Assembly: GCA_020832905.1 (NCBI GenBank)
Contig: JAJHRG010000001.1
Coordinates: forward strand, 128,809 to 192,808
Length of the DNA stretch: 64,000 nucleotides
From: Thermoproteota archaeon
Lineage (GTDB): Archaea; Thermoproteota; Methanomethylicia; Methanomethylicales; Methanomethylicaceae
Reading direction: 5' to 3'
This document shows, in pieces, positions 1 to 64,000 of this stretch. Position 1 is the stretch's first letter; every line of letters begins with the position of its first letter. A program made the translations under genes and the position numbers. The notes beneath the pieces are model-generated. The model made no database searches. It was not told the DNA's origin and saw nothing but the letters and a program-made list of their open reading frames with translations.

Positions 1-117
1 TTTTTGAATTAACTCATCATCTGAAGTTTCTTCTTTTTCTAATAATATGCTTATAATTTTTGCAGCATCTTCTCCAAGTAGTTCTCTTACTATATCTACT
101 AAGGCATTATCTGACAT
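1..117 (-). CDS. tfe: Transcription factor E (TFE alpha), N-terminal part, truncated by window edge
   Basis: Reverse-strand reading MSDNALVDIVRELLGEDAAKIISILLEKEETSDDELIQK resembles the TFE winged-helix N-terminus; adjacency to Trm56 fits a common archaeal gene order. Confidence 0.7.
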   Translation of the reverse strand, partial: MSDNALVDIVRELLGEDAAKIISILLEKEETSDDELIQK

Positions 118-119
118 TA

Positions 120-662
120 TTATTCACTTATTCTTATTACTTTTTTTCCTTTTTCTGATGGTACAATTAATAATTTAGCATTTGGAAATTTTAAATATTC
201 CCATGCTCCATTAGTTATTCTATCTAGAAAAATTGCTAATGCTGAAACTTCTGAATGTGGTTGATTTCCAATAGCAATATTATAATCAGATTCATAATAA
301 TACTCCTTTGGAACTTTTTCACTTCCAACTATTACTAAAATTTCCTTATCTTTTGGTATTTTATCTATTATCTTACTTATAGGTATGCCATACATAGTTA
401 AATGAACTACTACACCACCACTTTTCTTCCAATTTTTTACTAAATTTAAAGGATTATCAATAAATTCAATCCAAAATTTTCCTCCCCAATTTTTTATAAT
501 ATTTTCCATCTTTTGTTTTATTGATTCATCTCTTATTCCTGAGATATAAACTCCTTCTGCACCAAAAGCACGAGCTACTAAACAAACATGAGTTGTTATC
601 CTTTTATCTCTTTCAGGTCTATGACCAAGTCTTAATACAACTATTCTTTTTTCATTCATCAT
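120..662 (-). CDS. trm56: tRNA (cytidine-56-2'-O)-methyltransferase aTrm56
   Basis: [25 protein letters not shown] motif typical of archaeal Trm56 (SPOUT). Confidence 0.85.
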
Positions 663-717
663 TTAATAATTATTAGATAAAAATATTTAACTATAGTTTT
701 TAAATAGTAAAAATCTT

Positions 718-1143
718 ATGAGTTATAAAGAAGTAAAGGGATTAAGAGAATTTATTTGCAAACTTCCATACGATGCTGATTTACTACTTTCATTAAAAGA
801 ATTAGCAAAAAAACTTAACATTAATACAGGTGTTTTTACATTATTAGGTGCTTTAAAGAAGGCATCACTACTTTATTACATTCAAAGCGAAAAAAGATAT
901 GTAAATATTACATTTGATTTTCCTGTAGAAATTGTATCTGGTATTGGAAATATTGCTATGTTAAATAATGATGTAATAGTTCATGCTCACTTAGTGATTT
1001 CTGATAGAGAAGGAAAATGCTATGCAGGTCACTTAACTGAGGGATCAAAAATATTTGCATGTGAAGTCTATTTAAGAGAATTATCTCCAACACTTAATAG
1101 AAAGTATGATCCTATTACTGGATTAAATTTATTTGATATATAA
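718..1143 (+). CDS. PPC/DUF296 domain protein
   Basis: HAHLVISDREGKCYAGHL motif typical of the PPC (DUF296) domain. Confidence 0.75.
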   Translation: MSYKEVKGLREFICKLPYDADLLLSLKELAKKLNINTGVFTLLGALKKASLLYYIQSEKRYVNITFDFPVEIVSGIGNIAMLNNDVIVHAHLVISDREGKCYAGHLTEGSKIFACEVYLRELSPTLNRKYDPITGLNLFDI

Positions 1144-1200
1144 AATTTTTCAATTTTTTTTTATTTTATAATTTTTTTATTTTATAATATATATGATTAA

Positions 1201-1303
1201 TGCGGGGGGTGGGATTTGAACCCACGAAGGCCTACGCCAGAGGATACCCCATTACTAATAAATCTTGAGTCCTCCCCCTTTAACCTGGCTCGGGAACCCC
1301 CGC
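1201..1303 (-). tRNA. tRNA-Leu(CAA) with an 18-nt intron (about 1245-1262)
   Basis: Class II tRNA with long variable arm; anticodon arm GAGGA-CTCAAGA-[TTTATTAGTAATGGGGTA]-TCCTC; 7-bp acceptor; no encoded CCA. Confidence 0.93.
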
Positions 1304-1338
1304 TCATAGAAAAAAGATAGTAAAAGAATATTTAATTT

Positions 1339-1563
1339 TTATCTAAAGTATGGAAATAAAAATAAAAATAATATGAAAACTATCATTATAATAATGAAAA
1401 TATAACTAATTGTTTGTTGTTGTTTATAACGCTTAAGTTCCTCCTCATATTTCTTTTTGCATTCCTCTGAACATGTCTTCTCTCCTTCAGGAATTGCTTT
1501 ACCACAAATAATACAATGAGAATGAGGTCCCCATTCTTCTTTTCTTTTTGACATTCTTAACAC
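1339..1563 (-). CDS. DUF2116-like zinc-finger protein with C-terminal TM helix
   Basis: CIICGKAIPEGEKTCSEEC followed by charged linker and hydrophobic tail. Confidence 0.65.
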   Translation of the reverse strand: MLRMSKRKEEWGPHSHCIICGKAIPEGEKTCSEECKKKYEEELKRYKQQQTISYIFIIIMIVFILFLFLFPYFR

Positions 1564-2253
1564 CTATGGTAATATTGTTGTTCCTATTTTTTCACCTATT
1601 ACTGCTTTTAATATATTAATTGGCTCTCTTCCATCTATTACTTTTGTTATTATTTTAGAACGTTTAATAATTTTTAAAGCAACAGGATCTAGTAAATCAT
1701 ATTCTCCAGCTTTAATTCCTTGAGATTCTAAAATTTTTATTAATTCATCAGCAGTTATAGTATCATATTTTTTAGCATTTGGATCTTTCTTTGGATCTTT
1801 TGTATAAATACCATCTATATTTGTAGTAATTATGAAAAGTTTTGAATTTGTTCTTTCAGCTAATATAGAGGAAACAGCAGTTGTTGATTGACCTGGTTGA
1901 AGACCACCCATAACTACAATTTTTCCTGTAGAAATTGCCTCATCTAATTCTTTAAAATTTGTTGGTACAAATTGACATGCCTCTTCTCCTAAAGCATTAA
2001 TAAATATTCTTGCATTAATATTAGCAATACTTATTCCAATATAGTCACATGTAGATTCATCAGCTCCATGTGCTCTTGCTAAATTTATATAATATCTTGC
2101 AGGAATACCTCCACCAACAACAACATATGGCATATAACCCATATTTTTTATTTTTTTAATTACTTCAGCATAAGGTCTTAAGTCATGCATATCAAAAGAA
2201 GGAAATAATATGTGACCACTTAACTTTATTGTTATATTCAATATTTTCACCAA
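1564..2253 (-). CDS. pyrH: UMP kinase (archaeal PyrH)
   Basis: Amino acid kinase fold; VVGGGIPARYYINLARAHGADESTCDYIGI. Confidence 0.85.
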   Translation of the reverse strand: MVKILNITIKLSGHILFPSFDMHDLRPYAEVIKKIKNMGYMPYVVVGGGIPARYYINLARAHGADESTCDYIGISIANINARIFINALGEEACQFVPTNFKELDEAISTGKIVVMGGLQPGQSTTAVSSILAERTNSKLFIITTNIDGIYTKDPKKDPNAKKYDTITADELIKILESQGIKAGEYDLLDPVALKIIKRSKIITKVIDGREPINILKAVIGEKIGTTILP

Positions 2254-2304
2254 AAAAAGATACAGTAAGAAATATATAAAGCTTAACTGAAAAAAGGAAA
2301 AGTA

Positions 2305-3537
2305 ATGTTAGAAAAAAGATCTTCAGTAGAATTATATAGATTAAAAAAGCTAATAGAAGAATTGGAATCTAAAGAAGGAAGAGGTACAGAACTCATTTCT
2401 TTATATATACCACCAGGAAGACCAATAGCTGATGTTATGAGTCATTTAAGAGAAGAATATGGAACTGCTGCAAACATTAAATCAAAATCTACAAGAAAAA
2501 ATGTTCAAGATGCTATAGAGAGCATAATGCAAAGACTTAAATTATTTAAAACAGTTCCACAAAATGGATTAGCAATATTTTGTGGTGCTATACCTAGAGG
2601 TCCTCCTGGAACTGAAAAAATAGAAATTTACGTAATAGAACCTCCTGAGCCTATATCAACTTATTATTATAGATGTGATTCAAGATTTTACTTAGAACCA
2701 ATAAAGGAAATGCTTACTGAAAAAGAATTCTATGGATTAATTGTAATGGATAGAAGTAGTGCAACTTTTGCTATACTAAAAGGAAGAAGAGTTGAAATTC
2801 TTGAAACTATAACTTCTGGTGTACCAGGAAAGCATGATGCTGGAGGTCAATCTGCAAGAAGATTTCAAAGATTAATAGAACTTGCAGCTCATGATTTTTA
2901 TAAAAGAGTAGCAGAACATGCAGAAAAGCATTTCTTAAATGTAAATCTAAAAGGAATAATTATTGGAGGTCCTGGTCCTACAAAAAATGAATTTTATACT
3001 GGAAATTATCTTCATTATCAGCTACAAAGTAAAGTAATAAGTGTAGAAGATTTAGGATATACAGAAGAACCTGGAGTTTATGAGTTAATAGAAAAATCAA
3101 GAGAAGTACTTAAAGATGTTGAACTTTTAAGAGAAAAGAATCTTGTTCAGAACTTCTTAGAACTTTTAGCAAAATCAATGAATTACGTAACATATGGTGA
3201 AAAAGAAGTAAGAGATAAACTAGAAAAGGGAATTGTAAAATTACTCTTAATTTCATCTGATATTGAAAAATATAGAGTGAAATTTAAATGTCAATCATGT
3301 GGATTTGAGAAAGAAGTAACTCAAGAAGGAAAATTAGTTATTGTTAGAGAGAATTGTGAAAAATGTGGAGGAATAATGTATGAGGAAGAAGTAAAAAGTC
3401 TTGTAGAAGAATTTATTGAACTTGCAGAGAAAACTAAAGCACAAGTAGAGATAATTTCAACAGAAACTAATGAGGGAAAAATATTATTAAAATCATTTGG
3501 TGGAATTGTAGCTATTTTGAGATATTCGAGTGAATAA
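2305..3537 (+). CDS. prf1: Peptide chain release factor aRF1
   Basis: eRF1 family: SLYIPPG, GTAANIKSKSTRKNVQDAIESI, Zn-ribbon-like CxxC pairs. Confidence 0.95.
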   Translation: MLEKRSSVELYRLKKLIEELESKEGRGTELISLYIPPGRPIADVMSHLREEYGTAANIKSKSTRKNVQDAIESIMQRLKLFKTVPQNGLAIFCGAIPRGPPGTEKIEIYVIEPPEPISTYYYRCDSRFYLEPIKEMLTEKEFYGLIVMDRSSATFAILKGRRVEILETITSGVPGKHDAGGQSARRFQRLIELAAHDFYKRVAEHAEKHFLNVNLKGIIIGGPGPTKNEFYTGNYLHYQLQSKVISVEDLGYTEEPGVYELIEKSREVLKDVELLREKNLVQNFLELLAKSMNYVTYGEKEVRDKLEKGIVKLLLISSDIEKYRVKFKCQSCGFEKEVTQEGKLVIVRENCEKCGGIMYEEEVKSLVEEFIELAEKTKAQVEIISTETNEGKILLKSFGGIVAILRYSSE

Positions 3538-4321
3538 GTTTAGTTTTTTCTATAGCAGTAGATATAGAATCATAGATTATATCTTTAATTCCTCTTGAGA
3601 TCATTATTTTTAAAGCTTCTTCTGTAACTCCACTAGGAGTTGCTACCATTTTAATTAGCTCATCAAAATCTTCCTTAGATTGTAATACAAGTAATCCAGC
3701 TCCTTTACATGTTTGTGCTACTAATTTTCTTGCAATATCTTCTTTTAATCCATATTTTTTTCCTAATTCTACCATATACTTCATAATTAGAAAGAAATAA
3801 GCTGGACCACTTCCACTTAATCCAGTAATAACGTCTATTAAATCTTCATTTTCTAATGGAATTACCATACCAAGATTTTCAAAAATTTTATTTATAATTA
3901 GTTTTTCATCTTCCTTTACATTTTTATTAAATAAAATAGCAAATACAGCCTCTCCTATAGATGCACATATATTTGGCATAATTCTTACAATTTTTGTATT
4001 TTCACCAAGTTTAGATTCAATATATGAAATTCTAATACCTGCAGCAAAAGAAATAATGATTGAGTTTGGATTAATTTCATTTTTTATATTATCTAGTAAT
4101 TGATTATAATCTTTTGGTTTAATTGCAATTATAATAATATTACAATTTTTTAATTCTGAAAGTGATTTTATTGTCATTAAACCATTTTTTTCAGCAATTT
4201 TTAATCTTTCTTCATTTATATCATAAATGAAAATTGATTTACTATCTATTACATTATTTCTTAGTAATCCCTTTATAAAAGATACTCCCATTCTTCCATA
4301 TCCAATTAGTCCAATTTTCAC
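3512..4321 (-). CDS. proC: Pyrroline-5-carboxylate reductase
   Basis: N-terminal GYGRMG Rossmann motif; GLSGSGPAYFF signature; operon with proA and proB. Confidence 0.9.
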   Translation of the reverse strand: MKIGLIGYGRMGVSFIKGLLRNNVIDSKSIFIYDINEERLKIAEKNGLMTIKSLSELKNCNIIIIAIKPKDYNQLLDNIKNEINPNSIIISFAAGIRISYIESKLGENTKIVRIMPNICASIGEAVFAILFNKNVKEDEKLIINKIFENLGMVIPLENEDLIDVITGLSGSGPAYFFLIMKYMVELGKKYGLKEDIARKLVAQTCKGAGLLVLQSKEDFDELIKMVATPSGVTEEALKIMISRGIKDIIYDSISTAIEKTKLIHSNISK

Positions 4322-5664
4322 TTTTTGCCACGCTCTAAATAATCAATCCATGATCCTGTAATTTTTTCATGAATAAAACGTTTAGCATTTTTTCCAATAT
4401 ATTCTGAAACTTTTTGTCCAGATCCAATTAGAATATATTTTGTTGTTACAAGTCCTTCTAATCCAACAGGTCCTCTTGCATGTATCTTATTTGTGGATAT
4501 ACCAACCTCAGCACCCAATCCATATCTATAACCATCACTAAATCTTGTTGATGCATTACACATTACACTTGAAGAATCAACCATGGTTAAGAACTTCTTA
4601 ATAACTGAAGTATCCTCAGCAATAATAGCATCTGTATGATGAGAACCATAACGATTTATATGTTCAATTGCTTCATCAACACCATTTACTATTTTTATTG
4701 GAAGAATAAGATCTAAGTACTCAGTAGACCAATCTTCTTCAGTTGCAACTTCTACATTTATTCCATGATTACTTAATATTTTTACTGTTTCAGAGCAACC
4801 TTTTATTCTTACACCACCTTCCATCATACGTTTTGCAAGATCTGGTAAAATTTCATTAGCAATTGCTCTATCAATGAGAAGAATTTTCATAGAATTACAA
4901 GCAGCAGGATATTGAACTCTAGCATCATAAGCAATTTCTATTGCTTTTTCTTTATTTGCACTTTTATCAATATATATATGACAAATTCCTGCAGAATGTC
5001 CTAGTACAGGTATTCTTGTATTTTCTTGTATATATCTTACAAATTCATTACTTCCTCTTGGTATTATAAGATCAATTAGATTTTCCATTTTTAATAACTC
5101 TTTAACTGCTTCTCTTTCTTCTATTAATTGCATACATCCTTCAGGTAAACCTTCTGATAAAAATGCATTATACATTACTTCAAATAAAGCTCTATTAGAG
5201 AATTTTGCTTCAGATCCTCCTTTTAGAATAACAGCATTTCCAGATTTTATACATAAAGATGCAATTTGAGGTAAAGCATCTGGTCTACTTTCAAAAATTG
5301 CTGCAATAACACCAAAAGGAACAGTTACTTTAAATAAGTTTAAACCTTCATCCATTTTAATTGCATAAACAGTTTTTCCTACAGGATCATCTAGTTCTGC
5401 TACTTTTTCTATCATTATACATATTTCATTTATTTTATTTTCATCTAATTTTAATCGATCAACTAAAGGTTTAGTTATCTTTCCTTCTTTTAATAGTAAC
5501 AAGGCATTTTCCACATCTTTTTTATTTGCTTCTAATATCAATTCCTTATTTTTTCTTATAGCATTAGCAGAAGCTCTTAAAGCTCTATCTTTAATTTCTC
5601 TTGGAATATTAGCAAGAATGAGACTAGCTTTTTTTGCTTGTAAAACTTGTGAATAGAGATTCAT
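4318..5664 (-). CDS. proA: Gamma-glutamyl phosphate reductase
   Basis: FGVIAAIFESRPDALPQIASLCIKSGNAVILKGG, GLGAEVGISTNKIHARGPVGLEGL. Confidence 0.93.
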   Translation of the reverse strand: MNLYSQVLQAKKASLILANIPREIKDRALRASANAIRKNKELILEANKKDVENALLLLKEGKITKPLVDRLKLDENKINEICIMIEKVAELDDPVGKTVYAIKMDEGLNLFKVTVPFGVIAAIFESRPDALPQIASLCIKSGNAVILKGGSEAKFSNRALFEVMYNAFLSEGLPEGCMQLIEEREAVKELLKMENLIDLIIPRGSNEFVRYIQENTRIPVLGHSAGICHIYIDKSANKEKAIEIAYDARVQYPAACNSMKILLIDRAIANEILPDLAKRMMEGGVRIKGCSETVKILSNHGINVEVATEEDWSTEYLDLILPIKIVNGVDEAIEHINRYGSHHTDAIIAEDTSVIKKFLTMVDSSSVMCNASTRFSDGYRYGLGAEVGISTNKIHARGPVGLEGLVTTKYILIGSGQKVSEYIGKNAKRFIHEKITGSWIDYLERGKK

Positions 5665-6464
5665 ATTCCCACCTTAGGAATAAAAATTGTACCTATCTTT
5701 TCTCCTGAGATTATTCTCTCTAATACATTATCAATAGAGCTATTAGCAATTACCATTGGTATACCAGCTTCCATAACTATTTTTGCAGCTTTAATTTTTG
5801 TTATCATACCTCCAAATCCCTCATACTTATTTTGTGCATATTTTTCAATTTCTGGTGTAATTTCACTTACAAACGTAATAAGTTTTGAATTTTTATCATT
5901 AGGATCACCAGAATACAAACCATCTACATCAGATAAAATAACTAGTAGGTCTGCTTGCATATATTTTGCTACTAAAGCTGAAAGAGTATCATTATCACCA
6001 AATTTTATTTCATCTACAGCTACAGTATCATTTTCATTAATAATAGGAATTGCTCCAAAACTTAAAAGAGTATTTAATGTATTTAAAAGATTTCTTAGTC
6101 TTCTTTTATTCTTAAAATCATCCCAAGTTAATAATATTTGAGCTACAATATGTCTTCTTTGTTCCATTATTTTTCTATATGCTTCCATTAAAAGTACTTG
6201 ACCTATAGCAGCTAAAGCTTGAAGACTTGGCATATTTGAGCTCTTAATTTTATTCTTAATAAGAGCTCTTCCAGCTCTTATAGCTCCAGAAGATACAAGT
6301 ATTACATCAATACCTTTATTTTTTAAATTTGCTATTTCATCACATAATTTTTCAATTTTTTTAAGATCAAGAAAACCTTCTTTATCAGATAATGAAGTTG
6401 ATCCTACTTTAACAACAATAAGTTTTGATTTACTTAATTCCTTTCTATATTCTTCTTCTATCAT
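5661..6464 (-). CDS. proB: Glutamate 5-kinase
   Basis: VVKVGSTSLSD, SSGAIRAG, INENDTVA, FGDNDTLSALVA. Confidence 0.93.
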   Translation of the reverse strand: MIEEEYRKELSKSKLIVVKVGSTSLSDKEGFLDLKKIEKLCDEIANLKNKGIDVILVSSGAIRAGRALIKNKIKSSNMPSLQALAAIGQVLLMEAYRKIMEQRRHIVAQILLTWDDFKNKRRLRNLLNTLNTLLSFGAIPIINENDTVAVDEIKFGDNDTLSALVAKYMQADLLVILSDVDGLYSGDPNDKNSKLITFVSEITPEIEKYAQNKYEGFGGMITKIKAAKIVMEAGIPMVIANSSIDNVLERIISGEKIGTIFIPKVGI

Positions 6465-6518
6465 TTTGAATCACATAATAGAGCTATATTAGTATTATTA
6501 TATATAATTTTAGCTAAA

Positions 6519-8063
6519 TTACACTATAGTTTTTTTAATGATATTAGGATAATACTCCTTTAATACTCTCTCTATATTTGCACGAAATATAAATGTTCTT
6601 AAAGCATTTAGTGCAACTCTATAGTAATCTTCAGGCTCATTAAAGTACATATCAGATATCCTTAAGAATAATGATTGAAATTCACTATATTCTTCTTCAT
6701 TTATTTCTTTAGCTTTTTGGCTTTTATAATCTATTAGTTCTCTTATATCTTTACCAAATAGCCAACCATTTACATTATTTACTATGAATTCTAAAACACC
6801 TCCATCAATTGAAGCTAATGTTGGAACACCATTTACAGCAGCTTTCATATAGCTAGTACCACATGCCTCCCAACCAGAAAAAGGTGTAAAAAGTAGTAAA
6901 TCTCCACCACTTAATAAAAGCTTTGCTATTTCTAATGAATAATTTGGTATGTAAATTACTTTTTCATTTTCTTTATGAAGTTTTCTAAAAATTCGCATAT
7001 ATTCTAATCCTTCAAAATCATAAGGATGAGCTTTTCCACCTAATACAAGAACAATAGGCTTATCCTTTATACTAGATAAAAGTCTTACTGGAAAATCAGG
7101 TCTTTTATATGGTACAATTCTTCTTGCCCATATTGCAATAAATTTATTATCTAGGTTAATATCCTTAATTTTTGATAAATAATCAATTAATTTTTCTTTT
7201 AATTCTTTTCTTATGTCAATGAATCTATCCATTCTAATTCCATACAATTCTTCTCTTAACTTACTATTCATCCATCTATCCAAATTTATACCATTTGTAA
7301 CAAATGTAAATTTTTCACTATGATGAGGAAAAATTTTAAGTAATATATCAAAATGCTTAATAGAAACTGCAAAAGCTTGTTTAGCTACAGAAAGTCCAAT
7401 TTCAGTTAATACAATATCTTGATCTACAAAAGAATATTGAAATTCTTTTTTAAATAGTTCTCGTGAAAAAGTAGGATGCCCCCATGGTCCTGCTGTATGT
7501 ATTACCATTCTATATTTTCCAGGTATTTTTAATATCAATGGAAGTACAGCAGCATATGCTTCTTGTAAATCTATATATTCTATATCTTCTAATGGAATAT
7601 TCTTTCTTATATATGTAGCTGAAGATTTTGCAAGTAAAACATACTTAAAAAATCGAACTTCTTGATTTTCTTCAATATATAATCGTTCAGTTAATTTTGA
7701 GGCCCATTCAGGAGAGATAGGATTAAAGAATACTACCTTGGAATTTCCTTTAATATATTCCAATACTTGAATTTTTATGTTTTCATTTCTTAATTGGATA
7801 TTTATTTCATCAGAAAGTTTTAAGTTTTTTAAAAATTCCTCAGGTTGTATTTGAGGTTTTGGAATTGGATTATCATTAGTATCAAAATCATAATCTACAT
7901 AACCATTTTTATAAAATAAGCTAAATACTATATAGTTTAAATTTAATTTAGAAGCAGCATAAAATTTATCACCTTCTAGTACACCAAGTCCACCAGCATA
8001 TGTATATCCTAAATCCAAGGCTATATCAGGAGTTACACTTATAATAAAGTTATTATCTTTCAT
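6519..8063 (-). CDS. Alpha-glucan phosphorylase / glycogen synthase-like glycosyltransferase
   Basis: N-terminal GGLGVLEGDKFYAASKL and C-terminal GWEACGTSYMKAAVNGVPTLASIDGG, as in GlgP-type enzymes. Confidence 0.75.
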   Translation of the reverse strand: MKDNNFIISVTPDIALDLGYTYAGGLGVLEGDKFYAASKLNLNYIVFSLFYKNGYVDYDFDTNDNPIPKPQIQPEEFLKNLKLSDEINIQLRNENIKIQVLEYIKGNSKVVFFNPISPEWASKLTERLYIEENQEVRFFKYVLLAKSSATYIRKNIPLEDIEYIDLQEAYAAVLPLILKIPGKYRMVIHTAGPWGHPTFSRELFKKEFQYSFVDQDIVLTEIGLSVAKQAFAVSIKHFDILLKIFPHHSEKFTFVTNGINLDRWMNSKLREELYGIRMDRFIDIRKELKEKLIDYLSKIKDINLDNKFIAIWARRIVPYKRPDFPVRLLSSIKDKPIVLVLGGKAHPYDFEGLEYMRIFRKLHKENEKVIYIPNYSLEIAKLLLSGGDLLLFTPFSGWEACGTSYMKAAVNGVPTLASIDGGVLEFIVNNVNGWLFGKDIRELIDYKSQKAKEINEEEYSEFQSLFLRISDMYFNEPEDYYRVALNALRTFIFRANIERVLKEYYPNIIKKTIV

Positions 8064-8166
8064 TTTATTAATTCTCCTATATTTTAATATTTTATTATTT
8101 AAGAATTTACTTAAAAGTTTTCTAAAATAAAATTAAAAATAATAGTTACAACTGAAAGTTCGTCTA

Positions 8167-8505
8167 TTATTTCTTTTTCATTTTTTTCATATATTCTTTA
8201 TATAACTCTTCTATATAATCTAAAAACTTAATTTTTTTCTCTTTATATTCTAATTTTAATTTAAGACATAAGGCTTTTATAATTGATATTTCAATGATTT
8301 TTGCCCCTAATCCAAATATTTTATTTATGTATTCAGCAAAAACTTCAAGTTTTTCTGAAATTTCTTCTCTTTCAAGACCATATAATTCTTTAAGATGATA
8401 GTAGATGACTTTCTTTCCATTTTCACCTATTATAGATTTTAAACCTTCATCTATAGCTTCAATAAGAATCCATTTAAATTCTTCATCAAATTTCAAAGAT
8501 AACAC
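8167..8505 (-). CDS. Small helical protein, NitrOD5-like output domain (tentative)
   Basis: AIDEGLKSIIGENGKKVIYYHLKELYGLEREEI...IFGLGAKIIE pattern; alternative TTG start near 8496 with GAGGTG Shine-Dalgarno. Confidence 0.45.
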   Translation of the reverse strand: MLSLKFDEEFKWILIEAIDEGLKSIIGENGKKVIYYHLKELYGLEREEISEKLEVFAEYINKIFGLGAKIIEISIIKALCLKLKLEYKEKKIKFLDYIEELYKEYMKKMKKK

Positions 8506-8506
8506 C

Positions 8507-9270
8507 TCATAATTCCTTTATATGAATATAAAATGCTAAAATTAGTGATAAATAACCAAAATGGGAAAAAGCTCTAATGGATGTCCACAATAATAATCTC
8601 CGTATGTAATAAAATAATTAAAAAGTAAATCACCTATTACATATAAAATAAAGCCAAGACTAATAAAAAACCATGATTTACCAATTCTTCCTTTATAAAA
8701 TATTAAGAATCCTAATATTGCAATATAAAGAAGAATTATATCAAGAATAGGATAAGCAGAACTAATAATTGTATTTATGGAAAATTCAAATTCAAATATA
8801 GGTATTATTAAAGTAGTAAAAATTATGATAAATAAGATAATAGTAATAATTGTAGCTAAGTATATAGTCCTTCTTGAAAGTGCTTTTGAAAAATTCTTCA
8901 CATATAAAAATAATGATATAAATATTGGAATATATCCAATTAACCAAAATATATCAGCAATTGATGGAAAAGGAATTTCAACTTCAAGAATAAGTGTAAA
9001 TATAGCCCAGGTAGTTTCTCCAAGAAACCAAAGTCCCAAGCCAATAGAAAAACATAACCAAATAATAGAAAAATATCCTTTAGATTTTGTCCAATATCTT
9101 TTAAAAGCTAAGATAGAAAAAAGAAAAGCAATACCAGAAATAATTAGTGGAAATAAATTTGGAAATATATGCATAAAATTATGATAAAAATTCTGAAAAG
9201 CATAAATTGAAAATAAGAGGATTGCTAAAACTAAGCTGATTATGCATGCATGTTGATATCGAAAGTACAT
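8507..9270 (-). pseudogene. 7TM archaeal sensor-type membrane protein with apparent one-base frameshift near 8566-8570
   Basis: ORF 8542..9270 contains PSIADIFWLIGYIPIFISLFLY; the -1 frame after CTTTTTCCC continues as SHFGYLSLILAFYIHIKEL*, a natural membrane-protein C-terminus ending 2 bp before the next ORF. Confidence 0.6.
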
Positions 9271-9460
9271 ATAAAAGGATACTATGACAATATATATATT
9301 TATAGTTTATTATAATTTATTTATTATATACTAATATACATCAATTATTATAGTTTCTCTTTTAATAATTGCTAATAGAGATATGTTTTGTGAAAATAGA
9401 ACTTCCTCTTTTTATATTATTCTCCTATATATCATAAAATGATTTAAAAAAGAAAAATAA

Positions 9461-9748
9461 TTATTTCCTATAAAGTACTTTCTTAGGATCTTTAATTAAT
9501 AAGATAATTTCCCAAATGATAAGTGCAACTATAAGCATAGCAATACCTAATATTGTGGCATCTGGTGTAAACTCAATAAATTCTCTTCCTTCTGTTAGGA
9601 AACCTATAGTACGATCTACAAAGACCATTATTGTTGCACCCCAAAGAATGAGACATAAATACTTAAGTAAATATTTGTCATTTTCAGCCATACTATACCA
9701 TATTGGTGTAACTATTGTTGCTGCAAATGCTAATATTATTAGCCACAT
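9461..9748 (-). CDS. Small membrane protein, unknown function
   Basis: 95 aa, predicted 3 TM helices; divergent from 9813 gene. Confidence 0.6.
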   Translation of the reverse strand: MWLIILAFAATIVTPIWYSMAENDKYLLKYLCLILWGATIMVFVDRTIGFLTEGREFIEFTPDATILGIAMLIVALIIWEIILLIKDPKKVLYRK

Positions 9749-9772
9749 ATTCCCCCCGATAAACTTATATTG

Positions 9773-9800
9773 GTGTTACTAAATATAAATTTAGTGTTAC
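9773..9800. promoter_or_regulatory. Candidate operator: GTGTTAC direct repeats 21 bp apart around ACTAAAT-ATAA-ATTTAGT inverted repeat
   Basis: Repeats at 9773-9779 and 9794-9800; palindrome 9778-9795; lies between divergent ORFs. Confidence 0.5.
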
Positions 9801-9812
9801 GGAGGAGAAAAT

Positions 9813-10178
9813 ATGGCATGTTTTTTAGTTCCAATGGCTTTAGCAATAATAACATCAATAATACAAAAAACAGCAAAAAATATTGCTGAAAAATTGAAAT
9901 TATCAATTCTTAATACATTATTGTGGGGAGGAGTAATTCTTTTGGCATTAGAACATGTATGGCATGGAGAAGTTGTTCCATGGCCACCCTTCCTAACAGC
10001 CATGAGTAATCCTGCAGACATACCAATAATGCTTCATGAAATGGTCACTGTAGGTACAGCAATGTCCATAGTTACGGTCATTACATGGGGGGCAATAGTT
10101 ACAATAAGCTACTATATGCCAAAAATCGTATCAGTTAAAACTGTAGAGTCAGTAAAGAAGGGAATTATTACACATTAA
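9813..10178 (+). CDS. Small histidine-containing membrane protein, unknown function
   Basis: 121 aa, TM segments with LEHVWHGEVVPWPPF and IMLHEM; GGAGG Shine-Dalgarno at 9801. Confidence 0.65.
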   Translation: MACFLVPMALAIITSIIQKTAKNIAEKLKLSILNTLLWGGVILLALEHVWHGEVVPWPPFLTAMSNPADIPIMLHEMVTVGTAMSIVTVITWGAIVTISYYMPKIVSVKTVESVKKGIITH

Positions 10179-10228
10179 GGTTATTCTTTTTTGTCTAAAT
10201 AGCAAGAGATCCTTAGATATATTTGGAT

Positions 10229-10276
10229 TTACAACTGAAACTCTCGCCCTTTAGGGCAGGGAGGAGGTCAGATCTG
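10229..10276 (+). mobile_element. IS200/IS605-like terminal hairpin relic
   Basis: TTACAACTGAAACTCTCGCCCTTTAGGGCAGGGAGGAGGTCAG with GCCC-TTTA-GGGC hairpin (10246-10257), like archaeal IS605 right ends; no TnpA or TnpB ORF nearby. Confidence 0.5.
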
Positions 10277-10293
10277 TAAAAATATCAAGAATC

Positions 10294-10310
10294 CTTCTAA
10301 ACGTTAGAAG
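10294..10310. repeat. Perfect hairpin CTTCTAA-ACG-TTAGAAG
   Basis: 7-bp perfect inverted repeat between convergent genes. Confidence 0.7.
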
Positions 10311-10337
10311 TTTTGCTAATATATTAAAAAAGATCCC

Positions 10338-12278
10338 CTACTTAAAAAATAACAATAATATTCTATAGACAATCCCACCTATTGCTATTGCAAATATTAT
10401 TTCAAAAATTGTTATAATTAATGCTTTTTTCCAACCAATTTCTTTTATTAAAGCAGCAATTGTTGATATACATGGTATATAAAACATTGTAACTATTGTA
10501 AAAACAATCATTTGGATAGGACCAAAACCTGGAATTTCTGAAAAATTTGTAGTTCCCAATAATGTTGCAAGCATAATAAGTGTCAATTCTTTTCTTAAAA
10601 TTCCAAAGATTAAAGCTATTCCTGTAACTATTGGTAATCCTAACCATGTAACTGTTATAGGACTTAAAGCTAATGCTATAGGTTCAAGTAAATTAAAAAC
10701 TTCTATTAACTTAAGTATAAAACTTCCAATAATTATTAAAGGAAAAGCTATTTTGATGAATTCAAGTACTCTAAACCATGTTTGCTTCAAAACCGTTTTT
10801 AGGTGCGGCCATCTATAATCATGCATTTCCATAATTAAGCCAATGGGTTCACCTGGTATGACTTTAAATGCTAATCTCCCAAGAATAAAAATTACAATCA
10901 AGTCAAAAATATAAAGTGCTAATGCATATTCAATACCCAAATATTTACCAACAAGACCAAGAATTATTACTGTACGAGCTGCACATGGTACAAGTGTTGT
11001 AACAAAAACAGCAAGAAGTCTTTCTCTTTCAGTTTCCATTATTCTACATCCTAAACATGCTGGAACATTACATCCATAACCAAGAAGTAAAGGAATAAAG
11101 GCCTTTCCATGTAATCCAATTTTATGCATAATATTATCCATTAAAAATGCAATTCTACTTAAGTAACCTGAATCTTCAAGAAAATAAAGAATAATATAGA
11201 ATGGGATAATATATGGTAATGCAATTGTAATACCTGCAATAATTCCTTCCATTATACTCCATGTAAGCTTACCAATAGTTCCTATTCCAAAAATATCATA
11301 AAAGATTGGTTCTAAGTTATAAAAAAATTCATTTAAAAAATCTGAAATACATCCACCTATAATAAAAACAGAATAAAACATTATAATAAGTGAAAAAATC
11401 ATTATGAAGTATCCAGCAACTTTATGAGTTGTAATATTATGAATATATTCTTCAAGTCTTGGTTTTATAGGAGGAACAATCTTTTGTACTTCTCTAGCTA
11501 TACGATTAGCAATTTCATATCGTTCAGCTACTATTACTGTTGAACAACTATGTCCATGAATATTTTCAATTTCCTTTGATAGCTTCTTAGCTATATTAAC
11601 TATTTCAGGATTAATTTTTTCTATTTCTTTTTCTATTTCTTCATCTCCTTCCAATAATTTTATAGCTGTATATCTAGGAGGATACCAATAATTAACTCCT
11701 TCTAACATTTTCACAATTATAGCTATTCTTTCTTCAATTTCTTTTCCATATCTTATAATAATCTTTGGTCTTTCTTTTTTTTCTGCAACTTCAATTGCTT
11801 TTTCTAATAGTTTAAAAATACCTATTCCTTTTATTGCAATTGTTGGAATAACAGGAATTCCTAAAATTTTTTCTAATTTTTCAATATTAATTTCAATACC
11901 CTTCTTTTTTGCCATATCAATTTGATTTAATGCTAAAACAATTGGAATCTCTAATTCTATAAGTTGTAATGTAAGATAGAGATTTCTTTCAAGAATAGAA
12001 GCATCTACAACATTTATTACAACATCTGGTTTTTCAATAGCAATATATTTCCTTGTAATTTGTTCTTCAATAGAAAATGTAGAAAGAGAATAAATCCCAG
12101 GTAAATCAATAATATCAATTGTATATCCTTTAAAATGAAGAGTTCCTTCAGCTTTTTCTACAGTTTTTCCAGGCCAATTTCCAATATGTTGATGTAAACC
12201 AGTTAAGTAATTAAATATAACTGATTTTCCAACATTTGTATTTCCGGCTAAGGCTATATGAAGTTTTTTATTACTCAT
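10338..12278 (-). CDS. feoB: Ferrous iron transporter FeoB
   Basis: GTPase G1 [17 protein letters not shown], gate domains, [17 protein letters not shown]. Confidence 0.95.
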
Positions 12279-12541
12279 TATTCTTCAACCTCAACTAGAA
12301 TTCTTTCAGCAATACCTCTACCAAGTGCAAGTCTTGTATCTCTTACAATAATCTCAATAGGTCCATGAAATGGAGCTGACTTTACAACAGTAATTTTTGT
12401 ACCAGGTGTTAAACCCATATCCATAAGTCTTTTTTTAAGACCCCATCTTCCTTGTTCTTTTTCAGAAGGACTATCTATAGAAACAATTATTGCAGTTTCG
12501 CCATTTTTTAATGCAGTTAATGGAAGTATTCTTTTATTCAC
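12278..12541 (-). CDS. feoA: FeoA domain protein
   Basis: SH3-like FeoA: KRLMDMGLTPGTKITVVKSAPFHGPIEIIVRDTRLALGRGIAERI. Confidence 0.92.
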   Translation of the reverse strand: MNKRILPLTALKNGETAIIVSIDSPSEKEQGRWGLKKRLMDMGLTPGTKITVVKSAPFHGPIEIIVRDTRLALGRGIAERILVEVEE

Positions 12542-12554
12542 TTATATCACCTCT

Positions 12555-13226
12555 TTAACATAATTTTTTAACATAAATGATAGAAGCAATCTTATTGCTT
12601 ATTACATGACAGGATTCTTTTATCATTAATGTAATTGATTCATTAATAGAGTTCTTTTCTAGAACTTTTATAATATTACCAGGAATAATGCCTAATTTAC
12701 TTAAATATTGTAATACATCACTATGTTCTTCTACTATTTTAATAATAATACCTTGAGAGCCTATATTGAGCTCTGTTAAAGGAATTGATTCTTCTTCAAC
12801 TATCCTTCCACATTTTGTTGGAATTGGATTTCCATGAGGACATTTTTTTGGATTATTTAAAATTCTCTCTAATGATTTAATAATTTCATCAGTTAGACTA
12901 TGTTCAAGCTTACAAGCAATTTCATGAGCTTTTTCCCATTCTATATTGAGAATATCAGTAAGTAAACACTCAGAAAGTCTATGTTTTCTTATTACTTCAA
13001 TAGCTAATTTACGACCTTTATCTGTAAGTTTAACTCCACGATAAGGTTGATGTACAATAAGTCCTTTTCTTTCTAATAACTTAATAGTATTTGTTACAGT
13101 ACCTGGTACTACTTTCATCATATTAACAATATCTTTTGTTCTAGCTACACCATATCTTTCTTCAAGTTTATAAATACATTCAAGATATTCTTCGATTACA
13201 GGAGTAATTTCTTTAGATGAAGACAT
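12555..13226 (-). CDS. DtxR/MntR-family metal-dependent transcriptional regulator
   Basis: HTH DIVNMMKVVPGTVTNTIKLLERKGLIVHQPYRGVKLTDKG; C-terminal FeoA-like domain; operon with feoAB. Confidence 0.92.
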   Translation of the reverse strand: MSSSKEITPVIEEYLECIYKLEERYGVARTKDIVNMMKVVPGTVTNTIKLLERKGLIVHQPYRGVKLTDKGRKLAIEVIRKHRLSECLLTDILNIEWEKAHEIACKLEHSLTDEIIKSLERILNNPKKCPHGNPIPTKCGRIVEEESIPLTELNIGSQGIIIKIVEEHSDVLQYLSKLGIIPGNIIKVLEKNSINESITLMIKESCHVISNKIASIIYVKKLC

Positions 13227-13250
13227 GTACGAAGACCAAAAATTCTTTTT

Positions 13251-13262
13251 ACGAGAACTCGT
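13251..13262. promoter_or_regulatory. Candidate DtxR-family operator ACGAGAACTCGT
   Basis: Inverted repeat ACGAG-AA-CTCGT just downstream of a TATA-like element upstream of the dtxR-feoA-feoB operon. Confidence 0.5.
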
Positions 13263-13293
13263 ATTTAAATTTTTTAAATAAAAAACTAAAAAT

Positions 13294-13371
13294 TTAGATT
13301 AGTATTGGAGGTCCACATTTAGCTATTTTATGTTTAATTATTCTTAATTTGAACATTTTTTCTATCATCAT
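13294..13371 (-). CDS. Unannotated micro-ORF: MMIEKMFKLRIIKHKIAKCGPPILI
   Basis: 25 codons; Shine-Dalgarno AAAGGTGATC 5 nt upstream of ATG; TATA-like AAATTTATATAT at about 13420-13432 (reverse strand). Confidence 0.5.
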   Translation of the reverse strand: MMIEKMFKLRIIKHKIAKCGPPILI

Positions 13372-13385
13372 TTTGATCACCTTTT

Positions 13386-13466
13386 TTTTCTCACTTTTTC
13401 ATTTTTACAATATGAGAAAGAGATATATAAATTTTTCGCATTATTGAAATTTGTAAAAGTGAGAAA
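13386..13466. promoter_or_regulatory. Divergent promoter region with inverted TTTCTCACTTTT / AAAAGTGAGAAA sites
   Basis: Two 12-nt sites in opposite orientation bracket the promoter of the micro-ORF and abut the TATA (TTTATATAA) of the 13524 gene. Confidence 0.5.
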
Positions 13467-13523
13467 AGTTTATATAATTATTTAGTAATCAAGAAAATAA
13501 CATATAGTAATATTTAATAAGAG

Positions 13524-13931
13524 GTGATAAAGGTGAATAACAAGAAGTATTCAATTAAAATACTATCTGAAAGTAAGATAATTGAAGTTGATTTTAGAAC
13601 TTACTTAAGCTTTGATACTGTAGAAGAAGTACTAAATCAATTAAGAGAATATATTGCTGAAGATTATCGCATTAAAATAATGGGTTATATCAATAGGGAA
13701 TATAACTATATTAAAGCCTTTATGTTAGCTCTTTCACTTTTTGGTAAAGAAGATCGTATAATTTTTGAGAATAAAGCAAAATTTAGTAAAGCTGAAAGAA
13801 GATTGAAAAAAGAAAGGATACAAGAATTAAGACGTATGGGCTATAGTGCAAAACAAATATCAGAAGAATTAGGTGTACCACTGAAAACAATTTATCGTTG
13901 GTTAAAAGAAGAAAGTAAAATAAACTATTAA
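13524..13931 (+). CDS. Hin/resolvase-type HTH DNA-binding protein
   Basis: C-terminal HTH KERIQELRRMGYSAKQISEELGVPLKTIYRWLKEE. Confidence 0.7.
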   Translation: MIKVNNKKYSIKILSESKIIEVDFRTYLSFDTVEEVLNQLREYIAEDYRIKIMGYINREYNYIKAFMLALSLFGKEDRIIFENKAKFSKAERRLKKERIQELRRMGYSAKQISEELGVPLKTIYRWLKEESKINY

Positions 13932-13990
13932 GTAAAAAGACTAAAAATATTTAAATAATAATTTAAAAAGAAGTATTTGAGGTCTTCTTT

Positions 13991-14743
13991 ATGAGTGATA
14001 GAGTTGATGTTGGAATACCAGGGATGAATGAATTACTTAATGGTGGATTACCTAAAAGAAATATAGTTTTATTATCTGGAGGACCTGGAACTGGTAAATC
14101 TATTTTTGGTCAACAATTTCTTTATGCTGGATTTAAACTTGGTGAGCCTGGTGTTCTTGTAACTTTAGAAGAACATCCAGTTCAAGTTAGAATTAATATG
14201 GATAGATTTGGTTGGGAACCTAAAAAGTATGAACAAGAGGGAAAATTTGCAATTGTAGATGCTTTTACTTCTGGTGTTGGAGAATCAGCAAAAAGAGAAC
14301 GTTATGTTGTAAAGGATCCTGATGATGTACCAAGCTTTTTAGATGTAATAAAACAAGCAATTACTGATTTAAATGCAGAAAGAGTAGTAATAGATTCTGT
14401 TTCAACACTCTATATGACTAGACCAATGCAAGCACGATCAACAATAATGCTTATAAAAAAAGTTTTAGCTGGTCTTGGTTGTACAGGTTTTCTTATTTCA
14501 CAAGTAAGTGTAACAGATAGAGGATTTGGTGGTCCTGGTGTTGAACATGCTGCTGATGGAATTATTAGACTTGATTTAGATGAGTTTCAAGGTGAACTTA
14601 AACGTTCAATAATTATTTGGAAAATGCGAGGAACAGGACATTCTATGAAAAGACATCCTTTTGAAATAACAAGTAAGGGAATAGTTATATATCCAGATAA
14701 AACTGTAAAAATTACATCTAGAGGATTTTTTGAAGGAAGCTAA
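13991..14743 (+). CDS. KaiC-like RecA-superfamily ATPase (single domain)
   Basis: Walker [33 protein letters not shown]. Confidence 0.88.
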
Positions 14744-14754
14744 GGTGAGAAATA

Positions 14755-15264
14755 ATGAGTGAAATAGAGGTTCCATTAAAACCATTAGGAAGAGAAGATA
14801 TACAAAAGCTTGAAGCAGTTCTTCTTTTAGCAACAGTTTCAAGAAAAGATGTAATTGAAAAAATGAGAAGTGGTGATCCAAAAGATCGTATAACATGGAT
14901 AGACTCATTAGCTGTTGCAGCAGGAGCACTTGCTAGAGAAAAAGCTGGAATGAGTACTTCAAGAATAGCTGATGAGCTTGGTAGAGGTGAACAAACTATT
15001 AGAGCACATTTAACAGGAAAAACTGAAGCTGGAAAACTTGTAAGAGAAACATATGAAATGCTATTAAAAGGTGAAAAAGTTCTCTCATTCATATTTAGAG
15101 AAACTGAGATTTCATCAAAAGAGGAAATTGAAAAATTAAAAGCTGAAATTGAAAAAGAAAGAAAAGAAAAAAATGAATTACAAGAAAAACTTAATAAAAT
15201 ACAAAATAAGCTTGAAAATACTATTAAAGTACTAGAACAAATTTTATCTCAACTTAAGGCTTAG
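14755..15264 (+). CDS. HTH regulatory protein with C-terminal coiled coil, partner of KaiC-like ATPase
   Basis: REKAGMSTSRIADELGRGEQTIRAHLTGKTEAGKLVRETYE; coiled-coil tail; 11 bp after the KaiC-like gene. Confidence 0.7.
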   Translation: MSEIEVPLKPLGREDIQKLEAVLLLATVSRKDVIEKMRSGDPKDRITWIDSLAVAAGALAREKAGMSTSRIADELGRGEQTIRAHLTGKTEAGKLVRETYEMLLKGEKVLSFIFRETEISSKEEIEKLKAEIEKERKEKNELQEKLNKIQNKLENTIKVLEQILSQLKA

Positions 15265-15370
15265 TAGTAATTAACTTTTTTATACAATAATTCTTTATAA
15301 TCAAAAAAGATTAATTATACTATTTTTTTACTAGTAAATCTTTTTTATTTCTTTATTAAGAAATATTAGT

Positions 15371-15811
15371 TTGGAGATATATTTGAAAAAAGAAAAATCT
15401 GCTGGATTTTTAATATTTAGAAGAGAAAATAATACAATAAAATACTTATTCTTAAAATCAAAAGGAAGATATGATATACCAAAAGGAATTCAAGAAGTAG
15501 GAGAAAGTGAATTTGAGGCTGCATTAAGAGAATTAAAAGAAGAAACTGGAATAAATGAAGTAAAAATAGTTCCATTATTTAAAAAGAAGATTGAATATTT
15601 CTATAGATTAGGAAAAGATAATATAAAGAAAGAAGTAGTATACTTTCTTGGAGAAGTTAATACAAGTGAAATAAAAATCTCAAAAGAACATAATGGTTAT
15701 GAGTGGTTAACAAAAGAAGAAGTACTTTCAAAAGTAAAGTATGAAAATATTAAAAAATTAGTAGAAGAAGCTGAGAACTATATTAAGAATCTTAATAAGA
15801 AAAATGTTTAG
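15371..15811 (+). CDS. NUDIX hydrolase
   Basis: Nudix box GIQEVGESEFEAALRELKEETGI. Confidence 0.85.
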   Translation: MEIYLKKEKSAGFLIFRRENNTIKYLFLKSKGRYDIPKGIQEVGESEFEAALRELKEETGINEVKIVPLFKKKIEYFYRLGKDNIKKEVVYFLGEVNTSEIKISKEHNGYEWLTKEEVLSKVKYENIKKLVEEAENYIKNLNKKNV

Positions 15812-15854
15812 ATTTTAGTCAATTTTAATTACTAGAAGATATATTACTTTAATT

Positions 15855-17009
15855 ATGGATTATGAAATATCTGTATTAGAGAAACTAATTGAAATTGATA
15901 CAGATGTTACTACAAAGAAAAATTATTTTAAGTGTGCATTGTTAATAAAAGAAATGTTAGAAGAATTAAATTTAGAAGTAAAATTTTTTGATCCTGAATT
16001 TGATGATGGAATAAAAAGACCTAGTGTTATGGGTTATTTAGATTCCTCTTCTGATTATACTATTGGCTTTTTTGCACATTATGATGTTGTTCCTGCTGGA
16101 ACTGGTTGGACAAAACCTCCATTTAAACTAACAATTGAAAATGATAAAATATTTGGAAGAGGTGCTGCAGATGATAAAGGATCTATAGCTGCTATACTTG
16201 GAGCATTAAGAATAATAAAAAATAATTCTCGTTTTAATATAATGGTTGTTTTTTCTCCTGAAGAAGAAGTTGGTGGAGAACTTGGTCTGGGATATATTAT
16301 AGAGAATTATGATATTAAACCAGATTTTGGTATAATTGTAGATTCCTCACCTGATATAATTTCTATAGGAGCAAGTGGTATTGTAAGAGGTGAAATTAGA
16401 GTAATAGGAAAACAAGGACATGCAGGTTATCCTCATTTAGCAATTAATCCAATACATGAGCTATCATATATTATTAATGAATTTAAAACTTTTATAAAAA
16501 TGAGAGAAAATAAGCAATCTATTTGTAATGCTCCTCCTGGATCTTTAAAAGAAAAAGTATGGGGACGTTTTTCTTTTACAATGATTGGTGGAGGTATAAA
16601 GGAAAATGTAATTCCAAATGAAGCATGGGCAAAATTTGATATGCGATTAATACCTGAAGAAAATCCAGAAGAGGCAATTAATGAACTTCATAATTTTATA
16701 AAAAGCATAAAAATAAATGGAAAGATTTTACTTTCAATTGAAAAGATAGATAGAGGTTATTTAACAAATCCATCTAATTCTTTTGTTCAAATGTTTATTG
16801 AGGCAACAAAAAAAGTATTTGGAAAACCTCTTCCATTAGCAGCTTCTCTTGGAGGAAATGATGGAAGATTCTTAGCTGAGAAAGGTATTCCTGTTATTGC
16901 TTATGGAGTAATAGCTAATGATACAAATTTTCATGGGATTGATGAATTTGTATACATAAGAGATTTAAAAAATGTAAGAGATGTATTTGTAGAATTTTTA
17001 AGAGGATAA
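15855..17009 (+). CDS. M20-family metallopeptidase
   Basis: GFFAHYDVVPAGTGW, GRGAADDKGSIAAI, FSPEEEVGGELG. Confidence 0.88.
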   Translation: MDYEISVLEKLIEIDTDVTTKKNYFKCALLIKEMLEELNLEVKFFDPEFDDGIKRPSVMGYLDSSSDYTIGFFAHYDVVPAGTGWTKPPFKLTIENDKIFGRGAADDKGSIAAILGALRIIKNNSRFNIMVVFSPEEEVGGELGLGYIIENYDIKPDFGIIVDSSPDIISIGASGIVRGEIRVIGKQGHAGYPHLAINPIHELSYIINEFKTFIKMRENKQSICNAPPGSLKEKVWGRFSFTMIGGGIKENVIPNEAWAKFDMRLIPEENPEEAINELHNFIKSIKINGKILLSIEKIDRGYLTNPSNSFVQMFIEATKKVFGKPLPLAASLGGNDGRFLAEKGIPVIAYGVIANDTNFHGIDEFVYIRDLKNVRDVFVEFLRG

Positions 17010-17014
17010 AAATA

Positions 17015-18112
17015 ATGAAACCATACATAGTTATTGCATCAATTCATCCTCTTTTAAATTTAAATAAGAAAGAATTAATGGACAATTCAGTAAAATTAAT
17101 TATAATTGACGAAGGGGATCAATTAATTAGAGATGAGAATGATAAAATATTAAAAGATATTGAAAAAACATATTATGGACCTGTTGAGAGAAAAAATTGG
17201 TTTAAAGAAAGATTTGGTCAATCTTATGAAAAATATGCATCAATAATTCCAGAAAGAGCTCATGCTGAAACAAGCTTTGGTTTTCTTGTAGCATATGAAG
17301 AAGGAGCAGATTTTATAATTGAATTAGATGATGATGTTTTCATAAATGAAGGATTTATAAATGAGCATAAAAATAATTTATTTGAAGAAACAGGTGAAAC
17401 AGTATATTCTAAATCCAAATGGTATAATACAATAGATCTTTTAATATTAAATAATTCTTCATTAAGATGTTTTCCAAGAGGTCATCCGTATTCACCTGAA
17501 GCAAGAATTGAAAATTACATATGGATCAATAAAGGAGGAAAATGTGTTCTTAATATGGGATATTGGCTTGGAGATCCAGATTTTGATGCTCTTACTATAT
17601 TATATCATAGTGGAATGAATGGAAAATGTGAAATAAAAAGTATAGGAATAAAGAAGAATAAAGTAATTGTTGGAAAAGGAACATTTTTTGCAATTTGTAG
17701 TATGAATACATCATTTATTCCTAAAATTATTCCAGCTTTTTACCAATTATATATGAATTATATGGGGATAGATAGATTTGATGATATTTGGTCAGGATTA
17801 TTCTTAAAACGTATTGCTGATTACTTAGGAGATAATATTTGTATTGGAAAGCCTTTAGCTTTTCATAATAAGAGACCAAGAAGTACATTTGATGATTTAA
17901 AGAAGGAACTAAATGGTATGATACTAAATGAGTGGATTTGGAAAGCAATTGATGATGATATATCAGGAAATAGTTATGCTGATGCATATCTTTCACTTAC
18001 AGATTTATTAGAATCAAAAATAAAAGAACTTGATGATAATTTCATTAATTTTATGAAAGTACAAATAAAAAATATGAGATTATGGGTTGAAATAATAGAT
18101 AAAATATCATAA
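17015..18112 (+). CDS. Reversibly glycosylated polypeptide / GT75-like protein (UDP-arabinopyranose mutase family)
   Basis: ELDDDVF; NMGYWLGDPDFDALT; CSMNTSFIPKIIPAFYQLYMNYMGIDRFDDIWSGLF. Confidence 0.75.
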   Translation: MKPYIVIASIHPLLNLNKKELMDNSVKLIIIDEGDQLIRDENDKILKDIEKTYYGPVERKNWFKERFGQSYEKYASIIPERAHAETSFGFLVAYEEGADFIIELDDDVFINEGFINEHKNNLFEETGETVYSKSKWYNTIDLLILNNSSLRCFPRGHPYSPEARIENYIWINKGGKCVLNMGYWLGDPDFDALTILYHSGMNGKCEIKSIGIKKNKVIVGKGTFFAICSMNTSFIPKIIPAFYQLYMNYMGIDRFDDIWSGLFLKRIADYLGDNICIGKPLAFHNKRPRSTFDDLKKELNGMILNEWIWKAIDDDISGNSYADAYLSLTDLLESKIKELDDNFINFMKVQIKNMRLWVEIIDKIS

Positions 18113-18116
18113 ATTT

Positions 18117-18590
18117 TTAGAACAATCTTAGTTTAAAGATTCCTAATGTCATAATAGTTATTATAAATATAGCTATAATTAATCCAATAAATATTGCAAA
18201 AAAAGCTTTCTTTGGATTAATTCCAAATATGTATGCAATAATACTTCCAGTCCAAACACCAGTAGCTGGAAGGGGTATTGCTATAAACATAGTAAGTCCT
18301 AAAAATCCATATTTTTCAATTAATTTTTTACTTCTTTTTCTTAAATTATTAATATATCTTATGAATAATTTCTTTATGATGTTTTCATTATTAAAACTCA
18401 TTATCCACTTTTCTATTTTATTCATAATAACGAAAATTAATGGTGCTGGAATAATGTTTCCTATAATTGATAGAAGTATTACTGTAAATAAATCAACTCC
18501 ATTTATTATGCCATAAGGTATAGACACTCTACTTTCTGCTACTGGTAATAAAGCCAAAATTATAATATTTAAGTATATATCATTACTCAT
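18117..18590 (-). CDS. COG2426-like small integral membrane protein
   Basis: LLPVAESRVSIPYGI near the N-terminus and YGFLGLTMFIAIPLPATGVWTGS. Confidence 0.8.
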   Translation of the reverse strand: MSNDIYLNIIILALLPVAESRVSIPYGIINGVDLFTVILLSIIGNIIPAPLIFVIMNKIEKWIMSFNNENIIKKLFIRYINNLRKRSKKLIEKYGFLGLTMFIAIPLPATGVWTGSIIAYIFGINPKKAFFAIFIGLIIAIFIITIMTLGIFKLRLF

Positions 18591-18647
18591 AATTTGTTAA
18601 TAATTTCAGAAAATAAAAAATATAATACTTTCTACTTAGAATATCAT

Positions 18648-19382
18648 ATGCGAAGTATAGTTTTAGCTGGTGGTTATGCAAAACGATTATGGCCATTAAC
18701 ACTAGATAAGCCAAAACCCTTATTGCCTTTGGGAAATAAGTGTATATTAGATTTTATTATATCAAAGTTAATGGAAGTTGATAATTTAGAAGAGATAATT
18801 ATATCTACAAATAAGAAGTTTGAAGATCACTTTATTAATTGGTTAAATGAAAGAAATTATAAGAAAATATCAATAATTTCTGAACCATCAACAAGAGAGG
18901 AGGAGAAACTAGGTCCAATAAGTGCTATATGGGAGATTGTAAAAAATAAACCAGAAGATTACATAATTATTGCTGGAGATAATATTTTTTCAGTCTCTTT
19001 AAAGGAAATGGTAGATTTTTATAAAAAGGTAAAATCACCTGTTGTTGCATTATTTGAAATGGACAATATAGAGTTAGTAAAACAATATGCATGTGTATCT
19101 ATTGGAAAAGACTCAAGTATAATTGATTTTGAGGAAAAACCAAAAGTACCTAAAACATGTCTTGTAGCTACATGTATATATATACTACCATGGAGTAGCT
19201 TATCAAAAATTGAATATTATTTAAAAACAGGTAATCCTCCAGATCCTATTGGAAAATTCATAGAGTGGCTTAGTAAAAATGAAAAAATTTATGGATTTAA
19301 ATTTAAAGGATATTGGTATGATATTGGTTCTTATGAGTCTTATATGAAAGCAAAAGAATTCTTTAATAAATTATTATTTTGA
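18648..19382 (+). CDS. Sugar-phosphate nucleotidylyltransferase
   Basis: MRSIVLAGGYAKRLWPLTLDKPKPLLPLGNKCILDFI; start refined from ORF 18594 to ATG 18648. Confidence 0.85.
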   Translation: MRSIVLAGGYAKRLWPLTLDKPKPLLPLGNKCILDFIISKLMEVDNLEEIIISTNKKFEDHFINWLNERNYKKISIISEPSTREEEKLGPISAIWEIVKNKPEDYIIIAGDNIFSVSLKEMVDFYKKVKSPVVALFEMDNIELVKQYACVSIGKDSSIIDFEEKPKVPKTCLVATCIYILPWSSLSKIEYYLKTGNPPDPIGKFIEWLSKNEKIYGFKFKGYWYDIGSYESYMKAKEFFNKLLF

Positions 19383-20339
19383 AATTTTTCCAAACTTTTC
19401 TTCTAACCACTTTACTGTTCTTAATAATCCTTCTCTTATTTCTGTTTTTGCTTTCCAGCCTAATTCTCTTTCTGCTTTAGAAACATCAGGTTTTGTAAAT
19501 TCTACATCACCAGGCCAAGATTTGCCTCCTTTTATTATTACTTCTACATCTTTTAAGTTTAATATTTCTATCATAAATTTTACAATATCTAATACTGAGT
19601 ACGATTCTCCAGAAGCAATGTTATAAACATCACCTTTACATTTTGATTTCTCAGGAGCTAATATTAAAGCTTCTATAACATCATCAACATAAACGTAATC
19701 CTTTGTTTGCATTCCACTACCTAATACTTCAATTCTTCTTGGATTTATCATTAATTTTCTATAAATATCAAAAATAAGACCTTTATTATTTCCAGGACCA
19801 TATACATTAAATAGTCTAAGTATTACAGTTGGTAAATCAAAATGCTGACTATAAAGCTTACAATAATATTCTGCAGTCATTTTTGATAAACCATAAAAAG
19901 AATATGGATTTAATTCAGCATCTTCATGAGTTGGAAATTTTTTTGCTATTCCATATACTGTAGAAGAGGAAGTGAATACAACTTTTGCTCCTATTTCCTT
20001 TGCAATCATTAATACATTTAATGTTCCTCTTATGTTTATTTCCATATCTATATCTGGATTTTCCATAGAGAAGGGAACAGAAGATTGTGCTGCTAGGTGA
20101 TATATTAAATCACAATCTTTTGAAGATTTTTTAATTAAATCTTTATCTCTAATGTCTCCTTTTATAAATTCAACAGCTCCTGTTTTTATTAAGTGATTAA
20201 TATTTGATAAACTTCCAGTAGAAAGATTATCAATAATTCTAATTACTTTTCCTCTTTTTACTAATTCTTCAGCTAATCTTGAGCCTATGAAACCTGCTCC
20301 ACCTGTTATTAATATTACCATTTTCTTATTACACCCCAT
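19374..20339 (-). CDS. NAD-dependent epimerase/dehydratase (UDP-glucose 4-epimerase-like)
   Basis: ITGGAGFIGSRLAEEL, YxxxK site YGLSK. Confidence 0.88.
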   Translation of the reverse strand: MGCNKKMVILITGGAGFIGSRLAEELVKRGKVIRIIDNLSTGSLSNINHLIKTGAVEFIKGDIRDKDLIKKSSKDCDLIYHLAAQSSVPFSMENPDIDMEINIRGTLNVLMIAKEIGAKVVFTSSSTVYGIAKKFPTHEDAELNPYSFYGLSKMTAEYYCKLYSQHFDLPTVILRLFNVYGPGNNKGLIFDIYRKLMINPRRIEVLGSGMQTKDYVYVDDVIEALILAPEKSKCKGDVYNIASGESYSVLDIVKFMIEILNLKDVEVIIKGGKSWPGDVEFTKPDVSKAERELGWKAKTEIREGLLRTVKWLEEKFGKISK

Positions 20340-20437
20340 TAGAAGCTTTGCTTAATACTAAAATAAATACCAAAGAGTTTAAAAAATATAGTTAAGTATT
20401 AAGTAAGAGAAAATAAAAAATACGGAGAAGAGTCATC

Positions 20438-21610
20438 TTGAAGTATTTTACAAGTCCATATAATTTTATATTTAAAGAAAATAGAAAAGTAAAGTTATAT
20501 GATACTACATTAAGAGATGGAGAACAAACTCCAGGTGTTAAATTTACTAAAGAACAAAAAGTTGAAATTGCAAGAATGTTAGATGAAATTGGAATACCTG
20601 AAATAGAAGCTGGATTTCCTGTTATTTCTACTTATGATGAAGAAGCTGTAAAAGCTGTAGCTTCTGAGAAATTAAATGCAAAAATTCTTTGTCTTTGTAG
20701 ACCAAAACAAAAGGATATTGATGCTGCTATAAGAGCAGATGTAGATGGAGTAATTATTTTCATAGCAGTTTCTGATTTACATTTAAAATATAAATTAAAA
20801 ATGGATTTAAAAACTGCAATAGAAATAACTGCTTCCTCAGTTGAATATGCAAAAAGTCATGGACTTTTTATACAAGTAACTGCAGAAGATGCTACTAGAA
20901 CACCATTAGAATCACTTATGCTACTATATAATGCTGCAAAGGAAAGTGGAGCACAAAGACTTGGTATAGCTGATACAACAGGATGTATTAGACCAAAAGG
21001 AATGATATATTTAGTTAGTAACTTAAGAAAAGCTTTTGATTTAGAACTTGCTGTACATTGTCATAATGATTTTGGATTAGCAGTAGCAAATTCTCTAGCT
21101 GCTTATGAAGCAGGAGTTGATGCTATTTCTGTAACTGTAAATGGTATTGGTGAGAGATGTGGAAATGCTGCATTAGAAGAAGTTGTTATGTGCTTATATG
21201 CATTATATGGTGTAGATTTAAACATTAAAATGGAGAAATTAAGAGAGTTATCATTATTAGTTTCTAAGTATTCAAAAATACCTATTCCTATAAATAAACC
21301 AATAGTTGGAGATAATGCATTTAGACATGAGTCTGGTATACATGTAGCAGCAGTTCTTAAAAATCCATTTACATATGAGTCTTATGATCCTCAACTTGTT
21401 GGTCAACAAAGAAAACTTGTATTTGGAAGACATTCTGGATTAGAAGGTGTAAGAGAATTACTTAGTGCAAGTGGATTAAAACTAAGTGAAAATGAGCTAT
21501 GTGAAATTGTTAAAAGACTTAAATCTCTTCCTATTGATTATAAGCCAATTGAAAATTCAGAACTTATTAATTTTGCAAAAAAAGTTCTTGAGGAAATACG
21601 TCATGAATAA
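20438..21610 (+). CDS. aksA: Homocitrate / isopropylmalate synthase family, AksA-like (no C-terminal regulatory domain)
   Basis: LYDTTLRDGEQTPGVKFT, HCHNDFGLAVANSLAA, NGIGERCGNAALEE; 390 aa; linked to mtxX and aconitase-like subunits. Confidence 0.7.
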   Translation: MKYFTSPYNFIFKENRKVKLYDTTLRDGEQTPGVKFTKEQKVEIARMLDEIGIPEIEAGFPVISTYDEEAVKAVASEKLNAKILCLCRPKQKDIDAAIRADVDGVIIFIAVSDLHLKYKLKMDLKTAIEITASSVEYAKSHGLFIQVTAEDATRTPLESLMLLYNAAKESGAQRLGIADTTGCIRPKGMIYLVSNLRKAFDLELAVHCHNDFGLAVANSLAAYEAGVDAISVTVNGIGERCGNAALEEVVMCLYALYGVDLNIKMEKLRELSLLVSKYSKIPIPINKPIVGDNAFRHESGIHVAAVLKNPFTYESYDPQLVGQQRKLVFGRHSGLEGVRELLSASGLKLSENELCEIVKRLKSLPIDYKPIENSELINFAKKVLEEIRHE

Positions 21611-22403
21611 GATTTATTCTCTTGCTACTTTAAATAAAGCAAAAGTAGCAATAGGATTAGATTTAAGCTCATCATCTTATGAAAGTATAATTAATTCAGC
21701 AATATATGCTAAAAAAGAGGGATATGCATATCCAATACTAGTATGTAATAAGAAAATTGATATTGATGTAGATCTTCCTATAGTAGTATCTGAAGATGTA
21801 GAAGAAAAATTAGTAAATTTACTAGTAAATGGAGAAGTTGAGGCAATTGTAAGAGGTAATTTAAGTGCAAATAAGACTATAAGAATAATTAAATCTAAAT
21901 TCAATTGTAATAATTTATATAGAATAACTGTAATGGAAATAATGGGAAAAAACTTAATGTTAGCACCTGTTGGAATAGATGAAGGAGATACTATTGAAGA
22001 CTTATTAGAATTTGTAAGAAAAGGAAAAAAGCTTGCTGATAAAATTGGAATAGATTATAAAATTGGAGTAATATCTGGTGGAAGATTAGAAGATAAAGGA
22101 AGAAGTAAGAAAGTAGATGATTTATTATCAAAAACTGAATTCTTGGTAGAAAAAATTAAAGAAATGAATTTTAATGTAGAAAATTTTGGTATAGAGATAG
22201 AACGAGCTATTAAATATTCTACTATGATATTATTTCCAGATGGAATAATTGGGAATTTAGTATTTAGAGCTTTAGTCTTAGTTGCAAATATGGAAAGCTT
22301 TGGTGCTTATGCCTCAGCCTTATCAAAAGTTTATATTGATACTTCAAGAGCAAGAACTGGATATGTATTACCTATAGTTCTGGCTAGTGCATTAGCAAAA
22401 TAA
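21603..22403 (+). CDS. mtxX: Methanogenesis marker protein 4 / MtxX
   Basis: ATIFRGNL-like IVRGNLSANKTIRI..., LMLAPVGIDEGDTIED, FPDGIIGNLVFRALVLVANMESFGA; ATG 21603 overlaps upstream stop. Confidence 0.75.
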   Translation: MNKIYSLATLNKAKVAIGLDLSSSSYESIINSAIYAKKEGYAYPILVCNKKIDIDVDLPIVVSEDVEEKLVNLLVNGEVEAIVRGNLSANKTIRIIKSKFNCNNLYRITVMEIMGKNLMLAPVGIDEGDTIEDLLEFVRKGKKLADKIGIDYKIGVISGGRLEDKGRSKKVDDLLSKTEFLVEKIKEMNFNVENFGIEIERAIKYSTMILFPDGIIGNLVFRALVLVANMESFGAYASALSKVYIDTSRARTGYVLPIVLASALAK

Positions 22404-22442
22404 ATAAGAAATATATATATATGAAAGTATAAGTGATCAAAA

Positions 22443-23672
22443 ATGAGTACTGCTATTGAAAAAATATTATCTTATTCAATAGGAAAAAATATATCTGCTG
22501 GAGATTTTGTAGAAGTAAATATTGATTTTGCATATTTTCATGATGGAAGTGGACCGTTAATTATTGATGTTCTAAAAGAAATGGAAGTAAGTAACATTTT
22601 TGATAAGAGTAAAGTTGCAGTAATATTTGATCACTCAGCTCCACCATATAATGATCAATCAGCAACACTTCAATCTAAAGTCAGAAAATTTGTAATTGAA
22701 CAAAAGATAGAAAAATTTCATGATATTGGAGAGGGAATTTGTCATCAAGTAGTTCCTGAAAAAGGCTATATTGCTCCAGGAATGATTATTGCAGGTGCAG
22801 ATTCTCATACATGTACGTTAGGAGCATTTGGAGCAATAGCCATAGGAATGGGAGCAACAGATATGGCATACATATTAGCAACTGGAAAAACATGGCTTAA
22901 AGTGCCTGAAACTATTGGTGTAGAATGTAATGGAAAATTAAAAGAAGGGGTCACATCAAAAGATTTAATTTTAGAAATAGTTAAGATAATTGGAACTGAT
23001 GGTGCAAATTATAAAGTATTAGAATTTTTTGGAGATACAATTAAAAATATGTCAATATCCTCAAGAATGACAATGACAAATATGGCAATAGAAATGGGAG
23101 CAAAAACTGCTTTTATAGAACCAGATGAAAAAACAATTGAATTTCTTGGAAGAAATGGTAAAAAATTTAAAAGTGATTCCTTTACAGAAGTAATATCAAT
23201 TGATTCTTCATCAATAGATCCAAAAGTTGCATGTCCAAATAATGTTTCAAATGTAAAATCAGTATCAGAAGTAGAAGGAATTGAAGTAGATCAAGTATTT
23301 ATTGGATCATGTACTAATGGTAGATATGAAGATATCTATGAGGCTGCAAGAATATTAAAAGGTAAAAAAGCTCGTGTTAAACTTATAGTTGTACCTGCTT
23401 CAAAATCTATTTTAATAAGAATGATAAAAGATGGAATAATAGATATATTGTTAGAAGCAGGAGCAGTAATTGGAGTACCTGGTTGTGGACCATGTTTAGG
23501 TGTTCATATGGGTGTTCTTGGAGAAAATGAAGTATGTATTTCTACATCAAATAGAAACTTCATAGGAAGAATGGGAGCAAAAACTTCAAAAGTTTATTTA
23601 GCATCACCTTTAACAGCTGCAGCTTCAGCTATAGAAGGAAAAATAACTGATCCGAGGAAGTATATAAAATGA
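22443..23672 (+). CDS. aksD: Homoaconitase / isopropylmalate isomerase large subunit (AksD-like)
   Basis: [33 protein letters not shown] aconitase-family motifs. Confidence 0.78.
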
Positions 23673-24160
23673 TAGTAAAGGGAAGAGTTTGGAAATTTGG
23701 AGATGATATAAATACTGATGTAATAATTCCTGCAAAATATTTAAGATCAATAGATAAATCCATATGGCCAAAACATGTAATGGAAGGAATTGATCCAACA
23801 TTTAGCTCAAAAGTTAAGCCAGGAGATATTATTGTAGCAGGAAAAAATTTTGGATGTGGCTCAAGTAGAGAACAAGCAGTTCTTGCTATAAAGTGGGCAG
23901 GAATTGCTGCAGTAGTAGCTGAATCTTTTGCTAGAATATTCTTTAGAAATGGAATTAATAATGGTCTTTTACTTATTGAATGTAAAGGAATATACAATAG
24001 TGTTGATGAAGGAGATATCATTGAAATTGATTTAGATAAAGGTATTATAAAAACAAAAAAAGGTGATTTAAGCTTTAAGCCTTTACCCCCTATACTTCAA
24101 GAAATATTAAATTCAGGAGGATTAGTGGAATATTATAAGAAAAAGGTGAAAAAACACTGA
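23669..24160 (+). CDS. aksE: Homoaconitase / isopropylmalate isomerase small subunit (AksE-like)
   Basis: [57 protein letters not shown] loop resembles YLRT of methanogen homoaconitase. Confidence 0.75.
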
Positions 24161-25698
24161 ATACTGCAGAAGTTGTGGTAAATACATTAGAAAAATTAGG
24201 ATTTAAAATAGCATTTGGAATTCCTGGAATGTGGTCATTACCAATATATGAGGCTCTTGCTTCCTCAAAAATTAAACATATACTAGTAAGACATGAGCAA
24301 AATGCTGTATTTGCTGCAGATGGTTATGCAAGAAGTTCTGGCAGTATTGGTTTATGTTTTGGAAGTGCAGGTCAGGGGGCTATAAATATTGCATCAGGAA
24401 TTGTAACACCCTTTAAAGATCATTCTCCAGTTCTATCTATAACAAGTCATGTTCCTACATATGAACAAGGAAAAGGATGGATAGAAGATATTGATTTAAG
24501 AGCAATATTTTCTCCAATAACAAAATTTTTTGCACAAATAAATGATCCATTAAAAGCATATGAAGTTTTATGTAATGCATATCTTTCATGTATAGAAGGA
24601 TGTCCAGGTCCATCATGTATTGCTATACCTGGTGACATACAAAAACAAGAATCTTCTATCAATTTGAATTATATTCCAATACCAAGAAAAATAATACCAA
24701 AAGAAGAAGAAGTAAAAATTGTAATTAAAAAAATTTTGAATGCAAAATTTCCATTAATATTAGCAGGTAGAGGATGTATTTTATCTAATTCTTCAGATTT
24801 ATTATTAAGGTTTATAGAATCTACAGGAATTCCTGTTGTAACTTCTATGATGGGTAGGGGAATTATTCCTGAAGATTATCCACTTTGTCTTGGTCCTGTT
24901 GGTAGGAGAGGTTTTGAAAAAGCAAATAAAGCTCTTTCTCAATGTGATTTACTTTTAGTATTAGGCTGTAGACTAACTAATATGACTATAGGTAATATTG
25001 ATTTGAAATGTGAAATAATCCAAGTAGATATTGAAGAAAAGAATTTCTCTCCAATTGCTAATATGAAGGTAAAAAGTGATATTTCTTCATTTTTAGAAAG
25101 TCTTAATATCAATAGGAAATTTATGATAAGTATAGAAAAAAGTTATGGTGAAGATACTATTGAGTATGCAAAAGCAATAGCATCATTTTCTGATGCAATA
25201 TTTACAATAGATATTGGTCAGCATACTATATGGATTTTAAATGCAATAATAGCAAAAAAGCCAAGACAAATAATATTTTCAGGAAATATGTCATCAATGG
25301 GTTTTTCTATTCCTGCAGCTATTGGTGCAAAATTAGCTAATCCTAATAAAAGAGTTATTTCAGTAGTAGGAGATGGTGGTTTTCAAATATCCTCTTCTGA
25401 GCTTGCAACAATAAAAGAAAACAATATTCCCATAGTTATATGTCTTTTTAACAATAGATCTCTTGGATTAATAAGACAAATTCAAGAAATAGTTTATGGA
25501 AGAACATTTGGAGTTGATTATTCTGATACTCCTGATTATTTGAAACTTGCAGAAGCATATGGAATTAATACTACTAGAGTAAGTAATCCAAAGGAATTAA
25601 TAGAAGTAATAAATAAGGCAAAAGAGCCTATACTTATAGAAATTCCTATAAGTAAAGAAGAAAAAATAAAGATTACAAAACCTAGAATTTTAGAATAG
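24157..25698 (+). CDS. ThDP-dependent enzyme, acetolactate synthase-like fold; candidate 2-oxoacid decarboxylase
   Basis: [24 protein letters not shown]...LFNN ThDP motif; N-terminal [17 protein letters not shown] suggests a start upstream of GTG 24175, possibly CTG 24157. Confidence 0.72.
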
Positions 25699-26630
25699 TG
25701 GGAAATATGGAATTAAAACCATGGATTTCTCCTCATAATAAAATATTGGCCTTATATGATGAAAAAAATAATGTTATTGAGATTATTGAAGATCATGCAA
25801 GAGGTACATGTATTGGTGGTGCTGCATGGTCTTTATATCATTATCCAAGAAATAGTCCATGTATTTTTTGGTCAAAAAGAGAAGGAAGTAGATTATTTTT
25901 TAAAATTAAACCTTCTATAAGTAGGGAAATTTCCTTAGTTCCTAGTTATTATCCAGCATGTATTGAATCTATTATAATTGAAAATAATAAAATAAAAATA
26001 ACTTATTCAGGATTAGCAGGAGCAGGAGTTGCTGCTATAGGTAGAACATATGCAGAAGGTGTAGAGAATTTTGAAATAATAGAATATGGAGGAGGAGGAA
26101 AATTTGGTAAAGTAGTAATAACAGTACCAAGAAAAGAAAAAATAGTTATTGGTGTTGATGATACTGATAAAAAAGATGAAGGTGCTACTTATTCTCTTAT
26201 AAATGAAATTGCATATAAATTATCATTAGAAATGAAAGTAGATTATATTGAGCATTCTATAGTTCAATTATATCCAGAAAATCCATTCAAAACTCAAAAT
26301 TGTGTTTCTGTAGCTGTTTCTTTTGCAGTTCTCTCACATCAAAAAAATGAATTAATAGAAAGATTTAGAAAAAAACTTGAAGAATATACCTTATCTGAGG
26401 AAACAGGTATGGCGGTATTTGAGGGAATTGTTTTTGATAACATATTATTAGAATATGCTAAAAAAGCAAAATCTAAAATTATTACTATAGACGAAACATA
26501 TGATGTTGCTTCAAAGTGTAATGTAAGATTAATAAAAATAAAAAAAGGAGAAAGAGGTTTAATTGGTGCATTAGCAGCACTACCATATATTGATTATCCT
26601 GATGATGCTGTTAAATTAGGTGATAAATAA
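25698..26630 (+). CDS. Methanogenesis marker protein 11
   Basis: GTCIGGAAWSLYHYPRNSPCIFWSKREGSRLFFKI, IGVDDTDKKDEGATYSL; GTG overlaps TAG of the previous gene (alternative ATG 25707). Confidence 0.75.
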   Translation: MGNMELKPWISPHNKILALYDEKNNVIEIIEDHARGTCIGGAAWSLYHYPRNSPCIFWSKREGSRLFFKIKPSISREISLVPSYYPACIESIIIENNKIKITYSGLAGAGVAAIGRTYAEGVENFEIIEYGGGGKFGKVVITVPRKEKIVIGVDDTDKKDEGATYSLINEIAYKLSLEMKVDYIEHSIVQLYPENPFKTQNCVSVAVSFAVLSHQKNELIERFRKKLEEYTLSEETGMAVFEGIVFDNILLEYAKKAKSKIITIDETYDVASKCNVRLIKIKKGERGLIGALAALPYIDYPDDAVKLGDK

Positions 26631-27799
26631 TGTTTATTATAGTTGGTTCAGGTGCTGGTGGTGCTACCATTGCAAAAGAACTTGCATGTGCAGGTAAGGA
26701 AGTTTTAATAATTGAAAGAGGATCAGAAATACCTACCATAAATGCATCAAAATCTTATAATATAGTTCAATCAGGTATTGAAATTTGGCATAATATTTGT
26801 CTAGGTGGATCAACTCTAGTATCTTTAGGAAATGCTGTTAGAGCAAATATTAATGAGCTTAATGATTTTTACTTAGAAGCAGAAAGAGAATTAAATGTAA
26901 AAAATGTTCCTTATCATCATATGGGTAATGCAACTAAAATGCTTTTAGAAGTTTCTAATGAATGGAAAATAATGCCTAAACATATTGATTTTAATAAGTG
27001 TAAATCTTGTGGAAAATGTCCATTTGGATGTCCCTATAATGCTAAATGGGATTCTACACATTTTATAAGAGAGGCATTAATGAGAGGAGCAAAATTAATG
27101 CTTAATTCTCCTGTAGAAAAAGTAATAATTAGAAATAATAAAGCAATTGGTGTTAAATTATTAAATGGAAAAGAAATATTTGGTGATACTATAATATTGT
27201 CTGCAGGTAGTATCGAAACCCCTAGAATTCTTATCAGATCTGGTATAGATTATGTGGGAGATAATTTATTTGTTGATGCATTCATAACAATAGGGGGCAT
27301 TATTAAAGATAAAAAACCTGGACTAAATAAAGAACTCAATATGGCTATATTTATAAAAAGGGAAGATTATCTCATTTCACCACATTATTCAACTTTTTTA
27401 TTACCAAATCTACTAAGTAGGGGGATTAAAGCAAATCCTGATGATATTATAGGATTAATGGTAAAAATAGCAGATGAGCCTAATGGTATAGTAAGTGAAG
27501 ATAAAGTATTAAAGAATTTAACTAAAAGAGATTTAGAAAAATTGGAAAGAGGGAAAAAAGAAGCTGAAGAGCTATTATTACGTGTGGGAGTGGATTATGA
27601 TAGTATCGTTTCTACACATATAAGAGGAGCTCATCCTGGTGGTACATGTAGTAAGATAACTAATGGATATGAACCTATTTTAGAGTCTCTCTATATATCT
27701 GATGCAAGTACAATAAAAGGTCCTTTTGGTTTACCACCAATTTTAACAATAATTTCAAAAGCAAAAAAACTTTCTTCAATACTAACTAGTAGAGCTTAG
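26630..27799 (+). CDS. FAD-dependent (GMC-like) oxidoreductase with Cys-rich Fe-S-like motif
   Basis: GSGAGGATIAKELACAGKEVLIIERG; CKSCGKCPFGCPYNAKWDS; HPGGTC near C-terminus. Confidence 0.75.
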   Translation: MFIIVGSGAGGATIAKELACAGKEVLIIERGSEIPTINASKSYNIVQSGIEIWHNICLGGSTLVSLGNAVRANINELNDFYLEAERELNVKNVPYHHMGNATKMLLEVSNEWKIMPKHIDFNKCKSCGKCPFGCPYNAKWDSTHFIREALMRGAKLMLNSPVEKVIIRNNKAIGVKLLNGKEIFGDTIILSAGSIETPRILIRSGIDYVGDNLFVDAFITIGGIIKDKKPGLNKELNMAIFIKREDYLISPHYSTFLLPNLLSRGIKANPDDIIGLMVKIADEPNGIVSEDKVLKNLTKRDLEKLERGKKEAEELLLRVGVDYDSIVSTHIRGAHPGGTCSKITNGYEPILESLYISDASTIKGPFGLPPILTIISKAKKLSSILTSRA

Positions 27800-28885
27800 T
27801 ATGATTTCACTCATTTTTTCAATATCTTCTTCTTTAACTAATGGATGAACTGGAAGTGATAATACAGTTTTAGAGGCTAATTCACTATTAGGCAAATTTA
27901 AATCACCATAACCTATAGATCTATAATATGGAAGTTTATGAATTGGTGTTGGATAGTAAACTGTTGCTTGTATTCCCTCTTTTAATAATCTTTCTTTTAC
28001 ATAATCTCTTTCTTTCTCATTTCTTAATCTTATTGTGAATAAATACCAATTATGAATAGAATACTCTGGAACTTTTGGTAATATTACATTAGAATTTTCA
28101 AGTAATTTCATTAATAATTTTGCATTTTTTGCTCTTTTTTCTAGAAATTTGGGAAGTTTTCTTAATTGAGCTAAACCTATGGCAGCATTTATTTCAGGCA
28201 TTCTAAAGTTACCACCTAGTAAAACAGAGTCATATCCTTTTATTTGCCCATGAGTTCTTATCATTCTTATTTTTCTTCCAAGTTCTTCATCATTTACTAA
28301 TATAGCTCCTCCTTCTCCAGTTGTCATAACTTTACTAGGATAGAAACTTAAACAACCAATATCTCCTAAAGTACCTGCCATTCTTCCTTTATACACTGCT
28401 CCTTGTGCTTGACATGCATCCTCTATTATAAATAATCCATAGTCATTTGCAATTTCTCTTATTTCATCCATTTCAACAGGTAAACCATATAAATCTACAG
28501 GTATGATTGCTTTTGTTCTCTTAGTAATTGCATTTTTAAGTGATTTGACATCGATATTATATGTTTCAATATCAATATCTACGAATATTGGTTTTGCTCC
28601 AACTAACATTACAGCATTAGCAGTTGCTACAAATGTAAATGATGGAACAATAACTTCATCTCCTGGCTTAATTCCTAATGCCATTAATGCAATTTGTAAT
28701 GCAGCAGTTCCTGAATTTACAGCAATTGCATCCTTTACTTTCATAAAATTTGCTAATTCTTTTTCAAATTCTCTTACGAAAGGACCACCATCAATAGAAG
28801 GATTTGTTAGAATACCACTTTCTAATACTTTAGTAACCATTTCTTTTTCTTCATCACCTATAATTGGCTTATTAATTGGAATCAT
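27782..28885 (-). CDS. DegT/DnrJ/EryC1/StrS aminotransferase
   Basis: MIPINKPIIGDEEKEMV; FTFVATANAVMLVGAKPIFVDID; start refined to ATG at 28883-28885, not the ORF start inside the tRNA. Confidence 0.9.
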   Translation of the reverse strand: MIPINKPIIGDEEKEMVTKVLESGILTNPSIDGGPFVREFEKELANFMKVKDAIAVNSGTAALQIALMALGIKPGDEVIVPSFTFVATANAVMLVGAKPIFVDIDIETYNIDVKSLKNAITKRTKAIIPVDLYGLPVEMDEIREIANDYGLFIIEDACQAQGAVYKGRMAGTLGDIGCLSFYPSKVMTTGEGGAILVNDEELGRKIRMIRTHGQIKGYDSVLLGGNFRMPEINAAIGLAQLRKLPKFLEKRAKNAKLLMKLLENSNVILPKVPEYSIHNWYLFTIRLRNEKERDYVKERLLKEGIQATVYYPTPIHKLPYYRSIGYGDLNLPNSELASKTVLSLPVHPLVKEEDIEKMSEIILSSTS

Positions 28886-28923
28886 ATGTAGAAATAATGA
28901 GTATTCTAAATAAAAAATATTTA

Positions 28924-29001
<78 letters not shown>

Positions 29002-29157
29002 ACTCTAATTTTTTAATTTCATTTTTTCATATATTTTTCTTTTTTTCTCAATAGTTATATTAATTTTGCTTTTTATTTTAATATATCAATAAAGAATTCT
29101 TTTTTCTGACAATACTAAATGTAATGTAGATTTTATTATATGTTTAATCAAAAATAA

Positions 29158-29229
29158 TGGACCGGCCGGGATTTGAACCCGGGCTCTCCGCCTTGCGAAG
29201 GCGGTGTCTTGCCACTAGACTACCGGCCC
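29158..29229 (-). tRNA. tRNA-Ala(CGC)
   Basis: GGGCCGGTAGTCTAGTGGCAAGACACCGCCTTCGCAAGGCGGAGAGCCCGGGTTCAAATCCCGGCCGGTCCA; G3:U70 present. Confidence 0.96.
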
Positions 29230-29317
29230 TATATTATAAAAATTAAGAAAAAGTTAATTAATGTTATTAAAAAAATTGGGATATTATAATAAAAAAATTA
29301 TAAAATTAAAAAGTTCA

Positions 29318-30262
29318 TTATTTTACTAAGTATTTCCATGAAAGTACTATACCTATTATAGATAATACTATAGCAAATACACTAAGATATATGAAATCAA
29401 TTATTAGAGCTGAAATATCTAATGGTAATATTGTTAATTGTCTAATAGCATCTGTTAAATAAGTGAGCGGATTAGCACTTGCTATAGGTTGTAACCATTC
29501 TGGCATCATTGATATTGGGAAGAAAATATTACTTGAAAACATTAAAGGCATAACTATCAGATTTACAATTTGCATTGGACGTTCCATTCTAGTAGCTCTA
29601 ATGGAAACTGCAAGAAATATTGATGAAAGTCCTATACTAAGCAAAAATATTGCAGCATAAATTCCTATTATGTTGATTATTGTAAAAGTTGAGCTTAATT
29701 GTAATCCCAATATATATGCAAGTGCTAAAATTACTGATGCTTGAAAAATTGCTCTAAATGCTGAATTTAGGATTTTTGAAAATATTATTGTTGCTCTTGG
29801 TACTGGTGTGCTTAATACCTTGTCAAGAAAACCTAAACGTCTATCCCATACAATAGACATACCACTAAACATTGTTGCAGTTACAACTATCATAGAGACC
29901 ATACCAATAGCCATATAGCTAAAATAATCTGTAACTCCAAAAGTTTTTTGCATTATATTCATTCCTATATTAGTAAATATTTGTGAAAGCCAAGTACCAT
30001 TAAGAACTACTTGAGTAATTCCAGGGGGATATATAATAGCGTAACCAGGAATTTTTATTTCTGGTGGTAAATTGACATTACTTGATGAAAAAAGTCCTTG
30101 AATATTTAGAGATTTTCCAAGAAGACCCATCCATATAAGTGGCTGAAGTATAAACATTATTAACATAATAGGATCATTAAGCCACTTCTTTAATTCTCGA
30201 TATGTTAAAGCCCATAATCCTCTAATGAGACTTGGATGATATTCATTTGTTTTTAAATTCAT
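29318..30262 (-). CDS. ABC-2 type transporter permease
   Basis: MELKPWISPH-unrelated; multi-TM ABC-2 permease pattern (YRELKKWLNDPIMLIMFILQPLIWMGLLGK, ANPLTYLTDAIRQL). Confidence 0.88.
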   Translation of the reverse strand: MNLKTNEYHPSLIRGLWALTYRELKKWLNDPIMLIMFILQPLIWMGLLGKSLNIQGLFSSSNVNLPPEIKIPGYAIIYPPGITQVVLNGTWLSQIFTNIGMNIMQKTFGVTDYFSYMAIGMVSMIVVTATMFSGMSIVWDRRLGFLDKVLSTPVPRATIIFSKILNSAFRAIFQASVILALAYILGLQLSSTFTIINIIGIYAAIFLLSIGLSSIFLAVSIRATRMERPMQIVNLIVMPLMFSSNIFFPISMMPEWLQPIASANPLTYLTDAIRQLTILPLDISALIIDFIYLSVFAIVLSIIGIVLSWKYLVK

Positions 30263-31269
30263 TTTCTAGCTCTCCTTAAAGTTATTCTTTGTTTAATAAT
30301 AGATTCTCTAGATTCTTCTACATCACGAAAAGCTTTACCTGTATACTCTAGATAAACTTCATTTAATGTTGGTTTTGAAAGTAAAAGTCTTACTATTGTA
30401 TAACCTTTTTGTCTTAAAGTATCAATAATAATTGGTGTGATAGTTTCACCAAATTCTACTCTAATTTTATACGTATTGCCATTCTCTTTTTTAACATCTT
30501 TAACTTTTTCAATACCATAGATTATATTAGTTACATCTACATTTTCTTTTATTGTTATAGTAATTATATCACCTCCTAAACTATTTTTTAATTCATTAGG
30601 AGAACCAATTGCAACTATTTTTCCATGATCTATAATAGCTATACGATCACATAAAGCATCAGCTTCTTCTAAATAATGTGTTGTCATAAAAATTGTCATA
30701 TTATATTCTTCTTTTAATCGTCGAATATACTCCCATATAGCAGCTCTTGTTTGTACATCTAAACCTAGTGTAGGCTCGTCTAAAAACAATATTTTTGGTC
30801 TATTAATTAATCCGCATGCAAGTTCAAGTCTACGACGCATTCCACCAGAATATGTTTCAACATGTTTATCTTTAAATTCTATTAAATTTACAAGTTCTAA
30901 TAGTTCTAAAGCACGTTTTTTAGCAATATCACGAGGTATACCATATAAATCTGCACAAAGCATTATATTTTCATAACCAGTTAAGTCTTCATCTGCAGTA
31001 TATTCTTGATGAACAACTCCTATAACTTTTCTAACTTCATTAGCTTGTTTTACAATATCAAAACCTAATATTGAAGCAGTACCTTCTGTTGGCTTAAGTA
31101 CTGTTGTGAGCATATTTATCGTGGTAGTCTTACCTGCACCATTTGGCCCAAGAAAACCAAATATTTCTCCTTCATATACACTAAAATTTATATGATCAAC
31201 AGCTACAATATTTTTATTAAAAACTTTTGTTAAATTTTCAGCTCTAATTACTTCTTCCATTTTTTTCAC
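30259..31269 (-). CDS. ABC transporter ATP-binding protein (DrrA-like)
   Basis: GPNGAGKTTTINMLTT, YSGGMRRRLELACGL, ILFLDEPTLGLD. Confidence 0.93.
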   Translation of the reverse strand: MKKMEEVIRAENLTKVFNKNIVAVDHINFSVYEGEIFGFLGPNGAGKTTTINMLTTVLKPTEGTASILGFDIVKQANEVRKVIGVVHQEYTADEDLTGYENIMLCADLYGIPRDIAKKRALELLELVNLIEFKDKHVETYSGGMRRRLELACGLINRPKILFLDEPTLGLDVQTRAAIWEYIRRLKEEYNMTIFMTTHYLEEADALCDRIAIIDHGKIVAIGSPNELKNSLGGDIITITIKENVDVTNIIYGIEKVKDVKKENGNTYKIRVEFGETITPIIIDTLRQKGYTIVRLLLSKPTLNEVYLEYTGKAFRDVEESRESIIKQRITLRRARK

Positions 31270-31819
31270 CTCTTACTTTTTTTTCTATTTCTTCAATTCT
31301 TTGTGCAGTTTCATTTAAGATCTTTGAAATTTCTTTTATGACTTCTTCTGAATATTGTTCTTCAAGAATTAAAATCAAGTTAATTAGTGTTTTAAATATA
31401 CGTCTAAAAGATTCTCTAATTTCAGTAGTTTTTTCTGGTGGAAATCGAAACCATAAACTAATAATAAAAGGAAAAACAAAACACTTTTTATCAATAAAAA
31501 ATTGATTATGTAGTTTACGTTGTTCTTCAAGAAGTTTTTTGCCCATTTCTGTTAATATGTATCGCTTTACTTCACTTTCTTTTGTTGATACTTCTCGAAT
31601 ATAGCCATTATCTTGAAGCCAAGCTAATAATGGATAAACAGAACCTGGACTAGGTTTCCAATATCCATTAGTACGTTTCTCTATTTCATTTATTATTTCT
31701 GAACCTGAAAGAGGTTTTTCATTTAAAAGTTCTAAGACTTGATAACGTAGAAAACCTTTTGGTACAGTAGCAATATGTCGTAACCAATATCGAAATGATG
31801 GTAAATCTCCACTAAACAT
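31244..31819 (-). CDS. PadR-family transcriptional regulator
   Basis: LRYQVLELLNEKPLSGSEIINEIEKRTNGYWKPSPGSVYPLLAWLQDNGYI. Confidence 0.9.
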   Translation of the reverse strand: MFSGDLPSFRYWLRHIATVPKGFLRYQVLELLNEKPLSGSEIINEIEKRTNGYWKPSPGSVYPLLAWLQDNGYIREVSTKESEVKRYILTEMGKKLLEEQRKLHNQFFIDKKCFVFPFIISLWFRFPPEKTTEIRESFRRIFKTLINLILILEEQYSEEVIKEISKILNETAQRIEEIEKKVRGEKNGRSN

Positions 31820-31820
31820 T

Positions 31821-31847
31821 ATATCACCGTTGATATCAAATTTGATA
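31821..31847. promoter_or_regulatory. Candidate PadR operator with overlapping ATATCA/TGATAT palindromes
   Basis: ATATCA-CCGT-TGATAT (31821-31836), TTGATATCAA (31830-31839), TATCAAATTTGATA (31834-31847) just upstream of padR ATG. Confidence 0.5.
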
Positions 31848-31912
31848 AAAAATTAGTACAGATATATAAAACTTTTGAAATTTATTTGAAAATAAAAATG
31901 AAATATAGCTAG

Positions 31913-31987
31913 CGGGCCCGGCGGGATTTGAACCCGCGACCACCGACTTAGAAGGCCGGTGCGCTATCCATGCTGCGCCACGGGCCC
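31913..31987 (-). tRNA. tRNA-Arg(TCT)
   Basis: GGGCCCGTGGCGCAGCATGGATAGCGCACCGGCCTTCTAAGTCGGTGGTCGCGGGTTCAAATCCCGCCGGGCCCG. Confidence 0.95.
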
Positions 31988-32080
31988 TATTTCATAAAAT
32001 CTATTAGCTTACTAAAATTTTTTATCATAATTGATTGAACAATAGATCTAAATATCTGTTAGTTCTCACTATATTATGGT

Positions 32081-32208
32081 GCGGGGGTACCCAAGTCAGG
32101 ACAAAGGGGCAGGATATTTTTAAGTATGCCAGACTTAAGATCCCTGACTTGGGATAGGGTATCCTGTGGCGTAGGCCTTCGTGGGTTCAAATCCCACCCC
32201 CCGCACCA
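32081..32208 (+). tRNA. tRNA-Leu(TAA) with two apparent introns (about 32115-32133 and 32141-32161), CCA encoded
   Basis: Mature anticodon arm CAGGA-CTTAAGA-TCCTG is obtained only if two insertions are removed; variable and T arms match the other tRNA-Leu. Confidence 0.88.
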
Positions 32209-32255
32209 ATTCTACTTTATAGAATAGTTTATACGATTGTAATTCCTTAAGAAAA

Positions 32256-32801
32256 TTGGAGATTAAAGTGAATTTTAAGTTAATAAAAATTAAACTTATA
32301 TTACTCATATTATCAATATTTTATGATGTTGTCTTTATCGATAAACTTTGGACTAATCCTAAATTACTTAGAGCTTACATAGGATTAATGGGTATATTTT
32401 TAATATCCTTTTCTGGTATCTTGTACTTTATTGAAAAATACTTCTTTCTTTATGAAAATACTTCACTATATATTATATTTATAATAATAGGCATAATAAT
32501 GTTTATAATAGGTGGTATAAGAAGAGAAATAAACATTTCTTTTGATGTTAATACTTCAAAAGAATATTTAAAATCCTCTAGTAATATATTATGTTTACTA
32601 TCAGATATAAAACAATCCTCAGCAATCATAGAAATTACTATATCATATATGAGTCTTGGAGAATCCATTTTTAAAAATTCTGAAGGAATTATACAATTTG
32701 CATATGATATTTGGCGTGAAGCTTTAATAAGAAAAAGTATAGGATCATTAAAACTTACTAGAAAAATTACTAAGAAGAGTTTATCTAAGTGTAGTCTTTA
32801 A
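32256..32801 (+). CDS. Membrane protein, unknown function
   Basis: TM segments; no recognised family. Confidence 0.5.
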   Translation: MEIKVNFKLIKIKLILLILSIFYDVVFIDKLWTNPKLLRAYIGLMGIFLISFSGILYFIEKYFFLYENTSLYIIFIIIGIIMFIIGGIRREINISFDVNTSKEYLKSSSNILCLLSDIKQSSAIIEITISYMSLGESIFKNSEGIIQFAYDIWREALIRKSIGSLKLTRKITKKSLSKCSL

Positions 32802-32819
32802 TAGAAATATTGGATATTT

Positions 32820-33017
32820 ATGGCAATAAGAATTATTTGTAGTAAATGTAATACAGTTTTGTATGAAGATATAGAGTTAATTTCTCCTCAAGAAATTATG
32901 GAAAAATATAATTATAAATGTCCAAAATGTTCCTCATCATTAAATTTTGATCCATCAAATATTCGTATTACTATTGCTAATAAATCTAAGCGTAATTTAT
33001 TTAAGCTATTTTTATGA
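32820..33017 (+). CDS. Small zinc-ribbon protein
   Basis: CSKC...CPKC pairs. Confidence 0.6.
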   Translation: MAIRIICSKCNTVLYEDIELISPQEIMEKYNYKCPKCSSSLNFDPSNIRITIANKSKRNLFKLFL

Positions 33018-33047
33018 TTAAATTCTTTCAAACTATTATAAACTGAG

Positions 33048-33461
33048 ATGATGAAAATGTCTTTATTCATAAAAGTTGGAGATATACAAATTCATAAGGA
33101 ATTTTTATATTCAAAAACACATGAATGGATTGCAATTAAAGAAAATCCAGCTAGAATAGGAATAACTGATTATGCTCAAAGAAATTTACATGACATAGTT
33201 TATGTAGAATTACCAAAAGTTGGTGAAGTATTTAATAAGGGATCAACTATTTGCACATTAGAATCAATAAAAGCAGTAGCAGAAGTTTTTGCACCTGTTA
33301 ATTGTAAAATAGTAGAAGTAAACTCTAACCTAATAGAACATCCTGAATTAATAAATAAAGATCCATATGGAGATGGATGGCTAGTAAAAGTAGAAGTAAT
33401 GAATGATACAAAAGATCTCATGAATGCTGAAGCTTATGCTGAATTCATTAAAAAACTTTAA
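33048..33461 (+). CDS. gcvH: Glycine cleavage system H protein (lipoyl-carrier protein)
   Basis: HEWIAIKENPARIGITDYAQRNLHDIVYVELPKVGE...LESIKAVAEVFAPV. Confidence 0.9.
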   Translation: MMKMSLFIKVGDIQIHKEFLYSKTHEWIAIKENPARIGITDYAQRNLHDIVYVELPKVGEVFNKGSTICTLESIKAVAEVFAPVNCKIVEVNSNLIEHPELINKDPYGDGWLVKVEVMNDTKDLMNAEAYAEFIKKL

Positions 33462-34560
33462 CTTTCATTACTTTAAATATTCCATAATCTACAAGTACTT
33501 TAACTCCATTAGAAAAAATTTTATCTACTTCTATATCTCCTGTATCTACTCTTAAAAATTTTATATCCTTTAGTTTTTCCTTAGTAGAAATAATAATGAT
33601 ATTTTCTTTTCCTACCATTTTAATTACTTTTGGACTTATTTGCTGATTTCCTCTTCCAAATATAAATCCTTGTCTTCCTATTGGAGATACAATTATTTTT
33701 GCTTTCTTACCACTTATACATTCAAGTATTTCTTTTTCATTAACATCTTTTTTTAATAATTTTCTATTTAATAGTAAATCTACACCAAGTAAAGTTCCAT
33801 CAAGTCCTAATAATTCTAATATTTTCTTTACTGTAGTACCAGGACCAAGTATGTAAATTGTATCATCTTCCATATTTTCAATAATCCATTTTGCAATTGC
33901 TTTCATATTTTCAATAATATCATCTCTTACTGGTGTTGGTGCTTTCATTCCTTGTATATAATCAGGCTCATAAGGTGTTAGTAAGTATCCATACAATTTA
34001 GCAGATAATATACCAGCCCTATATGCTTCTTCATCAACATCTGCTACTTCAGCTTCTTTTAATGGTAATTCTCCCCAAAGATATTTTATGAGAAGTTCTG
34101 CAGCAACTCTTGGATTAATTGCAAAAACTCCACTTTGCATTTTTACACCTGCTGGAACTCCAATTACAGGTATCTTCATATCAATTGCATTAAGAATATC
34201 TCTTGCAGTTCCATCTCCTCCACAAAATACTATTATATCTAAGCCAGATTCAAGCATATATTTTGCAGCAAATTTTGTATCTTCAGCAGTTGTTTTTCCT
34301 CTTCTACCAGGTATTAATTTATAACTTATATTTAGTTTATTAAAAACATCTTCACCCATTTCTCCAGGGCAAGTCCAAAATTCTATAGTATTTGCTAATG
34401 ATCCTAATGATCTTAAAAATTCTTCAGCTCTTTTTAATGCTACTTTTTCAGCTCCAAGTTTTATAGCTTTTTCTAATATTTCTTCACCATCAGTTCCTTT
34501 AAGTCCTACAGCTCCTCCCATTCCTGCTATAGGATTAATTATAAATCCTACTTTTCTCAT
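33448..34560 (-). CDS. ATP-NAD kinase-like protein (COG3199 type)
   Basis: GFIINPIAGMGGAVGLKGTDG, FCGGDGTARDI, GVPAGVKMQSGVFA. Confidence 0.85.
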   Translation of the reverse strand: MRKVGFIINPIAGMGGAVGLKGTDGEEILEKAIKLGAEKVALKRAEEFLRSLGSLANTIEFWTCPGEMGEDVFNKLNISYKLIPGRRGKTTAEDTKFAAKYMLESGLDIIVFCGGDGTARDILNAIDMKIPVIGVPAGVKMQSGVFAINPRVAAELLIKYLWGELPLKEAEVADVDEEAYRAGILSAKLYGYLLTPYEPDYIQGMKAPTPVRDDIIENMKAIAKWIIENMEDDTIYILGPGTTVKKILELLGLDGTLLGVDLLLNRKLLKKDVNEKEILECISGKKAKIIVSPIGRQGFIFGRGNQQISPKVIKMVGKENIIIISTKEKLKDIKFLRVDTGDIEVDKIFSNGVKVLVDYGIFKVMKVKVF

Positions 34561-37500
34561 GTTTTTATTTCTTCAATACTTATTGTTATTTTCTCATCAT
34601 CAATTTCCCATATTTCTTTTAATTGACCAGTTGGAATATCACCACTACATACATTAATTTCTTTTGCTCTTACTTCATTTGCTATATCATTAATCTTTTC
34701 CTTGATTATTTTTATAGTTTTTTCAGAATCAGTACTTATCCATACTTTTATGTATGCATCTACTTTTAAGTCTAATCTTTTTCTCATTTCTTGTATTCTT
34801 CTTATTACATCTCTTGTTAATCCTTCAGCTATTAATTCATCATACTTAGTTATGTCTAAGTATATAGTACCAAGACTAAATTTTTCTTCTTTAAAATTCT
34901 CAGGAAGAACTTGTTTTACTATGAAATATTCTGGTTTTAGCTCAATTTCTTCATTATTCACTTTTACTATTACTGATTTTCCTTCTTTTATTAAATTAAA
35001 AACTTCATTTTTATTCATTGAATTAAAAACTTCTAATATGACTTTGCTTTTTTCTCTAAATATTGGTCCTATTACTGGAAGATTTAATAAGATTTGAACT
35101 CCTTTTAATTTTCCTTCTTCTTTAGTAGATATTACCTCTATATTTTTTACATTTGCTTGATCTAATAGAATATGTCTTAATTTTGATATTGCATTTTTAA
35201 CATCATTACTATCTGTTACTATTATCATTTTACTTAATGGCTGTCTAATTTTTATTTTTGCACTTTGTCTAATTCCATAGGATACTTCTACTATTTCTCT
35301 TATTATTTTCATAAAGTTTTCTAATTCATTATCCTTCCATACATTAGAAAATTTTGGCCATGAGAATAAATGTATACTAATAGGCATTTCTTTGGTTCTA
35401 AACATTTCCTGATATATTTTCTCAGAAACAAAAGGCATCATTGGCGCAATTAATTTTAAGAAATTAAATAGAACCTCATATAAAGTAACATATACTGCAA
35501 TTTTATCATAATCATTAGTTTCTTTCCATGTTCTTCTTCTTATTATCCTAATATACCATCTACTTAGATCTTCTTTCATAAAGTTTTCTAATTCTCTTAT
35601 TGCATTAAATACACATAGATTTTCTAATTCTTTTGTCACTTTTTCTACTATATGATTAAATCTTGATAATATCCATTTATCTTCTTCTTTTAACCAATCT
35701 TTTACTTCATCTATCTTATACTTTTCTGGTGAAAATTTATCTAAGTTCATATATAGACTAGCAAAGTAGTATGTATTCCATAGAATATTTAGGAATCTTA
35801 ATGTTTCATCTAATCCTTTCCATGTAAATCTTAAATCTTCCCATGTTGTAAATCCTAATTCATACCATCTTAAAGCATCTCTTCCATATTTTTCTATTAC
35901 TTCTTCAGGATAAATTACATTTCCTAATGATTTATGCATTGCTCTTCCTTCTTGATCTATTGTAAAACCATGCATTAATACTCTCTTATATGGAACAGAA
36001 TCAAAACCAATTATACCACAAATCATTAATGTGTAAAACCATCCTCTTGTTTGATCATGCCCTTCAAGAATAAGATCTACTGGCCACCATTTTCTTAATT
36101 CTTCTTCATTTTGTGGATAATTCAATGAAGCAAAAGATGCTGCACCTGAATCCATCCAAACATCTAATACTTCTGGAATTCTTTTCATTTTACCTCCACA
36201 TTTACAAAATAATTCTATATTATCTATCCATGGTCTATGTAAATCTATTTCTCCTTCAATTTTATTAATCATTTTTTCCTTTAATTCCTTTAGTGATCCA
36301 ATAACTTCATATTTTTGACATTTTTCACATATCCAAATGGGAATTGGTATACCCCAATATCTTTGTCTTGAAATTACCCAATCTTTAGCATTTTTTATCC
36401 AATTTCCAAATCTTGCTTTTCCTGCCCATTCCGGAACCCATAATACTTTTTCATTCTCTTCAATCATTTTATCTTTAATTTGTGTAACTTTTATAAACCA
36501 TTGATCTGTAAGTCTTAGTATAAGTGGTGTTTTACATCTCCAGCAATGTGGATATCTATGTCTTGTTTTTTCAATTTTAAATAATAATCCCTTTTTAATA
36601 AGATCTTTTATTATTTCTTCATTTGCTTCTCTTACATACTTACCTGCATATTTTCCTCCTTCATTACTAAATTTTCCTTCTTCATTTACTGGACAGAATT
36701 CTGGAAGATTATACTCTTTTCCTACTTCATAATCTTCTTCTCCATGACCTGGAGCTACATGAACACATCCTGTACCTTCTTCTAGAGTAACATAAACATC
36801 ACTTAATACAACAAAATGAGCATTTGAGAATTCTTTTTGCTTAGGTACTTCTTCAATTAATGGATATTCATATTTTAACCATTCTAATTCCCTTCCAGGT
36901 ATTTTTTCTATAATTTCATATTTCATATCTCTAAATACATGATTTATTCTTTCTTCAGCCATAATGTAATATTCATTTCCTACTTTTACTTTTACATAAG
37001 TAAAGTTTGGATTTACCATTACTGCTAAATTAGCAGGAAGAGTCCAAGGTGTTGTTGTCCAGATTAATAAATATTCATTTTCCTTTCCTTTGATTTTAAA
37101 CTTTACATAGATAGAATCTTCTTCTATTTCTTTATATTCTTCTGTAACTTCGTATCCTGCTAATACTGTTTCACATCTTGGACACCAATGTACAATTTTC
37201 TTTCCTCTAGCTAGTAATCCCTTCTCATAAGCTCTTTTTATTAACCACCAAACAGATTCAATATAATTATTATCTAATGTTCTATAGGGATGATCCCAAT
37301 CCATCCAAACTCCTAAATTCTTAAATTGATTAATTGCAATTTTCAAATTATCAAGTGCATATTGTCTACAAGCATTAATAAAATTATCAATTCCTCTTTC
37401 TTCTATTTCCTTTTTACTTCTTATTCCTAACTTCTTTTCCACTAAAACCTCAATTGGTAAACCATGCATATCAAATCCTGGTTGATCTCTTACATTATAT

Positions 37501-37721
37501 CCTCTCATTCTGAAAAATCTAATATATACATCTTTTAGGATCTTATTCCAAGCAGTTCCTACATGAATTGGATTAGTAACATAAGGAGGCCCATCTAGGA
37601 AGTAGAATTTCTCTCCTTTTATATTTCTAATTTTTTCAGGTATTTTTTCTTCTTCCCAAAACTTCATTACTTCTTCTTCAATTTTTTTGAAATTATATTC
37701 TTTATTAATTAGTCCTATCAT
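34557..37721 (-). CDS. ileS: Isoleucyl-tRNA synthetase
   Basis: FLDGPPYVTNPIHVGTAWNKILKD; HKSLGN (KMSKS-like); 1054 aa class I aaRS. Confidence 0.96.
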   Translation of the reverse strand: MIGLINKEYNFKKIEEEVMKFWEEEKIPEKIRNIKGEKFYFLDGPPYVTNPIHVGTAWNKILKDVYIRFFRMRGYNVRDQPGFDMHGLPIEVLVEKKLGIRSKKEIEERGIDNFINACRQYALDNLKIAINQFKNLGVWMDWDHPYRTLDNNYIESVWWLIKRAYEKGLLARGKKIVHWCPRCETVLAGYEVTEEYKEIEEDSIYVKFKIKGKENEYLLIWTTTPWTLPANLAVMVNPNFTYVKVKVGNEYYIMAEERINHVFRDMKYEIIEKIPGRELEWLKYEYPLIEEVPKQKEFSNAHFVVLSDVYVTLEEGTGCVHVAPGHGEEDYEVGKEYNLPEFCPVNEEGKFSNEGGKYAGKYVREANEEIIKDLIKKGLLFKIEKTRHRYPHCWRCKTPLILRLTDQWFIKVTQIKDKMIEENEKVLWVPEWAGKARFGNWIKNAKDWVISRQRYWGIPIPIWICEKCQKYEVIGSLKELKEKMINKIEGEIDLHRPWIDNIELFCKCGGKMKRIPEVLDVWMDSGAASFASLNYPQNEEELRKWWPVDLILEGHDQTRGWFYTLMICGIIGFDSVPYKRVLMHGFTIDQEGRAMHKSLGNVIYPEEVIEKYGRDALRWYELGFTTWEDLRFTWKGLDETLRFLNILWNTYYFASLYMNLDKFSPEKYKIDEVKDWLKEEDKWILSRFNHIVEKVTKELENLCVFNAIRELENFMKEDLSRWYIRIIRRRTWKETNDYDKIAVYVTLYEVLFNFLKLIAPMMPFVSEKIYQEMFRTKEMPISIHLFSWPKFSNVWKDNELENFMKIIREIVEVSYGIRQSAKIKIRQPLSKMIIVTDSNDVKNAISKLRHILLDQANVKNIEVISTKEEGKLKGVQILLNLPVIGPIFREKSKVILEVFNSMNKNEVFNLIKEGKSVIVKVNNEEIELKPEYFIVKQVLPENFKEEKFSLGTIYLDITKYDELIAEGLTRDVIRRIQEMRKRLDLKVDAYIKVWISTDSEKTIKIIKEKINDIANEVRAKEINVCSGDIPTGQLKEIWEIDDEKITISIEEIKT

Positions 37722-37806
37722 TCTTAGTCACTATATTTTTGAAATATTTGAGCAATATAGTTTAAATTTTTCCTTTTTCAAAAATTTTATGTCTAAGAGG
37801 ATAAAT

Positions 37807-39828
37807 ATGAAATTTATGGCTAGTAAAGTAAGTAAAAAAGATATAATCATATATGTTTTATTACTAGGCATTATTGCATTCTCAGTAATATTACGAATTC
37901 TCCCCATGTTTTGGGGAGTATATTTAGATGAATTTGATCCATATATACATTACAAAGGTGCTATGTATATATTGGAAAATGGTTTTTCAGCATGGTTCTC
38001 TTGGTTTGATCCTACTAGATGGGCTCCATGGGGTACAGATGTACCATCTCAAGCACAATTAGGTCCTCCATTCACTGGTGCTATATTTTATCTTTTTTTA
38101 AAACAAATTGGAATAAATATATCATTAATGGAAGCTTTAGCAATATTTCCAGTAATTTCTGGAGCAATTCTTACTTTTTTGATATACATACTAGGAAAAG
38201 AACTTGTAAATAAGTATGCAGGTCTATTTGCAGCATTTGTTTTTGCAATTGATCCTACTTCATTACAGAGAACTGGATTTGGATTTTTTGATACTGAGGC
38301 TACAGGACTATTAGGAATGTTACTATCAATTATATTTTTCATTAAGGCATTAGAAAAAAGAACAATTCCTTATGCTATAATATCTGGACTATCTCTTGCT
38401 TATATGACATTCTGTTGGGGAGCTTACTTATATCCACTAAATCTCTTTGCTTTATATACTATATTAATGATAATAATTGGAAGATGGAGTAAGCAACTTT
38501 CACTTACAATAACTATAGTCTCATCAATTACTATGTTTGCCATGGCATTAGCTCCAAATATTGGATTATCAACTGCTATTTCTCCAGCTACTACTGCTCC
38601 AATTTTTGCATTTATTTTATGTCTAATAACGTCATTTACATCATATATTCAAGATATTAATTTAAGAAGAAAAGTTTCTATTGGTAGTGTTATCTTTATA
38701 ATAATTACTGCCATAGTTATTGTATTTAGTGGATTACTTGGTCCTATTACTGGTAAGTTTTTAGTATTTATAAATCCATTTATAAGAACTCAAGCACCTA
38801 TAATTAGTACTGTTGGTGAACAATTTCCTGCAACTTGGGCAACTTTCTTTAGTAACTATCATATACTTACAATTTTAGCTCCTGCAGGTGCTTATTTTGC
38901 AATAAAGAGAGCAAATAATAAAGATATTTTTATAGTATTATTTACATTAATGGCAATATATGGTGCTGCAAATTATGTAAGATTACTAATTATAGTAGCA
39001 CCCTCTCTTGCAATCTTAAGTGCTTTAGCTTTAAATTCTATTCTTAGTCATATATTTACTAAAAAAGAAGAATTAAAAAGCAAAAAAGCTCGTATAAAAC
39101 AGTTAGGAAGAGTTTATGCTATTATTATAATTGTAGTAGTAGCAATAGGATTTATTCCTACTGTAAATGCAACAAGATTAGCAAATAGACCAGTTATGTT
39201 GCTTTCTTCAGCAACAGGAGCTACTACTATAATTACTGATTGGATTGATGCACTAAATTGGATGCGTGATAATATTCCATATAGTAGTATAATAGGTTGT
39301 TGGTGGGATTATGGATATTGGATAAATGTTATTGCAAATAAGTCAGTAATTGCTGATAACTCAACTACAAATAGTACTCAAATAAAATTAATTGCAGAAG
39401 CTTTTTTAAATAATGAAGAATATGCACTTAATATATTTAAAGTAATGAAAGTTGATTATGTTGTAGTTTATGAACCTTGGATTCTTTTAAAAACAGAACC
39501 ACAAATAGCATTACCTCCATGGAGTGTTATTGGAGATTTTGAAAAATCAACAGCAATGATGGCTATTGCTGAATATAATGTTTCTGATTATATTTCTACA
39601 TTACCATTAAATATAGGAGGAAAAATTATGAATTGGCCTTTACCAATTGGTCCAAAAGCACATAATACTCTATTGTATCAATTACTATTCTATCCTTTTA
39701 GAGAAGGATATAGGCAACTACTTGGTATTGATATTGAAGAACCAAAATACTTCCAACTTGTATATCATTCTAATAATTACTGGGTACTAATATACAAAGT
39801 AAATTATCCTGATTTAGAATCAGATTGA
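37807..39828 (+). CDS. aglB: Oligosaccharyltransferase AglB/STT3
   Basis: Multi-TM N-terminus with LDEFDPYIHY, then GCWWDYGYWI; start refined from ORF 37687, which overlaps ileS. Confidence 0.9.
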   Translation: MKFMASKVSKKDIIIYVLLLGIIAFSVILRILPMFWGVYLDEFDPYIHYKGAMYILENGFSAWFSWFDPTRWAPWGTDVPSQAQLGPPFTGAIFYLFLKQIGINISLMEALAIFPVISGAILTFLIYILGKELVNKYAGLFAAFVFAIDPTSLQRTGFGFFDTEATGLLGMLLSIIFFIKALEKRTIPYAIISGLSLAYMTFCWGAYLYPLNLFALYTILMIIIGRWSKQLSLTITIVSSITMFAMALAPNIGLSTAISPATTAPIFAFILCLITSFTSYIQDINLRRKVSIGSVIFIIITAIVIVFSGLLGPITGKFLVFINPFIRTQAPIISTVGEQFPATWATFFSNYHILTILAPAGAYFAIKRANNKDIFIVLFTLMAIYGAANYVRLLIIVAPSLAILSALALNSILSHIFTKKEELKSKKARIKQLGRVYAIIIIVVVAIGFIPTVNATRLANRPVMLLSSATGATTIITDWIDALNWMRDNIPYSSIIGCWWDYGYWINVIANKSVIADNSTTNSTQIKLIAEAFLNNEEYALNIFKVMKVDYVVVYEPWILLKTEPQIALPPWSVIGDFEKSTAMMAIAEYNVSDYISTLPLNIGGKIMNWPLPIGPKAHNTLLYQLLFYPFREGYRQLLGIDIEEPKYFQLVYHSNNYWVLIYKVNYPDLESD

Positions 39829-39998
39829 AGATTTTTTAATGATAATATTAATGCTAATCTATATTTACTATATTTATTTTCAGGAGAGAATCTTGCTGGA
39901 CGAGGATTTTTAAGTTGTCCACCACAATATGGACATTTATCATCTCTTAATGTATATTCTCCACAAGAAATACATTTTTTCATTTTCATTTTTTTCAC
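39804..39998 (-). CDS. nop10: H/ACA snoRNP protein Nop10
   Basis: CISCGEYTLRDDKCPYCGGQLKNPRPARFSPENKYSKYR. Confidence 0.92.
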   Translation of the reverse strand: MKKMKMKKCISCGEYTLRDDKCPYCGGQLKNPRPARFSPENKYSKYRLALILSLKNLQSDSKSG

Positions 39999-40774
39999 TT
40001 CGTGAAAGATCCTGTTCCACCTAATTGTGTTATCTTATTTATTATCTTTTCAGTACATTCTTTTAGTATATTTTCAGCGGTTTTATAATCTCTTGCAATT
40101 ACTCTTATTCTATATCTTGGAGCTCCTAAATATGTAATTTCAACTTTTGCATCTTTATTATTGATTTCTCCTGAAAGTAAAGCTTCCTTAATATCTTCAA
40201 TACCTTTTGGTTTTTTTGATGTTAATGTTAATACTCCTGATACTTCTACTAATGGAATTTCAATATGATGTTTTGCAATTTCATATATTGTATCTGCCCA
40301 TTCTTTTTTTATTCCTTTATCAATTAATACTTTTGGTCCATTTATTACAGTAGCTTCTAATGCAGCATAAAAATCTCCAAATTGATCTTCCAAAGGTATA
40401 GCAATTTTATCAATAGCTTCTGATATTGGCATATTAAGCTTTTTTGTAATTTCTTCAAAAATCTTTTCAGATTTCTTAAATCTTTTCCATTGAATTAATT
40501 TCTCTTTTTTTTCTCTATCTGTTACTCTCTTTAATGATAAATCAATATGACCTTTTTTCTCATCTACACGAATTACTTTGAGTACAAGCTTCTGTCCTTC
40601 CTTTATAAAATCTCTTATATTCCTTACCCAGACTGATGCAACCTCACCTATTGGTACATATCCTATTTTATCAAATTCATCTAACTTTACATAAGCTCCA
40701 TGATCATATATCTTTGTAGGTGTAGCAATTACAAGTTCTCCCAGTTCAGGAAATTCTCTTTTCCTAAATGGCAA
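39995..40774 (-). CDS. Translation initiation factor aIF2 alpha
   Basis: S1 domain: ELVIATPTKIYDHGAYVKLDEFDKIGYVPIGEVASVWVRNIRDFIKEGQ. Confidence 0.94.
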   Translation of the reverse strand: MPFRKREFPELGELVIATPTKIYDHGAYVKLDEFDKIGYVPIGEVASVWVRNIRDFIKEGQKLVLKVIRVDEKKGHIDLSLKRVTDREKKEKLIQWKRFKKSEKIFEEITKKLNMPISEAIDKIAIPLEDQFGDFYAALEATVINGPKVLIDKGIKKEWADTIYEIAKHHIEIPLVEVSGVLTLTSKKPKGIEDIKEALLSGEINNKDAKVEITYLGAPRYRIRVIARDYKTAENILKECTEKIINKITQLGGTGSFTK

Positions 40775-40779
40775 TTATT

Positions 40780-40977
40780 TCACCAAACTTCTTTTATTTT
40801 ATCAGTTAATATTTTGGCTTTTCCTCCTGTTGGTCTTACTAATTCTCTACCACATATATTACATTTAACTACAATAGAAGCATGAGAGAATGTTACTTGT
40901 TCATTTCCACAATCTGGACACTCAATTTTTATAAACTTACTCTTTGGCATTGGTACTAAGATTTCTCTTTTTCTCAA
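40780..40977 (-). CDS. rps27e: Ribosomal protein eS27 (S27e)
   Basis: [37 protein letters not shown]. Confidence 0.95.
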
Positions 40978-40988
40978 AAATAATCACC

Positions 40989-41273
40989 TCATACAATTTC
41001 TAATTTCTTTAATCTTATTCCTCTTCTCTGATATTGATGTCCACATACCTTACACTTAAGCTTAATGCTTAGTTTCTTAGTAGTCTTTGCAAATCTCTTT
41101 TGTACAGGTTTTCTTGAACTTCCATATCCTTTCTTTTTTCTTGCATATCTTCTTGCACCTTCTGCTAAGGCTCTTTCTCTTCCTTTTTTATATAATGTAA
41201 CAGTATGAACAGTATGTGCTTTACATCTAGGACAATATGTATTTATCTCCTTTGGGACCTTCATTTTATTCAA
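40989..41273 (-). CDS. rpl44e: Ribosomal protein eL42 (L44e)
   Basis: NTYCPRCKAHTVHTVTLYKKGRERALAEGARRY, CKVCGHQYQRRGIR. Confidence 0.95.
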   Translation of the reverse strand: MNKMKVPKEINTYCPRCKAHTVHTVTLYKKGRERALAEGARRYARKKKGYGSSRKPVQKRFAKTTKKLSIKLKCKVCGHQYQRRGIRLKKLEIV

Positions 41274-41718
41274 ACCTCCCTTCTATTGGAATAGCTACAC
41301 CTCTTTTTATTAATACCTCTGCATTTTGCAATGGTAATGAAACCACATCTTCAGCTTTATAGGGACCATAAGTCCTCCCATCTATTCCAATAAATGATGA
41401 AACATCTTGAAGAATTCTTACTAATATTCTTTTCGGACTTTCTGTCTTTTTTTCAAGTAAAAGTATAAATTCATCAAATACATCAGTAATTGATTCTATT
41501 GATTTTAAGGCCTTTTTTTCTTTTCTTATTTTTATTATTTTCTCTAATAGTAATCTTACTCTTTTAATTTCTACTTCATTTAATTTTCTTAAACTCTCTT
41601 TATCCTCTTTTAATTTTTCTAAGTAATTTCTTAATTCTTCTAAAAAACTTTGAGAAATTTCTTGTAATTCCTTACTTTTCTTTTCATTTAACCAAATTTC
41701 AATTAACTTTTTATACAT
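41266..41718 (-). CDS. GINS complex-like replication protein
   Basis: Helical N-terminus and small beta domain FIGIDGRTYGPYKAEDVVSLPLQNAEVLIKRGVA; next to primase genes. Confidence 0.82.
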   Translation of the reverse strand: MYKKLIEIWLNEKKSKELQEISQSFLEELRNYLEKLKEDKESLRKLNEVEIKRVRLLLEKIIKIRKEKKALKSIESITDVFDEFILLLEKKTESPKRILVRILQDVSSFIGIDGRTYGPYKAEDVVSLPLQNAEVLIKRGVAIPIEGRFE

Positions 41719-42947
41719 TAACTCAACAACTCCGCAACTCCTTTACATAAAAGATAAATACCTAGACTTTTTGGAACTTCTATTTCTTTATCTTTTATTG
41801 GTCCAATTTCATAATCTCCTATTCTTATTTTTGGAATTTCCTTTACATAGATTTTTATCTCTCCAGATCTAAATACAATTGAATCTTTCAAGGGATCAAA
41901 CTTCTCTAAATCATTATATGATAGTCTACATACTTTTAATCCTGTTTTTCCATGTAGACTATTTGGATATCTTATTAATCTCTTTATATCAATAGTTACT
42001 CTCTCATCAATATTACATAAAATATCTCTAATAGCAATATTAATTATTTTTACAATATTTCCTATTCCTACTTTTTTAAGTCTAGTCCATGATGATGGAT
42101 TAGACATTATATCCTCAAGAATTTTTTCTCTATTTTTTATTATAATTTCTGCTTTTTTACCAATAACTTTTTCTAGTTCTTCTAATGTACATTTATTTAT
42201 ATATTCATAAAAAACTCTTGCAATTCTTCCTTTCCATCCTGGATCTTTAGGATCTGGTCCTATTATTGATCCATTACTTCCTATTTTAAAACCATGAAGT
42301 CTTGGTTCTAGACCTATTCCTTTTACATAATCTACAATTTCTCTTCTTCCATCACTACTTAATTTTTTAAAATTTTCTGATAATACATGAATATGATATC
42401 CTCTATGTCCTGAAAAACATATCTCTATTTCTCCTATTTTTACTCCAAAATCAGGAATTAAATATTCATCGATTAGTTTAAATACTTCTTCCTTTGCTAT
42501 ATTAAGACAATTTTCACATATCCATGAAATTGATTCTATTTTTTTCTCTCCACAATTTGGACAATTTTCAGGTGCATGACCAATTCCTTGGAAATTACAA
42601 TTTCTACATATCCATTTATCATGATCTACTTTACAATTAGTTGGTATATGATCTGCATCAACATCAAATATTAAATCAGCTCCTTCCCAACCCTTAACAT
42701 TCATATCAGTTGCATGAGGTTCTTTATAGTATGCTGAAGAGTAATATAGATGTAAGGGGGTATTCTTCTCTATATATTCTTTTAAGGATTTTAAATCATT
42801 AAAACTCATATGTCTTATCATTATATCATTTTCAAAAGGAACAATTGCAATTTCTCTTTTATTTAAATCTTTAATAAATAATTCTTCTTCACTTAAATGT
42901 TTATAATACTTTTTAAATTCCTGTAAAACTAGATCATATTTTTTCAT
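41718..42947 (-). CDS. priS: DNA primase small subunit PriS
   Basis: ADLIFDVDADH; CFSGHRGYHIHV; Zn motif. Confidence 0.95.
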   Translation of the reverse strand: MKKYDLVLQEFKKYYKHLSEEELFIKDLNKREIAIVPFENDIMIRHMSFNDLKSLKEYIEKNTPLHLYYSSAYYKEPHATDMNVKGWEGADLIFDVDADHIPTNCKVDHDKWICRNCNFQGIGHAPENCPNCGEKKIESISWICENCLNIAKEEVFKLIDEYLIPDFGVKIGEIEICFSGHRGYHIHVLSENFKKLSSDGRREIVDYVKGIGLEPRLHGFKIGSNGSIIGPDPKDPGWKGRIARVFYEYINKCTLEELEKVIGKKAEIIIKNREKILEDIMSNPSSWTRLKKVGIGNIVKIINIAIRDILCNIDERVTIDIKRLIRYPNSLHGKTGLKVCRLSYNDLEKFDPLKDSIVFRSGEIKIYVKEIPKIRIGDYEIGPIKDKEIEVPKSLGIYLLCKGVAELLS

Positions 42948-43950
42948 TCTTCTTTTTCCTCATTATTTTATAATATTGTAATGGGTGTTTAATCTTTTTA
43001 CATAATTCATTAGGTTCTACACAAATTCCAAATGATTTAAGTACTTCACATTTTGGTGGAAGATATCTTATTTTTGAACCTATCATTCCAGCAATATGTT
43101 GTATTTGATATCTTGTTTTATTTTCATTAAAATCTGCTACATTCCTGAAATATTCTAAAACTTCTTCTACACTCATTCCTATATTTAGTAGAAATGATGT
43201 AACTGTAAATCTAGCCATATGGGTGATAGCCTTACCACTTTTCATTTCTTTTATAAGATAAGAAATACAAGGTGGTAAATCTTCTTTTATTGGAGTATAA
43301 ATTTCCTTATATTCTTCTTTTATTTCTTTTCTTTCAATTTTACTCTTTACTACTTCTGCCTTATATAGAAGCTTTTCTGGTAACTTTAATCTCTTAATTT
43401 CTTCCTCTTCTGATTTCTTTATTATTTTATTTTTTACAGCTTCTGAAATAAGTCTTGCAATTTTTACTTTTTTCAAATATACTTTTCCTTTATCTAACAA
43501 TGAATTTATGAGTTTCCATTCTCTAGCTTGAAATCTTGGAGCTATTTCAAGGAACTGTTCAACTGGAATTATGAAATTATCTTCAATTAGTTCTAAATCC
43601 CAATTAAATCCATCTTTTGCTATTTCTATTATCTTATAGTTATCTTCTGTAATAAGCATTTCATAGTATAGTTTTTGTTCATTATTTGCAAATCTTCTTA
43701 TAAGCCATGCGTCTTTTAATCCATATATTAATGCAAGAGCAACTGCATATGATAGTATTTCTTTCTCAGGATCATAAAGATCTACTTTAATTAATTTACC
43801 ATCTATAGCAAATTTAACTCTTTCTAAAGCTCTTTCTACTATATCATCATATTTATCTGTAAAATCATCTATACTTAGGTTCAAACTCTCTATATATTCA
43901 GAGGCTTTTTTTAAAAATGGATATTTTGCTAAATCCTCTTTTGTAAGCAT
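42934..43950 (-). CDS. priL: DNA primase large subunit PriL
   Basis: Conserved Cys residues and helical core; LPPCISYLIKEMKSGKAITHMARFTVTSFLLNIGMSVEEV. Confidence 0.93.
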   Translation of the reverse strand: MLTKEDLAKYPFLKKASEYIESLNLSIDDFTDKYDDIVERALERVKFAIDGKLIKVDLYDPEKEILSYAVALALIYGLKDAWLIRRFANNEQKLYYEMLITEDNYKIIEIAKDGFNWDLELIEDNFIIPVEQFLEIAPRFQAREWKLINSLLDKGKVYLKKVKIARLISEAVKNKIIKKSEEEEIKRLKLPEKLLYKAEVVKSKIERKEIKEEYKEIYTPIKEDLPPCISYLIKEMKSGKAITHMARFTVTSFLLNIGMSVEEVLEYFRNVADFNENKTRYQIQHIAGMIGSKIRYLPPKCEVLKSFGICVEPNELCKKIKHPLQYYKIMRKKKNEKI

Positions 43951-43994
43951 CCAAAGATTAAAAAGTAATAAAAAGTATTAAGATTTTCGGGGTA

Positions 43995-44744
43995 TTATGC
44001 TTCCATTCTTGGAGCTAAGTAATATGTTATTTTACCACCAGTTAAAAGACCAAAATCTAATCTCAAAGGCATATCAGTTGAGAACATTAATATACATACA
44101 TCAGATAGATCTGCTGCTGCCATCATTTTCTTTAAATATGATAATGTATATAATGCATGAGCACTTTCTTTTAATTCTATTGATAGAAGTTCTCCACTCT
44201 CCTTAGTTATTTCTATTTCTACTTCTCCTCTATCACCACTTGCAGTAATTTTTAAAACATCATTTTCAGCAGAAATTTTTGCAAAATCACTTACAACTTC
44301 AGCATCCTTTATAGCATCTTCAAGTGCTGAAGCTAATAACTTTACAGTTACAGAAAATGATATATTTGGAACTGATAGTTCTTCTCTTCCTATATCTAAT
44401 AATGGCATTGAAAAAGTTCTTGTGTAAGTTCCCCTAAATTTAACTTTTAATCTTGCCTCATTTTCACTTTTTTCTAGTTCAAGCTTATCTTTTGAAGAAG
44501 CTCTTTTCATTATCTTTTTAAAGTCATCAAAATTTAAACCAAGAAATTCCTCTTTTGTACACTCATAAGACTCAAAAGCAGAACTTGGTATTTCTAAATC
44601 TATCATTGCAACTCTTGAAGGATCCATTGCTCTTAATTTAATTCCATCTGAATTTGCTACAAATACACCTTCTTCTACTAGAGCACATATTGACTCTACT
44701 AGTTCCTTCCAAACTTTACTATCTGGAAATATGGCCTTAAACAT
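43995..44744 (-). CDS. pcn: DNA polymerase sliding clamp PCNA
   Basis: GIKLRAMDPSRVAMIDLEIPSSAFESYEC; LDFGLLTGGKITYYLAPR. Confidence 0.95.
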   Translation of the reverse strand: MFKAIFPDSKVWKELVESICALVEEGVFVANSDGIKLRAMDPSRVAMIDLEIPSSAFESYECTKEEFLGLNFDDFKKIMKRASSKDKLELEKSENEARLKVKFRGTYTRTFSMPLLDIGREELSVPNISFSVTVKLLASALEDAIKDAEVVSDFAKISAENDVLKITASGDRGEVEIEITKESGELLSIELKESAHALYTLSYLKKMMAAADLSDVCILMFSTDMPLRLDFGLLTGGKITYYLAPRMEA

Positions 44745-44825
44745 AAAACTCTCCCTATTTTAGTAGAGTAATTTAAACTTATTTAATTTATTTATATATT
44801 TTTAAAAATGAAATGATTTTTTTAA

Positions 44826-44855
44826 CTGATATCTGCTCTAAAGGGCAAGCTTTCA
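44826..44855 (-). repeat. Degenerate copy of the 10229 IS605-like end motif (tentative)
   Basis: Reverse strand TGAAAGCTTGCCCTTTAGAGCAGATATCAG versus TGAAACTCTCGCCCTTTAGGGCAGGG...CAG at 10236. Confidence 0.3.
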
Positions 44856-44865
44856 ATTATAAGTA

Positions 44866-45192
44866 TTATTCATATTCTCTCCAAGTATGTCCACATTTTG
44901 TACATTGATAAAATCTAGTTGGGGGCTCATCAGCTCTTCTTGTTTGCATCATCCAATAATATGCTTCTTTATTTCCACATTTACTACATTCAGCTCTTGT
45001 TTTTGGAAGAATTTTTTCTTCAGAAGAGCTAGATTGTTTAATTATTAAAGTTTCCTTAGTTGTAGTTATTTTTTCAACTACTTTTCTTTCAATAGTACAT
45101 GAATTCTTTTTATATCCACATTTTCTACATATGAGTACGTTTCTTTTTTTGTCAAATACTAGTAAGTTATTACATTGTGGGCAAAATTCCAA
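44866..45192 (-). CDS. tfs: Transcription factor S (TFS)
   Basis: FCPQCNNLLVFDKKRNVLICRKCGY; C-terminal CSKCGNKEAYYWMMQTRRADEPPTRFYQCTKCGHTWREYE. Confidence 0.95.
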   Translation of the reverse strand: MEFCPQCNNLLVFDKKRNVLICRKCGYKKNSCTIERKVVEKITTTKETLIIKQSSSSEEKILPKTRAECSKCGNKEAYYWMMQTRRADEPPTRFYQCTKCGHTWREYE

Positions 45193-45229
45193 GATTATTC
45201 CCCTTCATAAAAACAATATATCAGTAATT

Positions 45230-45541
45230 TTAGCTTATCGGTTTTAACCACTTTTTAATACCTTCTATTATTACTCGAGCAGAATTAATATTTCTTTTAC
45301 AAGTTTTTATTATAGGTAAATGGTTTTGATGTCCAAAAATCTTTACTACATTTTCACTAAGATGAAATCCACGAATTTCATAGTAGTATCCTTCCTTCAT
45401 TAACCATGAAATTAAATCATTATAATCTTTAACTCCTTTTTTTATACATATTCCATCAATCCAACAACCTCTAAATATTATAGTAATTACTATATTATCA
45501 TTAATACAGTCTACAAAAGCAATTCTTGCTTCTTTTTTCAA
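45230..45541 (-). CDS. Hypothetical protein within transcription-gene neighbourhood
   Basis: 103 aa, intact ORF between tfs and rpoL. Confidence 0.55.
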   Translation of the reverse strand: MKKEARIAFVDCINDNIVITIIFRGCWIDGICIKKGVKDYNDLISWLMKEGYYYEIRGFHLSENVVKIFGHQNHLPIIKTCKRNINSARVIIEGIKKWLKPIS

Positions 45542-45593
45542 GTTTTCACCATTTTTAAAGATTCTTGTTGTAGGAAATAAAAGATTAAGATTT

Positions 45594-45875
45594 TTATAAT
45601 TTGAAGAGATTCTTTAATTTTTCTTGTAATTCTTTTGTATCATTCTCAATTTTTATTATTGCATTAATTAGAGCATCTTTTGGATTTTCCTCACCATCTG
45701 TATGTACTACTAATCTAATTCCACCAGTAAGTGGATGTAAAATTCTATATCCTGCCATTTTTACATGTTTATCTTTCATTAAATAACTTCTTAATAAATT
45801 ACCAATTGTATGATCCTCTTTTTCAAATTCTAATTCAAGTATTTTATTATCATACTTAATTACTTTTATTGTCAT
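45594..45875 (-). CDS. rpoL: RNA polymerase subunit L (Rpo11)
   Basis: LEFEKEDHTIGNLLRSYLMKDKHVKMAGYRILHPL. Confidence 0.94.
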   Translation of the reverse strand: MTIKVIKYDNKILELEFEKEDHTIGNLLRSYLMKDKHVKMAGYRILHPLTGGIRLVVHTDGEENPKDALINAIIKIENDTKELQEKLKNLFKL

Positions 45876-46435
45876 TTTCCTTCCTCTCTTATTAAATAGT
45901 GTGGTGAAATCTTTTTCTTTACAAATATTTTATCTTTACTGCAGTATAATTTTCCTTGTTTTAATATTAATTCATAACCACATTTTGGACATGTAGCATA
46001 TATTACTCCAAAATCTTTTTCTATGATAGATAATTGATATGGTGGCCATGATGTTAGTACTTTTGCTAGTATCCAATCACCTATACCAATTAAATCAAAG
46101 ATTGAAGATATTGTCCTTCCTGATATTTGAGAAATATGAAGTATTCCACTCATTGGTCTTTTCAAATCTCCTTTATTTCTTATTCTCATTATTTCTACTG
46201 TTGCAAAATCATCTTTTACAAATCCAGTAATCATTCCTTCAATAATATCTCCACGCTCTGGAATTATTAGTCTTGATATTGGTTCTACACATATCTTTTT
46301 TTCTTTTTCATCTACTATTAAATTTCCTAAATTTAGAGAAAATATCTTCCCTTTATCTACATATACGCCTTTTCCAGGTATGTATTCTTCCTCAACTCCT
46401 ATTTCCTCACCAGGAACTACTATACGTGTTTTCAT
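45872..46435 (-). CDS. csl4: Exosome subunit Csl4
   Basis: VVPGEEIGVEEEYIPGKGVYVDKGKI; S1 domain; C-terminal zinc ribbon. Confidence 0.93.
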   Translation of the reverse strand: MKTRIVVPGEEIGVEEEYIPGKGVYVDKGKIFSLNLGNLIVDEKEKKICVEPISRLIIPERGDIIEGMITGFVKDDFATVEIMRIRNKGDLKRPMSGILHISQISGRTISSIFDLIGIGDWILAKVLTSWPPYQLSIIEKDFGVIYATCPKCGYELILKQGKLYCSKDKIFVKKKISPHYLIREEGK

Positions 46436-47058
46436 TATCCCTTCCTCGTTATCTTATAAAGATCTACTTCAAATTCATAGAACTTCTTTTTATGAAATTG
46501 ATAAGTATGTGGTAATTTTATTTTTAACGGAATAATCTCATCAATTTTTGCATTTATATTGTTAATAAATTTAAACATAAATCTTCTTACTTTTTCACCT
46601 CCTCTATGTAATGAATATACTTTTGGAGCTATCTTTAGTCCAGTAATAATAAATATTCTATCTGCACTTCTTCTTCTTACACCAAAAGGTGGATTCTGAA
46701 TTACAACATCTCCTTTTATTTCTATATTCCTTACATCTCCTACAATAAAGTCTACTTTATCTATTACATTAAGTTCATAAGCTGCTTCTTTAGCATATTT
46801 TATAGCTTTCTTATCTATATCTATTCCAATAACATATGTTGCATTTAATAATGCAGCACCTATACTAAGAATTCCTGTACCACATCCAAGATCAATAACT
46901 ATCTTATTTGAAATATCCTTATGGCGAAAATTAATATACCATAATATATCTGCTGCAACTGATGCTGGAAGTTTATATTGTTCTAATGATAATATAGGAT
47001 CTTTAAATGATTTTACTCTTTCTAGCATTATTTCTAATTCTACTTTAGATGTTATCAA
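46435..47058 (-). CDS. METTL5-like RNA methyltransferase
   Basis: VIDLGCGTGILSIGAALL; QNPPFGVRRRSADRIF. Confidence 0.85.
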   Translation of the reverse strand: MITSKVELEIMLERVKSFKDPILSLEQYKLPASVAADILWYINFRHKDISNKIVIDLGCGTGILSIGAALLNATYVIGIDIDKKAIKYAKEAAYELNVIDKVDFIVGDVRNIEIKGDVVIQNPPFGVRRRSADRIFIITGLKIAPKVYSLHRGGEKVRRFMFKFINNINAKIDEIIPLKIKLPHTYQFHKKKFYEFEVDLYKITRKG

Positions 47059-48035
47059 CTCATTAACACCTTTATAAGGTTATAGGCTTCTTCTATGTTT
47101 AGTATGGGTTTTTGAAAACTTTCTCTATTGTCAATAGAAATTCTTGGACAACCAGTAACTATAAATGCATCAATATATGAAAAAGAGGAAAGCTCATTCC
47201 AATTTACATTATCAGAAATTAATATTGTAACTTTTTTATTTAATTCTTCTAGTCTATTTTTTAAATCTAATGCAATTTTTTCATTAAATTGTCCTCTTCT
47301 ACTTATTAATACAATTCCAAAATTTTTTGCATTTTTTGCATTATGAATTGTCCACCACATTTGAGAAATAACTTTTTTCTTTAGTTTTTCAATATCTCTA
47401 ATTTCATTTCTATAAGGATCTACTATAAATATTGGTTTATCTATCTTTATGGCAATTCCAAGTGCATGAAAATCTCCTCCTCCTAAGTATATTATAGCAT
47501 CTACTTTTTCAGAAATCTTTATAGCAGCATTAATTTTACATCCAAGAATTAATCCCTTACTTTCTTCATCAATAATTACATCTAATCCATGAGAACTAAT
47601 TATTCTTGAAAAATCCTCTATATTATTTAAATGATAATAATTTGTAATCAATCCTATTTTTCTATATCCTTTTTTAGATAAAAATTCAATAGTTCTCTTG
47701 GCTATTTCCTCTATATTTCCTAAATATTTAACTTTAATATAGACTGTAGGTATTCTTTCTTCTTCTACAAATTTTTCATGTCCTATATGGATAAGTAAAT
47801 CAAAATTATATTCCCTACCAATATAATCTGCTATATAACAGCTACCATAACATGGATCTGTAGAGAATACTATTAATGTATCTTTTAATAAGGGGATATC
47901 TAATATTTTAGAAGCATATGGTTTAAGTCCATCTGGTAATTGAACTAATACTTTTTTTGCTTTTCTAGTCTTTATTTCTTTAATTATTTTTTCTATTTCA
48001 ATATCATAAGGAATACTAAATTCATTATTCTTCAT
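47055..48035 (-). CDS. dph2: Diphthamide biosynthesis protein Dph2
   Basis: VLVQLPDGLKPYA; DPCYGSCYIADYIG; Fe-S Cys pattern. Confidence 0.93.
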   Translation of the reverse strand: MKNNEFSIPYDIEIEKIIKEIKTRKAKKVLVQLPDGLKPYASKILDIPLLKDTLIVFSTDPCYGSCYIADYIGREYNFDLLIHIGHEKFVEEERIPTVYIKVKYLGNIEEIAKRTIEFLSKKGYRKIGLITNYYHLNNIEDFSRIISSHGLDVIIDEESKGLILGCKINAAIKISEKVDAIIYLGGGDFHALGIAIKIDKPIFIVDPYRNEIRDIEKLKKKVISQMWWTIHNAKNAKNFGIVLISRRGQFNEKIALDLKNRLEELNKKVTILISDNVNWNELSSFSYIDAFIVTGCPRISIDNRESFQKPILNIEEAYNLIKVLMS

Positions 48036-48062
48036 AAATTTTTCATAATAAATTAGAAGAAA

Positions 48063-48557
48063 CTACTCTAATATTCTTGATGGCATAGGTATTTTTGAGC
48101 TTGCTTTTTTAAGTGCCTCTTTTGCAATTTGTACCTTATCCTCTGGTACGAATACTTCTATGATTGGTTGAAATGGCTTTACTCTAGCAGCTCTACTTAC
48201 AGGTTTTCCAAATGCTCTTCTCATACCTTCTTGAAGTCTATCAGCACCAGCAAAAGCCATCATTTTATTTTCACGTAGTATATGATGAGGATATACTCTT
48301 ATTCGCATATAATAGTTATTTTCTCCTAATTTTGCACTTAAGTGCTTTGTTGCTATAATTCTTGCAGCTTCAAGTGCATTATGTCTTATTTGTCCAGCTT
48401 CTAAAGGTACTAATACTAATCTTTTGCTGAAATTACCTTTTGGATTTCCAAATTCAAATTTTGTAATTTTAGATTGGGGTATTGACTTTATGTATTCTAT
48501 TCTAGTATATGGAGGAGTATCAAAATATCTATAACAGTGACCAGGACGTTCAGGCAT
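48063..48557 (-). CDS. rpl10e: Ribosomal protein uL16 (archaeal L10e)
   Basis: RPGHCYRYFDTPPYTRIEYIKSIPQSKITKFEFGN. Confidence 0.95.
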   Translation of the reverse strand: MPERPGHCYRYFDTPPYTRIEYIKSIPQSKITKFEFGNPKGNFSKRLVLVPLEAGQIRHNALEAARIIATKHLSAKLGENNYYMRIRVYPHHILRENKMMAFAGADRLQEGMRRAFGKPVSRAARVKPFQPIIEVFVPEDKVQIAKEALKKASSKIPMPSRILE

Positions 48558-48606
48558 TTTTAATCCCCCAAGGTTTATGATTTAATTAAATATTTTAGTT
48601 TTTCTA

Positions 48607-49188
48607 TTAGTAAGTAATTTCTATTACGACAATTTCCTCAAATAAAAATTTTTTCCTCATGATAATCTTTCCTTTAAGTCCCATTTTACTTATTAATTCT
48701 AAACTCTCTTCTATATCATTAATTGTTGATTGTACAAAAAGAGCTTTACCATTTTCTTTAAGAAAATTACTAACACTCATTATGAACCTATCAATTATGT
48801 TTCTTCCTTTTTTACCACCACTCCATGAAATATCCTTTGGTTCTTCATCCCATAGATAAGGAGGATTCATTGTTATTAAGTCAAATTTTACCTTTCCTAA
48901 TGGGTTAAATAAATCACCAACTATTGCATTTAATTTATCGTAAACTGAATTTATTTTGAAGTTTTCACATGTATTCTTTATTGCTATTGGATTAATGTCT
49001 ATAGATGTAACTGATCTTACTTTATCAGCAACACATAAGCCAACTATTCCTGTTCCACAACATAAATCTAAAATATCTCCTGAGGCTATAGGCATTATTG
49101 CATCTATTAATAAATATGAATCTTCTGCAGGCTCATAAACCCCTGGATAAATTATTATTCTTTTTCCCATTAGGTTTATTTCCTTCAC
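48607..49188 (-). CDS. HemK2/N6AMT1-like protein methyltransferase
   Basis: YEPAEDSYLLIDAI, DLCCGTGIVGL, MNPPYLWDE. Confidence 0.85.
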   Translation of the reverse strand: MKEINLMGKRIIIYPGVYEPAEDSYLLIDAIMPIASGDILDLCCGTGIVGLCVADKVRSVTSIDINPIAIKNTCENFKINSVYDKLNAIVGDLFNPLGKVKFDLITMNPPYLWDEEPKDISWSGGKKGRNIIDRFIMSVSNFLKENGKALFVQSTINDIEESLELISKMGLKGKIIMRKKFLFEEIVVIEITY

Positions 49189-50068
49189 TTTTATTTTTTA
49201 TTAGATTACTTAGATAGATAAATTCTTCTGGTTTTATTTCAAATACTCTTCTTTCTAGTAATTCTCTATCTACTAAACTTATTAATTCATTATAATTCAT
49301 TTTATTAATTTTACAATATGTATAAAGTGCAACTTTTAATTTTCTTCTTCTTTGTGAAAACAATATTCTTAGTACATCTTCTAAGGTTTTCCAGTCTATG
49401 TTATGTTTCTTTTTTCTTATTCTTACTACTGTAGTAAAAACTTTTGGTTTTGGATAAAAGCAATCTGGTGGAAAATCTCCTATTTTTTCTACTTCTGCCA
49501 TTAAGCTCATAGCCACACTTAATCTTGAATAATCTTTATCTCCTGTTTTTGCTAAAAGTCTATTAGCAACTTCTTTTTGATAAGTTAATACAGCTAATTT
49601 AAAATCTGCCTCAAGAATTTTAAAAGTAATTGGTGTAGAGATAGAAAAAGGTAAATTTGATACTATTTTATCTACACTAGGAAAATTAATCTTCAAAGCA
49701 TCTCCTTCTATTATTTCAATATTTTTTTCTTTTTCTAAGATTTTTGATAGTGCTTTTACTGCATTTTTATCTTTTTCTATAACAATAACCTTTTTTGCTA
49801 ATTTCGATAATCTAAGAGTTAAAGTTCCAATTCCTGCACCTATTTCAAGTATAACTTCATTAGGTTTAATTTCTGCAGCTTCTAAAATTCTATTTATCAT
49901 TTCCCTACTTATTATGTAATTTTGTCCAAATTTTCGTTTTGGTTTTATATTATATTCTCTTATTATTCTTAAAGTCCATTTCAATAAATCATTTTCCAAT
50001 CTTTTTCCCTTCTCAAGAAAATCATTTACTAATATATGGTTTTGTGAAAATATAATATTTATCTTCAT
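49133..50068 (-). CDS. ksgA: rRNA adenine dimethyltransferase KsgA/Dim1 (start uncertain)
   Basis: KFGQNYIISREMINRI, LEIGAGIGTLTLRL, SNLPFSISTPI. Confidence 0.92.
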   Translation of the reverse strand: MKINIIFSQNHILVNDFLEKGKRLENDLLKWTLRIIREYNIKPKRKFGQNYIISREMINRILEAAEIKPNEVILEIGAGIGTLTLRLSKLAKKVIVIEKDKNAVKALSKILEKEKNIEIIEGDALKINFPSVDKIVSNLPFSISTPITFKILEADFKLAVLTYQKEVANRLLAKTGDKDYSRLSVAMSLMAEVEKIGDFPPDCFYPKPKVFTTVVRIRKKKHNIDWKTLEDVLRILFSQRRRKLKVALYTYCKINKMNYNELISLVDRELLERRVFEIKPEEFIYLSNLIKNKSEGNKPNGKKNNNLSRGL

Positions 50069-50600
50069 TTTTAAGCTCCATTATTATTCTTTTTACTATC
50101 ATTTTTTTAGGATCTAGTATATGTAATCTTTTTTGAATATCTTCAAAACTTGAAAAAGGTGCTTTTTTCCTCTCCTCTATTATTTGCCACATAAGCTTTT
50201 TACCAATACCTGGAAGTAGTTCTAATGAATGCATTCTTGTAGTTATAGGTCCGGCTGTATTAAAAAATGCTACAAATCTTTCTTCATTTTTACTTACAAT
50301 AATCCCTATAACATTTTCTAATTCTTCTTTTGCTGTTTGAGTAAGTTCTTCATACGTAATTCTTCTTTTTACATGAGCAATCTTTGTTCTTTCATGTTTT
50401 CCAATTGCAATACGTTCTCCAATTGAAAAATCCATTCCAGGAAGAGGAACTAGTTCTAGTAAAGTAAAATAATACTCTCCAATAGCTTGAAGTATTGGCT
50501 CTCTTTTATAAAAAGGTTGAAATTGTCTTAATTGCCCATATGGTAAATAGTCTAAAACATAAGCATATTCTTCATATCGCTTTATACTTTCATCAGTCAT
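50022..50600 (-). CDS. DUF655 family protein
   Basis: YEEYAYVLDYLPYGQ; HhH-like LLPGIGKKLMWQIIEERKK. Confidence 0.88.
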   Translation of the reverse strand: MTDESIKRYEEYAYVLDYLPYGQLRQFQPFYKREPILQAIGEYYFTLLELVPLPGMDFSIGERIAIGKHERTKIAHVKRRITYEELTQTAKEELENVIGIIVSKNEERFVAFFNTAGPITTRMHSLELLPGIGKKLMWQIIEERKKAPFSSFEDIQKRLHILDPKKMIVKRIIMELKNEDKYYIFTKPYISK

Positions 50601-50689
50601 TTTATTCCCTCATAAAAATATTAGTTTCTATATTCTTATTATTAATTTCTAAAATAATACTAAATTACTATATTACTATATATAATAAG

Positions 50690-51022
50690 TTATTGTCTAA
50701 AAGAATTGATGATAGATAATACTCTTTCTAAATCAGAAGGTAAGAAAATCTTATTTTCAGTAGATAATATCGTTCTAAGTTCATCAATGGTCTTTGGCAT
50801 TATATTTACTATTTGAGCAGCAACTATTGGTGAAATTCCTTCCATCTCTAATTTTTTCATTAATTCTTCTGCTTTATCTGCATCTAACTTAGATAACTTA
50901 CTTACATATTCATAAGTAATTTTCTGTAAATAATTTAGTCCTCCTTCTTTTTCTCTTTCTTCAAGTAATTTTTTAACTTGAGAATATGTAAGAATCTTTT
51001 CTTTTATTATCTCCTTTGGCAT
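50690..51022 (-). CDS. rpoF: RNA polymerase subunit F (Rpo4)
   Basis: SQVKKLLEEREKEG...LMKKLEMEGISPIVAAQIVNIMPKTIDELRTIL. Confidence 0.88.
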   Translation of the reverse strand: MPKEIIKEKILTYSQVKKLLEEREKEGGLNYLQKITYEYVSKLSKLDADKAEELMKKLEMEGISPIVAAQIVNIMPKTIDELRTILSTENKIFLPSDLERVLSIINSFRQ

Positions 51023-51316
51023 TTATTTTCCCTCTAGAGGAACAATATGTTCAGGTCTAGTTATAATAGTTTTTTCATAACCTCCCATAAGTACTTTTAT
51101 GATATATGCTCTTCCTCTTTTTCCTAAAATAATTCCAGTTTTTCCATGAAATCTTCTATGAGGCATTCCTTTTACAAATGAAGGATCTATTTTGATAACA
51201 ACTCTATCTCCTTCTTTATATTCTCTTAGAATTCTAGTAATAGGATTCCATTTCTCTCTTACTCCTTTTCTAAGTAATTTTCTTGTTCTATTTCTATAAC
51301 CTAAAGAATGTTTCAT
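51023..51316 (-). CDS. rpl21e: Ribosomal protein eL21 (L21e)
   Basis: GYRNRTRKLLRKGVREKW; GKTGIILGKRGRAYIIKV. Confidence 0.94.
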   Translation of the reverse strand: MKHSLGYRNRTRKLLRKGVREKWNPITRILREYKEGDRVVIKIDPSFVKGMPHRRFHGKTGIILGKRGRAYIIKVLMGGYEKTIITRPEHIVPLEGK

Positions 51317-51318
51317 TT

Positions 51319-52623
51319 TTATACATCCTCCTTTACAGATATTACATCAAGTTCAATACATTTTGCATCAGCACCTAGTACTTCTGCTATACTTGGTTTT
51401 GTTCTTCCTCCATCTCCTGATACTAACTCCTTTACATAGAGTCCTCCTTGACATCTTACTATTAATTCCATCATTCTATCACCTACTTTTTTAGTTTTAA
51501 TCTCATATACTTTTTTCTTTCTTAATTTATCTGCTCTGCGGTGTAACACTCTAGTTGGAGTATACTGATCAATAGTACACCCACTAAAACTTTTCTCTAT
51601 TTTTTCAAGATCTTCCTCATTTATTTCTCTACTAACTTCAACTAAAACTCTATATGTTTTTTCAGCTATTTTAGCTCTTTCCTTGAGTTTTCTTACTGTA
51701 TTTTTATCTGAATACTTTAATCCAAGTACTTCTATCATACCATTAGCATTTTTATTAATTTCTTTTTCTAATTGACTTAAATCTAATTTTCTTATTATAG
51801 GTTCTTTTATTTCAATTACAAATGGTCTTCCATTACCTAATACTGTAGCATCTACATCTTCTCTTCCAGCACCATGGAATTTTGCAGTTTTACCTTTTGT
51901 TGCTTTTAAAATAGGTTCCGCAATAAGTTCTTCAACTGAAGTAGGATACATCTTTCCTGTCCAATTACATCTTTCACAACCTTTTCCTCTGCATTTACTA
52001 CAATACCATTTTGATTGAGGTATTCCTCTTACAAGCTTTCTATATCTTCCAAATATGTAAATTGGCATTGGTTTAATGGATATATTAAATTTAGGTAATT
52101 CAACAATTACTATAATGTCTGGTTTTTTAAAATTAACACTTTTACCAGTAATTCTTGAAATAATTTTACCAATTTCTCTACTACATTCCATACGTATGGA
52201 TTCTCCATATTCTATTCCAAATTCAGAACGAAGCTTATCTTCTCTTTCAGCAACTTCACCTAAAATTCTTACACCAATAAGAAATGTATCATATTCATAT
52301 TCACTAAGTCTATTTATAATCTCTTTTGCATATTCTTCTAACTTACTCATGAAATTTTCACATATATAGCACTTGAATTCTTTTATTTGTGATCCAATTA
52401 TCTTATTAGCTGGTTGAAAAGCACCATTAGTAGCTAAAATTTTAAGAATTTCATCATTTCCCTTCATAAAATCTAAATGTCCTTCTAAAGCTAAAACAAG
52501 TTTTATTGCTTGTCCTCTTTCTTTGTTTGTTACTCCTCTTATTAAACCACCAAACTGTCTTCCTAAACAGTTATCACATAAAGGGTATTTTGAAAGAATC
52601 TCCTTTGCCTTCTCAATTATCAT
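51319..52623 (-). CDS. pus10: tRNA pseudouridine synthase Pus10
   Basis: CDNCLGRQFGGLIRG; GAGREDVDATVLGNGRPFVIEIKEP. Confidence 0.94.
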   Translation of the reverse strand: MIIEKAKEILSKYPLCDNCLGRQFGGLIRGVTNKERGQAIKLVLALEGHLDFMKGNDEILKILATNGAFQPANKIIGSQIKEFKCYICENFMSKLEEYAKEIINRLSEYEYDTFLIGVRILGEVAEREDKLRSEFGIEYGESIRMECSREIGKIISRITGKSVNFKKPDIIVIVELPKFNISIKPMPIYIFGRYRKLVRGIPQSKWYCSKCRGKGCERCNWTGKMYPTSVEELIAEPILKATKGKTAKFHGAGREDVDATVLGNGRPFVIEIKEPIIRKLDLSQLEKEINKNANGMIEVLGLKYSDKNTVRKLKERAKIAEKTYRVLVEVSREINEEDLEKIEKSFSGCTIDQYTPTRVLHRRADKLRKKKVYEIKTKKVGDRMMELIVRCQGGLYVKELVSGDGGRTKPSIAEVLGADAKCIELDVISVKEDV

Positions 52624-53153
52624 TATAACTCACCTCTATCTATCTTATTATTTATTATGACTACTGCTTGATCAGGAAAGAGTTCTGTTTTTCCAATCTT
52701 AAAAGGTATACAATTCTTTAATAATATATCTTCATTTTCAATTTTTGGATAACTAAAAATTATAGAAAAATCTTCTCCTAATTTTTCTATTTTTCCATGA
52801 GTAAATGAGTAAAAAAATTTAGGTGATGGTATTTCATTTAAGAAATCTTCAATAATAATTCTTTTTACTATTACTCCAGGAAGAATTCTACTTAACTTCT
52901 TGCTATTGATTCTTAATAATCCTGATTTTAATATTCCTAAAATTGACTTCTCATCTGGTCTTACATTTCTCATACTTTTTCCTTCAAAAGCTATACATAT
53001 ATTATTATCAAATATAATATAAGTATTAACATCTCTTCTTAAGTTATGAGAGAGCATCATAGCCCCCACTATAAATCTTGTTATAATTCCTCTTTCATCA
53101 GAATTTACAAATTTAGAAAAAGTTAAAAGAATAAATCTTCTCAATATTTTCAT
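52623..53153 (-). CDS. trmY: tRNA (pseudouridine54-N1)-methyltransferase TrmY
   Basis: ARFIVGAMMLSHNLRRDVNTYI-type SPOUT sequence; next to Pus10. Confidence 0.85.
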   Translation of the reverse strand: MKILRRFILLTFSKFVNSDERGIITRFIVGAMMLSHNLRRDVNTYIIFDNNICIAFEGKSMRNVRPDEKSILGILKSGLLRINSKKLSRILPGVIVKRIIIEDFLNEIPSPKFFYSFTHGKIEKLGEDFSIIFSYPKIENEDILLKNCIPFKIGKTELFPDQAVVIINNKIDRGEL

Positions 53154-54475
53154 CCAATTTTAAACATTTTTTTCAAATTCTTTTGCTTTTTGATTATTTG
53201 TTTTATGTATTTCTTACTAATTTTATATTGCTCAAGTAATTCCTTTACATCCTTTATAGTAGTTCCAGAACCTCTTGCAATTCTTTTTATTCTAGAGCTA
53301 TCTATGATATCTGGATTGAGTAACTCTTCTTCAGTCATTGATTGCATTATTGCCATCCATTTCTTCATTTTTTCTTCAGTAATACTCATTACATCTTTTG
53401 ATATACTTAGTCCTATTCCTGGAATAGATTGAAGAATCTTTCCTATAGGTCCTAATTTTCTAATTGCCTGTAATTGTAGATAAAGATCTTTTAATGTGAA
53501 TTTACCTAATGTTATAGATGTTATTAGTTCTTTCTCATTTTTTTCAATGGCTTTAAATTTCTCAATAAGAGTTTCAATATCACCCATTCCTAGTAATCTT
53601 CCAACAAATCTTCTTGGATTAAATACTTCAATATCTTCAATATATTCCCCTGTACCTATGAATTTTATTTTTGCTCCAGTTGCTACTACTGCAGATATTG
53701 CTCCTCCACCTTTTGCTGACCCATCAAGCTTTGTTAAAAATATAGAACCTATTTTAGTTGCTTTATTAAAAGCTTCAGCATGTTGAGCTACTTGTTGTCC
53801 CATTGTAGCATCTAATACAAGTATTATTTCATCAGGTTTTATTGCATCACTCATTTGACGCATTTCTTCAATAAGTGCAATTTCATTTTTATGTCTTCCT
53901 GCAGTATCAATTATTATAATCTCTATTCCTTTTTCTTTGAATGTTTTTACACCATTTATTGCTATTTTTATAACATCTTTTTCATCTTTTTCTCCATAGA
54001 ATGGAACATTTATTTTTTCAGATAGTTGTTTTAATTGATCATATGCTCCTGCTCTAAAATTATCTGCACAAATGAGTCCAGTAGTATATCCTTGATTTTT
54101 AAAAAACCAAGCAAGTTTAGCTGCACTTGTTGTTTTTCCAGAACCTTGTATTCCTATAAGCATTATTACATGTGTTTTATTTTTCTCATATTTTATTGGT
54201 TCTACTTTTTCTCCTCCTAATAAAGATACTAACTCATCATAAACTACTTTTATTGCTAATTCTCTTCTTGTAATTCCTGGTGGTAATTCTGTTTCAAGAA
54301 TCTTCTTTTCTATTTTTTTCGATAATTCAAGTACAAGTCTTACATTTACATCGGCTTGAATTAATGCTCTTTGTAGATCTCTTATGAGTTCTTTTACAAC
54401 TTTTTCATCTACTATTGGTACTCTAATAATTTTTTTTATAGCACTACTAATAGATGATGCAAGATTATCAAGCAC
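53150..54475 (-). CDS. srp54: Signal recognition particle protein SRP54
   Basis: GIQGSGKTTSAAKLAWFF, DTAGRHK, TKLDGSAKGGG, M domain. Confidence 0.96.
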   Translation of the reverse strand: MLDNLASSISSAIKKIIRVPIVDEKVVKELIRDLQRALIQADVNVRLVLELSKKIEKKILETELPPGITRRELAIKVVYDELVSLLGGEKVEPIKYEKNKTHVIMLIGIQGSGKTTSAAKLAWFFKNQGYTTGLICADNFRAGAYDQLKQLSEKINVPFYGEKDEKDVIKIAINGVKTFKEKGIEIIIIDTAGRHKNEIALIEEMRQMSDAIKPDEIILVLDATMGQQVAQHAEAFNKATKIGSIFLTKLDGSAKGGGAISAVVATGAKIKFIGTGEYIEDIEVFNPRRFVGRLLGMGDIETLIEKFKAIEKNEKELITSITLGKFTLKDLYLQLQAIRKLGPIGKILQSIPGIGLSISKDVMSITEEKMKKWMAIMQSMTEEELLNPDIIDSSRIKRIARGSGTTIKDVKELLEQYKISKKYIKQIIKKQKNLKKMFKIG

Positions 54476-54501
54476 TATTACTACACCAGAATATTATGAT
54501 A

Positions 54502-54897
54502 TTACTTAACTCTCACTATATACTTTTTATTCATTATTTCCCAATATTCTACTTCCACACCAGGAGATAATTTTGAAAGAACTTCTTCTTCTTTTGGTTT
54601 TGGAACTTCAAAAGTTTCATATGTTTGTAAATCCATTACTTGAACTGTATCCTTTAAGATTGCTAATACTTGTCCTGATTTTTTCTCTATTATTGGTACT
54701 TCAACTTTTTGATCTGTAGGAGCAACTATACTTCTTTTTATTCCATCAAATAATCCTATTGCAGTTACTCTTGCTTTAGCCGAACCATGTTTTCCTGTTT
54801 TTGATTTTTCTATAGATACCACTCTACATGGTGTATTATCTATAATTACAAAGCTTCCTTCTTTAAGATCTCCTATCTCTACAGGTTTTGTAGACAT
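54502..54897 (-). CDS. eif5a: Translation initiation factor aIF5A
   Basis: [29 protein letters not shown] hypusine loop. Confidence 0.96.
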
Positions 54898-54943
54898 ATT
54901 ATCCCCAGAAAAAATATAAAAAATAAATAAATAAGTTTTGGTA

Positions 54944-55636
54944 TTACCAACTTTCTCCTCTTCTTTTTCTTAACTCCTCAACTAATTGTTTTGTAATACC
55001 AACTGCTGCAGAAGCATCCTTTGGACGAGCATCTGCACCTATAGACTGTGCCCATTCTGGTGTTACAGGTCCTCCACCAACAATTACTGCTACTTTATCT
55101 CTAATACCTGCCTCTTTTAGCATATCAATTACTTTTTTCATTCCTGGCATTGTTGTACTCATTAATGCAGACATTCCTATAACATCTGCTTTTACTTCTT
55201 TTGCTACATCAACAAATTTTTGAAGCGGAACATCTCTTCCAAGATCTATAACTTCAAAACCTGCTGAACTTAACATTATTTTCACTAAGTTTTTACCAAT
55301 ATCGTGAATATCTCCTTCGACTACACCTAAAACTATCTTAGCTGGTACTTTTGTTTTCTCCACTTTAATATGAGGTCTTAATACTTCAATGGCACTAGTT
55401 AAAGCATTAGCTGCTAATAATACTTCTGGAACAAATATTTTTCTTTCTTCATACATTTTACTTATTACTTCCATGGCTTCTCCGCCATATTTTGTTATCA
55501 TTTCATATGCATCTAATCCTATTGATATACTCTCTTTAGCCCACTTAACAGCTTCTTCTTCATTACCATTTATTATAGCTTCTTTAAATTTACTTATTAC
55601 TTCTTCTTTTGTTACCATAATTCTCACCTCATACAT
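54944..55636 (-). CDS. Methyltransferase corrinoid (B12-binding) protein, MtbC/MtaC/MtmC-type
   Basis: [46 protein letters not shown]. Confidence 0.92.
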
Positions 55637-56654
55637 ATATCATACATTTTGTTGCTTCTACTAATGCTCTAAAGTTTGCTGTTGGTGTTCTTGGAGGAAT
55701 TCCACATGATGGCATAACAACATCAACTCCTTGACTTATAGCATCAATTACTGCTTTTCTTACAGTTTCTGGTGTTCCAAATAATAGTGCACTTATTGTT
55801 GGTACGCCTCCTGCAACTGCAACTCTATTTCCTAAAATTTGTTTAGCAAATGCAATATTTACTTGTGTATCTACTGAAAAAGCATCAACTTCTGTATCTG
55901 GAATATATGGTAGATATGCAGTTGCATTTCCACATATATGTAAAACAATAGGAGCACCTAATCTTCTTGATATACTTCTATATACTGGAACTAGTACTTC
56001 CTTAAAGAATTGTGGTGATATTATATCTGATGTTGCTGAAGGATCTGCTATACAGATTATGTCAGCACCACATCTAAGAGCTTCTTTAGAATCTTCAACA
56101 TTAATATCTGCAATCATCATTAATACTTCTTTTATTTGTTCTATTGGTTTCTTCTTTGTCCATATAAGAAATCTTTCTATTCCAAATATATGTCCAGCTA
56201 CAGTAAATGGTCCAGTAACTTGATTTACAATAGGTAAGTAATCTCCATATTCTCTTCTTAATTTTTCTTCTACTTTATGCTTTATTGGAAATCTTCCTTT
56301 CTCAATAATTTTTTCTGGTATTTTGAATTCACTAATATCATTAAATGCAGGTGTTTCTACACTAGGATGTCTATCAATTCTTCCCCAGTTTATCTTACAG
56401 CCAAGTGCTTCAGCTTCAATACATAAATCAAATGGAAGTTTAAATCCTTCAAGTCCTATTATTGTCCAAGCAGCTTCTGCAAGTCTATAAGCAAGTTCAA
56501 CATCTTTATGTGCATCAGGAAATGGTGCTTTTACTGCAAGCATTTGTTCTACAGTAGCAGTTGTAAGTGCATCACAACAAGAAATTCTATCAGCTTTGTG
56601 TTTATTTCCTGTAAAACAAAGTAAAGCTCGTTTTTTTGGTGTCATTTCTACCAT
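55629..56654 (-). CDS. MtaA/MtbA-type corrinoid methyltransferase (uroporphyrinogen decarboxylase fold)
   Basis: GPFTVAGHIFG; LHICGNATAYLP zinc motif; GGVPTISALLFGTPETVR. Confidence 0.88.
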   Translation of the reverse strand: MVEMTPKKRALLCFTGNKHKADRISCCDALTTATVEQMLAVKAPFPDAHKDVELAYRLAEAAWTIIGLEGFKLPFDLCIEAEALGCKINWGRIDRHPSVETPAFNDISEFKIPEKIIEKGRFPIKHKVEEKLRREYGDYLPIVNQVTGPFTVAGHIFGIERFLIWTKKKPIEQIKEVLMMIADINVEDSKEALRCGADIICIADPSATSDIISPQFFKEVLVPVYRSISRRLGAPIVLHICGNATAYLPYIPDTEVDAFSVDTQVNIAFAKQILGNRVAVAGGVPTISALLFGTPETVRKAVIDAISQGVDVVMPSCGIPPRTPTANFRALVEATKCMIYV

Positions 56655-56752
56655 ACAATCACCTATATGTCCATGTTAAGATAGATTTTTTCTTTTTTAT
56701 CAATTTTTCTTTTTTAATTAAACTTATTAGTATCAATTACTTTTAGTTACAT

Positions 56753-57568
56753 ATGATGAAATTACGTACTATAATAATTCATAAGCAAAAATCACAAGAA
56801 GCTGAAAAAATAAGTAGAAATATAGGTAATTATCTTGAGCTTAATAATATTTCTGTAAAATATGTAGTTCTAGATGATATTGATAAAATTGATAAAAATG
56901 ATGCTGATTTAGTCATTGTAGTTGGTGGAGATGGTACAATAATTAGAACAATACATAAAGTAGAAGAAATTCCTATATTAGGAATAAAATATGGGGCTAT
57001 TGGTTTTTTATGTGAAACAACACCAGAAAATGCAAAAAATACAATTGATAAAATTTTAGCTGGTAATTATTACTTAGATAAGAGAACATTATTAAATGTA
57101 GAGTATTTAGGTAAAAATTATACTGTAGTAAATGAGGTTTTATTAACAGCATCAAAGATATCAAAAATTATTTCTTTTTCAATTTTTAAGAATGAAAAAT
57201 TAGTTTATAGTGGAAAAGCAGATGGTATAATAGTATCAACTGTTACTGGATCAACAGCATATGCTTTTTCAGCAGGAGGTTGTATAATTGATCCTGAATT
57301 AGATTTAATAGAAGTAATAATGATATGTCCCCTGTCTATAGTAGCTCGTCCTTTTCTTTTTCCAATTTCTTGTAAACTTAAAATATTACTACAAAAAAAT
57401 GATTATGATGGTTTACTTATAGTTGATGGAGATGAAGTTTGTAAAGTTAATTATGATGAGCCAATAAAAATTGAAAAATCTAATAAATCAGCTTTATTCA
57501 TAAGAACTGAACCTTTTGATTTCTACAAAAGAATAAAAGAAAAAATTGCTTTATCAATGGAGAAATAA
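56753..57568 (+). CDS. nadK: NAD kinase
   Basis: VVGGDGTIIRTIHKV; DGIIVSTVTGSTAYAFSAGG. Confidence 0.93.
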   Translation: MMKLRTIIIHKQKSQEAEKISRNIGNYLELNNISVKYVVLDDIDKIDKNDADLVIVVGGDGTIIRTIHKVEEIPILGIKYGAIGFLCETTPENAKNTIDKILAGNYYLDKRTLLNVEYLGKNYTVVNEVLLTASKISKIISFSIFKNEKLVYSGKADGIIVSTVTGSTAYAFSAGGCIIDPELDLIEVIMICPLSIVARPFLFPISCKLKILLQKNDYDGLLIVDGDEVCKVNYDEPIKIEKSNKSALFIRTEPFDFYKRIKEKIALSMEK

Positions 57569-57571
57569 ATA

Positions 57572-58099
57572 ATGATTTCTAATAAGAAACATATTTTTGT
57601 TTTAGATACTTCAGCAATATTATATGGATTTAATCCACAAATTGTAGAAGGAGAACACTATACTACACCTAAAGTACTTTCTGAAGTTCATGATGAAAAT
57701 TTAAAAATAATTTTAGATATTTCCATATCTTTAGGAAAATTAAAAATAAAAATTCCTAAACATGAATTTATAGAGTTTATTAAAAAAAGAGCAACTGAAA
57801 CTGGTGATATTTTCTCTCTTTCAGAAACAGATTTAGAAGTTTTAGCTCTTGCTTATGAGCTTAAAAGTGAAGGATTTGATCCAGTAATTATTACTGATGA
57901 TTATAGTGTACAAAATTTATGCACATTATTATCATTATCTTTCAAATCTATAGTAACTGAAGGTATATCACAAAAATTTTTATGGATTATTTATTGTCCA
58001 GCATGTGGTAGAACTTATAAATCTTCTGAATTAATCACTAATTGTAAAGTTTGTGGACATATCTTAAAAAGAAAAGTCTATAAAAAAGAAAGTATTTAA
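57572..58099 (+). CDS. nob1: Nob1-like PIN endonuclease with zinc ribbon
   Basis: VLDTSAILYGF; ITDDYSVQNLC; CPACGRTYKSSELITNCKVCGHIL. Confidence 0.9.
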   Translation: MISNKKHIFVLDTSAILYGFNPQIVEGEHYTTPKVLSEVHDENLKIILDISISLGKLKIKIPKHEFIEFIKKRATETGDIFSLSETDLEVLALAYELKSEGFDPVIITDDYSVQNLCTLLSLSFKSIVTEGISQKFLWIIYCPACGRTYKSSELITNCKVCGHILKRKVYKKESI

Positions 58100-58659
58100 A
58101 TATTAAGAATTATTCTATTCCAACAATCCTTACAATAATCTTCACCTTTATGATAAAGTTCTATAGGTGAATTAGAATAGTACATCACACAATTGATCTT
58201 ATTACAATGTGATAAAGAAAGAGTATGTCCAAACTCATGTAATAGTACTTTTGAAAATTGTCTTATAAAAAATTCTTCCCCCTTTTTACTATATTCATAA
58301 ATTTCTGGTATATCATTCCAGAAATTAGGATCAATTCTTGCTGAAGATATTATTCCTATTCCTTTTGTTGCTAATCCAAAAATGTAATTAGTTCCATAGG
58401 TATAGATATCTGAAGAAGTTATTATTATAACAATAGAATTTTCATCTTTAAATTTCATTCCTTTTTCTAGTATTAAGTCTGCAAAATATTGTCTAAATCC
58501 TTTAAAATTAATTCTATAGTGAATATCTTCTAAAGAAATTACTTCACTTAATATATCTACATTTAAATATTTAGAAAATTTTCTTGAATAACAATCCTTT
58601 GCAATTTCTAATAATTTTTCACTGGTTTTCTCAGTTGCTATAATATTTATTTTTCTCAA
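58096..58659 (-). CDS. amzA: Archaemetzincin zinc metalloprotease
   Basis: LLHEFGHTLSLSHCNKINCVMYYSNS. Confidence 0.92.
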   Translation of the reverse strand: MRKINIIATEKTSEKLLEIAKDCYSRKFSKYLNVDILSEVISLEDIHYRINFKGFRQYFADLILEKGMKFKDENSIVIIITSSDIYTYGTNYIFGLATKGIGIISSARIDPNFWNDIPEIYEYSKKGEEFFIRQFSKVLLHEFGHTLSLSHCNKINCVMYYSNSPIELYHKGEDYCKDCWNRIILNI

Positions 58660-59825
58660 TTTTCTCTCACCTTTATGAACTTTGCTATAAAAAATCCAGG
58701 CATTTCTAATACATCAGGATTAAATCTTTGAACTTTACTAAATCCAAATCCTCCTTCTCCAACTTTTATTGATTGTTCTTCTAATTCAAGTCCAAGATTT
58801 TCTAAAGCATATTCTACTATTTTTTCATTTTCTTCTAGAGAAATAGTACATGTAGAATAAACAATAATTCCTTCTTTTTTAACAATTTTACTTGCTACTT
58901 TCATAAATTGTTTTTGGTATTCAGCACATCCTAATACTTTTTTGTATGTTGATTCTTCATAAAGTTTTGGTCTAACTCCTAAAGCAGAACATGGAGGATC
59001 AACTAATACTTTATCTGCTTTTAGTGTAGGAAAATCTACATCTATATATCTTGAATCATGACATATAGGAATAACACTTTTAACTCCAAGTCTATTTATT
59101 TCTAAAATCATTGAATTAATTTTATCTCTTGAAATATCAAATGCATAAATTTTTCCACAATCTTCAATTATTTGTGCAATATGTAATGTTTTTCCACCTG
59201 GTGCTGCACACATGTCTACAATAATATCTCCTTTTTTTGGCTCAAGTACTTTTGAAGCAATCATTGCTGGTATACTTTGTTCTCTAATAAGTCCCTTCTC
59301 ATATAGATGAGTTTCTCTAAAAGGTGGTAACTTATATATTGATTCTTTTACATCTACAGCTATTCCATATCTTTTTGTTTTATCTATTTTAGGTGGCATT
59401 AATGCAATACCTCTTCCAACAACATGACCTTTAGGATCTTCAATTCTTACATAATCTCCTATTTTGTATTTTTCAGTTCTCAATACTCCTGGAGCATAAA
59501 GCTTACTTCCAAGCATAACACTTTCAGCAGCTCCTTTTTTTGCAACAACTAATTTTCCTAATTTTTCTACTTTATATGGTCCCTTTACTTCTACTAATAT
59601 TGCTTCTTCAACAATTGGAGATACTCTACATTCTATACCTATTTCCTCTAATTCTTTTATTACCTTTTCTACATCTGTCTTTAATGTATTTACTCTTATT
59701 GAGTATTCTTTTGGTGGTCTTGATAATGCCTGTAATATGGAGTGTATTCTTCCACCATATATTGAGGCTAAAGCTTTGAATAATTTTTCCTCATAGTATA
59801 ATTCTTTTTCCATTTTAACTACCAC
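58656..59825 (-). CDS. NSUN-type RNA m5C methyltransferase with PUA domain
   Basis: DMCAAPGGKTLHIAQI; DPPCSALGVRP; YSTCTISLEENE. Confidence 0.93.
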   Translation of the reverse strand: MVVKMEKELYYEEKLFKALASIYGGRIHSILQALSRPPKEYSIRVNTLKTDVEKVIKELEEIGIECRVSPIVEEAILVEVKGPYKVEKLGKLVVAKKGAAESVMLGSKLYAPGVLRTEKYKIGDYVRIEDPKGHVVGRGIALMPPKIDKTKRYGIAVDVKESIYKLPPFRETHLYEKGLIREQSIPAMIASKVLEPKKGDIIVDMCAAPGGKTLHIAQIIEDCGKIYAFDISRDKINSMILEINRLGVKSVIPICHDSRYIDVDFPTLKADKVLVDPPCSALGVRPKLYEESTYKKVLGCAEYQKQFMKVASKIVKKEGIIVYSTCTISLEENEKIVEYALENLGLELEEQSIKVGEGGFGFSKVQRFNPDVLEMPGFFIAKFIKVREN

Positions 59826-59962
59826 AATGATTTATAATGTTTTTTCTATTATAATATATAACAATGGTATTTTATTTTTCATGATAAATAACAGAATGAA
59901 TATCAAATAAACTTAACAAATATATACTAAAATTTATTTAACCAAAAGATAAACACTTATCT

Positions 59963-60388
59963 ATGCCTATTGGAATAATTGCAAAAAAAGAAGAGAATAT
60001 TGATCTTTATAGCTTAATTAATAAAATTAAAGATAATATAAAGGGGGAAAATTGTGGTGTTATTGTTACATTTACTGGTATTGTTAGACATAAAACTTTA
60101 GATGGTAAAAATGTAGAAAAACTTGAATATGAAGTATTTGAAGAATATGCAAAAAAGATAATTAATGAGATAGTAGAAAATATTTCTAAAATAAATGGTG
60201 TAATAGATGTAATTATTTGTCATAAATATGGTACATTTTTACCAGGAGAAGAAGTTCTTTACATTGTTATTGCAGCAGAAAGAAGTGAAATTGCAATTGA
60301 GGCTATGAAAATTGCATTAAATAAAGCAAAACATGAAATACCAATATGGAAAAAAGAATATACATCAAATGGTGCTTATTGGCACTAA
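59963..60388 (+). CDS. moaE: Molybdopterin synthase large subunit MoaE
   Basis: GVIVTFTGIVRHKTLDGKNVEKLEYEVFEEYA; E I P I W K K E. Confidence 0.9.
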   Translation: MPIGIIAKKEENIDLYSLINKIKDNIKGENCGVIVTFTGIVRHKTLDGKNVEKLEYEVFEEYAKKIINEIVENISKINGVIDVIICHKYGTFLPGEEVLYIVIAAERSEIAIEAMKIALNKAKHEIPIWKKEYTSNGAYWH

Positions 60389-60421
60389 TTATATATCTTT
60401 AATAATAATATATAATATACC

Positions 60422-61528
60422 GTGGGTAAGTGTTTAATTTGCAATAATGTTTCTCCTCTTATTTCTAGTGCAATATCTGTATGTCTAACTTGTATAAGAA
60501 AGAAACCTGAAGAAGCTTTAAGAATTGCTTTTTCAGCTCATAAAAATTCTAGAGCTAATTTTGGTCTTCCACCTGAACCTCCAAGAAATCCAAATGGATT
60601 AGTATGTAAAAGATGTGCTAATTATTGTTCTATAGGAAATGGGGAAATTGGTTATTGTGGTTTAGTTAAAAATATAGATAATAAATTAGTGTATCTTGGT
60701 GGTACACCAGATAAAGGAATATTAGAATGGTATTATGATCCTATTCCAACTAATTGTGTAGCTTCTTGGTTTTGTCCTGGATGTACTGGAGCAGGTTATC
60801 CTAAGTACTCCTATACAAATGGTCCTGAATTTGGATACTACAATTTAGCAGTATTCTATGGTTCATGTAGTTTTGATTGTCTTTTTTGTCAAAATTGGCA
60901 CTTTAGAAATTTATCAAAGAAACTACATCCATGTATAAGTGCAAGAGAATTAGCAATGAAAGCATTAAAAAACAAAGTATCTTGTATATGTTACTTTGGT
61001 GGTGATCCTTCTACACAAATGCCACATTGCATTGAAACAAGTAAAATAGCATTAGAAGAAAGCTCAAATAGAATTCTGAGAATATGTTGGGAAACAAATG
61101 GTAATTTCTCTAGAGATTTTGCTATTATTGCATGTAAGTACGCATTAGAAAGTGGTGGAAATATAAAATTTGATATAAAAGCTTGGGATGAAAATCTTAA
61201 TAAAGTATTATGTGGTATTTCAAATAAAGCTGCTTTAGAAAATCTTAAACTATTGGGATCATTTTATGATAAAAGACCTGAAGTACCTTTAATTTCAGTA
61301 AGTACTTTATTGATTCCAGGATATATTGATGTTGAAGAAGTTGAAAATATTGCAAAATTTATTAGCTCAATTAATCCATCAATTCCTTATACTTTACTTG
61401 CTTTTTATGGTTGCTATATGATGAAAGATCTTCCAAGGACAAGTTGGTCTTTAGCTATTAAGTGTAAAGAAATTGCATCAAAATATCTTGAAAATGTCAC
61501 AATAGGTAATCTAAGCTTATTAATCTGA
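60422..61528 (+). CDS. Radical SAM protein (PFL-activating-enzyme-like)
   Basis: YGSCSFDCLFCQNWHFRN (CxxxCxxC) plus additional N-terminal Cys clusters; GTG start. Confidence 0.85.
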   Translation: MGKCLICNNVSPLISSAISVCLTCIRKKPEEALRIAFSAHKNSRANFGLPPEPPRNPNGLVCKRCANYCSIGNGEIGYCGLVKNIDNKLVYLGGTPDKGILEWYYDPIPTNCVASWFCPGCTGAGYPKYSYTNGPEFGYYNLAVFYGSCSFDCLFCQNWHFRNLSKKLHPCISARELAMKALKNKVSCICYFGGDPSTQMPHCIETSKIALEESSNRILRICWETNGNFSRDFAIIACKYALESGGNIKFDIKAWDENLNKVLCGISNKAALENLKLLGSFYDKRPEVPLISVSTLLIPGYIDVEEVENIAKFISSINPSIPYTLLAFYGCYMMKDLPRTSWSLAIKCKEIASKYLENVTIGNLSLLI

Positions 61529-61559
61529 CTTGTAGTTTTGAATTTATTTTGTAACTTTA

Positions 61560-61666
61560 TGGCGCCGGGGAAGGGATTTGAACCCTTGATCCCCAGAAGG
61601 GAACCGGCTTTCTTATTCTCTTTTAGAATCTCGAGGCCGGCGCCTTAACCACTCGGCCACCCCGGC
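61560..61666 (-). tRNA. tRNA-Ser(CGA) with 20-nt intron (61609-61628), CCA encoded
   Basis: Class II tRNA; anticodon arm CCGGC-CTCGAGA-[TTCTAAAAGAGAATAAGAAA]-GCCGG; 7-bp acceptor. Confidence 0.94.
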
Positions 61667-61714
61667 TAACGAAATAACTTATTCTTAAACTCTTAATAAA
61701 TTTATATTGAAAAA

Positions 61715-62137
61715 TTAAATATCTAACACAAAGAATGCTTCCCATCTCTCATTTTTAATTATTTTCATTAATGAATATGTCATAGCTTTTACTCCAGTTT
61801 TATGACCATGCTTATTTGGATTATATTCCTCTCCAAAGACTTTTGATTTAATAATGTATTTATCATTACATTTTTCAATTTTTTCAACTTTTGCTTTTGA
61901 AACTACAAAACTTTTTGCATCGAAAAGGAACAATAAATGATCAATCCATTTATATAAGAGCTGTTCTAAGTCTATTCCATCCAGCTCAACATCAATAACT
62001 TCTTTATCTTCAACAGATGCAACATCTATCATAACATCAAATGTTGCTTTTGCAGCTTCTTCAAATATTCCCTCTAGGCTATCTGCAACTACATGTACAT
62101 AAACATCTGATGGATGATCTAAATATGAGTAAATCAT
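61715..62137 (-). CDS. Archease
   Basis: YSYLDHPSDVYVHVVADSLEGIFEEAAKATFDVM; KAMTYSLMKI. Confidence 0.92.
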   Translation of the reverse strand: MIYSYLDHPSDVYVHVVADSLEGIFEEAAKATFDVMIDVASVEDKEVIDVELDGIDLEQLLYKWIDHLLFLFDAKSFVVSKAKVEKIEKCNDKYIIKSKVFGEEYNPNKHGHKTGVKAMTYSLMKIIKNERWEAFFVLDI

Positions 62138-62219
62138 ATTTTTAACCGGAATATTTAATTATTAAATAAGAATAAAAATATCTTACTCTCCTAACTCTCT
62201 TATTTTGAGGTGAATAATA

Positions 62220-63668
62220 TTGACAATTCCTCTTAGGAGAATAGATGAATATATATGGGAGGTACCAAAAAGCTACAATCCTAATATGAAAGTTCCATGT
62301 AGAATTTATGCTGATGAAGTTTTACTTGAAAAAATGAAAGAAGATTTAACTATTCAGCAATGTGTAAATGTTGCACAACTTCCTGGTATATTAAAATTTT
62401 CTATAACTATGCCTGATGGTCATCAGGGTTATGGATTTCCAATAGGTGGTGTTGCAGCATTTGATGCTGAAGAAGGTGTTATTTCCCCAGGTGGTGTAGG
62501 TTATGATATTAATTGTGGTGTAAGATTAATATTAACAAATTTAGATATAAAAGATGTTCGTCCTCATCTTACAAAACTAATAGATACATTATTTGAACTT
62601 GTTCCTTCAGGTCTTGGAAGTAAAGGAGGAATTCGTCTAGATACAAGTCAGCAAAATCGTGTTTTAGATATGGGTGTACTATGGGCAATAGAGAATGGAT
62701 ATGGTTGGGATGAAGATGCTCGAAGATGTGAAGAAGGAGGTTGTATGAAAACTGCAGATCATACAAAAGTATCAAGTACTGCAAAATCAAGAGGAGCAAG
62801 TCAGCTTGGAACACTTGGAAGTGGAAATCATTTTCTTGAAGTACAAATTGTAGATAAGATTTATGATCAACACATTGCTAAAAAATTTGGTATAGAAAGA
62901 GAAGGACAAGTTGTTGTAATGATACATTCAGGTAGTAGAGGATTAGGTCATCAGGTATGTAGTGATTACTTACATGTAATGGAGCATGCAGTTTCAAAAT
63001 ACAAAATAAAAATTCCTGATAGAGAACTTGTATGCGTTCCTGCTAATAGTCCTGAAGCAAAGGATTATTTTGCAGCTATGTCTGCAGCATGTAATTATGC
63101 ATGGGCAAATAGACAATGTATAACACATTGGACAAGAGAAGCTTTTCAAAAAGTATTCAAAACTGATCCTGAAAAATTAGGAATGCATGTATTATATGAT
63201 GTTGCTCACAATATAGCCAAACTAGAAGAACATGTTTATGATGGAAAAAGAGTTAAGGTTTTTGTTCATAGAAAAGGTGCAACAAGAGCTTTTCCAGCTG
63301 GAAGACCAGAATTACCACCAGAATATAAAGATGTGGGACAACCAGTACTAATTCCTGGTAGTATGGGTACAGCATCTTACTTATTACTAGGTGCTCCAGC
63401 ATCAATGGAATTAAGTTGGGGATCTACAGCTCATGGAGCTGGAAGATATTTGAGTAGAGAAGCTGCTGTAAAAAAGTATTGGGGTGGAGATGTAAAACGA
63501 GAATTAGAGAGTAAAGGCATTATCATTAGAGCAGCAAATGTTCGTGTAATTGCAGAAGAAGCCCCTGGAGCTTATAAAGATGTAGATAGGGTTGCAGAAG
63601 TATCTCATAAGCTTGGAATTGCTACATTAGTAGCAAGAATGATTCCAATAGGTGTGACTAAGGGTTGA
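62220..63668 (+). CDS. rtcB: RNA-splicing ligase RtcB (no intein)
   Basis: [57 protein letters not shown]. Confidence 0.97.
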
Positions 63669-64000
63669 TTGTTTCCAAATTTGGGAGATATACTATAATT
63701 CATGAAGAAACATTTGAGGAAGTAGGTTTATCATCAAATGTTTATATATTAAAATCTAATAATGGCTACATAGTATTTGATACTAGTGGTCATAAAGAAC
63801 TTTTAAAATTTTTAATAAATTTAGGAATAGAAAAAGACAAAATTATTGGTGCTTTTTTAACACATGGTCATTTTGATCATTCAAATGGTGCTATTTCACT
63901 TATAAGAAATAATATAAAGTGTTATATGAGCTATGAGGATTTATATCTAATAAATTTTAATCCAGTTTTTGATATTGAAGATGGTAAAAGAATACTTGAA
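63665..64000 (+). CDS. MBL-fold metallohydrolase, N-terminal part (truncated by window edge)
   Basis: TTG start overlapping rtcB stop; [12 protein letters not shown]...[13 protein letters not shown] contains HxHxDH. Confidence 0.85.

Follow-up and report, generated by a model that had tools for sequence, protein, structure and literature searches.

Two adjoining genes on the minus strand of the 64,000-nucleotide stretch of Thermoproteota archaeon DNA analyzed here (hereafter, the window) represent a real, conserved, and uncharacterized branch of a known kind of enzyme. The upstream gene (55629..56654) encodes a 341-aa corrinoid-protein:thiol methyltransferase of the URO-D superfamily, and the downstream gene (54944..55618) encodes a corrinoid (B12-binding) methyl-carrier protein of 224 aa from its likely start. 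We propose, with evenly balanced confidence, that the pair is a self-sufficient, two-protein methyl-sulfur:coenzyme M (CoM) methyltransferase akin to MtsAB and MtpCA, with an uncharacterized methyl donor, an option also offered when the window was earlier read from its letters alone (the sequence-only reading).

Layout and inheritance of the gene pair

The sequence-only reading described an overlapping pair composed of a corrinoid protein and an MtaA/MtbA-type enzyme. Pfam supports the pair type, recovering URO-D and corrinoid-type domains in two minus-strand open reading frames at these coordinates, and the adjacency and tight coupling stand. The 8-nt overlap does not; it depends on an alternative ATG at 55636 that would extend the corrinoid protein to 230 aa. 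Along the minus strand, the junction reads TGA-GGTGAGAATT-ATG, and a ribosome-binding site (GAGGTGA, 55624..55630, minus strand) overlaps the URO-D stop codon and precedes the 55618 ATG by 6 to 7 nt. Of 17 orthologous junctions, most preserve this layout with its G/TGA-GGTG context, all 17 preserve the sequence context around the inner ATG, and several lack an equivalent of the outer ATG. Because the ribosome-binding site overlaps the URO-D stop and the start context is retained in the 17 orthologues, translation of the corrinoid protein probably begins at 55618 rather than 55636. The two genes would therefore lie approximately 10 nt apart, tightly coupled without overlapping.

The URO-D gene is preceded by a ribosome-binding site of its own (GGTGAT, 56658..56663, minus strand), located inside the 98-nt divergent gap to nadK. 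The GGTG before its start codon is kept in orthologues, and a TTTTAAATA box further upstream is common to five of them; together, these elements suggest that the pair is transcribed from a promoter of its own, which would be divergent from that of nadK. The flanking genes are those named in the sequence-only reading, aIF5A (54502-54897) and NAD kinase (56753-57568). Further along the window, a minus-strand gene with a TTG start (58096-58659) has a small protein product whose zinc motif, HEFGHTLSLSHC, is archaemetzincin-like.

At 65% identity or more, the window enzyme has orthologues in 19 of the 23 genomes of the order examined; after these, identity falls to near 40% for the best remaining matches in any genome. 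In each of the 17 orthologous loci, named or typed, whose junction was read, the corrinoid gene sits directly 3' of the enzyme gene with tight spacing. In orthologous loci, nadK and a PIN-domain gene lie divergently upstream, and no third methyltransferase gene is conserved beside the pair in those examined. The closest named relative at the locus is MAG WYZ-LMO11 (‘Candidatus Methanomethylicota’), with an enzyme 93% identical, and MAG V4 of the species Methanosuratincola petrocarbonis also carries the pair (locus L124). Given its presence in 19/23 genomes and the corrinoid gene following directly at every junction read, comparative sequence evidence indicates that the pair is an old unit, inherited together in the order.

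The pair was not found in other searched members of the class, most of which lack mcrA, nor in two complete-looking MCR genomes (G004, 98%; G005, 97%). This distribution bears on a possible role in biosynthesis or homeostasis, in which methyl groups would move between methyl-CoM (or another methyl thiol) and the corrinoid pool, for example to supply methionine in an organism without a full Mtr complex or to recycle methylated thiol by-products. Such a role would suit a pair that almost every member of the order retains despite varied catabolic sets and that stands beside housekeeping genes without a transporter or regulator. Similarly, the corrinoid/core-MetE/MtrH-like cluster of this genome (see below) would need a methyl source, and methanethiol is no growth substrate for M. 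petrocarbonis (PMC12244365). We nevertheless consider the role improbable, since the pair is absent from both of those MCR genomes and from searched class members without MCR, and the known family members with such a layout are catabolic.

Families and ancestry of the two proteins

The URO-D enzyme matches PF01208 at 1.1e-61 and exceeds the NCBIfam subfamily cut-offs of NF004889 (318.7 bits; cut-off 244) and TIGR01463 (285.5; cut-off 235.4), which place it in the methylcobalamin:CoM methyltransferase (MtaA-CmuA) subfamily. It scores under the equivalog cut-offs for both MtaA (NF040654, 289.4 of 400 bits) and MtbA (NF041608, 222.5 of 600 bits). Its AlphaFold model (mean pLDDT 94.9) finds its best PDB match in Methanosarcina mazei MtaA (4ay7; TM 0.94, rmsd 1.5). 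A plasmid search for annotated relatives of the pair returned distant URO-D proteins only, with identity of at most 31%.

The HICG zinc motif noted in the sequence-only reading proved to be part of a full His-Cys-Cys set, H239, C241, and C317 (minus-strand codons 55938..55940, 55932..55934, and 55704..55706), which is invariant across 23 aligned relatives, MtaA, MtbA, and MtsA/MtpA among them. Within URO-D methyltransferases, a His-Cys-Cys zinc site marks the S-methyltransferases, whereas O-demethylases carry carboxylates instead (PMC10418091). The window clade departs from several residues common to MtaA, MtbA, and MtsA (Y188D, W45F, N283G, and G316S); CoM is therefore not certain as the thiol, and another thiol is possible. 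No published map of the MtaA CoM pocket was found in the literature searched. That the clade differs from all characterized CoM methyltransferases at otherwise common positions might instead indicate demethylation of an O-, N-, or halogen-bound methyl group, as performed by O-demethylases and CmuA of the superfamily (PMC10418091). With all three zinc ligands of the S-methyltransferase type and invariant in the clade, and with no MtoB/MtvB-type MtrH-like acceptor enzyme adjoining the pair, a non-sulfur donor appears very improbable.

Placed in a tree with MtaA, MtbA, MtsA/MtpA, and further relatives from archaea, the window enzymes group as a single clade (100/99) that belongs to none of these three named groups. 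Approximately unbiased (AU) tests reject their union in one clade with MtaA (p-AU 0.0006) or with MtbA (p-AU about 4e-64). A constrained union with MtsA/MtpA is not rejected (p-AU 0.23; lnL 5.6 lower), although the best tree keeps a separate clade. MtsA and MtpA were recognized from the organization of their loci, in which the corrinoid gene comes first and, in the case of MtpA, an MFS carrier and a regulator also adjoin; the assignments were compared with published descriptions (PMC7374477). All trees were midpoint-rooted, and our statements concern branches rather than direction. MtaA of the methanol system, a methylcobamide:CoM methyltransferase, shares its fold and zinc site with the window enzyme at 33-43% identity; MtbA of the methylamine system belongs to the same superfamily at 34-36% identity.

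Among Methanosarcina sequences, an apparently uncharacterized operon (L220:4180-7805; also L218) encodes a URO-D enzyme together with RamA and a corrinoid protein but lacks a separate substrate methyltransferase. Its enzyme (37% identity) is placed as sister to the window enzyme (98/94), a relation that we treat as tentative because of the long branch, and the two loci share the enzyme-then-corrinoid order. They differ in that the Methanosarcina corrinoid protein, about 30-35% identical to the window partner, is placed beside MtaC, and in that the operon has a RamA of its own, which the window pair does not. Other arrangements occur as well. The Mlp gene clusters of Kountz and Balskus join MtaA-like URO-D proteins to a corrinoid protein and are predicted to act in S- or Se-methyl metabolism (PMC10418091), but they are mostly bacterial and each contains three Mlps and a Ram protein, where the window has one enzyme and no Ram. 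In Archaeoglobales, proteins of about 597 aa fuse MtaA-like and MtaC-like domains (L131:7995-9788 and L134:8001-9791).

The corrinoid partner matches PF02310 at 4e-29 and the helical cap domain PF02607 at 1.5e-15, and it aligns over its full length to TIGR02370 with 211.0 bits against a cut-off of 215.3. The GDIHDIG motif described in the sequence-only reading is intact and includes DIHDIG (55295..55312, minus strand), the lower-ligand histidine motif (DxHxxG) of the B12-binding domain. In the corrinoid tree, the window protein joins the corrinoid protein of a second orphan pair of this genome (87/81), and the two fall within a larger group (96/88) together with MtsB, MtpC, MtsDFH, and other URO-D-partnered corrinoid proteins; a clade of MtsB, MtpC, and MtsDFH (100/99) excludes it. 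The proteins adjacent to MtmB, MtbB, and MttB (MtmC, MtbC, and MttC types) lie outside the 96/88 group, and MtaC is far removed (100/100). Phylogeny of both proteins, a check put forward with the sequence-only reading, thus gives an enzyme clade of its own, with MtaA and MtbA rejected, and a corrinoid protein on the methyl-sulfide side. Both the AU rejections and the corrinoid tree bear on ancestry, not on substrate.

Methyltransferases elsewhere in the genome

The assembly (1.16 Mb, 92% complete) contains one mcrA, and the genome is that of an MCR-encoding Methanomethylicia relative. Divergent McrA homologues were seen in two other genomes, as a second copy in G011 (contig C3) and as the only copy found in G009 (contig C212); these are possibly the alkane type reported in some Methanomethylicia.

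Within the window, no open reading frame besides the pair matches the collected methyltransferase, corrinoid, or activase references, in agreement with the earlier claim that no substrate-specific methyltransferase is adjacent. The genome search that accompanied that claim as a proposed check, carried out by family searches and by reading stretches of the genome, detected no MtaB, MttB, or MtbB. It did recover two tandem MtmB homologues with no in-frame TAG and with their own adjoining corrinoid protein (C6:544343-547720; L029:6344-9721), which are about 32-34% identical to TAG-bearing MtmB and 46% to each other. Because M. petrocarbonis uses monomethylamine, it is possible that the tandem MtmB is a pyrrolysine-free monomethylamine enzyme. 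Tandem TAG-less MtmB genes are present in nearly all genomes of the family, and two genomes of one genus (G025 and G026) also encode a TAG-bearing MtmB.

The genome further encodes a single RamA and one true MtaA (NF040654, 411.8 bits; cut-off 400). The latter lies directly downstream of a CstA-like carrier (L028:3899-6592), an arrangement kept in related hot-spring genomes. The second orphan pair (L027:11486-15411; C6:481-485 kb) consists of a URO-D enzyme with His-Cys-Cys zinc and a corrinoid protein, is preceded by genes for a MoaD-like protein and an aldehyde ferredoxin oxidoreductase, and has enzymes 82-98% identical in nine other genomes of the family. Finally, a cluster of a corrinoid protein, a core-MetE-like protein, and an MtrH-like protein (L031:7707-10109) probably constitutes a corrinoid-fed methionine synthase route.

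This complement, along with the profiles and trees, removes three simple assignments. The pair is not MtaA-MtaC, given the absence of MtaB from the genome, the failure of both the NF040654 and AU tests, and a partner outside MtaC; the genome moreover has its own, separate MtaA. Nor is it MtbA with a methylamine corrinoid protein, which is ruled out by profile, AU test, and corrinoid tree. Strict dependence on MtmB is likewise ruled out, as presence is not associated: among 23 genomes, 17 carry both the pair and MtmB, two carry the pair only (G003 and G013), and four carry MtmB only (G004, G005, and G033 included; Fisher p 1.0). MtaB occurs in four of 21 genomes, three with the pair and one without.

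A looser dependence deserves more weight. The pair could be the second half of a classical three-component system. A methyltransferase from another locus, for example one of the non-pyrrolysine MtmB homologues or some unknown enzyme, would then methylate the corrinoid protein in trans, and the URO-D enzyme would serve solely for transfer to CoM, like MtaA and MtbA. In favor of this, the enzyme scores above both the NF004889 and TIGR01463 cut-offs for the methylcobalamin:CoM methyltransferase subfamily, two MtmB homologues are at hand in the genome, and M. petrocarbonis, members of whose genus carry tandem MtmB genes, uses monomethylamine (PMC12244365). Set against this are the dedicated corrinoid protein beside the MtmB genes, the true MtaA, the genomes in which the pair and MtmB occur one without the other, the rejection of MtaA and MtbA membership in the enzyme tree, and a corrinoid partner outside the methylamine and methanol groups. 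Methylation in trans is, on balance, rather unlikely, although it is the strongest of the rival explanations. For related reasons (presence untied to MtmB or MtaB, a separate partner for MtmB, and a separate true MtaA), we do not favor the suggestion in the sequence-only reading that the module is shared by several methyl donors.

A proposed two-protein route for sulfur-bound methyl groups

The sequence-only reading also held that methylotrophic systems need a further enzyme of the MtaB, MtmB, or MttB type. This does not apply to all of them. MtsA/MtsB of Methanosarcina barkeri (methylthiol:CoM) and MtpC/MtpA of M. acetivorans (methylmercaptopropionate), the latter comprised of a corrinoid protein and a CoM methyltransferase (PMC7374477), work without a separate substrate methyltransferase. 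Like the window pair, each combines a His-Cys-Cys URO-D enzyme with one adjoining corrinoid protein, and their corrinoid proteins fall on the same side of the tree as the window partner. In MtsAB, according to Tallant et al. 2001 as cited in PMC10762971, the URO-D subunit catalyzes both half-reactions, and a pair lacking a third enzyme may accordingly be a complete system.

By analogy, the URO-D enzyme would demethylate a methylthiol or methylthioether and methylate the Co(I) corrinoid carried by its partner protein. In a second step, this zinc enzyme would also pass the methyl group to the thiol of CoM bound at the His-Cys-Cys zinc, and the resulting methyl-CoM would feed MCR; the single RamA could re-reduce the corrinoid once oxidised. 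We infer each of these elements, namely CoM as acceptor, an S-bound methyl donor, both half-reactions on one enzyme, and reactivation by RamA.

Several observations favor this reading: the zinc ligand set; the two-gene layout without a third methyltransferase, which is that of mtsAB and mtpCA; the AU tests, which reject MtaA and MtbA but not MtsA/MtpA; and the grouping of the corrinoid partner with methyl-sulfide and URO-D-partnered corrinoid proteins (96/88). The independence of the pair from MtmB and MtaB and the presence of RamA in the genome also count in its favor. Further support comes from a survey of hot-spring Verstraetearchaeota, in which genes of related genomes were annotated as mtsA and use of methylsulfides was proposed on similar grounds (PMC6783470). 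A later Yellowstone survey reported mtaA, mtmB, and mtbC or mttC (PMC10033731), so that genes of like kinds have gone under different names.

Other observations count against it. The enzyme lies outside the MtsA/MtpA clade in the best tree, with 29-31% identity to the MtsAB/MtpCA systems. The enzyme-first order is the reverse of mtsB-mtsA and mtpC-mtpA (corrinoid gene first at L165, L170, and L224), and neither an MFS carrier (mtpP) nor a regulator of the MsrH type adjoins the window pair. The nearest Methanosarcina relative, with its enzyme-corrinoid-RamA operon, is likewise uncharacterized. Finally, M. petrocarbonis LWZ-6 used monomethylamine and methanol, whereas it failed to use methanethiol, DMA, TMA, or betaine (PMC12244365), and the failure on methanethiol weighs against the sulfur-methyl reading because the conspecific MAG V4 carries the pair. 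The 10 mM methanethiol of that test may have been inhibitory, and DMS and methylmercaptopropionate (MMPA) are not among the substrates listed as tested for LWZ-6 (PMC12244365).

More tentatively, and with somewhat less confidence than in the two-protein system itself, we suggest that in Thermoproteota methanogens the pair may represent an order-specific class of CoM methyltransferase for methyl-sulfur (or other methyl-thiol) donors, one that is new and distinct from MtsAB, MtsDFH, and MtpCA. Its donor would be other than methanethiol, and no cultured member would yet have been grown on it.

The substrates of the abundant non-euryarchaeal methanogens remain in part a matter of guesswork, since names such as mtaA and mtsA are carried from gene to gene on similarity. 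Work on DMS-driven methanogenesis published in 2024 expressly allowed for methylsulfide methyltransferases still to be discovered (PMC10762971). The pair described here is conserved and offers a clear candidate system for a methyl donor not yet assigned; it is neither a methanol nor a methylamine enzyme, and it points to S-bound methyl groups. As an isolate of a pair-carrying species exists, the question of its substrate is testable.
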